From assembly GCA_947169885.1 (NCBI GenBank), contig CAMVRM010000025.1, forward strand, positions 1 through 44,344: a stretch of DNA of 44,344 nucleotides, in the 5' to 3' direction. Below the pieces are notes generated by a model. That model was given only the letters and a program-made list of their open reading frames with translations. It was not told where the DNA came from and ran no database searches. A program made the position numbers and the translations under genes. This stretch comes from an uncultured Ruminococcus sp. (GTDB lineage: Bacteria > Bacillota > Clostridia > Oscillospirales > Ruminococcaceae). Below, in pieces: positions 1-44,344 of the stretch (position 1 is its first letter; every line of letters starts with the position of its first letter).

Positions 1-682
1 CATTTTCCTGATCGGTAAAATCAACGCACATCTCATAGAACTTGTCCCAGTCCCAAGTGCCGTCATAATACATCTGTGCAGGATCGTCATAGCCGTTCTG
101 CTCCATGGTCGTGCGATTGTAAACACACACATAACCGGGAGCCATGTAGATAACGCAAATGTATCTGTCGCCGCCGAATTTATACTGGTTCATGATGTCC
201 ACTGTGTCAGACCAAAGCTCGCTGTCAAGGTCTAAGTGGTCAATGCCGTCGATCGGAGCGAACATACCCTTTATTGCGCCTATCGGGAACACGTCAGAAT
301 CGGACGAGGGGAAAAAGTCGGGAGAATTGCCGCCCATGACTTTTGTTGCGATGTCGTCAAAACGAGTGTCCCATGTGGTCTGCACCCACTCGATCTTCCC
401 GCCGTATTTCGACTCGAAAAGCTCGATCGCAGGGTCTTTTGCAGAGCCTTCATTTGGGTTTATATCATAGTGAGCGATCCATTTGAGCGTCTTGTTTTCA
501 AGCTCAAAATCTTCCAGCTGGTCTTCAAGAGAATGCACTTGCTCAGCCTGTGATTCATTAAGGTCAACGCCGCCCTGAGCCTGCGAAGAACTTGAAGAAT
601 TTCCCGACTGACCGCAGGCTGAAACAGCCGCCGCTAAACCCAGCGAAAATACAGCCGCAAGGATCTTCTTTGCACTTCTCAT
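1..682 (-). CDS. Family-1 extracellular sugar-binding lipoprotein (N-terminal part)
   Basis: Only the first 227 codons are present; the gene runs off the left edge. Translation from ATG 680-682 gives a lipoprotein signal (MRSAKKILAAVFSLGLAAAV) followed by the lipobox VSAC, with Cys23 as the lipidated residue, then a Ser/Gln-rich spacer. The motif LKWIAHYDINPN and the following region resemble family-1 ABC solute-binding proteins, which hand sugars or oligosaccharides to ABC permeases at the outer face of the membrane. The start is supported by a GGAGG at 690-694 (minus strand), 7 nt before ATG. It is a paralogue of the binding protein at 18733-20160, which has IRWMGTYDLNPS at the matching place. 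No permease gene is in view, so the substrate cannot be assigned. Confidence 0.85.
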   Translation of the reverse strand, partial: MRSAKKILAAVFSLGLAAAVSACGQSGNSSSSSQAQGGVDLNESQAEQVHSLEDQLEDFELENKTLKWIAHYDINPNEGSAKDPAIELFESKYGGKIEWVQTTWDTRFDDIATKVMGGNSPDFFPSSDSDVFPIGAIKGMFAPIDGIDHLDLDSELWSDTVDIMNQYKFGGDRYICVIYMAPGYVCVYNRTTMEQNGYDDPAQMYYDGTWDWDKFYEMCVDFTDQEN

Positions 683-743
683 AAGACAACCTCCACACGA
701 TCGTTCACACTGTTAATACCTTTTGAACAATGCTTTCATTATG

Positions 744-771
744 ATTATATCATAAAATCACGGTTTGTCAA
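744..771 (-). promoter_or_regulatory. Sigma-A promoter of the sugar-binding lipoprotein
   Basis: On the minus strand TTGACA (766-771) is followed after 16 nt by TATAAT (744-749). A TG one base before the -10 makes an extended -10. It lies about 60 nt upstream of the ATG at 682. Confidence 0.75.
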
Positions 772-868
772 TCAAATATTTTCCCTTGATATAACAATAG
801 TAACATTGAATATGTAAACATTTTTCTTTTGGAGAGAATCGGACATATATATTAATGTATAGATTATC

Positions 869-1942
869 TTACTTCTTATTTGAAAAAAGTTCGGCAAGTT
901 TTTTGTTTGCGGCGTTCATCGTTCCGAAATTTTCGATGGTGCAGATAACTTTTTCGCAAGTTTGCATGACTGCAAGCGCTTCTTCAAACTTTTCATCGCT
1001 TATCGGCTCGAACGCCCGTTCGGTTATGACCCGTGCCGCAAGTGCCTTTGCTATCGGAAGTTCCGCATCGCCCTCGTGCAGCACGCCTGCCGCAAACGGC
1101 ACACCCTCACGCCACAGCTTGCGATATACTGCCGCACCGCTTCCGCCGCCGCCTATCACGAAAACTTTCGGTTCGCCCTCGACACGCTGAGGCTCGGCAC
1201 TTCCGTAAAGTCCGCAGAAACTGCCCTCGGGAATGCCGTAAAGTTCAGCAACCCGACTGTCGGAGAAAATCTCCTCGGGCGTGCCAAGCACAGGCTTTTC
1301 GGTCAGACAAAGCACTCTGTCGGAAAACCTCTGCGCAAGTTCCAGCTCGTGGAGCGTCATCATGACAGCTATCCCACGCTCACGCACCAGCCGCCGCAGA
1401 AGCGTCAGCAGACGCAGTTTTGCGCCAACATCGAGAAATGAAGTCGGTTCGTCAAGAAGCATGACTTTCGGCTGCTGTGCTATCGCCCTTGCGAGCATGA
1501 CACGCTGACGCTGACCGTCACTTATCTGCCGAAAATCACGCTCCGCAAGTTCGGTCACATCTGTAAGGCTCATCGCCTCGGAAACTGCGGCTTTATCGGT
1601 GTCTGAGAGCAGTCCCAGCCGTCCCGTGTAAGGATAGCGTGCGCTCTCAACGATGCTTCGGCAGGTCATACGCTCGGCTGTGATGCGATCGGTGAGCATG
1701 AGCGACATTATACGTGCAGTCTCAGCGGCGGTGATGCTCCCAAGCTCCTTTCCGCCAAGATAAACCTCGCCCGAGATGCGTTCAAGCTGTCCCGAAACGG
1801 TTTTCAGAACGGTAGATTTTCCCGAGCCGTTCCTGCCGATAACTGAAAGTATCTCGCCCGAATTAAGTTCAAAACTCAACCCTTGCACGACAACATTTTT
1901 CGCATATCCTGCCGATAGTTCTTTTGTGGTTAGCTGTTCCAT
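869..1942 (-). CDS. Iron-siderophore/cobalamin-type ABC transporter ATPase with C-terminal extension
   Basis: Residues 1 to about 250 are an ABC ATPase of the FepC/FecE/BtuD class. Walker A GRNGSGKST is at 36-44, the signature ISDGQRQR is the SDGQ form usual in this class instead of LSGGQ, Walker B is MLLDEP, and the H-loop is MTLHE. Such ATPases power uptake of iron chelates, haem or corrinoids. From about residue 260 an extra ~100-residue domain begins with a glycine-rich VFVIGGGGSGAA motif that suggests a small nucleotide-binding-like fold; I do not know its function. No permease or binding-protein gene is adjacent, so this is an orphan ATPase here. The start is supported by AGGTG six bases upstream. 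The stop codon at 869-871 sits in a degenerate TTATCTT-type heptamer repeat. Confidence 0.85.
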   Translation of the reverse strand: MEQLTTKELSAGYAKNVVVQGLSFELNSGEILSVIGRNGSGKSTVLKTVSGQLERISGEVYLGGKELGSITAAETARIMSLMLTDRITAERMTCRSIVESARYPYTGRLGLLSDTDKAAVSEAMSLTDVTELAERDFRQISDGQRQRVMLARAIAQQPKVMLLDEPTSFLDVGAKLRLLTLLRRLVRERGIAVMMTLHELELAQRFSDRVLCLTEKPVLGTPEEIFSDSRVAELYGIPEGSFCGLYGSAEPQRVEGEPKVFVIGGGGSGAAVYRKLWREGVPFAAGVLHEGDAELPIAKALAARVITERAFEPISDEKFEEALAVMQTCEKVICTIENFGTMNAANKKLAELFSNKK

Positions 1943-2081
1943 GAAAACACCTGTCTGATTTGGAATTACTCAAAATTATCGATAGTTATAAAAAATCATA
2001 TGACACAAATATTATGTACAGTCATTCTGACAACTAATACTTAAAAGAATTAACAAACTTTTACTTTGTGCCGCTAAGTTT

Positions 2082-2110
2082 ATTATAACACATTTTTTCT
2101 GAAAATTCAA
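2082..2110 (-). promoter_or_regulatory. Promoter of the orphan ABC ATPase, with a long leader
   Basis: On the minus strand TTGAAT (2105-2110), a 17-nt spacer and TATAAT (2082-2087) are seen, with TG one base before the -10. The predicted leader to the ATG at 1942 is about 130 nt. It is AT-rich and I saw no recognisable riboswitch in it; in particular no cobalamin-riboswitch GCCACTG core. Confidence 0.7.
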
Positions 2111-2228
2111 GTGCCGTTTTTTTGTTGGTAATCACGAAATACCGTTGAAATTATTATGCAAAACTGACATGAAACTCAGAAAAACTTTTCCGAAAACTGC
2201 GAATTCCGTGAACTTTTTCGTAAGTCTA

Positions 2229-2257
2229 TTTACATTCGTATTCGGCTGTGATATAAT
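2229..2257 (+). promoter_or_regulatory. Promoter of the GH26 mannanase
   Basis: TTTACA (2229-2234), a 17-nt spacer and TATAAT (2252-2257), placing the transcript start near 2264 and leaving a leader of about 45 nt. It diverges from the ABC ATPase promoter at 2082-2110; the roughly 120 bases between them could hold shared operators, but I saw no clear palindrome. Confidence 0.75.
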
Positions 2258-2310
2258 AATTACAACAAATAAAACCGTGATTTTTTAAGACTATAAAAGG
2301 ATCTGATACC

Positions 2311-3660
2311 ATGAATGCTAAAAAATATATCGCAATTATGACGGCTGTTCTTGCGGCGGCGGCTTCTGCTGCTTACGCTCCTGCGGCTTTTGCCGACGAA
2401 ACAGCTGACACTTCTTCCGAAACTGTTACCGAAAGCTATACGTCTGTTCATTCGCTCTCGAACCCTGCCGCAACCGATGAGGCAAAGCGCCTTTACGACT
2501 ATATCTGCGACAATTTCGGCGAATATATGATCTCGGGTCAGCAGGAATCCACTTGGATGGGTTCGGCTGACTACGAAATGGACTATATCAGCGAAACTAC
2601 CGGAAAACTGCCTGCTCTGCGTGGTCTTGACTTCATGAACAACGATTTCAACGGCGTTGTCAAGCGTGGCATCGAGTGGGACGCAAATGGCGGCATCGTT
2701 GAGATATGCTGGCACTGCGGCGTGAACGGCAAGGGCTATAATGAGGCTCTTGCTGATGACCCCGACTTCGACAAGCTCCTCACCCCGGGAACTGACGAAT
2801 ACAACGAAATGCTCGCAAGCTGGGACAAGGCAGGCGCAGCACTCGCAAAACTTCAGGACGCAGGTGTTCCCGTGCTTTGGAGACCTTTCCACGAGTTCGA
2901 CGGAATGTGGTTCTGGTGGGGCAAAGGCGGCGCTGAGAACTTCAAAAAGCTGTGGCAGATGATGTATGACCATTACACCAACGACCTCGGACTTAACAAC
3001 CTCATCTGGGTGCTGGGTTACGCTGATGATGTCAAGTCGGGCTGGTATCCCGGTGACGAATACTGCGATGTGATCGGCTCTGACACCTACCGTGGCGTTA
3101 CTGACAACGCAAAGGGCTGGGAGCTTCTTCTAAAAAATGCCGCCGACACAAAACCTATGGCGTTCCATGAGTGCGGAACTCTGCCCTCGCTCGATAAGTT
3201 CATTGAAGATGAAGTTATCTGGTCATGGTTCATGGTATGGCACACCGACCATATCATGAACAACGATAAGGAAAACCTCACGGAAGTCTATAACAGCGAC
3301 CTTGTTATCACGCTTGATGAATTGCCCGACCTCAAAGCATACGAAAGTGATCTTATCCCCGATGACAGTTCGCTTCCCGAGGAAAGTTCCTCAGTTGATT
3401 CCACTTCTTCCGCAGAAGAAAGCTCCGTGACTGACAGCTCCTCGACAGCTGACAGCAGTTCATCGTCAGACAGTTCTTCAACTGCATCGACTGTGAACAA
3501 CACTTCAACAGCATCTAAGACCACTGCGACCACGACTACCACCACTACAACAAAAACTTCAACAGATGCAAGCCCCGCAACAGGTGAAAAAGGCATTGCC
3601 GCAAGCGTTGTTGCGCTTTTGACTGCCGCAAGCATCGTTATTTCCAAAAAAATCGACTAA
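2311..3660 (+). CDS. Secreted GH26 beta-mannanase with (S/N)PxTG-type cell-wall sorting signal
   Basis: A signal peptide (residues 1-28, ending AAFADE) precedes a GH26 (beta/alpha)8 catalytic domain at about 45-345. The family-typical acid/base motif WRPFHEFDGMWFWW puts the catalytic Glu at E195 with His194 before it, and AFHECG puts the nucleophile at E287. GH26 enzymes mostly cleave beta-1,4-mannan or glucomannan. Residues about 350-420 are a Ser/Thr linker with a run of threonines. The C-terminus then reads SPATG (421-425), a hydrophobic stretch (GIAASVVALLTAASIVIS) and KKID, the three-part layout of a sortase substrate; SPxTG is the type of motif used by Clostridium difficile SrtB. I infer covalent wall anchoring. 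It is probably monocistronic, with its own promoter and a hairpin after the stop. Confidence 0.92.
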   Translation: MNAKKYIAIMTAVLAAAASAAYAPAAFADETADTSSETVTESYTSVHSLSNPAATDEAKRLYDYICDNFGEYMISGQQESTWMGSADYEMDYISETTGKLPALRGLDFMNNDFNGVVKRGIEWDANGGIVEICWHCGVNGKGYNEALADDPDFDKLLTPGTDEYNEMLASWDKAGAALAKLQDAGVPVLWRPFHEFDGMWFWWGKGGAENFKKLWQMMYDHYTNDLGLNNLIWVLGYADDVKSGWYPGDEYCDVIGSDTYRGVTDNAKGWELLLKNAADTKPMAFHECGTLPSLDKFIEDEVIWSWFMVWHTDHIMNNDKENLTEVYNSDLVITLDELPDLKAYESDLIPDDSSLPEESSSVDSTSSAEESSVTDSSSTADSSSSSDSSSTASTVNNTSTASKTTATTTTTTTTKTSTDASPATGEKGIAASVVALLTAASIVISKKID

Positions 3661-3666
3661 ATAAGT

Positions 3667-3702
3667 CCGTCAGCTCCGCTATTTTTTCGGGGCTGACGGT
3701 TT
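3667..3702 (+). terminator. Probable terminator after the mannanase gene
   Basis: Arms CCGTCAGCTCCG (3667-3678) and CGGGGCTGACGG (3688-3699) form a 12-bp stem with one G-U pair. Only TTT follows, so it may be a weak terminator or a processing site. The trmK Shine-Dalgarno lies just after it. Confidence 0.55.
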
Positions 3703-3726
3703 ATGCGTAAACAGGAGGCTTTTTTC

Positions 3727-4434
3727 ATGAAGCTTGAACTTATAAACAAGCGGCTGCTGACCTGTGCAAAGGCAGTCAAAAACGCCGAAACGCCGTTCGC
3801 CGCCGATGTCGGCACAGATCACGGCTATCTTGCGGCGTATCTTGTGCAAAACGGCATCTGCCGACACGTCTGGGCGTGCGACATAAATCCCCGACCGCTG
3901 AGTTTTGCGAAAAAAACTATTGAGGAATACGGACTTTCGGACAGCGTTACAGCGGTTTTATCAAACGGTCTGGACGCTTTTCCCGAACCGCCCGAAAACG
4001 GACAGTTTTCAATAATTTGCGCAGGAATGGGCGGCGAACTTATAGCTGACATCATTTCAAGATGCAGTTGGGCGGCAGAATGCAGGCTAATATTACAGCC
4101 CATGACAAAAGCTGACGTTCTCAGAAAATGGCTCTACGAAAACGGATTTTCGGTAACTGCCGAGACTGCCTGCGAGGACGGGAATTTTGTTTATTCGGTA
4201 ATGACTGCCGAGAAAAAAACGCCTGACTACGAATGCAGTGAACGTTATCTGACGGCAGGTTTCGTCACGGCGGACACCAAAGACGGCAGAAAATATCTTG
4301 CCATGCGTGCGGCAAGGCTCAGACGTGCAGGCGAGGGAATGCTCTCGTCGGCTGACGAAGAAAAATGCGCCGAGGGCAAGCGGCTGACAGCACTTGCCGA
4401 ACGGCTGAAAAATGAATCGGAGGGAATATTATGA
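3727..4434 (+). CDS. trmK: tRNA (adenine(22)-N(1))-methyltransferase TrmK
   Basis: This 235-residue protein matches TrmK (COG2384), which methylates N1 of A22 in bacterial tRNAs using S-adenosylmethionine. The SAM-binding motif I is AADVGTDHGYLAAYLV (residues 25-40), followed by the acidic motif ACDINPRPL and the family motif CAGMGGELIADII. The start at 3727 is chosen over the in-frame ATG at 3703 because AGGAGG (3713-3718) lies 8 nt before it and would be inside the longer reading frame. The gene overlaps the next by four bases (ATGA at 4431-4434), implying translational coupling. The pairing with a Nif3-family gene is the same as yqfN-yqfO of Bacillus. Confidence 0.93.
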   Translation: MKLELINKRLLTCAKAVKNAETPFAADVGTDHGYLAAYLVQNGICRHVWACDINPRPLSFAKKTIEEYGLSDSVTAVLSNGLDAFPEPPENGQFSIICAGMGGELIADIISRCSWAAECRLILQPMTKADVLRKWLYENGFSVTAETACEDGNFVYSVMTAEKKTPDYECSERYLTAGFVTADTKDGRKYLAMRAARLRRAGEGMLSSADEEKCAEGKRLTALAERLKNESEGIL

Positions 4435-5201
4435 ACACAACAGTCGGAAATATCTATGACCTTATTGACGGATTTGCGCCTTTTTCGGGTCAGCAGAGTT
4501 ATGACAACAGCGGTCTTTGTGTCGGGAGCCGTGACTGCGAAGTTACAAGAGTACTGACGGCACTCGACATCACCTGTGACGTTGTGCGTGAAGCGGAAAA
4601 GCTTGGCTGTGAACTTGTCATTTCGCACCACCCTGTTATTTTCCGTGGATTAAAGACCCTTGACCCGAAAGCTCCTGCGGTCATGCTTGCGGCAAGGGGC
4701 ATCTCGGCTATCTGCGCACACACAAGCTTCGACTCGGCAAGCGGCGGCATGAACGATCTTCTTGCGGAACGTCTGGGACTGAAAGTCATCGAACCGCTCG
4801 CTTTTGAGGAGGGCAAACCTATGGGTTATGTCTGCGAACTGCCTTTCGAGTGTTCCGAGGCGCACATGGCAAGCGTCTGCAAGAAAAAGCTCGGCTGTGA
4901 AGTTGTGCGCATGACAACTGTCGGCAAAAGCCTGAAACGTGTCGGCATATGTTCGGGCAGCGGCGCTTCACTCATTTCCGATGCGATAAACAAGGGCTGT
5001 GATGCGCTTATCACAGGCGACTGCAAGCATTCAGCATTTGTCGATGCGGTCAACCTTGGTTTCTGCCTTATAGATGCAGGGCATTTCCACACCGAAAACA
5101 TCTTCCACGAATTCATGGCGGCAAAACTTACCGAGAACTTCCCCTCCCTGACGGTCATGCAGTCTCAGGCTTTCAACGACCCTGTGACAGTCATTAAATA
5201 A
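4431..5201 (+). CDS. Nif3-like dinuclear metal centre protein (YqfO family)
   Basis: A full-length 256-residue Nif3/YqfO-family protein. The conserved metal ligands are visible: VISHHPVIF (H66, H67), AHTSFDSASGGMND (H97, D101) and the C-terminal AGHFHTENIFHE. Family members form toroidal hexamers with two metal ions per subunit; some have been annotated as GTP cyclohydrolase I type 2, but the physiological reaction is not settled. This copy lacks the ~110-residue insert domain of the longer Bacillus form. It overlaps trmK by ATGA and is followed by a strong terminator, so trmK-nif3 is a two-gene operon. Confidence 0.9.
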   Translation: MNTTVGNIYDLIDGFAPFSGQQSYDNSGLCVGSRDCEVTRVLTALDITCDVVREAEKLGCELVISHHPVIFRGLKTLDPKAPAVMLAARGISAICAHTSFDSASGGMNDLLAERLGLKVIEPLAFEEGKPMGYVCELPFECSEAHMASVCKKKLGCEVVRMTTVGKSLKRVGICSGSGASLISDAINKGCDALITGDCKHSAFVDAVNLGFCLIDAGHFHTENIFHEFMAAKLTENFPSLTVMQSQAFNDPVTVIK

Positions 5202-5205
5202 CTAT

Positions 5206-5252
5206 AAAGCCATAGCGCCGACTTGTTCGGAAAACGCTATGGCTTTTATTTT
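5206..5252 (+). terminator. Intrinsic terminator of the trmK operon
   Basis: AAAGCCATAGCG (5206-5217) and CGCTATGGCTTT (5235-5246) form a perfect 12-bp stem followed by TATTTTTT. It lies between convergent genes; the plus-strand T-run is the clearer one. Confidence 0.85.
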
Positions 5253-5253
5253 T

Positions 5254-6081
5254 TCAGACCGATTTCATCCAGCGGACACACTCTGCCGCCCATTTTTCTG
5301 CAACAGGAACAATGTGCCATTCGCCTGTTGCGGTAGCTTCATTGCACAGCGAAAGACCGTGACCGCCGTAGGGGTAGATGTGGCTCTCGAACGGTATCTT
5401 GTTTTTCGACAGTGCCGCCGTGTAAAGTATCGTATTCATAACAGGCACACAGCCGTCATCAGCGCAGTGCCATATGAACGTAGGCGGTGTCTGTTCGCCT
5501 ACACGCTTTTCCATTGAAACATATTCTCTCAGTTCGGGATCGGGTTTGTGCTGAATAAGGTTAGAGATAGTTCCCTCGTGCGTCAGTTCCGGATCGGACA
5601 CGATGACAGGATAGCAAAGCACCGAACCGTTGACTTTGAGCATCTCGCTCTCACAGCCGAGTGTCTCGGAAAGTACCTTGCTGTTCCAAAGATTTGCCAT
5701 TGAAGCCGCAAGATGTCCGCCTGCCGAAAAGCCCATAACGAATATCTTGTCAGGGTCGATGTCGAATTTCTCGGCGTTTGAGCGCACATAGCGTACAGCC
5801 TCGGCACATTCGAGAAGAGCTGTCGGGAATTTCTTGTCAACGCAGGAATATCTCAGCACAAAGCAGGCAAACCCCTCTCCCATGAACCTGAAAGCAACAG
5901 GCTCGGCTTCACGCTCTGAACACCAGTCATAACCGCCTCCGGGACAGATGATGAGTGCAGGTCTTTTCCTTTTGCCCATTTCCTCAAAATAAGTCGGCAG
6001 ATAACAGTCAAGACAGGGAGAAGTCTGTGGGTCATCAAGCCCTGCTTTTGCGTAGTTCAGTTTTATATCATAGCGTTCCAT
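5254..6081 (-). CDS. Alpha/beta hydrolase, esterase/lipase family (acetyl-esterase-like)
   Basis: A 275-residue serine esterase without a signal peptide, so probably cytoplasmic. Its oxyanion-hole motif is ICPGGGYDWCS (about 45-55), the nucleophile elbow is GFSAGG with Ser119, the acid is in HCADDGCVPV (D208/D209), and the base is in YGGHGLS (His241). The layout is that of the COG0657/BD-FAE-like esterases common in plant-polysaccharide degraders, which remove acetyl or feruloyl groups from oligosaccharides; the substrate here is inferred only. It lies 45 nt downstream of the VanY-like gene on the same strand and converges with the trmK operon. Confidence 0.85.
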   Translation of the reverse strand: MERYDIKLNYAKAGLDDPQTSPCLDCYLPTYFEEMGKRKRPALIICPGGGYDWCSEREAEPVAFRFMGEGFACFVLRYSCVDKKFPTALLECAEAVRYVRSNAEKFDIDPDKIFVMGFSAGGHLAASMANLWNSKVLSETLGCESEMLKVNGSVLCYPVIVSDPELTHEGTISNLIQHKPDPELREYVSMEKRVGEQTPPTFIWHCADDGCVPVMNTILYTAALSKNKIPFESHIYPYGGHGLSLCNEATATGEWHIVPVAEKWAAECVRWMKSV

Positions 6082-6126
6082 TTTTTTATCACTCTTTCTG
6101 TTACTATAAGATCGTCCTAAAAATAT

Positions 6127-7152
6127 TTATTCGCTTGTCAGTTCGGCAGAATCAGCGTCAGTCGAAGCGTTTTCAAGCAAAGGTATGTATTGCAGCTGAG
6201 CGCAGATAAGGTATCCGCTGCCGCAGCGGTAAGCCTTAAAAGGTGCGGCATTGCCTTCGGGGTCGGCAGGCAGTTCTATCTGAACATTGCCGTTCATATC
6301 AGCCTGAACAGCATAGACAAGTTCATTTCTGCCGTAAGCATCCACAAGCATCGGCGCATCAAAATTCATCTTCATAAGCCCGAGTTCAAGTTCATCGAAA
6401 CAATAGCCGTTTTCGTGCATGAAAGCCGCCGCTTCTTCGCCGACAAACCTGAAAAGTGTCATATCTGCGTCATGCCCCGTGACTTCTTCCTTGCCCTTTG
6501 GATAACGAAGCACAAAGCCGTACTTATAGCAGTTGTCCACGAACCAGTCATATATCCCTGCGCCCGTAAAAGCACGGCTTCCCTTATTTTCCTCGTAAAG
6601 CGAAAAGCCTATGAGCAGACCTGTCGAAGCCTCATCGGGTGCAGACTGTTCTTCCGGTGTCATTCCGTAGTTATACTGCGGTTCGGGCGGCGCTTGATAA
6701 GCAGAACTTACCATGACCGTGCGCATACCTGTTTCGCTGTAAAAATCCGTGAGCATATGAGAAAGCGGATAGACAGCTTCGGCGGCGCAGAGAAGTTTTG
6801 TATCTGCGAGCGAAGCTACCTGAAAGCCGTCATCGGAAAAAACGGCGTTATAAACGGGCTGCAAGCGTGATCTCGGAGCATCATAATTCTTGGCGAGAAG
6901 AAGATCGTCTGACTGTTCGGGCGTTAAGTATGCTTCTGTTCGTGAAGCAAGCACGGCATTCAGGTCAATATCATCGATTGGCTGATGCTCAATGACCGAT
7001 GACGAATCGGGCATCGAGTTGCTCTGTTCTATCTCTGTTTTATCGTATTCAATGACACCTCTCACGGCAAGTGCCGCAAAAACAGCCGCAAGCCCCCAGA
7101 CAGCCGCTCGTCTGAGTTTTGCTATAAATGCTGAATTTGAGTTATCTTCCAT
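6127..7152 (-). CDS. Membrane-anchored VanY-like (peptidase M15B) protein lacking the zinc ligands
   Basis: Residues 11-30 form an N-terminal membrane anchor, then a linker, then a domain from about 90 to 285 that follows the M15B D,D-carboxypeptidase pattern. YDWFVDNCYKYGFVLRYPKGK is typical but is split here across 201-220, and FRFVG (234-238) is followed by AAAFMHENGYCFDELE. The catalytic positions are changed. The EHxTGLAxD motif reads EASTGLLIG (174-182), so the zinc His and Asp are Ala175 and Gly182. The EPWHFRYVG motif reads DMTLFRFVG (230-238), so the catalytic Glu is Asp and the zinc His is Leu233. It is therefore probably a non-catalytic peptidoglycan-binding or regulatory relative. 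The esterase gene follows after 45 nt. Confidence 0.75.
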   Translation of the reverse strand: MEDNSNSAFIAKLRRAAVWGLAAVFAALAVRGVIEYDKTEIEQSNSMPDSSSVIEHQPIDDIDLNAVLASRTEAYLTPEQSDDLLLAKNYDAPRSRLQPVYNAVFSDDGFQVASLADTKLLCAAEAVYPLSHMLTDFYSETGMRTVMVSSAYQAPPEPQYNYGMTPEEQSAPDEASTGLLIGFSLYEENKGSRAFTGAGIYDWFVDNCYKYGFVLRYPKGKEEVTGHDADMTLFRFVGEEAAAFMHENGYCFDELELGLMKMNFDAPMLVDAYGRNELVYAVQADMNGNVQIELPADPEGNAAPFKAYRCGSGYLICAQLQYIPLLENASTDADSAELTSE

Positions 7153-7226
7153 TTTGTGTTCCTGTCCTCTCCAATGGGTTATTTCATATTTTTATATCTG
7201 ATAATTGGTAAATGTTTAGGCAAATT

Positions 7227-7336
7227 ATATAGTCACCCTACTTCAAAATTCGATAGCAAATGAAACGTTGAAAATTCTCTTTTCAGGAAGTTCTCTTTAA
7301 ATTGTATATACTTGATTTCAAGTAGGGCGACTATAT
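7227..7336. repeat. Imperfect inverted repeat around a 64-bp spacer
   Basis: Arm 7227-7249 (core ATATAGTCACCCTACTT) is matched in reverse complement by 7314-7336 (core AAGTAGGGCGACTATAT) with a single T/C difference, so 17 bp pair with one G-U. The right arm ends one or two bases before the stop codon of the next minus-strand gene. Transcribed on the minus strand it would form a long stem; no T-run follows it. Confidence 0.6.
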
Positions 7337-7337
7337 T

Positions 7338-7835
7338 TTATTTCTTTGTGAGCCTTATTATTGCGATAACGCCCAACAGCATCGACAAGCCCATGCCGAA
7401 CAGCATAAGCGACCACGCCGACCTCTGCCCTGCCATGAACGTTTCAAAGCTGACACCGCCGACTATCTTTTCCGCCTTCTCCTCCATTCCCAAAGACGAA
7501 AACAGCATCGAAAGTTCAAAACGAATATTGAGCAGTGCCGAAAACGCTGCGATACCGCTTCCTATCGACGAAAACAGAACGCCGTAATTTTCCTTTTTTC
7601 TCCACACGATAAGTCCGTGTACAAAATGCACTGCCGTGAGTATCAGGAACACGCAGTAAGCCGCAAAATTCCCGATACATATTGCCTTTGAGGGGTCGCT
7701 GTCACCGTCCAGTGCTTTCATGAGCGAAAGCAGCAGACCGCCCATTGCAAATGACGCTATCATTGCAAAAAGTGCGATGATGCGGTTTCTTTTTTCATGT
7801 TTTTCAAGTCCCTTTGATTTGATCTTCTTGGGCAT
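7338..7835 (-). CDS. Hypothetical four-helix membrane protein
   Basis: I do not recognise this 165-residue protein. A basic N-terminus (MPKKIKSKGLEKHEKRNR) precedes hydrophobic segments at about 18-40, 52-74, 85-105 and 140-161, consistent with four membrane helices and both ends inside. Its ATG overlaps the stop codon of the upstream CNNM/CorC gene (TAATG at 7833-7837 on the minus strand), so translation is probably coupled and the two proteins may work together at the membrane. The stop codon adjoins the right arm of the inverted repeat at 7227-7336. Confidence 0.7.
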   Translation of the reverse strand: MPKKIKSKGLEKHEKRNRIIALFAMIASFAMGGLLLSLMKALDGDSDPSKAICIGNFAAYCVFLILTAVHFVHGLIVWRKKENYGVLFSSIGSGIAAFSALLNIRFELSMLFSSLGMEEKAEKIVGGVSFETFMAGQRSAWSLMLFGMGLSMLLGVIAIIRLTKK

Positions 7836-9085
7836 TATTCATCTTCCTTTTCTGTTTCAGGTGTATATTTTATGGCAAGACAGCCGATACGCTGATCTGT
7901 CTCCATAGTAACAGTAACATCAAAGCCGTCGATCGTGACCTGTTCGCCGTCAGTCGGGAAACGTTCAAGCCGTTCAGTGACCCAGCCGCCCACCGAATTA
8001 GCATCTGCTTCGATAAGTTTTTCGTCCAGTTCAGCCTTTTCAAGAAAGTCCGAGACCGAAAGTTCGCCCGAAACTCTCCAGCAGTTTTCGCTGAGTTTTT
8101 CAAAGCTGTCATCTTCCTCGTCACGCTCATCATAGATCTCGCCGACAAGTTCCTCGATAATATCTTCAAGAGTGCAGATACCTGCCGTTCCGCCGTACTG
8201 ATCTACCACCACCGCCATATGCACTTTTTTCTTCTGCATAAGCTTCATGACTTCCGAAATTCTTTTCGTTTCGGAGATATAAACGGGGCTGGTCATTATC
8301 TCGGCAATATCCCTTCCGCCCTGCATATACAGCTTAAAGAAGTCGATCTCGTGTATCATGCCGACTATCGAATCCATAGTTTTTTCGTAAACAGGCAGTC
8401 TTGAATAGCTGTTTTCGAGAAATATCTGTTTTATGCGTTCAATATCTGTACTGCGTTCGATGCCGACAATATTTACTCTGGGGACAAGCACTTCGTCGAT
8501 AGTTGTTTCGTCAAAGTCGAGCGCCGAGCGGACGAGTTCGCTTTCCTGTTCTTCAAGAACGCCCTCTGTTTCGCTCTCATCGATTATGTATTTAAGTTCT
8601 TCCTCAGTAAAAGAAGGCTGTTTTTTCTTACCGCCCAGCAGTTTATCAGCGCCTTTTTTGACCATTCCGAAGAACCATATTGCAGGGGTCAGTATGAACA
8701 TTGCCGCCGTCAGCGGAGCGCTCATGAGCATCGAAAAGCTTTCGGCATTTTCTTTCGCAAGAGATTTCGGAAGTATCTCGCCGAATATCAGCACCAGCAC
8801 CGTGAGTATCAAAGTTGCATAAGCCACGCTCCCGTTGCCGAATTTCTCGGTAAAAAGCACGGTCGTGAGCGATGACGAAAGGATATTCACAACGTTGTTG
8901 CCGATAAGTATAGCCGTCAGCGCCTTATCGAAATTTTCGGTTATTTCAAGTGCTTTTTTCGCACTTTTCTTGCCGCCTGCCGCCATATTTTTAAGGCGTA
9001 TGCGGTTAGCAGACGAAAACGCTGTCTCAGTTGCAGAGCATACTGCCGACAGCGCAAGCAGTATGATGATAATAAACACGTCCAT
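7835..9085 (-). CDS. CNNM/CorC-type (hemolysin C family) membrane transport protein
   Basis: The 416-residue protein has the standard domain order: a DUF21/CNNM transmembrane domain (about 1-190, several hydrophobic segments), a pair of CBS domains (about 205-330) and a CorC_HlyC domain (about 345-410, SVGGWVTERL). The family is linked to magnesium or cobalt efflux and divalent-cation homeostasis; the older name hemolysin is probably misleading. The first in-frame ATG (9083-9085) is preceded by an in-frame stop, yet the only good Shine-Dalgarno (GGAGG, 9107-9111) is 21 nt away, which is unusually far. The gene overlaps the downstream membrane-protein gene by one base. Confidence 0.88.
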   Translation of the reverse strand: MDVFIIIILLALSAVCSATETAFSSANRIRLKNMAAGGKKSAKKALEITENFDKALTAILIGNNVVNILSSSLTTVLFTEKFGNGSVAYATLILTVLVLIFGEILPKSLAKENAESFSMLMSAPLTAAMFILTPAIWFFGMVKKGADKLLGGKKKQPSFTEEELKYIIDESETEGVLEEQESELVRSALDFDETTIDEVLVPRVNIVGIERSTDIERIKQIFLENSYSRLPVYEKTMDSIVGMIHEIDFFKLYMQGGRDIAEIMTSPVYISETKRISEVMKLMQKKKVHMAVVVDQYGGTAGICTLEDIIEELVGEIYDERDEEDDSFEKLSENCWRVSGELSVSDFLEKAELDEKLIEADANSVGGWVTERLERFPTDGEQVTIDGFDVTVTMETDQRIGCLAIKYTPETEKEDE

Positions 9086-9251
9086 GTTATTTTAAGTTTG
9101 TTTTACCTCCGATTATTTTATTTGGTTTTGATATGATTATTAAGCTAAGAAAAATGAATCGTATAGGTGCGGGCATTGCCCGTCCGTGCGTCTTTCTCGG
9201 GTTTATCGAGAAAAATAGAATGTCCCTTGAACATTATAGGATTTGTTTACT

Positions 9252-9272
9252 CTTATTTCTTATCTTTTATCT
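9252..9272 (-). repeat. Heptamer array overlapping the 3' end of the cysteine-synthase-like gene
   Basis: Three plus-strand units TTATTTC, TTATCTT and TTATCTA. On the coding (minus) strand they read TAGATAA AAGATAA GAAATAA and encode the last residues VDKR plus the stop codon (9260-9262). This is one member of the dispersed family described under findings. Confidence 0.6.
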
Positions 9273-10279
9273 ACTGTTCTTACGTTCAGCAGTTTCAGGT
9301 CCTTTGTCATGTAATTATCCTTGACCTCAAAATCACTGCAATAATCCGTTGACAAATATTTCTTATTATCGTCCGCAAATACCGTTACGATCGTCTTATC
9401 TCCGCCTATCCTGTTGCCTGCTTCAAGCACACCCAGGAAATTCGCACCGGATGAAATGCCGACACCTACCCCCAACTCTTTCGATAAACGCTGTGCCGCA
9501 ATTATCGAGTCAATATCGTCTACCGATATTACTCCGCTGCATTCATCAAGCTTCATGATCTCGGGGATAAATTCGTCCGAAATGCCCTGAATGCGGTGCG
9601 AACCCGTCTTGTAACCCGTTGAAAGCGTGGGCGAATTCAGCGGCTCTAACGGAAACAGCTTGCAGTCAGCATTGACCGTCCTAAGCCTGCGCCCGATACC
9701 CATTATCGTGCCGCCTGTCCCGACACCTGCAACGACCGCATCAGCCGTCAGCCCGAAAGCCCCCAGCTGTTCGATGATCTCCGCACCCGTTGTCTCAAAA
9801 TGCGCCGTGCAGTTGTCCTCGTTCGAGAACTGTCTCGGCAAAAACACGCTCGGGTCATTCTTCGCAAGTTCCTCGGTCATGGCGATCGAACCCAGAAAGC
9901 CGCCCTGCTCTCTCGAAACAGGCGTGATCTCTGCGCCGTAGCTTTTCATAAGATCAACTCGCTCAATGCTCATCCAGTCGGGCATAAAAATGCGCACCTT
10001 GTTCCCGAGATACGCTCCCACCGCCGAAAAAGCGATGCCCGTATTGCCGCTTGTCGCTTCGGCGATAACGCTGTTCTCGTTCACTTCGCCCGACTCGTAA
10101 GCACGCTTCATGATGTAAAATGCAACTCTGTCCTTGATGCTCCCCGACAGCTGAGGTGCTTCATACTTAGCGTAAACAGTGCGTTTTTCGCCCTTATATT
10201 CGCAGTCGACAGCGAGAAGAGGCGTTTTTCCGACAAGCCTTTCAAGTTCAGTAAATTTCTTTTTGATCTGTTCGTTCAT
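9260..10279 (-). CDS. PLP-dependent cysteine synthase family protein
   Basis: A fold-type II PLP enzyme of 339 residues. The PLP lysine is K49 in SGSIKDR, the substrate loop is ATSGNTGIAF and the phosphate-binding loop is GVGTGGTIMGIG. The family makes L-cysteine from O-acetylserine and sulfide, but relatives make cystathionine or other beta-substituted alanines, so the substrate is not certain. I place the start at 10279 (MNEQIKKKF) and not at the ATG at 10324: the promoter -10 element (10331-10336) lies immediately before 10324, so transcription would start at or inside that codon, and AGGA precedes 10279 by 11 nt. The C-terminal VDKR and stop codon are encoded by a heptamer repeat. Confidence 0.87.
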   Translation of the reverse strand: MNEQIKKKFTELERLVGKTPLLAVDCEYKGEKRTVYAKYEAPQLSGSIKDRVAFYIMKRAYESGEVNENSVIAEATSGNTGIAFSAVGAYLGNKVRIFMPDWMSIERVDLMKSYGAEITPVSREQGGFLGSIAMTEELAKNDPSVFLPRQFSNEDNCTAHFETTGAEIIEQLGAFGLTADAVVAGVGTGGTIMGIGRRLRTVNADCKLFPLEPLNSPTLSTGYKTGSHRIQGISDEFIPEIMKLDECSGVISVDDIDSIIAAQRLSKELGVGVGISSGANFLGVLEAGNRIGGDKTIVTVFADDNKKYLSTDYCSDFEVKDNYMTKDLKLLNVRTVDKR

Positions 10280-10330
10280 AAAATCTCTTATCCTTTTTTT
10301 AGAAGTAATAAATTCAGCAAACATATAGTT

Positions 10331-10359
10331 ATTATATCATATCCCGAAAAAAAAAGCAA
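10331..10359 (-). promoter_or_regulatory. Promoter of the cysteine-synthase-like gene
   Basis: On the minus strand TTGCTT (10354-10359), a 17-nt spacer and TATAAT (10331-10336). It lies directly after the terminator of the upstream export operon and fixes the downstream start codon as 10279. Confidence 0.65.
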
Positions 10360-10373
10360 TACCCACACAAACA

Positions 10374-10410
10374 AAAAACAAAAAACCGTCCTTTTACAGA
10401 CGGCTTTTTG
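10374..10410 (-). terminator. Terminator of the polysaccharide-export operon
   Basis: CCGTC (10386-10390) and GACGG (10399-10403) form the stem. Read on the minus strand it is GCCGTC, an 8-nt loop, GACGG and then TTTTTTGTTTTTT; read on the plus strand it also ends in CTTTTTG. It is therefore usable in both directions and separates the export operon from the next gene. Confidence 0.8.
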
Positions 10411-10533
10411 CTTTACAGTAAATATGATGGAGAAAAATAATATGTGGTTTGGAAATTGTCTTTATTAACTGTACTAATTTTAACCCAAAAATGTGATAGC
10501 CGTATGATAACCCACTGAAAAAGTTTTCCATAA

Positions 10534-11535
10534 TCAAGAATTTTCGGAAGAATTTTCGTTAGTATCAGTTTTTTCTCTGTTCTCCGAAGCCTTATTTTCG
10601 CCGTCACGGATACGTCTTAGCTGTTCAAGGCGTGCTTCGGCGATACGTTTCTTTTCAAGTTTTTTCTCACGGCGTTTTCGGCGTATTTCCTCAACGTCCT
10701 TGTTGTAGCGTTCAAGCGCTTCCAGCACCGTTCCGTCATATTCAACTTTTCCGCCCTTTAAGTAAATAGCACGGTTGCAGGTGGTAGTCAGCGCATCAGT
10801 CGAGTGCGAAACGAAAAGAACTGTCACACCCGAGCGGATAAGTTCCTTTATTGCCGCACGGCACTTTTTCTTGAAACGTGCGTCGCCAACGCTGAGTGCC
10901 TCGTCGATAACAAGTACTTCGGGCTTTATGCTTATGTTGATAGCGAAGCCGAGACGCATTTTCATACCACTGGAATAAGTACGGACAGGCTGGTCGATAT
11001 ACTCATCAAGTTCCGAGAATTCGATTATATCTTCCTCAACTTCTGCAATGTCCTCCTCAGTCAGACCAAGCAGAAGCCCTTTCATATAGATATTTTCCCT
11101 GCCCGTCATTTCTGCGGAGAAACCTGCGGTCAGTTCGAGCAGTGCCGCAACCTTTCCACGAACGGTTATATCGCCGCTTGTCGGGAAGCTTACGCCTGTT
11201 ATAAGCTTTAAGATAGTCGATTTACCTGCGCCGTTTCTGCCGACAAAGCCCACCGACTCACCCGGATAGATCTTAAAATCCACGCCGTTAAGAGCGCTGT
11301 GCTGTTCCACGCCCTTGTTTCCCGTGAACATCGCTTTAAAGCGTGCCTTATCGCTTTTATAGAGGTAATAACTTTTCGTGACGTTATTGAACTCAACTGC
11401 GGGCGGTGCATTATAATCTGGTTCGGGAAAATCGTTCAGGTCGATCGCTTCAAGTTCGTTCGCATTCCCCTCTTTTATTTCGCTATTATCGGCAGGCTGT
11501 TTTTCTGTTTTCACCTGCTCGGTATTTTCACTCAT
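10534..11535 (-). CDS. Wzt/TagH-type polysaccharide export ABC ATPase
   Basis: A 333-residue ATPase. An acidic N-terminal extension of about 40 residues precedes the nucleotide-binding domain, with Walker A GRNGAGKST (99-107), the YSSGMKMRL signature (187-195) that marks teichoic-acid and O-antigen exporters, and Walker B VLVIDEAL. The C-terminus after about 270 is a highly charged Arg/Lys/Glu helix, not the carbohydrate-binding domain of long Wzt proteins. With the permease at 11713 it should export an undecaprenyl-linked or glycerol-phosphate-type glycopolymer. The start has GGAG six bases upstream. The 177-bp gap to the permease holds a heptamer array. Confidence 0.9.
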   Translation of the reverse strand: MSENTEQVKTEKQPADNSEIKEGNANELEAIDLNDFPEPDYNAPPAVEFNNVTKSYYLYKSDKARFKAMFTGNKGVEQHSALNGVDFKIYPGESVGFVGRNGAGKSTILKLITGVSFPTSGDITVRGKVAALLELTAGFSAEMTGRENIYMKGLLLGLTEEDIAEVEEDIIEFSELDEYIDQPVRTYSSGMKMRLGFAINISIKPEVLVIDEALSVGDARFKKKCRAAIKELIRSGVTVLFVSHSTDALTTTCNRAIYLKGGKVEYDGTVLEALERYNKDVEEIRRKRREKKLEKKRIAEARLEQLRRIRDGENKASENREKTDTNENSSENS

Positions 11536-11642
11536 ATCATTCTCCTTGTGTTGTTTGTGTTCATTATTTTGCTTGTGTGCTTGATTTAATGTCCTTTGGA
11601 CATTTGTGCAGAACTAATGTGCGGTTTTACGTCAGTTCTTTC

Positions 11643-11691
11643 TTATCTCTTATTTCTAATTTCTTATTTCGTATCTCTTATCTGCTATTGA
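11643..11691 (-). repeat. Heptamer array between permease and ATPase genes
   Basis: About seven plus-strand units (TTATCTC, TTATTTC, TAATTTC, TTATTTC, GTATCTC, TTATCTG, CTATTGA). It is preceded by TTTTACGTCAGTTCTTTC, a leader shared almost exactly with the array at 15308-15321, and by a perfect AATGTCC-TTT-GGACATT hairpin at 11589-11605. It sits inside what should be one operon. Confidence 0.7.
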
Positions 11692-11712
11692 CATTTTAAC
11701 GCCGCATAAACT

Positions 11713-12573
11713 TTATAGTACGTCGGGTATCAGTTTTCTCAATTTCTTGTAAAAGTGACTGCCCAGGAAAATGAGGAATATCATCTCGCCGAATACTATC
11801 GCTGTTTCCAACATATTCTCTTTGTCAAATAACGGCAGATCGTATAAAAATGTTCTCCTGTATCCGTTGATGAAATAGTTTATCGGATTCAAATACAGCG
11901 ACTTGCGGATAATCGGATTCTTTACTTTCACTGTGTCCCAGACTATTCCCGATAACCAGAACAGTCCCGTCATGATAGAACTTACAAGGTTCTCAAAATC
12001 TTTGCTGAATGCCGCCATGGGCGCTGTTGTCCATGTCAGTATCCAGAAGAAAAGGAACATCATCGGACAGTAGAAAAAGAATTGCAGATTGTAAACGCTG
12101 GGCGCATAACCCTTGATGAGCAGCACAACATACATTATTGCGACCAGAACAAAATGTATCAGCAGTGACGCAATGTTCGTAAAGGTCATGATGTTCGACA
12201 TCGGGAAACTCAGCTTCGTGACGTATTGCTTGTTGTGACGTATCGAACGTGCGCCGCTCAGTATCGCATCGCTTATGTAGAACCACGGAACATATCCCGT
12301 CAGCATGAAGAAAAATCTCGGGAAACCGCTGACCGTTCCCGAACCTCTCAGCCCGACCGCAAAAGCAAACCACAGTATGAACAGAGTGAATGACGGCTTG
12401 ACGATCGCCCACGCAGGTCCTAAAAGTGCGCCTTTGTAAGTGCTTTTTAAATGGTTCACCGCAAGCCGCATTATCTTCTTGCTCTGACCCTTGTGCTCGT
12501 CGATTATCATTCCCACACCTGTGCTTTTGCCGCCTTTGGTAGTGTAAAAATATTCGCTTTTAGTATTAGCCAT
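11713..12573 (-). CDS. ABC-2 type polysaccharide/teichoic acid export permease (Wzm/TagG-like)
   Basis: A 286-residue ABC-2 permease with six hydrophobic segments between about 55 and 275. The family motifs are seen: LKSTYKGALLGPAWAIVKP near the N-terminus and KSLYLNPINYFINGYRRTFL before the last helices. It forms the membrane channel for the ATPase at 10534 and moves a lipid-linked polymer across the membrane. A 43-residue cytoplasmic N-terminus precedes the core. Translation is supported by GGGAG about 9 nt before the ATG, and only 11 bp separate it from the TagF-like gene upstream, so the three genes form one transcript. Confidence 0.92.
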   Translation of the reverse strand: MANTKSEYFYTTKGGKSTGVGMIIDEHKGQSKKIMRLAVNHLKSTYKGALLGPAWAIVKPSFTLFILWFAFAVGLRGSGTVSGFPRFFFMLTGYVPWFYISDAILSGARSIRHNKQYVTKLSFPMSNIMTFTNIASLLIHFVLVAIMYVVLLIKGYAPSVYNLQFFFYCPMMFLFFWILTWTTAPMAAFSKDFENLVSSIMTGLFWLSGIVWDTVKVKNPIIRKSLYLNPINYFINGYRRTFLYDLPLFDKENMLETAIVFGEMIFLIFLGSHFYKKLRKLIPDVL

Positions 12574-12584
12574 GTATTTTCTCC

Positions 12585-13706
12585 CTATCTCCCATTTGTT
12601 AAAAAATCCGCAATGCGCTCGGTGGCTTTTCCGTCGCAGGCAGACAGATATTTTTTCAGGAATGCCGAATATGCGCCGCTCTCAAAGCCGTCCAGTTCAG
12701 ATGTAACAGTGCTTAAAAGCTTGTCCGCACTTGTCACAACGGGGCAGGGCGCATCTTTTTTCAAGTCGATATACATATCCCGTTTGCTAAGATATTCGTC
12801 AAGGTCGGGGCACCATAATATCATCGGCTTGTCCATGAGCGCAAACTCAAACATTGCCGAACTGTAATCGGTGATAAGCATATCCGCACAGCAAAGCAGT
12901 TCGTTGGTGGTCATATCGCTCAGACCCACAACACCGTTTTTAACTCTCGGGTGCATTCTCACGCAGACATAACAGCCGTCTAAGTTTTTGCCGAGTTCGT
13001 TCACAGCCTCATGCCCGACCGACTGCGCCTTATCAGCACCGCCCCTGAAAGTCGGCAGATAAAGCAGAAGTTTTTTTCCGTCCGTTTCGGGGTGAAGTCT
13101 GTGCAGTTTGTCACGGCATCGCTGTTTATAGCGGCTGTCAAGTAAAATATCTGTACGGCTGACACCTGTTGCCCGTGCAATGCCTTTTTTCAAGCGAAAT
13201 GCCTGTTCAAAAACAGGTATGCAGGCTTCGGAGCTGACAGTCACAAGGTCAATATTCCGTGAAACGCTGCCCTTGAAGTCGGGGGGAATGTCGTCCTTTG
13301 CCGCCCAGCCGAATTTCTTTCCTGCGCCGCACGAGTGCCAAAGCTGTACGACACGGGTCTGCGGACGTTTTCTGCACCCGTGTAGCGGCACGAAGTAATT
13401 GCAGACAACAACGCCGCCTGCTGTCGCATAAGCTTTCATGAACCTGCGCATAAAAAGAAGCTGATTTTTCAGTCCTGTTTCCGAGAAGTTGCAGAGCATC
13501 GGAACAGGCTTGAACCCACGTTTTTTGAGTTCGTGAAAAAGCGGTATCATGCTTTCGGGAAGACTGTTGCTGTTCGAGTCGGCGAATATGACTGTTTTTT
13601 TCCTCAGCGGTCTGTTTTTGCGGCTTGCGTACCACAAAGGCAGCAGAGTTTCTTGCAGGATATATTTCAGCAGGTGCTTTATCTCACGCTTATCAAAAGT
13701 AATAAT
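12585..13706 (-). CDS. TagB/TagF-like CDP-glycerol glycerophosphotransferase
   Basis: The protein carries family hallmarks of the teichoic-acid glycerophosphotransferases: VVQLWHSCGAGKKFGW, SRTDIL, LYLPTFRG, RMHPRV and the ITDYSSAMFEFALMDKP motif. These enzymes add glycerol- or ribitol-phosphate from CDP-alditols to a wall or surface polymer. With the adjacent ABC exporter this is a surface glycopolymer locus. The start is odd. There is no in-frame ATG or GTG. A TTG exists at 13637, but the frame stays open to a TGA at 13728-13730 and the upstream codons (KHLLKYILQETLLPLWYASR) look like the normal family N-terminus. The GGAG at 13712-13715 fits an ATT start at 13706, used here (373 residues); a frameshift from the out-of-frame ATG at 13711 is the alternative. 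Confidence 0.85.
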   Translation of the reverse strand: MITFDKREIKHLLKYILQETLLPLWYASRKNRPLRKKTVIFADSNSNSLPESMIPLFHELKKRGFKPVPMLCNFSETGLKNQLLFMRRFMKAYATAGGVVVCNYFVPLHGCRKRPQTRVVQLWHSCGAGKKFGWAAKDDIPPDFKGSVSRNIDLVTVSSEACIPVFEQAFRLKKGIARATGVSRTDILLDSRYKQRCRDKLHRLHPETDGKKLLLYLPTFRGGADKAQSVGHEAVNELGKNLDGCYVCVRMHPRVKNGVVGLSDMTTNELLCCADMLITDYSSAMFEFALMDKPMILWCPDLDEYLSKRDMYIDLKKDAPCPVVTSADKLLSTVTSELDGFESGAYSAFLKKYLSACDGKATERIADFLTNGR

Positions 13707-13736
13707 ATCATCTCCGATTGCAGAATATCATCTATA

Positions 13737-13765
13737 ATAATACCATATTACGCCAAAAAAATCAA
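13737..13765 (-). promoter_or_regulatory. Promoter of the glycopolymer synthesis/export operon
   Basis: On the minus strand TTGATT (13760-13765), a 17-nt spacer and TATTAT (13737-13742). The transcript would start near 13730, leaving only a short leader before the GGAG at 13715-13712. Confidence 0.6.
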
Positions 13766-14094
13766 TGCAGAAGTTATCCCATTTTAAATCCCGCCCACAA
13801 AATAAAATGTGCAACTTCACCAACGTCCTCAGATCCTCGGGGTCCTCGGGCGGACGGCTGTCCTCGGGCGGACGGCTCTATGCCCTCGCACTGTCATTTT
13901 GTTTAGGACGGAAGATAGCGAAGCTCGGGGCTTTCAATAGGCGTGTAATATACTATTATAATATATTGTTATTGCTCTTTTGTTTTTCTGCAAAAAATCG
14001 GCATCACAGACTTTTTGCCCCTGCAATGCCGATATTCAAACCAAATTAAGCCGCCTGCACCGCCACAATATTATACGTGAGCGAAGTGAACAAC
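13766..14094. other. Non-coding spacer with local repeats
   Basis: I see no convincing gene here. It holds the 18-bp tandem repeat at 13842-13877, an inverted repeat ATCGGCAT (13997-14004) / ATGCCGAT (14026-14033) with a 21-nt loop, and the leader GAGCGAAGTGAACAAC directly before the heptamer array at 14095. The GC-rich repeat stands out against the AT-rich flanks. Confidence 0.5.
13842..13877. repeat. Perfect 18-bp tandem duplication
   Basis: GTCCTCGGGCGGACGGCT occurs at 13842-13859 and again at 13860-13877 without a mismatch. Two further CCTCGG partial copies lie just before (13835-13848). Confidence 0.85.
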
Positions 14095-14150
14095 TTATCT
14101 ATTATCTCTTATCTCTTATCTATTATCTATTATCTCTGATCTTTTATCTG
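14095..14150 (-). repeat. Heptamer array after the DAHP synthase gene
   Basis: Eight plus-strand units, mostly TTATCTA or TTATCTC, ending three bases before the stop codon of the minus-strand gene. The leader is GCGAAGTGAACAAC. Confidence 0.85.
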
Positions 14151-14152
14151 AT

Positions 14153-15187
14153 TTAGAGCAGGTCTGCGAGTTCGAGGACAAGTTTTTCAGACTTAGCCCA
14201 GCCGAGGCATGGGTCAGTGATAGACTTGCCGTAAACGCCTTCGCCGATCTTCTGAGCGCCGTCCTCGATGTAGCTCTCGATCATAAGACCCTTGACCATG
14301 CCTGCGATCTCGGAGGAGTGGCGGCAGCTGTGAAGGACTTCCTTTGCAATGCGTATCTGCTGTTCGTACTGCTTGCCCGAGTTTGCGTGGTTGCAGTCAA
14401 CGATAACTGCGGGGTTTTTAAGGTCGGAGTGTTTCTGATACATTTCGTAAACGGTGATAAGGTCTTCGTAGTGGTAGTTAGGCAGTGAGTGACCCTGTTT
14501 ATTGACGTAACCACGCAGGATAACGTGCGAGAGCGGATTGCCCTTTGTGTGGACTTCCCAACCGCGGTAAAGGAAAGTGTGGCTCGACTGTGCCGCCGTT
14601 ACCGAGTTGAACATAACGCTGTAATCGCCGCCTGTGGGGTTCTTCATGCCGACAGGGATAGAAAGACCGCTTGCAGTAAGTCTGTGCTGCTGATCCTCAA
14701 CAGAGCGAGCGCCGATAGCAACATAAGAAAGCAGATCGTTAAGGTAACGGTGATTCTCGGGGTAGAGCATTTCGTCAGCGCAAGTCAAGCCTGTTTCCTT
14801 GACGGCTCTGTGGTGCATTTCTCTGATAGCGATAAGACCTGCGAGCATATCCTCCTGTTTTTCAGGGTCGGGCTGATGGACCATGCCCTTATAGCCTGCG
14901 CCTGTTGTACGGGGCTTATTAGTGTAGATACGGGGGATAATGATGATCTTATCCTTAACTTTTTCCTGCAAACCTGCAAGGCGGTTAGTGTAATCGAGTA
15001 CTGCGTCCTCACGGTCAGCGGAGCAAGGTCCGATGATGAGCAGCAGCTTGTCCGACTTGCCCTCGAACACGTCTGCTATCTCCTTGTCACGGCGTTCCTT
15101 GATAGCCTTGATGTCGTCCGAGAGAGGGAACTGTTCCTTGATCTCTTTCGGGATAGGCAGTTTTCTAATGAATTCCATGTTGTTCAT
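14153..15187 (-). CDS. aroF: 3-deoxy-7-phosphoheptulonate (DAHP) synthase, class I
   Basis: A full-length (344 residues) class I DAHP synthase of the AroF/G/H type, the first step of the shikimate pathway: phosphoenolpyruvate plus erythrose 4-phosphate. The motifs LLIIGPCSADRED, PRIYTNKPRTTGAGYKG, ASGLSIPVGMKNPTGGD, HVILRGYVNKQG and IVDCNHANSGKQ are in the family order and carry the PEP- and metal-binding residues. Which aromatic amino acid feeds back on it cannot be told. The gene stands alone; AAGGA lies 11 nt before the ATG and a heptamer array follows the stop. The symbol follows the family; aroG or aroH would be equally possible. Confidence 0.93.
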   Translation of the reverse strand: MNNMEFIRKLPIPKEIKEQFPLSDDIKAIKERRDKEIADVFEGKSDKLLLIIGPCSADREDAVLDYTNRLAGLQEKVKDKIIIIPRIYTNKPRTTGAGYKGMVHQPDPEKQEDMLAGLIAIREMHHRAVKETGLTCADEMLYPENHRYLNDLLSYVAIGARSVEDQQHRLTASGLSIPVGMKNPTGGDYSVMFNSVTAAQSSHTFLYRGWEVHTKGNPLSHVILRGYVNKQGHSLPNYHYEDLITVYEMYQKHSDLKNPAVIVDCNHANSGKQYEQQIRIAKEVLHSCRHSSEIAGMVKGLMIESYIEDGAQKIGEGVYGKSITDPCLGWAKSEKLVLELADLL

Positions 15188-15307
15188 TTTTACATACTTC
15201 CTTTTCTTGTGCTGTTTGACTTTAACGTGTGAAATTGCAATTGCAAATTGAATGTTATTGCGAACACGGGACGTTTGCGCAAACCTTTTGGTTTACGTCA
15301 GTCTTTC

Positions 15308-15321
15308 TTATTTCTTATTTA
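15308..15321 (-). repeat. Short heptamer array after the GH26-like gene
   Basis: TTATTTC TTATTTA, four bases from the stop codon at 15325-15327. It is preceded by AAACCTTTTGGTTT, a small hairpin, and TTTACGTCAGTCTTTC, shared with the array at 11643. Confidence 0.65.
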
Positions 15322-15324
15322 AAA

Positions 15325-16782
15325 TTAAACCTCGACCGGCTCGAATCTTATGCGGATATTCGGGAGCTTCTCTATCGTTGCATAGCTGTTGAACATTCCG
15401 TCCTCAGCCGTCAGATCGTTCTCACCCGTTGCAGGCGGTGCAAATATCCTCAGTGTCAACTCCGCTTCACCCTCTAAGGGCTTCTCGAAAAACGCACTCA
15501 TAAGGTCTATCGTTCTCGCTTTCGGCGACTTATAGAACCACTTGCCGTTTATCTCCATCATAAGGTTGCTGTCATCATCAAAGGTCACTTCACAGAAATG
15601 AGGGTTCTTCTCAAAGTGAAGCGGTATCTCAATACCCTCTGCGTCCTGCGAACCGCCCCAGCGAAGCTTTGCAGGGAACGCAAGCTCCTCGCCCCTCGTC
15701 ATTTCGGGCTTGAAGTAGTCATCGTGGATGATTTTTTTGTATACGCCCATGAGCGGCTGTTCTATTCCGCAGTCGGAATAGTTCGGGTCTTCGATCTCAA
15801 GACCCAGCCTGCCCCTGTCACGGAACTGATACATCGAAAATGCGTTGAACCAGCCCTGCTCGGGGTCTGCTTTCAGCATATCGCAGTATTCTTTCACCAT
15901 GTCAGCCTGCTCATAAGGTCCTGTAACATCGCCGTCAGCGTTGAACTCGCTCATGACCATGGGTTTCTTCACGCCGCCGTTTATCTCAGTCAGACGCTTG
16001 CAGGTGCGCTTTGTCCACTCGTAAACGTTCTTGATGTTGTCACGGGCGTGAGTTGTCTCGGAGGGGGTGTTGCCGCCCTGATTGCGCTCTGCAACATCGT
16101 AAGGCCAGCCCCAGTGTAAAGCGAAATACTTGTCAACGCTCCAAATGTCGGTGTCCTTGAACGCCTGCTCAAACTCTTTTTCCATTTCGATCTCGCCCTT
16201 TGAGTCGTCGATACCGCCTGCGCAGAGTATCGTTGAAACGTTCGGAGCGTATTCTTTCAGTATCTTGTTGAAACGGCAGTAGAAATCAGCGATCTCCTGA
16301 TAAGTAGCACGCTTTGTGAAGCTGAACCAGTTGCCGGTTGCTTCGTGGTTTATCCTGAGCTGCATACGTCCGAAAGTTTTCAGATCGTTTGCGATAGCGA
16401 TAAGGTGTTCGTCCGAAACGTTCGGGTCAATGGTAAGCGTAAGGATAACTTCCTGACCGTGGCGGCGTACATCACGCATATAGTTGAAAGGCTCGCCCTC
16501 GGTATTGCCGTTCAGACCGCCTTTATAGGTGAAGTAATCATCATAAGGATAATCCCACGCAAAAGAAACGTCCATATCCTTGCAGGCTTCGGAAATTCTC
16601 TGAGGGAACTCCTTGTCCAGCGGATAGTAGCAGTACATAAGGCTTATTCCTCTGTGGGGTCTGCCAAGCTTGTGCAGGATATAGTCCTGATTGACGTATT
16701 CTCCTCTTTCCGAGCCGTCGCCCAGATCAACGGCACACTTCGCTTCGCCCATGTGGACAGCATATGCTTTCAGTTCGTTCAT
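15325..16782 (-). CDS. Cytoplasmic clan GH-A-like glycoside hydrolase (GH26-like)
   Basis: 485 residues with no signal peptide. The pattern LRINHEATGNWFSF (H146, E147) looks like the GH26 acid/base motif H-E-x-x-G-x-W, and VMSEFNADG (E279) fits the nucleophile on strand 7, so I read it as a clan GH-A TIM barrel related to GH26. Residues about 360-485 form an extra C-terminal beta-rich region (WGGSQDAEGIEIPLHF onward) that may be a beta-sandwich. It could act on imported manno- or other hemicellulose oligosaccharides, which would pair it functionally with the surface mannanase at 2311. The start is supported by GGAGG seven bases upstream. The exact family cannot be fixed by eye. Confidence 0.7.
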   Translation of the reverse strand: MNELKAYAVHMGEAKCAVDLGDGSERGEYVNQDYILHKLGRPHRGISLMYCYYPLDKEFPQRISEACKDMDVSFAWDYPYDDYFTYKGGLNGNTEGEPFNYMRDVRRHGQEVILTLTIDPNVSDEHLIAIANDLKTFGRMQLRINHEATGNWFSFTKRATYQEIADFYCRFNKILKEYAPNVSTILCAGGIDDSKGEIEMEKEFEQAFKDTDIWSVDKYFALHWGWPYDVAERNQGGNTPSETTHARDNIKNVYEWTKRTCKRLTEINGGVKKPMVMSEFNADGDVTGPYEQADMVKEYCDMLKADPEQGWFNAFSMYQFRDRGRLGLEIEDPNYSDCGIEQPLMGVYKKIIHDDYFKPEMTRGEELAFPAKLRWGGSQDAEGIEIPLHFEKNPHFCEVTFDDDSNLMMEINGKWFYKSPKARTIDLMSAFFEKPLEGEAELTLRIFAPPATGENDLTAEDGMFNSYATIEKLPNIRIRFEPVEV

Positions 16783-16818
16783 GTTAATACCTCCGTGTTA
16801 TTTATATTATCTATTATT

Positions 16819-17124
16819 TTACTTTTCTATTGACAGCGGCACATCGCAGTAAGGGCAGCAGTCAGGGCTGTTGTGCATGAGTTTCACCGATGCTCCGCAG
16901 TTGCCGCATATGACCGTGCGTTCCTTAAAGTCCTGCGGCGGTTCTTTCTTGATATAAGTGTGAAAGACTTTTTTCTCATAGTCATAGTTGATATTTTCGA
17001 GAAAGCCCTTTTTTTGCAGTTTAGGGAGCAAAACAGACGGCTCTTTCAGCCTCAGTTCCCTTTCAACTGTCTCAGCAGAAATATCTGTTTTATTATATGT
17101 ATAGAAGAATTCTGCGATAGTCAT
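16819..17124 (-). CDS. Small zinc-ribbon protein with winged-helix-like N-terminus
   Basis: About 101 residues. The C-terminus has four cysteines in a zinc-ribbon arrangement, CGNCGAS and CCPYCD. The N-terminal part (MTIAEFFYTYNKTDISAETVERELRLKE, residues 1-28) is helical and resembles a small DNA-binding or adaptor domain, but I do not recognise a named family. A longer reading frame opens at a TTG (17187), overlapping the upstream gene. I chose the ATG at 17124 because GGAG lies exactly 7 nt before it and no Shine-Dalgarno precedes the TTG. Its stop (16819-16821) sits at the end of two heptamer units (16807-16820). Confidence 0.7.
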   Translation of the reverse strand: MTIAEFFYTYNKTDISAETVERELRLKEPSVLLPKLQKKGFLENINYDYEKKVFHTYIKKEPPQDFKERTVICGNCGASVKLMHNSPDCCPYCDVPLSIEK

Positions 17125-17167
17125 AGCTTTACTCCGTCTGAGCATACGTATGACCGTAACTTTTATA

Positions 17168-18253
17168 TCAGCCCTGATCCGCCGCAAGCTGTTCGTTCAC
17201 AATGTCGAACTGTTTTGCAAGCTTGCGGAATATCTTGTCACAAGTATCCGTTTCGGGAACTTGCTCCGTCATGATTATCAGAATGAACGGCGAATCAGCA
17301 TAGCATATCGCACAGTCATGATAACATTCCTGCTCAATATCCGAACCATACTTGTGCGAAACAGGATACTTGTCTTTCAGTTCGGCGGTTATCTGCGTTT
17401 CAAGGTCTGTCTTCCGCATAAGCTTCGTCAGCCATTCACCACGCTTAGTGTCCTGCGCATAAAAGAAAATGTCCTCATATTCTTTCAGCAGGTCGGCGGC
17501 GGTGCATTCGTTGAAGTAGTAGTCATACCCAAGATAATAATTCGCCCCAAGTTCCGCATTCATCTCATTGAAACCCTCAAAACCGTATTTCTTCACAAGG
17601 TTCATGTATGCGGAATTGTCCGACTCGGTTATCGCAAGCCTGATAAGTTCCCTTGCCGTGAACTTGCTCCCATAGCCTGCGTCCGAAACGGTGTCGATAT
17701 ACGGATACCATAACTCGGTTATCTTCACTTTTTCGTCAAGGTCGATACCGCTTTCCAGCAGATACTTGCAGAACGGCGCTTTGATAGTTGAACAGCAGCC
17801 GTAATACCTGCCGTTATTGTAGGAACACTGTGCGCCCGTTTCAAGGTTCTCATACTCAAAACTCAGGTCATAACCGAACGAATCGCACAGCTTATCTATC
17901 TCCTCAAATGCTTTTTTAAGCTTCTTGTTTGAATAGACCTTTTTCGGGAAATCCGATGTTGAAAACCTGTGACCCGAAAGTATATCTTTTTTTATCGCAG
18001 TCGGTTCTTTCAGTGCTTGCGTTTCGACAGCAGTTGTTTCGACAGCAGGTCTTGCAGTGGTTGTCATTGTTGTAACAGCGGAAGTCACAACATTGGTTTC
18101 AGCGGTCTGTTCAGCAGGAACAGCCTCAGCCGTCACAGAAGCCGTTACAGCCTCTTTTGTCTCGTCAGCCTCAGCCGCCTGTACCGATGCTCCGCAGCCT
18201 GTGAGCAGAACTGCCGTTGTGAGCAGTGCCGCCGCTTTCATATTTTTATACAT
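17168..18253 (-). CDS. Lipoprotein with class A beta-lactamase-like serine hydrolase domain
   Basis: A lipoprotein signal with lipobox LLTGC (Cys20) is followed by a Thr/Ala/Val-rich linker (about 25-85) and a serine beta-lactamase-fold domain (about 105-355). The catalytic motifs are S155-T-I-K158 (SxxK) and S211-D-N213 (SxN). The third motif, usually KTG, reads K301-Y-G303. No clear Glu166 motif was found, so this is more likely a D,D-peptidase-like or peptidoglycan-sensing surface protein than an antibiotic-resistance enzyme. The start at 18253 has AAGG about 9-11 nt upstream. A second beta-lactamase-fold protein at 23272 keeps an intact KTG. Confidence 0.8.
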   Translation of the reverse strand: MYKNMKAAALLTTAVLLTGCGASVQAAEADETKEAVTASVTAEAVPAEQTAETNVVTSAVTTMTTTARPAVETTAVETQALKEPTAIKKDILSGHRFSTSDFPKKVYSNKKLKKAFEEIDKLCDSFGYDLSFEYENLETGAQCSYNNGRYYGCCSTIKAPFCKYLLESGIDLDEKVKITELWYPYIDTVSDAGYGSKFTARELIRLAITESDNSAYMNLVKKYGFEGFNEMNAELGANYYLGYDYYFNECTAADLLKEYEDIFFYAQDTKRGEWLTKLMRKTDLETQITAELKDKYPVSHKYGSDIEQECYHDCAICYADSPFILIIMTEQVPETDTCDKIFRKLAKQFDIVNEQLAADQG

Positions 18254-18608
18254 ATTAGTGACCTTTCATTTTGGCAGTCAAAAGCGATATACAAGACTAT
18301 TTTAGCACATATTTCGTCAAATGTCAATGCAATTTGAATTAAGAAATCAGAAATTTGAAACAGGGAACAAGTGACAAATTTTAATGTTGCTTTTTTGAAT
18401 ATAGTTTTATTGAAAAATAACATGGGCAAATGCTTATCATATATCAAAAATTTCCATTTAAACGTCAATGTAAAAATATGAAACTTTATAAGACTGAATA
18501 TTTTATTATCTGCAAGGATATTATTATTCAATAGTTTATGCACAATTTTAAGCCGATTTTTAGGATAATATGCACAAAAGTCAGGCGTGTTTTTGTCTTT
18601 TATGTATA

Positions 18609-18637
18609 TTGACAATGACGTTAAATTAGTCTATAAT
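18609..18637 (+). promoter_or_regulatory. Consensus sigma-A promoter of the second sugar-binding lipoprotein
   Basis: TTGACA (18609-18614), a 17-nt spacer and TATAAT (18632-18637), a perfect consensus. The leader to the ATG at 18733 is about 90 nt. The rest of the 18254-18608 spacer is AT-rich and I saw no other gene or clear structure in it. Confidence 0.9.
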
Positions 18638-18732
18638 TTAACTATATTCAGGCAAAATGTCTGACTGAAATGCACTTCTAAAAGAATTTTGCACAACAGT
18701 TCACGATTTTTTTGAAAGGTAAAGGTGTTCAT

Positions 18733-20160
18733 ATGATAAACAGAAAACTCAAAAGAACAGCGGCACTTCTTGCGGCAGTACTCTCCGTCAGTGCGGCAGT
18801 CGGCTGCGGAAACAGCGGCAGTTCGTCCGAAGATGATGTTTCGCAGGTCGAGACAGTCTCGGTCAACGATACTGACGAGATAGACTCTATACCCGAGGGC
18901 GCAGCGACTGAGATACGCTGGATGGGTACATATGACCTCAATCCCTCAAAGGGTCAGGACAAAACTGTTGAAATGACGCTTTTCAACAACAAGGGCGGTA
19001 CAGTCGTGTGGGATCAGGTCATTGACAGTCAGAAGTTCGACAAGCTTGCGGCAGCTATCATGTCCAAACAGAACGTCCCCGATATTTTCAAGTATGAATG
19101 GCTCGCTTTCCCCTGTCAGGTGGTCAAGGATATGTATCAGCCCGTTGACGACATCGTGAACTTTGACGATGCGCTCTGGACTGACACGAAAGAAACTGCC
19201 GATCAGTTTGAAATGGCAGGCAAGCACTACGTTGCGCCTATCTCTTTCGAGCCGACAACTTTCATGATGTATGACTATGACCTTATCCAGAGCGAGGGAC
19301 TTGACGATCCTTACGAGCTGTACATAAACGGCGAGTGGAACTGGGATAACTGGGTAGACCTTATCAACACTTTCTGCTCGAATGCGTCGGGCGATGATGA
19401 ACGCTACGGCATAAACGGCTGGTTCAACACCCAGATAATCCAGCAGACGGGCAAGACCATGATAAACTACGACAAGGCAAACAACCAGTTCGTTTCAAAC
19501 CTCAACGATCCCGACATCGAGCGTGCCGAGAATATGCTCTATGAGCTGGGAAAGAACGGCTATATCTTCGACACATGGACAGGAAGTGCGAGCAACACCC
19601 TCAAAGGCGGAAACGTTCTGTTTTACAGTATGGGAACATGGGCGATGACAGGAAACGCAGGACCTAAGGACGGCGATGACTGGCGCATAGTTCCGATGCC
19701 CTCCGACCCGAACACCGATGAGAAGTATATGTCCTCAGCTATGACCGCTTATATGTGGGTCAAGGGCAGTGACAAGAGCGATGCCGTCAAAACATGGTTC
19801 GAGTGCTGCCGTATCGCTGCGACCAGCGATGAATACAAGGAAAACGGCAAGGAGAAATTCCTCAACGCCAACCCCCACTGGACAGAAGATATGTATCAGG
19901 TCATCGTTGACGCTTCTTCCACCGAATACAAGCAGGTGTTCGACTACGGCTACGGCATCTCGGGCACGCTTTCGGACGACAACTCCAACGAGGACGGCAG
20001 CTGCGTAACAAGAAAACTCTATGAGTTCACCAACAAGACTGACGATGCAGGTCATCGCTACACATGGAGCGAACTGCGAGAGAGCTGGGGCTCGACTGTC
20101 GAGAGCGAACTCAAAGACATAAACGCCGCGATCTCTGCTTATATTTCCGCTAACAGCTGA
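18733..20160 (+). CDS. Family-1 extracellular sugar-binding lipoprotein
   Basis: 475 residues. A lipoprotein signal (LKRTAALLAAVLSVSAAVGC) is followed by a Ser/Asp-rich spacer and a periplasmic-binding-like fold typical of family-1 solute-binding proteins: IRWMGTYDLNPS, VPDIFKYEWLAFPC, GEWNWDNWVDLINTF and FYSMGTWAMTG. The tryptophans and the NWDNW motif are usual for oligosaccharide-binding members. No permease or ATPase gene is adjacent, so partners are elsewhere. The start at 18733 is preferred to the in-frame TTG at 18712 because the A/G-rich AAAGGTAAAGGTG lies between them. A perfect consensus promoter and a strong terminator make it a high-expression single-gene unit. Confidence 0.9.
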   Translation: MINRKLKRTAALLAAVLSVSAAVGCGNSGSSSEDDVSQVETVSVNDTDEIDSIPEGAATEIRWMGTYDLNPSKGQDKTVEMTLFNNKGGTVVWDQVIDSQKFDKLAAAIMSKQNVPDIFKYEWLAFPCQVVKDMYQPVDDIVNFDDALWTDTKETADQFEMAGKHYVAPISFEPTTFMMYDYDLIQSEGLDDPYELYINGEWNWDNWVDLINTFCSNASGDDERYGINGWFNTQIIQQTGKTMINYDKANNQFVSNLNDPDIERAENMLYELGKNGYIFDTWTGSASNTLKGGNVLFYSMGTWAMTGNAGPKDGDDWRIVPMPSDPNTDEKYMSSAMTAYMWVKGSDKSDAVKTWFECCRIAATSDEYKENGKEKFLNANPHWTEDMYQVIVDASSTEYKQVFDYGYGISGTLSDDNSNEDGSCVTRKLYEFTNKTDDAGHRYTWSELRESWGSTVESELKDINAAISAYISANS

Positions 20161-20172
20161 TAAATATTTCTT

Positions 20173-20207
20173 TCTCCCCTTTGCACACGCACAGGGGAGA
20201 TTTTTTT
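20173..20207 (+). terminator. Intrinsic terminator of the sugar-binding lipoprotein gene
   Basis: TCTCCCCT (20173-20180) pairs with AGGGGAGA (20193-20200), followed by seven T. Confidence 0.9.
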
Positions 20208-20242
20208 CAGATAACAGATAAAAGATAAGAAATAAGAAATAA
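20208..20242 (+). repeat. Heptamer array directly after a terminator
   Basis: Five units in gene orientation: CAGATAA, CAGATAA, AAGATAA, GAAATAA, GAAATAA. It begins one base after the terminator T-run, and its far side reads GGCGCACA in reverse complement, identical to the leader of the array at 20895. Confidence 0.85.
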
Positions 20243-20257
20243 TGTGCGCCCCTACAT

Positions 20258-20346
20258 GGCGTATAAAAATACGCTGTCATAAGAATCATACGCTTGACCT
20301 ATACGCCAAAAACCACGTATTTACGCCACTTATACGCCTATACGCC
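20258..20346. repeat. TATACGCC octamer repeats
   Basis: Copies of TATACGCC or its complement GGCGTATA occur at 20258-20265 (inverse), 20300-20307, 20331-20338 and 20339-20346, with variants near 20287 and 20320. The last two are a perfect head-to-tail tandem. GGCGTATAAAAATACGC at 20258-20274 recurs at 20781-20797. Confidence 0.8.
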
Positions 20347-20434
20347 GTTTTTGACGGTCAGTGTATATTATGAATGATAGCTGAACGTCATCAGGCACGT
20401 CCACAAGTTCTTTTACCATATTGAATATCGACAT
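20330..20434 (-). CDS. Possible 34-residue small protein or gene remnant
   Basis: An ATG (20432-20434) preceded by AGAGAGG seven bases upstream opens a 34-codon frame, MSIFNMVKELVDVPDDVQLS followed by FIIYTDRQKRRIGV. The Shine-Dalgarno is as good as those of the certain genes around it. The last five residues and the stop are encoded by the TATACGCC tandem repeat, as if the repeat had truncated a longer gene. A TATGAT at 20459-20464 could be a -10, but the -35 is poor. I do not recognise the peptide. It may be a remnant rather than a working gene. Confidence 0.4.
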   Translation of the reverse strand: MSIFNMVKELVDVPDDVQLSFIIYTDRQKRRIGV

Positions 20435-20676
20435 ATTATCGCCTCTCTTTCAAGTAATATCATACTCAAAAAAGTAAAAAGTAAATAGATAATTTGCGTG
20501 AATTTTAAATATATAAATATTCATACTTTCAGCCGTTTTATATCAGAAATAGTAATTTGACCTATTTGAAGTTAATATTGATATGTTTTGAGCCGATAAA
20601 GCCGAAAAAAGCCGCATATATATGAAAATGCCCCTTTGTCCAAATAACAGACGGTTTAAAATATTTATATAAATTC
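20435..20676. other. AT-rich non-coding spacer
   Basis: AT-rich, with AAAGTAAAAAGTAAATAG-type runs and several GCCGAAAAAAGCCG-like segments near 20600-20615. I see no gene. Confidence 0.4.
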
Positions 20677-20767
20677 TTATCTCTTATTTATTATCTCTTA
20701 TCTCTTATCTCTCATCTCTTATCTCTTATTTATTGTCTCTTATCTGTTATTTATTATCTAATATCTG
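20677..20767. repeat. Longest heptamer array (13 units)
   Basis: Thirteen consecutive 7-bp units on the plus strand, in order TTATCTC, TTATTTA, TTATCTC x3, TCATCTC, TTATCTC, TTATTTA, TTGTCTC, TTATCTG, TTATTTA, TTATCTA, ATATCTG. The period is strictly seven for the whole 91 bp; the changes are substitutions, not indels. Confidence 0.92.
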
Positions 20768-20772
20768 TTTAC

Positions 20773-20799
20773 GGCGTATAGGCGTATAAAAATACGCCT
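20773..20799. repeat. Second octamer block with palindrome
   Basis: GGCGTATA at 20773-20780 and 20781-20788 in tandem; the second copy starts the palindrome AGGCGTATAAAAATACGCCT. It is in inverse orientation to the block at 20331-20346, so the two blocks face each other across the 20.35-20.77 kb spacer. Confidence 0.8.
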
Positions 20800-20845
20800 G
20801 TACAGAACTTTATCTTTATTTAGACCCTTGAACGAAGCGAACACA

Positions 20846-20929
20846 TTATCTCTTATTTATTATTTCTTATTTTAAATAACGCCGAAGGCGCACATTATTT
20901 CTTATTTCTTATCTCTTATTTCTTATTTA
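20846..20929. repeat. Two heptamer arrays with related leaders
   Basis: Units at 20846-20873 (four) and 20895-20929 (five). Their leaders are GAACGAAGCGAACACA and AACGCCGAAGGCGCACA, the second with a GCC-GAA-GGC mini-hairpin. The second array ends 10 bp before the promoter of the next gene. Confidence 0.88.
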
Positions 20930-20938
20930 TTTTATCGC

Positions 20939-20967
20939 TTGCAAAATCCGTTCAGATGTGGTATAAT
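20939..20967 (+). promoter_or_regulatory. Promoter of the wall-binding-repeat operon
   Basis: TTGCAA (20939-20944), a 17-nt spacer and TATAAT (20962-20967). The transcript would start near 20974, about 30 nt before the start codon. Confidence 0.75.
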
Positions 20968-21003
20968 ATATAGTGTACACCTTTTTTGTTTTTTTCGAGG
21001 TTG

Positions 21004-23226
21004 ATGAAATTTATGGCTATAAACAAAAATCTTACTGCTTTTACTTTGCGTTCTCACGGCTCGCTGCTTACTGCGGCACTCACTTCCGCAGCCTGCACTG
21101 TTGCTGTCGGCGCAGGGTTTATGTATTACTTCGATTACAGCCTTAACCGCTCACCCGGCTGGCATACTAACGAGGAAGGCACTTACTATATCATACGCAC
21201 CACTCATGAACGTGCGAAAGGTCTGAAACTTATCAATAACGCTTCTTACCTGTTCGATGAGGACGGCATAGTTCTGAAAGGCTGGCAGACTTTTGACGGC
21301 AATACCTATTATTTCGACCAAATGGGCGTTATGCAAAAGGGTATCATCAAGATAGACGGCGAGGAATATTACTTCTCGGACGAGTCGGGCATCTTCAAGA
21401 CGGGTCTGCATGACTTCAACGGCAAGGAATACTGCTTCAACGATCACGGCTTTCCCGACACGGGTTTCCAGAATGACGGCAAGTATTATTACAGCCCCAC
21501 AGGTGAACGTATCCTCGGACTTGCCGAAATAAACGGCTACTGGTACTATTTCTATGAGTCGGGAGAAAAAGAGGGTCAGCGTGCTTCGGGCTTCACCGAG
21601 ATAGACGGCAACACCTATTATTTCGCCGATGACGGTCACATGGTAACAGGCAAGACGGTCATAAACGGCGAACTTTATGATTTTCAGTCGAACGGCATAA
21701 TGTTCACAGGCTGGACTAAGGACGATTCGGGCAAGTTCTTTATGCACGCCGACGAAAAAACAGGCGTGTTCGCTCAGGGCTTCGTCACGATCGACGGCAA
21801 AGATTATTACTTCGATCAGGATCACCATATGGTCAAAGGCTGGCAGATGATAGCAGGCGACAACTATCATTTTGACGATGTGGGCGTTATGACAGTCGGC
21901 TGGTTCACGGACAACGGCAACAAATATTACTTCAATGCTGACGGCAAGGCGGCTAAGGGCTTTATCAAAGAGGGGTATGATTACTACTACTTCGGCGACA
22001 GCAACAAGCTTTGCTACGGCTGGTACAAGTTCGGCGGTCAGTTATATTACTTCGGCACTGACGGCAAGGTATGGCAGGGCTTTTATGAAGAGGACGGCGA
22101 TGTTTACTACTTCGACCAGAAAACGCATCAGGCTGCCGAGGGTCTGACACACACGCTCCCATATAACGATCAGCTGAGGGCTGACATCAAGCAGTTCCGC
22201 AGTGACTACAAGCTTATGCAGAAAGCACAATCGGCTGAGACTGACAAGAAGATAAAGCTGACAGAAGATGAAAAGAACCGCCTGCGTGAACTGGAACACA
22301 CCTATCTGAGCGACAGTTCCTACGAGGCGAATGTCATAACAGCTTATAACAAACTGGGCGATTCGCTGTTCTATCAGCACTTTTTCGGAAGTGACCACAT
22401 AATAAGAGTCGGCTGGCAGAAGATCTCGGGCTTCAAGTTCTACTTTGACCCTGTGACGGGCGAAAAAATGACAGGCTGGCAGACGATAAACGGCAAGAAA
22501 TATTATCTCGGACAGTTCGGGCTGTGCGTTTCGGGAAAATGCACAGTTGACGGTCAGGAATACGAATTCAACAAGGACGGTTCACTTCCTGCGGGCATAA
22601 CCAAAACCGATGACGGCGTGCGCTGTGCTGAGGGAAACGGCTGGGTAGCTAACGATTTCCGCACCGAAAAGAACAAGACTTATTACTTTGACGAAAACGG
22701 CTATGCTGTGACGGGCTGGCGTGAGATCGGCGGCTCGATGTACTGCTTCAATTCAAGCGGCGTTTTGCAGACAGGCATTCAGAAAGACGGAAGTGCGATC
22801 TACTACATCACCACAAACGGCTCTGTCAAGAACAAATGGGTCAGCACAGACAGCGACACGACTTATTACTTCGGTTCGGACGGCATCGCAGTTGCAGGCT
22901 GGACGGAGATAGAGGGCATACTCTATTACTTCGGTTCGGACGCAAAGCTTAAAAACGGCTGGACAACAATTGACGGAAAGACCTATTACCTTGAAAAAGG
23001 CGCACAGCTTCGTGGACCGTTCACTCTCGGCGGCGTGAAGTACATCATCGGAGATGCAGGCTATGCCAAAGAGGGCTGGACAACATGGAACACTCAGAGA
23101 TATTACACAACAGCGTCAGGTATTGCATTCACAGACACAGTTCTGGAAATAGATGGCGTTACCTATAACTTCGACTCAAACGGAGTTGCAACAGTCGTCA
23201 GCGAAACGCCCGAAACAGAAGAATAA
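21004..23226 (+). CDS. Surface protein made of cell-wall/glucan-binding (CW_binding) repeats
   Basis: About 740 residues. A membrane segment (SLLTAALTSAACTVAVGAGF) follows a short N-terminus; the rest is roughly thirty ~20-residue repeats of the choline/glucan-binding type (consensus G-W-x-x-x-x-G-x-x-Y-Y-F-x-x-x-G). The run is interrupted once by a charged helical stretch (near residues 380-460, PYNDQLRADIKQFRSDYK onward) that looks like a coiled coil. I see no catalytic domain. Such repeats bind wall choline or alpha-glucans in other species; the ligand here is unknown. The start is uncertain among TTG 20986, ATG 21004 and ATG 21013: GAGG at 20997-21000 is rather close to 21004 and rather far from 21013. 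It is the first gene of an operon with 23272 and 24210. Confidence 0.9.
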   Translation: MKFMAINKNLTAFTLRSHGSLLTAALTSAACTVAVGAGFMYYFDYSLNRSPGWHTNEEGTYYIIRTTHERAKGLKLINNASYLFDEDGIVLKGWQTFDGNTYYFDQMGVMQKGIIKIDGEEYYFSDESGIFKTGLHDFNGKEYCFNDHGFPDTGFQNDGKYYYSPTGERILGLAEINGYWYYFYESGEKEGQRASGFTEIDGNTYYFADDGHMVTGKTVINGELYDFQSNGIMFTGWTKDDSGKFFMHADEKTGVFAQGFVTIDGKDYYFDQDHHMVKGWQMIAGDNYHFDDVGVMTVGWFTDNGNKYYFNADGKAAKGFIKEGYDYYYFGDSNKLCYGWYKFGGQLYYFGTDGKVWQGFYEEDGDVYYFDQKTHQAAEGLTHTLPYNDQLRADIKQFRSDYKLMQKAQSAETDKKIKLTEDEKNRLRELEHTYLSDSSYEANVITAYNKLGDSLFYQHFFGSDHIIRVGWQKISGFKFYFDPVTGEKMTGWQTINGKKYYLGQFGLCVSGKCTVDGQEYEFNKDGSLPAGITKTDDGVRCAEGNGWVANDFRTEKNKTYYFDENGYAVTGWREIGGSMYCFNSSGVLQTGIQKDGSAIYYITTNGSVKNKWVSTDSDTTYYFGSDGIAVAGWTEIEGILYYFGSDAKLKNGWTTIDGKTYYLEKGAQLRGPFTLGGVKYIIGDAGYAKEGWTTWNTQRYYTTASGIAFTDTVLEIDGVTYNFDSNGVATVVSETPETEE

Positions 23227-23271
23227 AGAACTTAGAACGTTCACATACGATCGTCTTGGAGGTGATCGGTC

Positions 23272-24198
23272 ATGCCGACTAAGAAGATACAGCGTTTGAA
23301 AAAAGGCAGACTTGCAGCAGCTGCTGCGATATTCGTTGCGGTGCTGGTCATCGTGATCGCTGCCGCTTCCAAAAAGAACAACGATAAAAAAACACCTGCA
23401 AAAGAAAAGACTTCGGCGACTTCATTGGCAGAACAGACAGACGTTCAGACTTCCTCTGATGAGGAACAAGCAGCGAAAAAAGCTGACATCAACGAACTGA
23501 AACAAATGGTCAGTGAAATGCTTGAAACTCAGGGGGGCGACTGGTCGGTATACTTCAAAAAGCTTGACACGGGTGAATCGTTCCTTATAAATGACAGGAC
23601 TTTTTATCCTGCCAGCACTATCAAGCTTTTCGCAATGGCGGCGGCATATCAGCAGATATATGACGGCATCTACTCGGAAGAAACGCTCTACCCCGATATT
23701 TCGGCAATGGCTTCGGGAAGCAACAATGTCAGCTTCAACAACCTTGTGTGGGATATGGGAAACGGCTATATAACTAAGTGGTGCGCCGAACACGGCTTGA
23801 ACGACACTTATCAGTATACGGGGCTTTATCCTGCTGATAACGCTGACGGACTTGAAGACCCCGAAGACCGTGAAAATCAGACCTCTGCAAAGGACATAGG
23901 CAAACTTCTGGAAGATATTTACAACGGTGAGTGTGTCTCAAAGCTCTACTCCGCAAGAATGATGTGTCTGCTTCTCGATCAGGAATACAGGGACAAAATT
24001 CCTGCGGGCATTCCTCAGAATGTTGCAGTTGCGAACAAAACGGGTGAGACTTATGACGTGAGCCACGATTCTGCTATCGTGTGCGCCCCGAACGGCGATT
24101 ACATACTTGTTATCATGTGCGACTATCCCGACAACGGCTTTGAGACTTTTGATTTCTTCACGATGCTGTCTCAGGCGGTCTATGAGTATCTCAATTAA
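23272..24198 (+). CDS. Membrane-anchored class A beta-lactamase-like serine hydrolase
   Basis: 308 residues. A basic N-terminus and a membrane helix (14-32) are followed by a Lys/Ser/Thr linker and a serine-hydrolase domain of the beta-lactamase 2 type (about 72-308). The three motifs are complete: S115-T-I-K118, S150-N-N152 and K256-T-G258. A class A Glu166 motif is not evident, so a peptidoglycan D,D-peptidase or esterase role is as likely as beta-lactam hydrolysis. The Shine-Dalgarno GGAGGTGATC is close to a full anti-SD match. It lies 45 nt after the wall-binding-repeat gene, suggesting the two surface proteins are made together. Confidence 0.85.
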   Translation: MPTKKIQRLKKGRLAAAAAIFVAVLVIVIAAASKKNNDKKTPAKEKTSATSLAEQTDVQTSSDEEQAAKKADINELKQMVSEMLETQGGDWSVYFKKLDTGESFLINDRTFYPASTIKLFAMAAAYQQIYDGIYSEETLYPDISAMASGSNNVSFNNLVWDMGNGYITKWCAEHGLNDTYQYTGLYPADNADGLEDPEDRENQTSAKDIGKLLEDIYNGECVSKLYSARMMCLLLDQEYRDKIPAGIPQNVAVANKTGETYDVSHDSAIVCAPNGDYILVIMCDYPDNGFETFDFFTMLSQAVYEYLN

Positions 24199-24209
24199 GG
24201 GAGCAAGCC

Positions 24210-24833
24210 ATGACTGACAGCAAAAACGCTTATATACATAAATACAAGTTAGTTGAACAAGACGAATATCTCGCCGAGCGCCCCGACAAACCTTACGCTC
24301 AGGTCGTATCAACAGTCAGTACTGAAACGTTTCTTCCCCGCTACGCAGCATTTCGCAAAAAGCGCACTGTTCCTGCGGTGATCTTTTTCCTCATCGGTGC
24401 TGCACTTATTATCTTCGCAATGACGAATGCCGACAGTTTTTCCGATGAAAACACGGCTTACTTCATAACGCTTTTTGCAGCTGTTCCGCTGGGTATTGCA
24501 GGTTATAATTGTCTTGTATCTTTCCTGAAAAGTGCTTTTTACATAAGAAAAATGATACGCAAAACGGGGCTGGACTTAAAGCGCATAACCGATGCGAAGT
24601 TTTTTCCCGACTGTATCGTTCATCGTGACAGGCTTTTAACGTTTGTGATGTTCAAAAACGGCGCTGAACTCATTCCCTGCTCCGCTATCGTGAAGATATA
24701 CGAGGACGAAGAATGTTTTGCGCTTATCGACAAAGATGACCACAGCATTTTCATGATGAATAAGGACATTCCGCCCGAGCTGTATTCGCAGATATTTGAC
24801 TGCTGCAAGAACGCAAAAAAGATAACAATGTAA
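24210..24833 (+). CDS. Hypothetical two-helix membrane protein
   Basis: I cannot name this 207-residue protein. It has a cytoplasmic N-terminus of about 50 residues, two hydrophobic helices (about 53-71 and 83-107) and a C-terminal domain of about 95 residues rich in beta-strand-like segments (RDRLLTFVMFKNGAELIP, IFMMNKDIPPELYSQIF), a layout like YcxB-type proteins. It starts 11 nt after the serine hydrolase, with GGGAG before the ATG, and is the last gene of the operon, ending at a 13-bp terminator. Confidence 0.7.
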   Translation: MTDSKNAYIHKYKLVEQDEYLAERPDKPYAQVVSTVSTETFLPRYAAFRKKRTVPAVIFFLIGAALIIFAMTNADSFSDENTAYFITLFAAVPLGIAGYNCLVSFLKSAFYIRKMIRKTGLDLKRITDAKFFPDCIVHRDRLLTFVMFKNGAELIPCSAIVKIYEDEECFALIDKDDHSIFMMNKDIPPELYSQIFDCCKNAKKITM

Positions 24834-24840
24834 AAAAACA

Positions 24841-24880
24841 CGGCATTACAGTACCCAAAAATACTGTAATGCCGTTATTT
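24841..24880. terminator. Bidirectional terminator between the wall-protein operon and pilT
   Basis: CGGCATTACAGTA (24841-24853) and TACTGTAATGCCG (24862-24874) form a perfect 13-bp stem with an 8-nt loop. TTATTT follows on the plus strand and a run of seven T on the minus strand, so it serves both convergent operons. Confidence 0.9.
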
Positions 24881-24915
24881 GTGTCATTGGATTTTATGCA
24901 GTCAGCTGACAGCTA

Positions 24916-25995
24916 TCAGACAATGCCCTTGCCCGAATTGATGAATCTCTGGAGGTCGCCGGGGTTAGCGCACTTTTCAAGAGCAACCTCACGGCTGATC
25001 TTTCTGTCGTTAACAAGCTTTGCAAGCTCCTGGTCAAGGGTCTGCATTCCGTCTTTCTTACCGGTCTGCATTGCGGAGTTGATAAGATGCACCTTATCAT
25101 CACGGATCATAGCCTTGATAGGGTCAGTAGCGTTGAGTATCTCACAGCAAGCTACACGGCTTGTGCCGTCAAGTGTACGGCAAAGGGTCTGTGTGCAGAT
25201 ACCAACAAGAACGGTTGCAAGCTGAGTTCTGATCTGGTGCTGCTGGTGAGCCGGGAAAACGTCGATGATACGGTCAACGGTGGAAGGAGCGGAAGTGGTG
25301 TGAAGTGTGCTCATTACAAGGTGTCCTGTTTCAGCGGCGGTTACGGCAGCTTCGATAGTCTCGAAGTCACGCATTTCTCCGACGAGTATAATATCGGGGT
25401 CCTCACGAAGAGCGGCACGGATAGCAAGTGCGAACGAGGGAACGTCGCCGCCGATCTCACGCTGGTTTACCATGCAGCGCTTGTGTGCGTGAAGATACTC
25501 GATAGGGTCTTCGATAGTGATGATGTGTGCAGACTTGTGCAGATTAACATGGTCGATCATTGCAGCAAGCGTTGTTGATTTACCCGAACCGGTAGGACCT
25601 GTAACAAGCACAAGTCCACGGGGACGCATAACGAACTCGGAAAGCACGGGAGGCAGGTCGAGGTCGGTGAAAGTCGGGATGTCATTGCGGAGCAGACGGA
25701 TAGCGATAGCAGTATAGCCTCTCTGACGGTATACATTGACACGGTGACGGAAACCACGAAGTGAAACGTATGTAAAGTCAGTGTCGATGTGATCTCTGAT
25801 CTGCTGCATCTGACGCTCGTTTGTCATGGAACGACAGATCTGCTGAATGTCTATCTCCGTCATGTCAGGGTAAGAGGAAAGCTTGCGAAGGCTGCCGCCC
25901 TGTCTTACGATAGGGGGGATACCAACAGTAAAATGCAAGTCAGAGCAGCCCAGCGCTCTTGATTCGTCCAGTATCTTGTTAATGTCGATTGCCAT
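24916..25995 (-). CDS. pilT: Type IV pilus retraction ATPase PilT
   Basis: A full-length (359 residues) PilT. The N-terminal PAS-like region is followed by the RecA-like ATPase: Walker A GPTGSGKST (133-141), Asp box ITIEDPIEY, Walker B IILVGEMRD (202-210), His box TGHLVMSTLHT (223-233) and the C-terminal motif DPIKAMIRDDKVHLI, the counterpart of the AIRNLIRE retraction motif. PilT hexamers depolymerise pili, so this pilus should be retractable and able to drive twitching or pulling. It lies 27 nt downstream of pilB. Confidence 0.95.
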   Translation of the reverse strand: MAIDINKILDESRALGCSDLHFTVGIPPIVRQGGSLRKLSSYPDMTEIDIQQICRSMTNERQMQQIRDHIDTDFTYVSLRGFRHRVNVYRQRGYTAIAIRLLRNDIPTFTDLDLPPVLSEFVMRPRGLVLVTGPTGSGKSTTLAAMIDHVNLHKSAHIITIEDPIEYLHAHKRCMVNQREIGGDVPSFALAIRAALREDPDIILVGEMRDFETIEAAVTAAETGHLVMSTLHTTSAPSTVDRIIDVFPAHQQHQIRTQLATVLVGICTQTLCRTLDGTSRVACCEILNATDPIKAMIRDDKVHLINSAMQTGKKDGMQTLDQELAKLVNDRKISREVALEKCANPGDLQRFINSGKGIV

Positions 25996-26022
25996 TTTTT
26001 GATTACCTCACTTTGTTTGAAT

Positions 26023-27717
26023 TTATACGGCGTAGGTTACACGCACAAGCTCGTCCATATCAGTCTTGCCCTGCTGAACGAGTAAGGAAGCATTGTCACG
26101 AAGCAGCTTGCAGCCCTGCTCTCTTGCAAGAGCCTGTATCTCGTCTGCCTTTGCGCCTCGGGTGATAAGAGCCTTCATTTCCTGAGTAGTCAGAAGGATC
26201 TCGTGTATAGCAGTTCTGCCCTTGTATCCTGTTCCGTTGCAGGCTGGGCAGCCTTTGCGCTTGTAGATCGTCATAGGCTCGCTTATCTCCATAAGTTCCA
26301 TGTCAAGCGGAGTTGTCTCAACAGGCTCTTTGCAGGCGGGGCAAAGTGTCTTGGTAAGTCGCTGAGCAATGATGCCGATGAGCGAAGTTGCGACCATGTA
26401 AGGCAGAACGCCCATATCCACAAGACGGGTAACTGTTGAAGCAGCATCGTTGGTATGTATTGTCGAAAGCACGAGGTGTCCTGTGATAGCTGCTCTTATA
26501 GCTATCGAAGCGGTCTCCTCGTCACGCATCTCACCGACCATTATGATGTCAGGGTCCTGACGAAGGATAGAACGAAGTGCAGCCGCAAATGTCATGCCTG
26601 CCTTATCGTTTATCTGACACTGATTGATGTTGGCGATCTTCTTTTCGACAGGGTCTTCGACCGTGATAACGTTGAGGTTCGGCTTTGCTATCTCACCGAG
26701 CGTTGCATAAAGGGTGGTAGATTTACCTGAACCGGTAGGTCCTGTAACAAGGATAACTCCCTGCGGAACTTTAAGACACTCACAGAAACGATTATAGTTG
26801 TATTCGGTCATACCGAGATCTTGTATCTTCTTTACCATCGAGTCGCCTGCAAGGATACGGAGAACGACCTTCTCGCCGTATACCATAGGTAAGTTAGACA
26901 CACGAAGGTCAACAACTCTGCCGTCGATGACTTGCGTCATACGTCCGTCCTGAGGTACACGCTTTTCTGCGATGTTCATGCCCGAAAGTATCTTAAAACG
27001 TGTTACGAGTGCAGTGTGCAGCGATGCAGGTATCGGCTCTCTGAGCGGAACAAGGTCGCCGTTAACACGGACTCTTAATGTGGTGTGATCCTTGAACGGC
27101 TCGATATGAATATCCGTTGCGTCCATACGGAAAGAGTTTTCAACGATCTGAGTGGCAAGCTGAACGATAGGTGCGTTGTCGATACGGTCGTTGGAAGCTT
27201 CTGCAACGAGATCGTCAAGCGACATCTCCTCTTCTTTCTGCTTTGCAGCTTCCTCAACGATAGCATCAGTAGCACCCTTTGAATAGAAGTTACCGATAGC
27301 ACGGGTGATAGCACTTCCAACACCCATTTTGAAAGAAATGGAGCAGCCCGTGATACCTCTGAGGTCTTCCATTGCGTAGAAGTCTGACGGGTTGTCGGTA
27401 GCAACAGTCAGTCGTCTGCCGGTAGTTGAAAGTTCGATAGCGATACAATTATATTTTCTTGCTTTATCCTCAGGTATCTTTTTAACAATATCAGGGAAAA
27501 GCTCAATGTTCTCAACATCAACGAACTTGATGTTCAAACGCTCGGCAAGCACCTCAGCAAACTGCTTTTCAGTAACAAGACCCATCTCCTGAATAAGGTC
27601 GCCCATTTTTTTGCCCTTGTTTTTCTCTTCTTTCTGGGCTTCCAGTACCGCTTGAAGATCTTCAGCAGTAATAAGACCTTTTTCGATAAGGTGTTCACCA
27701 ATAGGTATATTCTTCAT
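26023..27717 (-). CDS. pilB: Type IV pilus extension ATPase PilB
   Basis: 564 residues from the ATG at 27717, which has GGGAG nine bases upstream; the ATG at 27744 would place that site inside the gene. Domain order: MshEN/GSPII_E N-terminal domain (about 1-150), then the GspE/PilB ATPase with Walker A GPTGSGKST (326-334), TVEDPVE, IIMVGEMRD and TGHLVLSTIHT. The zinc-binding tetracysteine CPAC...CPAC (C459, C462, C490, C493) is intact. PilB powers pilin assembly at the inner platform PilC. The gene is separated from the rest of the pilus operon by the plus-strand prepilin peptidase gene, so pilB-pilT probably has its own promoter in 27.72-27.82 kb; I could not pick one with confidence. Confidence 0.95.
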   Translation of the reverse strand: MKNIPIGEHLIEKGLITAEDLQAVLEAQKEEKNKGKKMGDLIQEMGLVTEKQFAEVLAERLNIKFVDVENIELFPDIVKKIPEDKARKYNCIAIELSTTGRRLTVATDNPSDFYAMEDLRGITGCSISFKMGVGSAITRAIGNFYSKGATDAIVEEAAKQKEEEMSLDDLVAEASNDRIDNAPIVQLATQIVENSFRMDATDIHIEPFKDHTTLRVRVNGDLVPLREPIPASLHTALVTRFKILSGMNIAEKRVPQDGRMTQVIDGRVVDLRVSNLPMVYGEKVVLRILAGDSMVKKIQDLGMTEYNYNRFCECLKVPQGVILVTGPTGSGKSTTLYATLGEIAKPNLNVITVEDPVEKKIANINQCQINDKAGMTFAAALRSILRQDPDIIMVGEMRDEETASIAIRAAITGHLVLSTIHTNDAASTVTRLVDMGVLPYMVATSLIGIIAQRLTKTLCPACKEPVETTPLDMELMEISEPMTIYKRKGCPACNGTGYKGRTAIHEILLTTQEMKALITRGAKADEIQALAREQGCKLLRDNASLLVQQGKTDMDELVRVTYAV

Positions 27718-27816
27718 ACAACATAACTCCCATCTCCGCAGCATAGTTTAGCCTTTAAAGTCATCAGCCTGCTGCGACGAGCCGTGACTTTTTGTATCAA
27801 AAAGAAAAAATAACTA

Positions 27817-27845
27817 TTGAAATTGATTTCAAAATATGCTAGAAT
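27817..27845 (+). promoter_or_regulatory. Promoter of the prepilin peptidase gene
   Basis: TTGAAA (27817-27822), a 17-nt spacer and TAGAAT (27840-27845), about 30 nt before the ATG at 27879. It diverges from pilB. Confidence 0.75.
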
Positions 27846-27878
27846 ATTATTATCAAATGTATAAAGGGGGTGAAATAA

Positions 27879-28760
27879 ATGGCTGAATTTGATACTATGT
27901 ATATGTTTTTCACCGTGCTCATGTATTCGATCTATTTTATTTTCGGCGTTTGTGTCGGCAGCTTTCTGAATGTTTGCATCTACCGCCTTCCGAAAGAGGA
28001 GTCGCTCATCAAAAGCAATTCTCACTGCATGAGCTGCGGAACGCCTATCCTGCGCCGTGACCTTGTACCGATAATCAGCTGGTGTTGCTTAAAAGGAAAA
28101 TGCCGTGCCTGTGGAGCGAAGATCTCGCCGAGATACACAGTCGTTGAAGCCCTGAACGGAATAGGCTGGCTCATCATCGCCATAAATCAAGACATGATGG
28201 GCAGCGGAACAGGCTTTAAAGCTATACTTTACAGTCTTGTTTTTTCAGCGCTGGTGGTTGTCTTCTTTATGGACTGGGACACTCAGATGATCTCGACTTA
28301 TGTTGTTATTTTCATCGCAGTTCTGGGCGTTATCAAGTTCCTGCTCGGGCTTGAAGCAATAAACCTGGTCTTCAACAGCAGTTCCCTGCACCACTATATC
28401 ATCGGTGCATTTGCCGCAAGCGTTCCACTGCTGCTCATAGCGCTTATCTCGAAAGAGCGTGCAATGGGCATGGGAGATGTTTACTTAATGGCGGCGGCAG
28501 GTCTGTTCCTTGGCGTTCACCGCATAGTTGCTGCTCTGTTCATCGGAGTTGTACTTGGTGCGATCGGTGGTCTTATCCTGAAACGCATAAACGGCGAATC
28601 AAAATTTGCATTCGGACCGTGGCTGTCTCTCGGGATATTCATTTCGATGCTGTGGGGCTGGGATATTGTTAATATCTATATGAACTTCACAGGACTTGGA
28701 GAGCTTATCTATGGCGAAGGAATAACGATCGCATTTCCTGTTTATCCGATGCTCAAATGA
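27879..28760 (+). CDS. pilD: Prepilin peptidase / N-methyltransferase (A24)
   Basis: 293 residues with about seven membrane helices. The N-terminal GVCVGSFLNVCIYRLP and the zinc-binding CMSC...CRAC motif (C50, C53, C75, C78) mark a full bifunctional prepilin peptidase. The aspartyl protease residues are in FMDWDTQMI (D132/D134) and GMGD (D200). It cleaves the leader of the prepilins encoded just downstream on the other strand and methylates their new N-terminus. GGGGTGA precedes the start. The convergent terminator at 28779 separates it from the giant prepilin gene. Confidence 0.95.
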   Translation: MAEFDTMYMFFTVLMYSIYFIFGVCVGSFLNVCIYRLPKEESLIKSNSHCMSCGTPILRRDLVPIISWCCLKGKCRACGAKISPRYTVVEALNGIGWLIIAINQDMMGSGTGFKAILYSLVFSALVVVFFMDWDTQMISTYVVIFIAVLGVIKFLLGLEAINLVFNSSSLHHYIIGAFAASVPLLLIALISKERAMGMGDVYLMAAAGLFLGVHRIVAALFIGVVLGAIGGLILKRINGESKFAFGPWLSLGIFISMLWGWDIVNIYMNFTGLGELIYGEGITIAFPVYPMLK

Positions 28761-28778
28761 GTTTTTTATAACTTGCTC

Positions 28779-28824
28779 AAAAAATCCTCCGAACCCCTTG
28801 CAAGAGTTCGGGGGATTTTTTCAG
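28779..28824. terminator. Bidirectional terminator between pilD and the giant prepilin gene
   Basis: AAAAAATCCTCCGAAC (28779-28794) pairs with GTTCGGGGGATTTTTT (28806-28821) over 16 bp with one wobble. A/T runs on both flanks allow use in both directions. Confidence 0.85.
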
Positions 28825-28827
28825 CAT

Positions 28828-28852
28828 CAAGCCCCTTGTTCAGGGGGGCTTG
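28828..28852. other. Second hairpin behind the pilD terminator
   Basis: CAAGCCCC (28828-28835) and GGGGCTTG (28845-28852) form an 8-bp stem with a 9-nt loop and no T-run. It may back up termination or protect a transcript end. Confidence 0.55.
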
Positions 28853-28885
28853 ACGTGAATTGTGTTTGGTTTAAGTTGCTGTTTA

Positions 28886-31600
28886 TCAGCCTGCGAATGT
28901 GGGATCGCCAAGCTCAGATTCAGCAAATCCGGGATGCCAATTGTATACCTTGACCTCAATAGTAATATAATCACCGGGGTTAAGGATCAGTTCGCCCCAA
29001 GACTGAGATACATTGTAAACATTGATCGTTCTGCCGCTGACATTAGCACCGATAAAGTTACTGTTGAGCTGATAGTTAGTTCCATGAACCGAAGCATCGG
29101 GAATACTGAAATCACAGCCAGAAGTCGGGGATACTAACGAATCAGGAAGATTAAGGCTGAAATTATAGTTTGAAACAGGTGCATCACTATTGTTTCTGTA
29201 AGTTATTGTAGTTATATAAGTGGTATATCCTCCGGTGTCGGCTTTTAAACCGTCTAAACGACTTCCTGCCATTTCAATAGTAAGAGTGCCTTCGCCGACA
29301 GGACCTGCTGTGCCGCCTGACTCACGAGCTTCCTTAGCTGCGTTCCAATCCTCCTCAGAAACGATCTTAGCGCCCGAAGAGTCACTGACTATCCAAATAT
29401 CGTGAACAGTATTAGTGTCGATAGGCAGAAAGTTGACCGAACTCCACTGATTGAGCAACATGATGTTTACTCTTGCAGAAGGATTTGCGAGATTGATATT
29501 GAGATCAAAGTCTTCCTTTCTCTCAAAGCGAACGCCTCTGCCGTCGGAATCCCAGCCGCCGTTGGTAGAATCTCTGTCTGCCAGAGTTGAACCATTAAGT
29601 TCAGTGCTTGCAGGAATATCATCATAGTCAAATACCATCAGACCTCTGTCTGTACTGCCGGGAACATACAGATAGTGAACGTTCACTTCATAGCTGAACT
29701 TAGGAAGATCAGCTTCGTTGTAAAATACATGACCGTTATACAGCCAGTACTCATTGCCGGAATCATCGTGTGTCAGAGGGAAAAATGCGATGCCGCCCGT
29801 AATGGACATTATCGGAACATCTCCGCCATACTGATCTTTGAGAACAAGGTGTGCATTGCCGCCCTCAGCGATAACGATCTTATAATCCGTCTTACTGTCA
29901 GTCGGAAGTACCATAGGAGACTCTATTGCAGGGATCTCATTGCCGTCGATCTCAGAGAGATGCGGAACATTTGTTCCAACTGAAAGTCCATTGAAAGACA
30001 TCTCATAAGAGGGAATAAAGTGGATAGTGATAGGATCGGGATCATCAGGGATAGCAGCAGGATCGTCATACTTAACGCCGTTGCATACCCAGATCTCATC
30101 AGGATCACTGTCTTCAAGTGTGAACTTGTGAAGAAGTGTTGAAGTGTTGCCCGAATAAATGCTTGCTGTTGAAGTGTCAGTATCGTTGCCCTTGAGAACG
30201 AGTGTCACGTCCATTGTGTTAGGGCAGTTTACAAGACCGGAAGCACCTGTAACCGATGCAGCAGGACCTGTTGTTGAAGCCTCAACTCTGACACCCTTTA
30301 CAGTGTCGCCCATTCTGTGAACATAGTGAATGACCTTGGTCTTGGATTTGAGGGTCGGGTCGCCGAACTCAGGGTGAGCAGGATCCCAAGTGTTGTGCAG
30401 GAAAAGGCTGTTGTTCGGGAGTGCAGTAGTATCAACATAATCATCAGCATAGTAGAAATACTTGACAGGGCTGTCAGAAAAATCTGCCTGAGTTACCTTT
30501 ACAAGCACCTTGCTTGCCTGTATCATCTGATGAGTGCCTGCTGCTTCCTGGTAGACCTGGTTAGCAGCTATCTCAACATAAGCAGTGCCGTCTTCGCCCC
30601 ACTCGATGTCGATGTAGTTATCAGCATAGACCTGACCGATGTTACTGTTCTGAGTATCATCATCAAGAGTAGCTGTACCCTTGGTTTCCCAACGGGTGTA
30701 AGTTGCGCCGTTGTGTGCTGAGGGCTTGAACTCAGAAGTGTTGTTTGTGTGAACAGATGCGTGATTTACGAAATAGATCCTGTTGTAATCAACTTCGCCT
30801 TCCTTGTTAGGCTCAAGGTAAAGTACCTTCGGATCATATGCGCCGTTGTTAACAGGCAGCTCACCGCCGTGAGTGTTTAACACTACCTTTGTTCCGGTTT
30901 CCTTTACATTCTTAGGCTGTGCGAAGAAAATGTAGATAGAACCTTTGTCGGGAAGAATGCTGGTGTCAATGTCAAAATTGCCCATCTTGTCACCAACCAT
31001 TCCCTTATTGATAAAGTTCAGGAACTTGAATGTCTCGGAGAACTCATAAGTTCTGTCGGTGTCAAGCTCCATAGCTGTACGGCTTGCATTCTGTCTCATA
31101 GGAGTTGCAGCAATGCCGATCGTAATGCTCTGATTACCGGGAGTGGTGTTATAAGCTTCAATGCTGAACTGGTAATCGTAGTCAGAGAACAGTGCCTTTG
31201 AAAGAACGGACTGTTCAGCTGCCATTGTTGCGGTCGTGCCTTTGATAGCATAACCTCTTGCATCAAACGTACCGATCGTTTCACGAACGCCGTTTGCAAG
31301 CTTGATAAAGCTCGGATATGCTGCGGGGTCGACCATTGAGCCGACAGGTACGCCGCCTACTTTGTCGTTTTCGTCAGCATAGATTATCTTTAAATTGGTA
31401 GCATATCTCAGCGAACCGTTGATAACATCGGTCGCATTGATAATGGTCTGCTGCTCGTAAGCCTTGTTTGTAATGTTCTTGTAGTGCTGCTGTGAAGGAC
31501 GAAGTATCATTACAAGTGCAGTAGTTATGATGCCCATGAGCATCGTAACAACAACAAGCTCAACAAGCGAGAAACCATGTTTCAGATGTTTCTTTCTCAT
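28886..31600 (-). CDS. Giant (904-residue) type IV prepilin with internal modules, putative adhesin
   Basis: The N-terminus MRKKHLKHG/FSLVELVVV is a classical class III prepilin site: cleavage after Gly9, Phe at +1, Glu at +5. A helical stem follows, with PilW/PulJ-like features. The protein is then far longer than ordinary pilins (about 150-250 residues). Three related modules of about 100-115 residues lie at about 422-523, 524-635 and 637-752; each begins with a (V/I)xxHYxx strand and ends with an EIWVCNG / EYWLYNG / DIWIVSD motif. A different C-terminal domain (about 771-904) has SWGELILNPGDYITIEVKV, a pattern that recalls carbohydrate-binding beta-sandwiches. I infer a minor pilin carrying an adhesin. 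The start has GGAG 10 nt upstream; it follows the 283-residue prepilin gene by 16 nt. Confidence 0.85.
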   Translation of the reverse strand: MRKKHLKHGFSLVELVVVTMLMGIITTALVMILRPSQQHYKNITNKAYEQQTIINATDVINGSLRYATNLKIIYADENDKVGGVPVGSMVDPAAYPSFIKLANGVRETIGTFDARGYAIKGTTATMAAEQSVLSKALFSDYDYQFSIEAYNTTPGNQSITIGIAATPMRQNASRTAMELDTDRTYEFSETFKFLNFINKGMVGDKMGNFDIDTSILPDKGSIYIFFAQPKNVKETGTKVVLNTHGGELPVNNGAYDPKVLYLEPNKEGEVDYNRIYFVNHASVHTNNTSEFKPSAHNGATYTRWETKGTATLDDDTQNSNIGQVYADNYIDIEWGEDGTAYVEIAANQVYQEAAGTHQMIQASKVLVKVTQADFSDSPVKYFYYADDYVDTTALPNNSLFLHNTWDPAHPEFGDPTLKSKTKVIHYVHRMGDTVKGVRVEASTTGPAASVTGASGLVNCPNTMDVTLVLKGNDTDTSTASIYSGNTSTLLHKFTLEDSDPDEIWVCNGVKYDDPAAIPDDPDPITIHFIPSYEMSFNGLSVGTNVPHLSEIDGNEIPAIESPMVLPTDSKTDYKIVIAEGGNAHLVLKDQYGGDVPIMSITGGIAFFPLTHDDSGNEYWLYNGHVFYNEADLPKFSYEVNVHYLYVPGSTDRGLMVFDYDDIPASTELNGSTLADRDSTNGGWDSDGRGVRFERKEDFDLNINLANPSARVNIMLLNQWSSVNFLPIDTNTVHDIWIVSDSSGAKIVSEEDWNAAKEARESGGTAGPVGEGTLTIEMAGSRLDGLKADTGGYTTYITTITYRNNSDAPVSNYNFSLNLPDSLVSPTSGCDFSIPDASVHGTNYQLNSNFIGANVSGRTINVYNVSQSWGELILNPGDYITIEVKVYNWHPGFAESELGDPTFAG

Positions 31601-31616
31601 GTTGTTACAACTCCTT

Positions 31617-32468
31617 TCACTTCGGTGATAATGACGAACCATCATAATTGAATTCGAGAACGCCCGATGCTGCTGTTACAAAGCTTGAACGAGCGATCGT
31701 CTCTGAACCTACAACGCTGTTGTGCTTAACAAACTGAACTGATATAGAAGATGCAGGGCTTCCCGTCAGACCGTCCGCAGGCGGCAAATGCAGTCCGAGA
31801 ACGAAAGTCGAGGGAACAGCGTTTGTTGTTGTTTTCCATGAATCATCAGTCTTGTCATATTCACTTGCTTCGATCTCTGCATCAGGGTCATAACCCGGAA
31901 GAGACTGAATGAACAGCGAGGACTTGTGCTTATAGCCCGTGTCATAATCGCCGATGTAGCCTGTTGCACCGTCCCTCATGAATACTCTGATTTCAACAGG
32001 GTCAGTAGAAGTGTTGTTGATAACAAGTTTAAAGTTATTGTTAGCAGGGTCAGCGCTTGTCACGCTGGAACTAAGGTTTGAAGTCGAGAACTTCTTGATC
32101 TGGAAGTTGATGTCGCCGTCATTGAGCTGAGTTTTTGTTGCATTATACTCAACAAGCCCCTTGAAAGCGTCAGACGGTGCGCTGAAAGTCAGCGCAGTAC
32201 CGTCAGATTTTTTGAATTCCAGCTCTCTTTTTTGAGGAGTAGCTGAGGGGTCGAAAGAGTTGTCATAAACTTCAAGTCCTGCGGCATAACCTGTTTCGAT
32301 CTTGCCCTGCTGGACTTTCAGTTCGTAGTCACGCTTCTGGTTTCTTGCGTTAAACTTCATCGCAGCAGCGAATGACATGGTTATCGCAAGGGTCATGAAG
32401 GAGAATATCGACATTGCAACAACTACCTCAACGAGGGTCATACCCTTGAGGTTTTTTGTTTTATTCAT
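31617..32468 (-). CDS. Type IV prepilin-like protein (PilV/PulI type)
   Basis: 283 residues. Prepilin leader MNKTKNLKG followed by MTLVEVVVAMSIFSFMTLAI, with cleavage after Gly9 and Glu14 at +5, then a helical region to about 60 and a beta-rich globular part (DPVEIRVFMRDGATGYIG, ASSISVQFVKHNSVVG). It is larger than most minor pilins but close to PilV/PilW-type ones. It is a substrate for the prepilin peptidase at 27879 and lies between the two giant pilin-like genes with gaps of 15-16 nt, so the three are co-transcribed. Confidence 0.88.
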   Translation of the reverse strand: MNKTKNLKGMTLVEVVVAMSIFSFMTLAITMSFAAAMKFNARNQKRDYELKVQQGKIETGYAAGLEVYDNSFDPSATPQKRELEFKKSDGTALTFSAPSDAFKGLVEYNATKTQLNDGDINFQIKKFSTSNLSSSVTSADPANNNFKLVINNTSTDPVEIRVFMRDGATGYIGDYDTGYKHKSSLFIQSLPGYDPDAEIEASEYDKTDDSWKTTTNAVPSTFVLGLHLPPADGLTGSPASSISVQFVKHNSVVGSETIARSSFVTAASGVLEFNYDGSSLSPK

Positions 32469-32483
32469 TCCGCACCCTCCTTA

Positions 32484-35447
32484 TTAATACTCGAAGTATT
32501 GTATCTTGATCGAGTCAGGGTCTGTCGCCGAGGTCGTTGTTCCGTGGATAGCGGACGCATAACCGAGAAGTGAACCGCTGCCCATAGGAAGGTCAACAAC
32601 TGTGGGGTTAGAGTCTGCATGATCGGTAAATACGTAGCAGTCGCACTTGATCTGTCCTACGATCCTCGAACCCGAAGAAATGTTGAACTGCATCTGAGAG
32701 TTCCAGCCGTAAAGAACGCCCTGGATCATGGTCTGCATACCTGAGCTTGCTGCATCGACGCTTACAGTTGCGTAATCGGGAATGAGATACATGATGTAGT
32801 TATCAATATCAACATTGAGGAACTCTTTGCACTTGAAGCTCTGGATCATCGAGTTTGCAAATGCAGTCATATCATCAGGGTCGCTTGAAGAGATCGGAGC
32901 AGGATTTGCAAGACGATAGTCTGCGATCTGAACATTTTTCAGACCGTTCTGCGCTCTGAATTCAATAAATAGACCTCTGAGACAAGTGCCTATTCCGTCA
33001 TCTCCGGGACGACCCGAAGTCATAGCTGTTATCCAGCCGTTGCCATCCTTGCTCTGGATCTTGCCGACAGGAAGCTGTGCAGGCTTTACATCATATGCAA
33101 TTCCTTCTGATGTATGTAGTGTTACGACCTGTTCAAAATCAACCTTATCGTATCCTCTCCAATCAGGAGCACCTGTAGCACCGTCCGAATAAAGAGGATC
33201 CTTGTTATAATTAGCAGCCATCCACTTGGAGTTGAGATACAGACACTCGTCTTCTCTGCCCTCCATGTACCACATGAAGTATACAAAGTGAGGATTGTTA
33301 ACAGGGTCATTCATGATGATCCTGAACGTTGCACCAACGTTTGAATATGCCTTCGCTGCATCAATGCCGCTTCTGCCGTTGATATTTATAGGCAGTGCGA
33401 TAACGATGTCTCTGTCAGTAACATTTATTACGTAAGCATTCTGCTTGCCGTTATAAATAGCCTGTGACTGCTCGGCAGTAAGCTTGCAGCTTGCGTTTAT
33501 CTGAACGATCTTATCAGTCTTATCAAGACCTGCGGAAGCTTCTACCTTGCAGAACTTCTGAGAAACAAGTCTTCTGTCGCCGGGTAGATACTCATAAGTA
33601 TCACTCAAAGTATGTGTCATAGCGTCAGCGTATTTGCTGGAAATATCCTGTGCGTAAGCCGCATTAGGACCGTCGAGAGCGTCCTCGGTGAAAATATCAT
33701 TAGAGGAAGCAAGCTCATATGTTTTAGAAAGCTTTGCTCTGACATCGGTATCCTTGTTGTCGCCAACAGATGCGTTGTAACCGATCTTAGGCATATAGTT
33801 TCTTTCCTTGTCAGCATCAAGCGAGCTGTTATTAAGAGCGGTATCAACTGTACCTGCTACTCTGAACAGCGACTGGATCGCTCCGAAATAAGGATGATGT
33901 GAAATGAAATCGGTGTCAGTGCTTTTGAGGTTTGCAGCAGAGATCATGTCAACGATCACACCGCTCTTTACAAAGTAGATGCAAGAGCCGCCTGCAACAT
34001 GAAGATCACCTGCAACGCTGATTATACCTGTCGAAGATGAAGTGTTATTAGATATGAGGAATATGTCACCGCCAATGTAAGCATCGCCGCCGACCGACAG
34101 AACATTGTTTGCATTTTCACTGCCTAAAACGAGAGTGCCGTCCTCAGCGCTAAGTGCTGTACTGGTGCTTGCAGTAGCACCCGAAGCATAGCAGTAGAAG
34201 TTACCGCCCAGCTCAACCTTTGCACCTTCGCCGCCGCCTCTGACCGACTTGCCGCCAAAGCCTCCCTCTATCTGATCTATATCTGCGGCAAAGTCAAACG
34301 AAACAGACTTTGTTGCTGTAAGATCAGCAGGATCAGGTATAGTTCCCGCAACAGTGTCATAGCTTGTTGAATTAGGACCAAAGTAAGCGCCGTGACAATA
34401 AATATCAAGAGGTCTTGCAGCTGTTCCGATCTTGACCTTAGAATCCGCAGTATTTACAACCAATTTCTTGTAAACACAAAGGTATCCGTCATAACCCGAA
34501 TAGCCGCCGTCAGGATAGGTAGCAACATCAGGGTAAGCAGGATCGGAAGCTCTTGGAACATCAACGCCTGCACTAAGGTTGTAGTATTCAAGATTTGCCT
34601 TGTTAGTATCAGACTTGCCTACCTCAGTAGCCATAGTAAATGGATTTCGTACCCAAGCATAGCCGTCTATCGTGATAGTAGGTGCCTGATGGAAATATCT
34701 GTTAACTCTTGTGTATGTATTTTCAATAGACTTGTTATAAACGTCATAGCAAGCAAAGTTAGTATTGAAATACAGGTTCATTTCAGAATAAATGTGAGAA
34801 TTTGTTCCGTTGTGCGAAAACTCAACGTAGTCTACATGACGGGAACCAGGATCATTTTCAAGATAGATGTTGCCTTCAACACCCATGCCGATCTCGCCGT
34901 GGTCGGTAACATTACCTTTCTTAGACTCGATAGTATTAGTCGGGATATTGGTAACTTGTGTCTGTGTCGCAAACGAAATACTAGCAGTCTGGGTCTGGGT
35001 CGAGAAAGTTGTTTCAGCCTCGATCTTGAAGCCCGAACCTGTGGTCTTGTAGATAAGGATCTTCGTTGCACCGAACTCGTGTGCAAACTGGTCGTCAGCA
35101 ACGCCCTTGATGCCCACATCATAAACAGTCGCATGATTTCGGTCTGTTCCTGCGAGCATCGAAAGCTCCTTGTAGATGTCTGAATCTTCCACAGTTTTAC
35201 CATCAGCATCTGCTTCGGCTTTCACTCCGACCTTGTAGCCGTTGAGGAACTCTGTCAGCGCTGCTTCGGCAGTCACTTTTGCCTGTGTTCGCTGAACATT
35301 TTTGCTCGTAGCCTGAGCGGTGTACTTGACAACAGAAAGGCAAATGGTCGCCAAACTGAGCACGAACATCGTCATTACTACGACAGCCAAAAGCACTGAA
35401 CCACTAAGGTTTGCACTGTGCCTTTGTTTTTTTACCTGGTTCAACAT
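32484..35447 (-). CDS. Giant (987-residue) PilX/GspK-like pilus protein
   Basis: The N-terminus has the PilX_N pattern: NLSG/SVLLAVVVMTMFVLSLATI, with a prepilin-like Gly16 but Ala instead of Glu at +5, as in GspK/PilX tip proteins. The rest (about 60-987) has no family that I can name. Residues 408-498 contain a run of short strands with G-G turns (VELGGNFYCY, LSVGGDAYIGGDIFLI, ISVAGDLHVAGG) that looks like a bactofilin-type right-handed beta-helix. Many Asn/Ser/Thr and aromatic residues suit an exposed surface protein. I infer a pilus-tip or initiating component. AAGGTGG lies about 9 nt before the ATG, and the promoter-like site at 35500 may drive it together with the two prepilins. Confidence 0.75.
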   Translation of the reverse strand: MLNQVKKQRHSANLSGSVLLAVVVMTMFVLSLATICLSVVKYTAQATSKNVQRTQAKVTAEAALTEFLNGYKVGVKAEADADGKTVEDSDIYKELSMLAGTDRNHATVYDVGIKGVADDQFAHEFGATKILIYKTTGSGFKIEAETTFSTQTQTASISFATQTQVTNIPTNTIESKKGNVTDHGEIGMGVEGNIYLENDPGSRHVDYVEFSHNGTNSHIYSEMNLYFNTNFACYDVYNKSIENTYTRVNRYFHQAPTITIDGYAWVRNPFTMATEVGKSDTNKANLEYYNLSAGVDVPRASDPAYPDVATYPDGGYSGYDGYLCVYKKLVVNTADSKVKIGTAARPLDIYCHGAYFGPNSTSYDTVAGTIPDPADLTATKSVSFDFAADIDQIEGGFGGKSVRGGGEGAKVELGGNFYCYASGATASTSTALSAEDGTLVLGSENANNVLSVGGDAYIGGDIFLISNNTSSSTGIISVAGDLHVAGGSCIYFVKSGVIVDMISAANLKSTDTDFISHHPYFGAIQSLFRVAGTVDTALNNSSLDADKERNYMPKIGYNASVGDNKDTDVRAKLSKTYELASSNDIFTEDALDGPNAAYAQDISSKYADAMTHTLSDTYEYLPGDRRLVSQKFCKVEASAGLDKTDKIVQINASCKLTAEQSQAIYNGKQNAYVINVTDRDIVIALPININGRSGIDAAKAYSNVGATFRIIMNDPVNNPHFVYFMWYMEGREDECLYLNSKWMAANYNKDPLYSDGATGAPDWRGYDKVDFEQVVTLHTSEGIAYDVKPAQLPVGKIQSKDGNGWITAMTSGRPGDDGIGTCLRGLFIEFRAQNGLKNVQIADYRLANPAPISSSDPDDMTAFANSMIQSFKCKEFLNVDIDNYIMYLIPDYATVSVDAASSGMQTMIQGVLYGWNSQMQFNISSGSRIVGQIKCDCYVFTDHADSNPTVVDLPMGSGSLLGYASAIHGTTTSATDPDSIKIQYFEY

Positions 35448-35499
35448 TGCTTTTTACCACCTTTCATAATTCTATATTGTCTTTAAAACTTTTAACTAA

Positions 35500-35508
35500 A
35501 TTATAACA
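35500..35508 (-). promoter_or_regulatory. Extended -10 promoter before the pilin-like genes
   Basis: TGTTATAAT on the minus strand (TG-N-TATAAT), about 55 nt before the ATG at 35447. No good -35 is present, which is usual for extended -10 promoters. It could express the three pilin-like genes apart from the assembly genes. Confidence 0.5.
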
Positions 35509-35514
35509 CATCAT

Positions 35515-35545
35515 GGCAGGAGCGTTTTCAGGTCGCGCTCCTACC
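35515..35545 (-). other. Hairpin between pilO and the giant PilX-like gene
   Basis: GGCAGGAGCG (35515-35524) pairs with CGCTCCTACC (35536-35545) over 10 bp with one wobble. No T-run follows on the minus strand. It could be an mRNA processing or attenuation site upstream of the extended -10 promoter. Confidence 0.55.
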
Positions 35546-35563
35546 ATTTTAGTGCTCAGAAGA

Positions 35564-36304
35564 TCATTCCTCAACTGCGTCAACAGTTTCAGTCTTAACT
35601 GCCTTCTTGTCATCAACGTCCTCGGGCTTAGGAAGCTCGGGAGCCATGTAGAGCATAAGGTTCATAGAACCGGTCCACTCTGTATCGTCCTCGTTATCGC
35701 CAACTGTTGCGATCGAGAGAGAAGATACTACAAGGCTTCTGTGGCTGTTGGTCTGAAGGTTTTCAAGGAACTGCATAAGATCCTTCTTGGTCGAAGTGAA
35801 GTTGAACGAGAAGCTGTATGCAGTCATGTCGATCGTGCTGGTCTGGATCTCAGCGGTCTGCTGGTCGTCTGAAACTCTTGAAACGATCGTATCGAGACTT
35901 GTGTTTACATTGTCAGGTGTGTAAACATATCTGTAAATGTTAGCAGAAGTGATAGTCGAGATGCTGAGGTTCAGGTTCTGGATCTCCTGCTCCTCACCAT
36001 TGCCGTCAAGGTCGAACTGGCTCTGGAGTTCAGTTGCTGCCTCATGCTGGATCATTCTGGGATAGAAAACGCTTGCAGTCTCAGTTGCCTTTGCGTAAGC
36101 ATCGTCGACCTCCTGAGGAAGATTCTCGTCATCCTTGATGATCTGCTGCTTTCCTGCAAGCTCCATCTGCTTGTCAGAAAGAAGGTTGCTTGCATCTCTT
36201 ACTGCGTCAATGGAAGGCTTGATAAACAGCACAACGCCTGCGATCCATACTACAATTACTAATACAACTACCAGTACGAGTTGTTCTCTTGCATTGAGTT
36301 TCAT
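35564..36304 (-). CDS. pilO: Type IV pilus alignment protein PilO-like
   Basis: 246 residues: one N-terminal membrane helix (8-29), a coiled-coil stretch (30-85) and a C-terminal ferredoxin-like domain (about 140-225), the PilO/GspM layout. In the pilus machine PilO pairs with PilN across the membrane. The ATG overlaps the stop of the pilM-pilN gene (TAATG at 36302-36306), so the two are translationally coupled. A charged tail (PKPEDVDDKKAVKTETVD) extends past the domain. Confidence 0.85.
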   Translation of the reverse strand: MKLNAREQLVLVVVLVIVVWIAGVVLFIKPSIDAVRDASNLLSDKQMELAGKQQIIKDDENLPQEVDDAYAKATETASVFYPRMIQHEAATELQSQFDLDGNGEEQEIQNLNLSISTITSANIYRYVYTPDNVNTSLDTIVSRVSDDQQTAEIQTSTIDMTAYSFSFNFTSTKKDLMQFLENLQTNSHRSLVVSSLSIATVGDNEDDTEWTGSMNLMLYMAPELPKPEDVDDKKAVKTETVDAVEE

Positions 36305-37833
36305 TATTCTGTTACCTCTCCTTCTGCTTCAGATTCGCTGCTTTCTTCATCGGGAATATCCTTGATAGCAAGTTCAACGCTGGAAATAACAACGTTATTG
36401 CCGTCCTTACCCGTTCCTGTGTAACCTGCATAAGTTGCATCAGCGAAGTAATCCTGCTTGATGAACTGACCGATGAAGTCATTCGCAGACTGCTGCTCTG
36501 CAAGAGTTACGTTGGTGATATTTACCTCACCGCTGGACGAATAACTGAATCCAACGTATGTAATATCTTCCTTGTCGTCAGTGTTTTTGAGGTTCTCCTC
36601 GATCTTGTCGAATATCTCCTTCTTGATTATCGGGAGAGTGTCAAGGTTGCGCTTAGCAGTGTCGATACCCTCTTGATACTCATTAAGAACGATGAGGTAA
36701 TCGTGCAGCTTCTGGTTCTCAGCGATTATCTTGTCACACTCATCTATCTTTACCTGAACTTCGTCAACATCTTTGAGTATCGACTTTTCACGAAGCCTTA
36801 CGATACCTGTTACTGCTGCGATAAGTGCGACCGAAACGCCCAGCGAGATACCCAGCGTGATAAGAGTGCCGGTTGAACTTGTCGTCACCTTGCCCGATGC
36901 GGTGTCTACTTCCAGCAGGTTGATACGCTCAGTAGCTTTGTTTCTCTTGTAAAGAGCACCGATAGCATTTGCATAGATCGTGAACTCAAAGTTCTCATAA
37001 CCCGTGATCTGCGGCGGAACGCTCAGTACCGAAGCTCTTACGTCGAGGGATTCAAGTGCGTTAACAAGCTTGATGAAGTCATCGATCTTGCCGTAGAGTA
37101 TAACGTTTGAAAGACCCGGGCCGCCTCTTGCCTTGTTGAACTGCTCCATTCTGAAAATGTTCTCACTGATAGCCTCGGTGAGGTATTCCTCAGATTCATA
37201 GTCCTCCTTGGAGATAGGCTCGTATCTTGCGAATGCCATCTGTCCGTTCTCAAACAGGATAAGTCCTAAGAAGTTGTCGTCGATCTGGCAGACCAGCAGC
37301 GGCATCTTTTCAAGGTTTGTTTTGTCAGCAAGCACGATTCTTGAAATAGAGTTGCAGCTGATGTTTACCGATCTTAAATTTATCGACATTATATCGAACA
37401 GCTTTCTGTAAGCGGCAACGATAGTCGAAGGACACGCAGTAGCAAGAACTTTTACAGAACCGGGGTTCTGCTCGCCTGCTTCACCTACGATCGTGTAAGA
37501 GATAGAGTATTCATCGTTGATACCCATTTCCTGCTGCATCTGGTTCTGTACCATACTTAAAAATTCAGAACCCTTTGCCTTAGGAACGATAAGTTCCTTG
37601 AAAACTATTGAGCTGGACGAGAAAGTAACAACTGCTTCCTTATCCATCATACCTTCTGCTTTAAGGTTCGTTACCAGGAGATCAGCAAGTCCGCTGAGGT
37701 TTGTAACCTCACCGTTTGCGATCATCTCATCAGGAACCTCTACGCTAAACGACCTTTCGATCTTGATCTTTTGAGCCGAGTTATCACCCTTTACGATGTT
37801 TATAACTCTGTCAGAAATATCAAATGACAGCAT
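36304..37833 (-). CDS. PilM-PilN fusion protein
   Basis: 509 residues. Residues 1-295 are an actin-like PilM: MLSFDISDRVINIVKGD at the start, LSNVILYGKI, and IYANAIGALYKR near the end. The next residues read ERINLLEVD (302-310), the signature that opens PilN proteins (INLLP). They are followed by a membrane helix (about 322-344), a coiled coil (350-395) and a PilN-like ferredoxin domain (about 400-492). In most bacteria PilM and PilN are separate and PilM binds the INLL peptide of PilN in trans; here the peptide is continuous with PilM. There is no stop or start codon between the halves. It couples to pilO by TAATG. Confidence 0.85.
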   Translation of the reverse strand: MLSFDISDRVINIVKGDNSAQKIKIERSFSVEVPDEMIANGEVTNLSGLADLLVTNLKAEGMMDKEAVVTFSSSSIVFKELIVPKAKGSEFLSMVQNQMQQEMGINDEYSISYTIVGEAGEQNPGSVKVLATACPSTIVAAYRKLFDIMSINLRSVNISCNSISRIVLADKTNLEKMPLLVCQIDDNFLGLILFENGQMAFARYEPISKEDYESEEYLTEAISENIFRMEQFNKARGGPGLSNVILYGKIDDFIKLVNALESLDVRASVLSVPPQITGYENFEFTIYANAIGALYKRNKATERINLLEVDTASGKVTTSSTGTLITLGISLGVSVALIAAVTGIVRLREKSILKDVDEVQVKIDECDKIIAENQKLHDYLIVLNEYQEGIDTAKRNLDTLPIIKKEIFDKIEENLKNTDDKEDITYVGFSYSSSGEVNITNVTLAEQQSANDFIGQFIKQDYFADATYAGYTGTGKDGNNVVISSVELAIKDIPDEESSESEAEGEVTE

Positions 37834-37877
37834 TTATTCCTTCACCTCTTCTAAAGATTTGTTTTCTCATATACTCA

Positions 37878-37921
37878 GGCGTATGTACGGGGCAGAAAGC
37901 TGTCACTTTGCCCCATACGCC
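37878..37921 (-). other. Long hairpin between pilC and pilM-pilN
   Basis: GGCGTATG (37878-37885) plus GGGGCA (37889-37894) pair with TGCCCC (37909-37914) and ATACGCC (37915-37921), with a 3-nt bulge. No T-run follows. It may set the ratio of pilC to downstream expression. Its GGCGTATG arm resembles the octamer repeat at 20.3-20.8 kb. Confidence 0.6.
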
Positions 37922-37939
37922 TTATTGCCCCGTTTAGTT

Positions 37940-39136
37940 TTACGAGTTTTCGAGTCCGCCGATACCACCATACAGCAGCGGGAAGATACCTGCAAGACAG
38001 AGACCTATCGCACCGCCCATGATGATGATCATGACAGGTTCAAGCAGCGATACCAGACGCTTAACTGCTGCGTCTGCTTCTTCCTCGTAGAAGTCCGCAG
38101 TCTTTTCAAGGATCTCATCAAGTGCGCCCGACTCTTCGCCGACATAGATCATTGAGGTGAACATACCCTCGAAGATCTCAGTCTTGGCGATAGCTGTTGA
38201 CATAGGCGAACCTTGTTTAACCTCGTCGATGACCTGAATGAACATCTTGTCTACGTAGGAGTTGGAAAGTACCGAGGAAGATCTCTGGAGAGAGTCTACC
38301 ATAGGGATACCGCTGGAATACAGAGATGAAAGAGTTCTTGCGAAACGTCCCTCATAGATCTTTACCATAAGAGGTCCGACCGCAGGCATCTTGATAAGCA
38401 TCATGTCCCACTTTATCCTGATGTCGGGAACTTTGAGTGCATATCTGAATGCCAGAACAATAACAACTATTGCGATTATAAGTATGTACCATTTTGTTTT
38501 CAGGAAGTCTGAGAATTTGAACAGCGCTCGTGAAAGCGGCGGCATCTCATCTTCCGACATAAGTCCTGCGAACGTCGGCATGATGAATGTGAACATACCG
38601 ATTACCATTGCGACTGTCAGGATACCGAGTATGATAGGATACATCATAGCGCTCTTGACGGTATTCTGAGTCTTGTTCTGATTTGCGTAGAAGTCGCTGA
38701 GTCGTTGGATCGTAATATCAAGGTTACCTGCCGATTCACCTGCATCGACCATTGAGATCATGAAGTCCGGAAAACTTCCGCCTCGGTTTAGCAAAGCTTC
38801 GGTAAAGTTAGAGCCCTTGTTTACGTCCTCGTAAAGTGCGAGCCACACGCTCTTTGCCTTCTTCTTTTCTTCTTCCTTGTACATGATATCGAGTGCCTTG
38901 ACTATCGTCAGACCCGAGGTAAGCATTGCCGCAAGCTGTCTGCACGAGAAAGCGAGATCCTTTGTCTTGAACCTGTAAACACCTTCTTGGCGATGACCGC
39001 CCTTGCCCTCGGTGGCACTGATAAGGAACAGACCTTGTTCATAGATCTTTTCCTGTACGCCTTGCTGATCTTCAGCTTCGATAAAACCTTTGATAGTCTT
39101 ACCGCTTGAGTCCTTAGCCACATAGCTGAAATTCAT
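37940..39136 (-). CDS. pilC: Type IV pilus inner-membrane platform protein PilC
   Basis: 398 residues with two GspF/T2SF domains (about 50-170 and 255-375) and three membrane helices (near 150-170, 205-225 and 365-390). Hallmarks are FSCRQLAAMLTSGLTIVKAL, SMVDAGESAGNLD, YSSGIPMVDSLQ and MIYVGEESGALDEIL. PilC is the rotor-like platform on which PilB and PilT act. The start at 39136 (MNFSYVAKDSSG) fits the family N-terminus and has GGAGGTG 12 nt upstream; the ATG at 39196 would add 20 residues of no family match. It is the first gene of the pilus operon. Confidence 0.94.
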   Translation of the reverse strand: MNFSYVAKDSSGKTIKGFIEAEDQQGVQEKIYEQGLFLISATEGKGGHRQEGVYRFKTKDLAFSCRQLAAMLTSGLTIVKALDIMYKEEEKKKAKSVWLALYEDVNKGSNFTEALLNRGGSFPDFMISMVDAGESAGNLDITIQRLSDFYANQNKTQNTVKSAMMYPIILGILTVAMVIGMFTFIMPTFAGLMSEDEMPPLSRALFKFSDFLKTKWYILIIAIVVIVLAFRYALKVPDIRIKWDMMLIKMPAVGPLMVKIYEGRFARTLSSLYSSGIPMVDSLQRSSSVLSNSYVDKMFIQVIDEVKQGSPMSTAIAKTEIFEGMFTSMIYVGEESGALDEILEKTADFYEEEADAAVKRLVSLLEPVMIIIMGGAIGLCLAGIFPLLYGGIGGLENS

Positions 39137-39221
39137 TGTATAGATACACCTCCACCATTTTACACGCCTGCACCACCCGCCTTCATTCAGGCGCAAAGAG
39201 ACACATAACGTATTTTATCTT

Positions 39222-39250
39222 ATTATAGCATTTTTTTTTGATTTATTCAA
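39222..39250 (-). promoter_or_regulatory. Main promoter of the type IV pilus operon
   Basis: On the minus strand TTGAAT (39245-39250), a 17-nt spacer and TATAAT (39222-39227), with TGC directly before the -10 (extended -10). The transcript would start about 80 nt before the pilC ATG. The rest of 39251-39372 is AT-rich without recognisable features. Confidence 0.8.
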
Positions 39251-39372
39251 GAGTTATTAAATACATTTTTTGCTGACGTTCTGACGAAATATAAGCTCCA
39301 AAACTATACACTTTTAACAAATTTTCCAATATACCTAAAAAAGAATAGCAAATATCTAATAACATATAGTTA

Positions 39373-39936
39373 TTATGACATATCAGAAGCCTCTTTTTCG
39401 TTCATTTCGTCATGTTTGAACAAAAATGGGTGCTTCTTTTTGTATGCTGTGTAAGTCGCCTGATAAACAGCCATCTGAACCGCTAAAATGATCGTCATGC
39501 CCACTGCCGCCGCAGTTTTCATCGCCGCTCCGAACAGTTCTGTCAGCCATTGTGTCGGATAATAGAACATATAGTAAAGCGTTGAGACCGACTTTGTGAT
39601 GTCATTCGGGTTATAGAAGATCGTCGGCACAAAGTAGAATGCCAGCAGAAGAAACAGAACTATCGCCACGGGAACAGCGTCCATGTCATCATAAGCGGCG
39701 TGCTTTTTCGCATCGTCACGGAAAACGAGTGCGAGCAGGAACGCCATGAGCAGAGCCGCCGCCGCCGAGCCTGTCGCTTCACTGACAAGAAAGTTTTTCA
39801 GCCCCATAGCCGCCTCGGGCACAAAGTTCGAGATACACCATAACAGAACTTTTCCCAGCACCAGCCCCAGTGCATCAGTGCCGACAAACAGCACCAGTCT
39901 GAAAAAGAAGTATTTCACGCTGTCGGTATAGTCCAT
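39373..39936 (-). CDS. Hypothetical membrane protein
   Basis: I do not recognise this 187-residue protein. Hydrophobic segments near 9-32, 52-72, 84-104 and 139-160 suggest four or five helices; the last ~25 residues are charged (KKKHPFLFKHDEMNEKEASD). It is the third gene of the proB operon, 14 nt after the DUF3592-type gene. The layout resembles GtrA-like small membrane proteins, but no decisive motif is visible. Confidence 0.65.
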   Translation of the reverse strand: MDYTDSVKYFFFRLVLFVGTDALGLVLGKVLLWCISNFVPEAAMGLKNFLVSEATGSAAAALLMAFLLALVFRDDAKKHAAYDDMDAVPVAIVLFLLLAFYFVPTIFYNPNDITKSVSTLYYMFYYPTQWLTELFGAAMKTAAAVGMTIILAVQMAVYQATYTAYKKKHPFLFKHDEMNEKEASDMS

Positions 39937-39950
39937 AGTACGCTCCTTTT

Positions 39951-40427
39951 TTACAACTCATACCCGTCCTTTTTGCGGCTCTTACGTATCGTATACCTCG
40001 TAAGACCTGCACCCAAAGCAAGTTCGCCTGCCGAGATAACGCCGAACAGTATCACAAGCGTCATCTGCTCTCTAAGACCGCCGTAGAAATAATATTCATC
40101 GGGGTCATTGGGGTCATAGTATATCAGCACGCTCTCCTGCTTTGCAAAGTAAACGCTTGTAGTATGTATAGTCTGCGTGGGAAAAGTCCCGTCACCGTCA
40201 ACAACAATATCCGCCGAAGCTTTCGTGTGCGACTTGCCTTTTCTGTGCGTTGTTTCCACCTGCGAATTAGTCACCCTGCCGTAAATTTCCTCGGTGCAGT
40301 TGTTCTTCATGCGTATATATTTCTTTGCCGCTAAGAAGCAGGCGGCGGCAAATATCACCGCAAGTGCAAACGTGATGCCTAGGCAGACTTTTTTCGCCGT
40401 GCTTATCTTAGTTTTGTCCTCTCCCAT
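39951..40427 (-). CDS. DUF3592-type membrane protein
   Basis: 158 residues: helix (about 15-34), an extracytoplasmic beta-rich domain with the DUF3592 feature of a (V)LIYYDPNDPDEYYF stretch (about 100-115), and a second helix (about 120-142) followed by a basic tail. The function of DUF3592 proteins is unknown. It sits 13 nt after proB. Confidence 0.75.
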   Translation of the reverse strand: MGEDKTKISTAKKVCLGITFALAVIFAAACFLAAKKYIRMKNNCTEEIYGRVTNSQVETTHRKGKSHTKASADIVVDGDGTFPTQTIHTTSVYFAKQESVLIYYDPNDPDEYYFYGGLREQMTLVILFGVISAGELALGAGLTRYTIRKSRKKDGYEL

Positions 40428-40440
40428 ACAAAGTTACCTT

Positions 40441-41217
40441 TTACGGAGCAACGAATCTCGTCCCGACAGGTATGCCGTCAAATATCTTATACAGATTTTC
40501 AGGCTCTCTGCCATTGACGATGATCATATCAAACCCGTTATCCATAGCTATCTTTGCGGCGTTTATCTTTGTTATCATGCCGCCCGTGCCGAGTTTCGAG
40601 CCTGCGCCGCCTGCAAGCGCTCTTATGTCATCATTGAGTTCCCTTACCTCGGGGATAAGCTTTGCATCGGGATAAGTGTGAGGGTCTTTGTCGTAAAGCC
40701 CGTCAATATCCGACATGATGATGAGCAGATCGGCTTTTGCGATAGCCGCAACAGTTGCCGCAAGCGAGTCATTTTCGCCCACTTCAAGTTCCAGCTCATC
40801 GATAGCAACAGTGTCATTCTCGTTGACAACAGGTATAACGCCGTAATTTATGACACGTTCAAGAGCGTTCTCAACATTCTTTCGCCTGTCCTCGATAAGT
40901 ATGTATTTCGTCAGCAGGAACTGCGCCGCCGTCAGCGAATACTCAGCAAACTGCTTATCGTACATATACATAAGTTCGCACTGACCGACTGCCGCACACG
41001 CCTGCTTTGAGGGAGTGTCCTTCGGGCGCTCGGGCAGACCAAGCTTTGCCATGCCGAGAGCGATAGCGCCGCTCGATACCAGCACTATCTCGTTGCCTGC
41101 GTTGTGTATGTCAGCGAGTATCTTGACAAGCTTTTCCACACGTCTGATATTCAGCCTGCCCGTCTTATGCGTAAGCGTTGACGAACCAAGCTTTACCACT
41201 ACTCTTTTCTTCTTCAT
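40441..41217 (-). CDS. proB: Glutamate 5-kinase ProB, without PUA domain
   Basis: 258 residues of the amino-acid kinase fold. RVVVKLGSSTLTHKTG opens the ATP site, LVSSGAIALGMAKLG and ENDTVA are substrate-site motifs, and SDIDGLYDKDPH and GGAGSKLGTGGMITKINAAKIA close it. It phosphorylates L-glutamate, the first step of proline synthesis. It ends after the kinase domain; the C-terminal PUA domain of long ProB is missing, as in many short ProB proteins. proA is not next to it. The start at 41217 (MKKKRVVVKLG) fits the family; the ATG at 41250 would add 11 residues. AAGGA is about 10 nt upstream. Confidence 0.92.
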   Translation of the reverse strand: MKKKRVVVKLGSSTLTHKTGRLNIRRVEKLVKILADIHNAGNEIVLVSSGAIALGMAKLGLPERPKDTPSKQACAAVGQCELMYMYDKQFAEYSLTAAQFLLTKYILIEDRRKNVENALERVINYGVIPVVNENDTVAIDELELEVGENDSLAATVAAIAKADLLIIMSDIDGLYDKDPHTYPDAKLIPEVRELNDDIRALAGGAGSKLGTGGMITKINAAKIAMDNGFDMIIVNGREPENLYKIFDGIPVGTRFVAP

Positions 41218-41266
41218 AGCTTCACTTTCCTTATAATAATGTAATTGCAATAAGCATCTTTAAAAG

Positions 41267-41286
41267 TATACTATTAATATAGTATA
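41267..41286. promoter_or_regulatory. Palindrome upstream of proB, possible operator
   Basis: TATACTAT-TAAT-ATAGTATA is a perfect 8-bp inverted repeat with a 4-base centre, about 50 nt before the proB start. A protein-binding site is possible. I could not fit a good -35/-10 pair to it. Confidence 0.4.
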
Positions 41287-41371
41287 TACTCAGCTCTCAT
41301 ATTTGACCCTTTTGTAAAAAGTGTTCACAAACCAATTTAAGATCAGTCCGCTTCAGCGGACACCTTCTTTC

Positions 41372-41399
41372 TTATTTCTTATCTCTTATTTCTTATTTC
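41372..41399 (-). repeat. Heptamer array providing the stop codon of the dehydrogenase gene
   Basis: Four units TTATTTC, TTATCTC, TTATTTC, TTATTTC. The stop codon at 41393-41395 is inside the last unit. The leader is a perfect hairpin CCGCTTCAGCGG (41348-41359) followed by ACACC. Confidence 0.9.
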
Positions 41400-42358
41400 A
41401 TTTTGCTTTGCACTTCGTTCTGAGGTGTGCCGTTTAGCCACGCTTCAAGGTTTGCCGCAACAACTTTCAGCAGGCGCTCCCTTGTCTCGATAGGTGCCCA
41501 TGCGATATGCGGAGTTATTATGCAGTTTTTCGCCTTGTACAGCGGACAGTCAGCCCTCATCGGCTCGTTCGCAAGAACGTCTATGCCTGCTCCTGCGATG
41601 ACTCCGCTGTTGAGCGCATCTGCAAGTGCCTGTTCGTCCACTAGTCCACCCCTTGCCGTGTTGATAAGAAGCGCAGTCGGCTTCATGAGCGACAGCGTTT
41701 CGGCATTTATCATGCGTTCGTTGTCCTTTGCGAGCGGACAGTGGAGCGTCACAATGTCAGAACGCCGCATCAGTTCTTCAAGCGTGACGATCTCAGTTCC
41801 GTCAGTGACCTTTGCCGCCGTTCTTGTGTGCGTGATAACATTCATACCGAAAGCCCTTGCAATTGCGGCAACTCTTTGTCCTATGTCGCCGTAACCCACG
41901 ATACCGAGGGTCTTGCCCAGCAGTTCCGCAGTCGGCATATAAAAATAGGAAAACAGCTTATAGTTTATCCACTCGCCGTCATTTACCGACTTTGCATACT
42001 CAGCAGTTCGGCTGTAATGTTCGAGGATAAGTGCAAAAGTATGCTGTGCGACCGAATATGTCGAGTAGGACGGCACATTGCAGACAGACGCTCCCCTTTT
42101 TGCGGCGGCTTCAATATCCACGTTGTTATAGCCTGTTGCAAAAAGCCCGACATAGCGCAGGTTCGGACAGCGCTCAAAAACTTCCTCAGTGATAAGGCAC
42201 TTGTTGCAGATGACCGCATCAGCATCGCCTATCTCGTCAGCCACCCTGTCATTCGGCACATAGCCCAGAACTTTCGTGTCGCCGAGAACGGTTATGCCGT
42301 CAAGCGAAACATCGCCCTTAGTGACCGTTTCCGCATCTAATATAACTATTTTCGCCAT
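41393..42358 (-). CDS. NAD-dependent D-2-hydroxyacid dehydrogenase (glycerate/hydroxypyruvate type)
   Basis: 321 residues with the complete D-2-hydroxyacid dehydrogenase pattern: substrate loop LFATGYNNVD, NAD-binding GYGDIG (155-160), Arg236 in NTARGG, Glu265 in ANEP and the catalytic His284 in TPHIAW. Substrate could be hydroxypyruvate/glycerate or another 2-oxoacid; family members cannot be told apart by eye. GAGGA precedes the ATG, and the gene follows the 136-residue membrane protein gene by 3 nt. Its last residue and stop lie in the heptamer array. Confidence 0.9.
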   Translation of the reverse strand: MAKIVILDAETVTKGDVSLDGITVLGDTKVLGYVPNDRVADEIGDADAVICNKCLITEEVFERCPNLRYVGLFATGYNNVDIEAAAKRGASVCNVPSYSTYSVAQHTFALILEHYSRTAEYAKSVNDGEWINYKLFSYFYMPTAELLGKTLGIVGYGDIGQRVAAIARAFGMNVITHTRTAAKVTDGTEIVTLEELMRRSDIVTLHCPLAKDNERMINAETLSLMKPTALLINTARGGLVDEQALADALNSGVIAGAGIDVLANEPMRADCPLYKAKNCIITPHIAWAPIETRERLLKVVAANLEAWLNGTPQNEVQSKMK

Positions 42359-42361
42359 GTA

Positions 42362-42772
42362 TCAATCCTCAAAAGCGTTGTCAACGACCTTGCCGTCCTT
42401 TTCGGACTGTTCACGTTCTGCGGCTTTGCGGCGTTCGTCCTGTTCATCGGCGGCGGCGTTTGCTTCGGCATTTTTCAGTTTCAGCTGTTTTGAATAACGA
42501 TAATTCAGCACAGCCGCTATCGCAAGCAGAGCAACTTCAACGATACCCAGCACTGCCACACGGCTTCCTGTCTGACAGAGCGAAGTTTGAGTTACGAATG
42601 TCAGGTCTATCGCCGCCATAAGGACGATGTAGTGCCACGAACCCTTGCGGTAATATTGGAGCAGATAGAGAATCGTAGCGATTATGCAGAAACCGAGGTG
42701 CATTTTGAAAGTAAACGGTGTGTAGACGCTCTGCAAGCCCTGATTTGCGACGAATAAAGCAATAGTATCCAT
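42362..42772 (-). CDS. Hypothetical small membrane protein with charged tail
   Basis: 136 residues, not recognised. Three hydrophobic segments (about 24-40, 47-62 and 73-90) and then a long charged helix (Lys/Glu/Arg/Ala-rich, about 95-130). AAGGAG is 11 nt before the start. It is the first gene of a two-gene unit with the dehydrogenase; the tight spacing suggests shared expression but does not show shared function. Confidence 0.65.
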   Translation of the reverse strand: MDTIALFVANQGLQSVYTPFTFKMHLGFCIIATILYLLQYYRKGSWHYIVLMAAIDLTFVTQTSLCQTGSRVAVLGIVEVALLAIAAVLNYRYSKQLKLKNAEANAAADEQDERRKAAEREQSEKDGKVVDNAFED

Positions 42773-42813
42773 TTTTTCAAGTTCTCCTTATTCAGAAATA
42801 TCCGTATTATATA

Positions 42814-42842
42814 AGTATATCACATTAATATTAAAAATGCAA
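42814..42842 (-). promoter_or_regulatory. Promoter of the membrane protein-dehydrogenase unit
   Basis: On the minus strand TTGCAT (42837-42842), a 17-nt spacer and TATACT (42814-42819) with TG one base before the -10. Confidence 0.5.
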
Positions 42843-42876
42843 GAGAAAAATTATAATATCAAGCCATAAAAAAAGC

Positions 42877-42912
42877 AAAAACGGCAGTACATCAGGTAGT
42901 ACAGCCGTTTTT
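42877..42912. terminator. Terminator downstream of the NlpC/P60 gene
   Basis: ACGGC-A-GTAC pairs with GTAC-A-GCCGT across an 8-nt loop, flanked by A and T runs on both sides (AAAACGGC, GCCGTTTTTG). It is usable in both directions; on the minus strand a further CTTTTTTT follows. Confidence 0.75.
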
Positions 42913-42930
42913 GTCAGAGAGGGGATTATT

Positions 42931-42996
42931 ATGAAAAACTCGTTTGAGGAAAGTTCTTTTTGTTTTCAGAACATCTTTCGTTCTGTTCTGATATAA
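42931..42996 (+). CDS. Possible 21-residue leader or small peptide
   Basis: ATG at 42931 is preceded by GAGAGGGG about 6 nt upstream and opens a 21-codon frame (MKNSFEESSFCFQNIFRSVL then I and stop). The Shine-Dalgarno is good but no promoter is visible except the terminator-like hairpin just before it. It may be chance. Confidence 0.25.
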   Translation: MKNSFEESSFCFQNIFRSVLI

Positions 42997-43067
42997 TTAT
43001 ACCCTCTCCTGCTTAAATTAACCTTAAAAGGCGATGAAAAGTTTGTGATATTATCAACACATTTTTA

Positions 43068-44063
43068 TCAATAAACAAGTCTTCTTACGCAGTCGATGTG
43101 GAAGTACTGCAAGTAGCTTAGCGGCGTTATCTTTATGCCGTCATTCGGATTAAGAGCGTGGACAAGCTTGCCGTCACCTAAGTACAGACCAACGTGACCG
43201 CCGTAGTTCATGCCGATGATGTCGCCGGGTTCCATTTCATCAAAGCTTACGGGAATGCCGAGCGTTTCCTGACCGTATGACGAATGAGTTATGTAAATGC
43301 CTGCCTGCGCATAGGAGATCATGACCAGTCCCGAACAGTCGCAGGCTCTGTAATCAGTTCCGCCCCAAACATATCTGCCGCCGTCCATTGATGCCGCATA
43401 GTCGCAGATAAGCTTTCTTGTTGCGGCAACTTCCTGCTCGTGAGTGTTCACGACAACAGGCTCGGCAATGCGGACAGCCTGAGTTTTCTTGACGTACCAG
43501 CCCTTGCATGAGCCATCAGTCAGCTTGACGTAATAGGACTTTGCCGCCGAAACATTCTTGCCTGCAACTTCCGTGCCGTTTGCCGCCGCAAGAACGCCGT
43601 GAGCGGTCACTTCGGAAGTAAGATTCTTCTTGACGGTTATCTTTCCGCCCGAGATCTTCACTGCCTGTATGCCTTTTTTGATCTTGTAGGAAGTCTGTTC
43701 TGCGGTGCGGACTTTTATCTTTGTCGAAAGTTCGGTAAACACGTTTCCCGAAAGAACAGGCGTTACCGTGAATGTGTAAGCAGTGTTCGGCTTTAAGTAG
43801 GTTATTCCGCAGTCATCAACAAGCACTGACGATGCAAAATTTCTCGAAACCTTTGTAACAGCCCTGTCGGAACGTGAGACTGCAAAAGATGTTCCGCCGG
43901 GAAAAGTCTTGGCGTTGTCGACAGAAAGAACTATCTGGTCGGCATAGGTCTTTTTTGCCGATACCTTTGGCTTGACAAGACTTTCAGCCGAAGCGGTCAC
44001 AGCACTGCAAAACATAACAGCCGTCATAGCCGCAGCTGCAAAGAATGATGCGATCTTTTTCAT
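43068..44063 (-). CDS. Secreted NlpC/P60 peptidoglycan endopeptidase
   Basis: 331 residues. A signal peptide with cleavage after TASA (about 26/27) is followed by a fibronectin-like or Ig-like domain (about 30-120), a bacterial SH3-like segment (about 125-200) and the NlpC/P60 domain (about 210-331). The catalytic residues are Cys243 in CDCSGL, His290 in GGHVGLYLG and His302 in KLVHALN. Enzymes of this class cleave D-gamma-glutamyl-diaminopimelate bonds in cell-wall peptides, for wall turnover and cell separation. It is a single gene with its own promoter and terminator. Confidence 0.92.
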   Translation of the reverse strand: MKKIASFFAAAAMTAVMFCSAVTASAESLVKPKVSAKKTYADQIVLSVDNAKTFPGGTSFAVSRSDRAVTKVSRNFASSVLVDDCGITYLKPNTAYTFTVTPVLSGNVFTELSTKIKVRTAEQTSYKIKKGIQAVKISGGKITVKKNLTSEVTAHGVLAAANGTEVAGKNVSAAKSYYVKLTDGSCKGWYVKKTQAVRIAEPVVVNTHEQEVAATRKLICDYAASMDGGRYVWGGTDYRACDCSGLVMISYAQAGIYITHSSYGQETLGIPVSFDEMEPGDIIGMNYGGHVGLYLGDGKLVHALNPNDGIKITPLSYLQYFHIDCVRRLVY

Positions 44064-44137
44064 GTTATACCTCCATATTTTCCTAAATAATTACAGAAAC
44101 TATGTTCTGATAACTCAAACCTATTCAAACAAGTGCT

Positions 44138-44167
44138 ATTATAACACACATTTCAAACGATTGTAAA
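44138..44167 (-). promoter_or_regulatory. Promoter of the NlpC/P60 gene
   Basis: On the minus strand TTTACA (44162-44167), an 18-nt spacer and TATAAT (44138-44143) with TG one base before the -10. Confidence 0.7.
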
Positions 44168-44290
44168 GCTTTTGGTTAAAATTTCGTAACAGTTTACAAT
44201 CTCACTGTAACCAGTCTGTAACTTTTATATCGTAATTGCACAAATATTCAAACCCGATACATCATTCACGCCGATTTTACATATTTCCTA

Positions 44291-44319
44291 TTGACAAGCG
44301 AATAAAAAAGTGAGATAAT
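44291..44319 (+). promoter_or_regulatory. Promoter pointing out of the right edge
   Basis: TTGACA (44291-44296), a 17-nt spacer and GATAAT (44314-44319). A gene should begin shortly after the window. Confidence 0.65.
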
Positions 44320-44344
44320 ATAATGGAGTGATTATATATAAATA

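Follow-up and report, generated by a model that had tools for sequence, protein, structure and literature searches.

The window, a stretch of 44,344 bp that forms positions 1-44344 of contig C25 in the source genome (G000; an assembly of 3.105 Mb in 98 contigs), contains scattered tandem arrays of a 7-bp unit close to gene ends, and the question that it raises is what these arrays are and why they lie where they do. The unit is TTATYTM, which reads GARATAA on the opposite strand. Heptamer units are present at all the places listed in the initial annotation, three of which are weak (864-883, 9253-9273 and 16807-16820), and eight of the arrays lie at, over or after the stop codons of genes (those ending at 869, 9260, 11713, 14153, 15325, 16819, 20160 and 41393) with GARATAA on the coding strand, as it had claimed. 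Among the clear minus-strand arrays, one of seven units (11636-11684) lies 28 bp past the stop codon of gene 11713-12573 (−) and has CTGACGT as its inner flank, one of eight units (14095-14150) lies 2 bp past the stop codon of the DAHP synthase gene 14153-15187 (−), one of two units (15308-15321) lies 3 bp past that of gene 15325-16782 (−), and one of five units (41365-41399) includes the stop codon of gene 41393-42358 (−) and is flanked on its inner side by a GGTGTCCGC hairpin. The weak ones are also on the minus strand. At 9253-9273, three units, one of which departs from the consensus, cover the stop codon of gene 9260-10324 (−), and at 16807-16821, two units, again with one off-consensus, cover that of a weak ORF, 16819-17187 (−); both sets are below the seed of our array caller (two perfect 7-bp units). 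At 864-883, a degenerate run that is not strictly tandem lies at the stop codon of gene 869-1942 (−). On the plus strand, the array at 20208-20242 (CAGATAACAGATAAAAGATAAGAAATAAGAAATAA) has its outer tip toward gene 18712-20160, whose stop codon is 47 bp away; the farthest two of the eight arrays are thus 28 and 47 bp from the stop codon. Within the window alone, the stop and strand pattern is weak evidence, since all but one of the eight genes run on the minus strand. Ten window proteins that we scanned have miscellaneous functions.

Across the whole source genome, an exact three-unit GARATAA search gave 364 matches, counted at overlapping places and hence representing fewer arrays, and the reversed-pattern control gave 0. 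Further analysis covered a sample of 1.518 Mb of the 3.105 Mb, with the window included; the sample takes in contigs C24, C40 and C54, which were picked for carrying the 720-bp family described below and hold 20 of the 116 arrays, and its genes are ORF calls by a simple hexamer model, not an annotation. The unit caller found these 116 arrays in 82 intergenic groups. When all periods from 4 to 12 were scanned in the same sample, period 7 gave 112 intergenic and 0 coding arrays, all other periods summed gave 4 intergenic arrays, and periods 4, 5, 8 and 10 gave none in intergenic DNA. The arrays are unevenly spread, with contigs C3 (118 kb), C14 and C16 standing against C4 (107 kb): C3 carries 0 arrays and C4 20. 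Over 19 contigs the simulated p for this unevenness is ~0.0002 by arrays and 0.002 by groups. We rejected the idea that a second species had contaminated the assembly, since 15 measured contigs, array-rich and array-free, have a similar G+C content (0.456-0.487); the contamination listed for the assembly is 0.18%. Blastn searches with the simple-repeat filter on gave no sign of a phage origin (window 20600-21000, 0 matches in 50,697 phage records) or of a plasmid origin (20243-20676, 0 matches in 72,556 plasmid records). Another dispersed module, GAGCCGTCCGCCCGAGGAC, occurs at window positions 13842-13877 and in other intergenic places, with 31 copies in the 1.518-Mb sample, 10 of them within 400 bp of an array.

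For the orientation of the arrays, the tip was defined as the 5' end of the GARATAA strand, and the 99 arrays flanked by a called gene to either side were compared with 500 random placements in intergenic DNA on a random strand. The tip points toward the nearer gene in 95 of the 99 arrays, where random placement gave 49.2 ± 4.8 with a maximum of 63. Forty arrays overlap the stop codon of the faced gene or come to within 10 bp of it (random placement, 6.8 ± 2.5, maximum 17). Within 30 bp of a stop codon, 43 of the 99 carry GARATAA on the coding strand (10.3 by random placement) and none is in the opposite orientation (10.4 by random placement), and with 43 sense against 0 antisense arrays the orientation and stop-codon bias holds genome-wide when scored against random intergenic placement. 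Gene starts are faced by 40 of the 99 arrays, 22 in tandem and 18 in divergent regions, and none of 50 start-facing arrays is within 10 bp of the start. Neighbouring arrays that share one intergenic region form 34 pairs, of which 14 are arranged as '><', 10 as '>>', 10 as '<<' and none as '<>'. An opposite-facing partner precedes the next gene for 47 of the 99 arrays, against 2% in shuffled sequence, and a same-facing one for 18, against 0.3%; the other 52 have no recognisable opposite-facing partner, which counts against the cassette interpretation given below. Since splitting a direct array leaves same-facing halves whereas the '><' pairs are inverted, the idea that the arrays are targets split by other insertions was dropped. 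The GARATAA strand thus runs away from the nearest gene, and the earlier strand rule is the 3'-end half of this wider rule.

The arrays at 20.68-20.93 kb had been set apart as exceptions, upstream of a plus-strand gene. They are real, but they do not break the rule: they make up the right arm of a foldback-like intergenic element of 722 bp (20208-20929), in which the left array points right and three arrays point left. The left-arm array (20208-20242, +) has the inner flank TGTGCGCCCCTACATG (20243-20258, +), which contains half of a palindrome also found at a RAYT-like gene. The right arm consists, from the inside, of an array of 12 units as called (20677-20760, −; its end had previously been placed at 20767), whose unit order is common to copies elsewhere, a 4-unit array (20846-20873, −) and an outermost 5-unit array (20895-20929, −), which has its tip toward the start of the plus-strand gene at 20986/21004. 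Both outer arrays run inward into TGTGCGCC, and when 20208-20929 was folded as RNA, the end arrays were paired and the z-score was −8.73 (20 shuffles). A gene for a choline-binding-repeat protein (20986-23226) adjoins the element.

By sequence comparison, the element is assigned to a dispersed family of ~720 bp. Its interior has 28 matches in its own genome, and a search of 40 relatives gave 2 partial matches in one congener and none in the others. The 12-unit array of the family is of equal length in five of eight copies, with the unit order largely shared. One of the eight lacks 8 units, exactly 56 bp, and the gaps in two others, 37 and 2 bp long, do not correspond to whole units. Several contigs of the assembly end within the family. 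A short ORF remnant at window positions ~20331-20434 (−), which begins MSIFNM.KELVDVP as read by eye and has a ribosome-site-like sequence, recurs in other copies and, judging from its sequence, resembles the truncated beginning of a gene from a mobile element. Another foldback, a short one with opposite-facing arrays ~47 bp apart around a GTCCGC hairpin, occurs at another locus (L250, 270-386).

The flanks of the arrays differ between the two sides. Inner flanks have at least two copies in 67% of 113 cases and outer flanks in 27% of 116, and in the comparison array by array (n = 113) repetitiveness is higher on the inner side in 53, higher on the outer side in 21 and equal in 39. The innermost unit is GAAAGAA in 13 of the 14 arrays that abut CTGACGT, and past this junction the cassettes diverge into further small modules. 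Such fixed junctions between array and inner flank argue that the arrays are copied with the inner flank and not grown separately at each stop codon, by a copying process that we infer from the sequences. Fourteen two-ended examples range in length from 69 to 935 bp, and inspection by eye found no consistent target-site duplication around them.

We give an even chance to the interpretation that the arrays are the gene-facing ends of copied mosaic intergenic cassettes that have undergone a species-level expansion. Each array would then be the outer end of a small cassette, with the GARATAA strand reading from the gene-side tip inward, and where both ends are kept, the two arrays would be inverted repeats and the element could fold back. 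The cassettes would be copied around the genome as an array plus a fixed inner flank and would land between genes, where they very often come to lie on or next to a stop codon. As the tip gives TAA in every frame within 21 bp, entry from the 3' side would cost a gene few end residues; the supply of stop codons may be what makes landing harmless rather than why the arrays exist. Array length would change after landing, as the loss of eight units from one of the eight copies of the 720-bp family suggests. The polarity, the landing at stop codons, the inverted pairs, the recurrent inner flanks and fixed junctions, the shared length and unit order in the 720-bp family and the fold of the window element speak in favour of this interpretation; the arrays whose outer flank is the more repetitive, and the varied lengths and lack of a consistent target-site duplication among the two-ended examples, speak against it.

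The distribution among relatives bears on how recent such a spread would be. Exact three-unit matches number one or two in three of 60 relatives (12 of the same genus) and 0 in the other 57. With one mismatch allowed, there are 925 matches in the source genome, and 24 of 196 other genomes of the family match, mostly 1-3 times; the largest other counts, 26 and 17, are from two genomes whose reversed controls are larger (59 and 45), and one further genome (G129) has 10 matches with a control of 0. These counts point to expansion in one species. The closest of the 12 congeners by DAHP synthase is G001 (94%), with a median amino acid identity of 88.9% across 124 reciprocal best protein pairs. In 410 kb of this congener, the period scan turned up no period-7 array and the unit caller a single short one, and this near-absence counts for a recent spread. 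At the stop codon of its orthologue of one array-flanked gene (C40_7), there is a degenerate heptamer-like run followed by a hairpin, and the place of this array may be older than the split of the two genomes. No true empty site could be aligned between them, a further point against the cassettes. For seven genes with an array near the stop codon, the congener sequence examined contains an orthologue, and in four of the seven pairs the array overlaps the stop codon; these proteins align to within a few residues of the end and have new end residues. They are not mid-gene truncations, and the alignments fit landing at the very end of the gene.

Similar arrays occur outside the family. A five-unit pattern run over genome contigs matched at least 109 stretches, and among 80 examined many are simple one-unit arrays. 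Among 22 loci viewed in detail, some in Bacteroidota, Clostridia, Treponema and Riflebacteria have the array on or closely behind a stop codon, in coding-strand orientation; at other loci it lies a long way from any stop codon or faces a start. At one locus (L188, Clostridia RGIG3848, 5043-5333), two arrays are in the reverse '<>' order, against the outward-facing rule. All 20 genomes reached from such loci have three-unit matches to a wider pattern, up to 139 with a control of 0 (G232); the controls exceed the counts in two of the genomes (G241 and G248) and are near them in two others (G236 and G246). In 340 kb sampled from four of the 20, scanning for periods gave 8, 6, 6 and 13 intergenic period-7 arrays, the last with 3 more called coding, and at most 2 intergenic arrays of any other period, except for period 9 in G232 (RUG12225, Bacteroidales; loci L298-L302), which has 11 intergenic 9-bp arrays in 100 kb against 6 heptamers. 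The polarity in the four genomes was assessed with 33 arrays outside genes, several of which share one intergenic region, after three within ORF calls were dropped. The purine-rich strand follows the stop codon of a gene in 31 of 32 arrays, although 8 of the 31 lie between convergent genes, where either strand gives that result, and the tandem cases come from ~15 regions as read from the table. This 3'-end bias is stricter than insertion alone predicts and counts against the cassette interpretation. The tip is at the nearer gene in 22 of 30 arrays, a weaker preference than in the source genome, and several units of these genomes, such as AGTTAAG, have stop codons on both strands.

Among heptamers known from bacteria, those of cyanobacteria include the named STRR units. 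The matches listed in a search of the open full-text literature, outside which most subscription papers lie, include none to the GARATAA family. Rehm et al. (2015, PMC4692102) describe heptameric repeats, GGGAATC and GGGGA(C/T)T, in Xanthomonas and Nostoc and mention Calothrix heptanucleotides second-hand. According to the accessible text of that paper, the Xanthomonas GGGAATC repeats lie almost exclusively nearer the 5' neighbouring ORF, with the sense strand past stop codons and the antisense strand ahead of starts; convergent pairs number 70 and 75 in two Xanthomonas species, G-quadruplexes form in vitro, and the authors leave the function open, their Discussion proposing polymerase-footprint slippage for the intergenic heptamer excess with no established cause (PMC4692102). 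The source genome resembles this description in having a 7-bp unit in many copies that are intergenic (112 against 0 coding; mostly intergenic in GGGAATC), in the position nearer the 5' neighbouring gene on the reference strand (95 of 99) and in the convergent inverted pairs (14 '><' and 0 '<>' of 34), and a general lack of association with insertion sequences, as that text reports for GGGAATC, is common ground. The two differ in that GGGAATC is G-rich, forms quadruplexes and contains no stop codon, whereas GARATAA has one TAA per unit and, by direct reading of the unit lists, no GG run and hence no G-quadruplex potential; and 83% of the Xcc repeats are present also in Xac (PMC4692102), whereas the congeners of the source genome are almost array-free.

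The TAACTGA direct repeats of marine Beggiatoaceae, cyanobacteria and Bacteroidetes (MacGregor 2015, PMC4679880) likewise form 7-bp arrays, with 169 sets in one genome, give stop codons in all three frames in one direction, overlap some upstream gene ends and have a lineage-specific spread. As far as the accessible part of that paper goes, they differ in being forward and mostly a few nucleotides ahead of start codons, with one inverted repeat mentioned (PMC4679880); GARATAA is another unit, and 0 of its 50 start-facing arrays lie within 10 bp of the start. The available descriptions of two further cases are of dispersed heptamer arrays within one species, the (GATAGRA)n satellites of Chloroflexus aurantiacus, whose unit composition resembles GARATAA (PMC6749651), and of heptanucleotide elements in Geobacter metallireducens, one class of which consists of paired arrays across a strand switch (PMC2700814); these descriptions do not give placement or orientation with respect to genes. 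The GARATAA arrays are most likely a further variant of these poorly understood gene-flanking heptamer repeats.

The initial annotation had proposed a translation-stop buffer or an mRNA 3'-end element. Part of this stands: direct reading confirmed TAA in all three frames of the GARATAA strand, the stop-codon bias is real, and the array's own codon is the stop of the gene in 25 arrays, at an offset within the array of 3 bp in 7 cases, 7 bp in 11, 14 bp in 5 and 21 bp in 2, by which all three frames are used. The 40 of 99 arrays that overlap a stop codon or lie no more than 10 bp from one, the sense-oriented arrays just past stop codons in other phyla and the degenerate run at one orthologous stop codon of the closest congener all favour arrays being kept by selection for all-frame stops or for shaping the mRNA 3' end. 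We nevertheless consider such a selected role decidedly unlikely. Another 40 of the 99 point toward a gene start, and for the 18 of these that stand between divergent genes there is no stop codon to buffer; period 7 alone is abundant, though periods 4, 5, 8 and 10, which are not multiples of 3 either, would cover all frames as well; GGGAATC has the same geometry in the published description and no stop codon (accessible text of PMC4692102); and the congeners do without arrays. The DNA beyond the arrays is not terminator-like either. In the 60 nt after stop-proximal arrays, hairpins with z < −2 occur in 20% of 44 cases, against 28% of 150 controls at other genes, and T-runs in 18% against 43%, so that an intrinsic terminator or other 3'-end element built as a hairpin and then a T-run is not supported. 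The supply of stop codons is real, but a stop buffer is probably not the purpose of the arrays; more likely it is a property that lets them be tolerated than a function.

It is unlikely, if less easily dismissed, that the arrays are microsatellites that grew in place from the TAA of a stop codon through polymerase slippage favouring 7-bp units. Slippage would account for the dominance of period 7 here and its prominence in four other genomes with different units, for the exact loss of 8 units from one copy of the 720-bp family and for the heptamers reported, in the sources available to us, from unrelated lineages; the fixed junctions of array and inner flank and the shared unit order at unrelated loci, however, suggest that arrays were copied from one locus to another, divergent regions offer no stop codon as a starting point for growth, and of the three gaps in the 720-bp family two do not amount to whole units. 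The degenerate run at the C40_7 orthologue, the gaps of 37 and 2 bp and the reversed pair at L188 weigh somewhat against the cassette interpretation and against the single class of foldback elements suggested below, and slightly in favour of slippage and the stop buffer. Binding sites for a regulator or an mRNA-level protein, as proposed for the TAACTGA repeats of Beggiatoaceae, would also place heptamer arrays near genes, but we find this highly improbable, as TAACTGA mostly ends within several nucleotides of the start in the published excerpts (PMC4679880) and 0 of 50 start-facing arrays here are within 10 bp of it, and the 10 window proteins scanned have miscellaneous functions.

If cassettes were copied, the enzyme that moved them might be sought among the transposases of the genome. 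Its only Y1 transposase match (contig C33, 12005-12319; L250, 1390-1989) is RAYT-like, with the REP-associated tyrosine transposase as best match at 62.4 bits (cut-off 80). By eye, the gene sits among genes resembling an indolepyruvate oxidoreductase cluster. An inverted pair of TGTAGGGGCGCACATTGTGCGTCCGT-type GTAG-tagged palindromes is found at this gene, one copy inside the ORF, and half of the palindrome abuts arrays of the 722-bp type; both observations favour the arrays being REP/RAYT products whose cassettes were moved by this transposase acting with the palindromes. Among 32 other genomes, however, a Y1 match occurs in 9 of the 20 with arrays and in 6 of the 12 congeners poor in them, so that Y1 genes do not follow the arrays, and most cassettes have other inner flanks. 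The RAYT was therefore set aside as the engine, and we regard this origin as very unlikely. Compared with the REP/REPIN-RAYT system as far as its source describes it (PMC3733652), the source genome shares the GTAG-tagged palindromes and a RAYT-like gene, but the GARATAA arrays are not palindromic and do not track Y1 genes. An IS630-type MITE with TA duplication was suggested by the TA tips and rejected, as there is no consistent duplication and no match of the DDE_3 profile above the cut-off in the source genome. MITEs and foldback elements in general are non-coding, dispersed and intergenic and have inverted ends. The cassettes are likewise non-coding, dispersed and intergenic, 47 of the 99 arrays have the opposite-facing partner that inverted ends require and 52 do not, and the window element folds back, but the cassettes have no fixed length or consistent target duplication, and many are one-ended. 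Among the families searched (DDE_3 and Y1), no transposase could be linked to the arrays.

For single units, functions have been read from the unit itself, with quadruplex effects for GGGAATC (PMC4692102) and regulator binding for TAACTGA (PMC4679880) in the portions of these papers available to us. GARATAA, which forms no quadruplex, shares its polarity and pairing with GGGAATC, which has no stop codon, and from this comparison the cause of heptamer arrays probably lies in how they are made and spread, not in the sequence of the unit. With more doubt than confidence, we suggest that GARATAA, GGGAATC and the mixed heptamer units seen in Bacteroidota, Clostridia and other groups could be convergent versions of one undescribed class of foldback elements, with ends of 7-bp arrays that face the nearest gene as a rule, with unit sequence, stop codons and quadruplexes incidental, and with a common process that makes and spreads the arrays. 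What is gained is a testable rule, that the tip points toward the nearest gene, and, in a many-copy genome with array-poor congeners, a setting for finding the engine. In practical terms, the arrays set stop codons, change the last few residues of proteins and are found where the assembly breaks.
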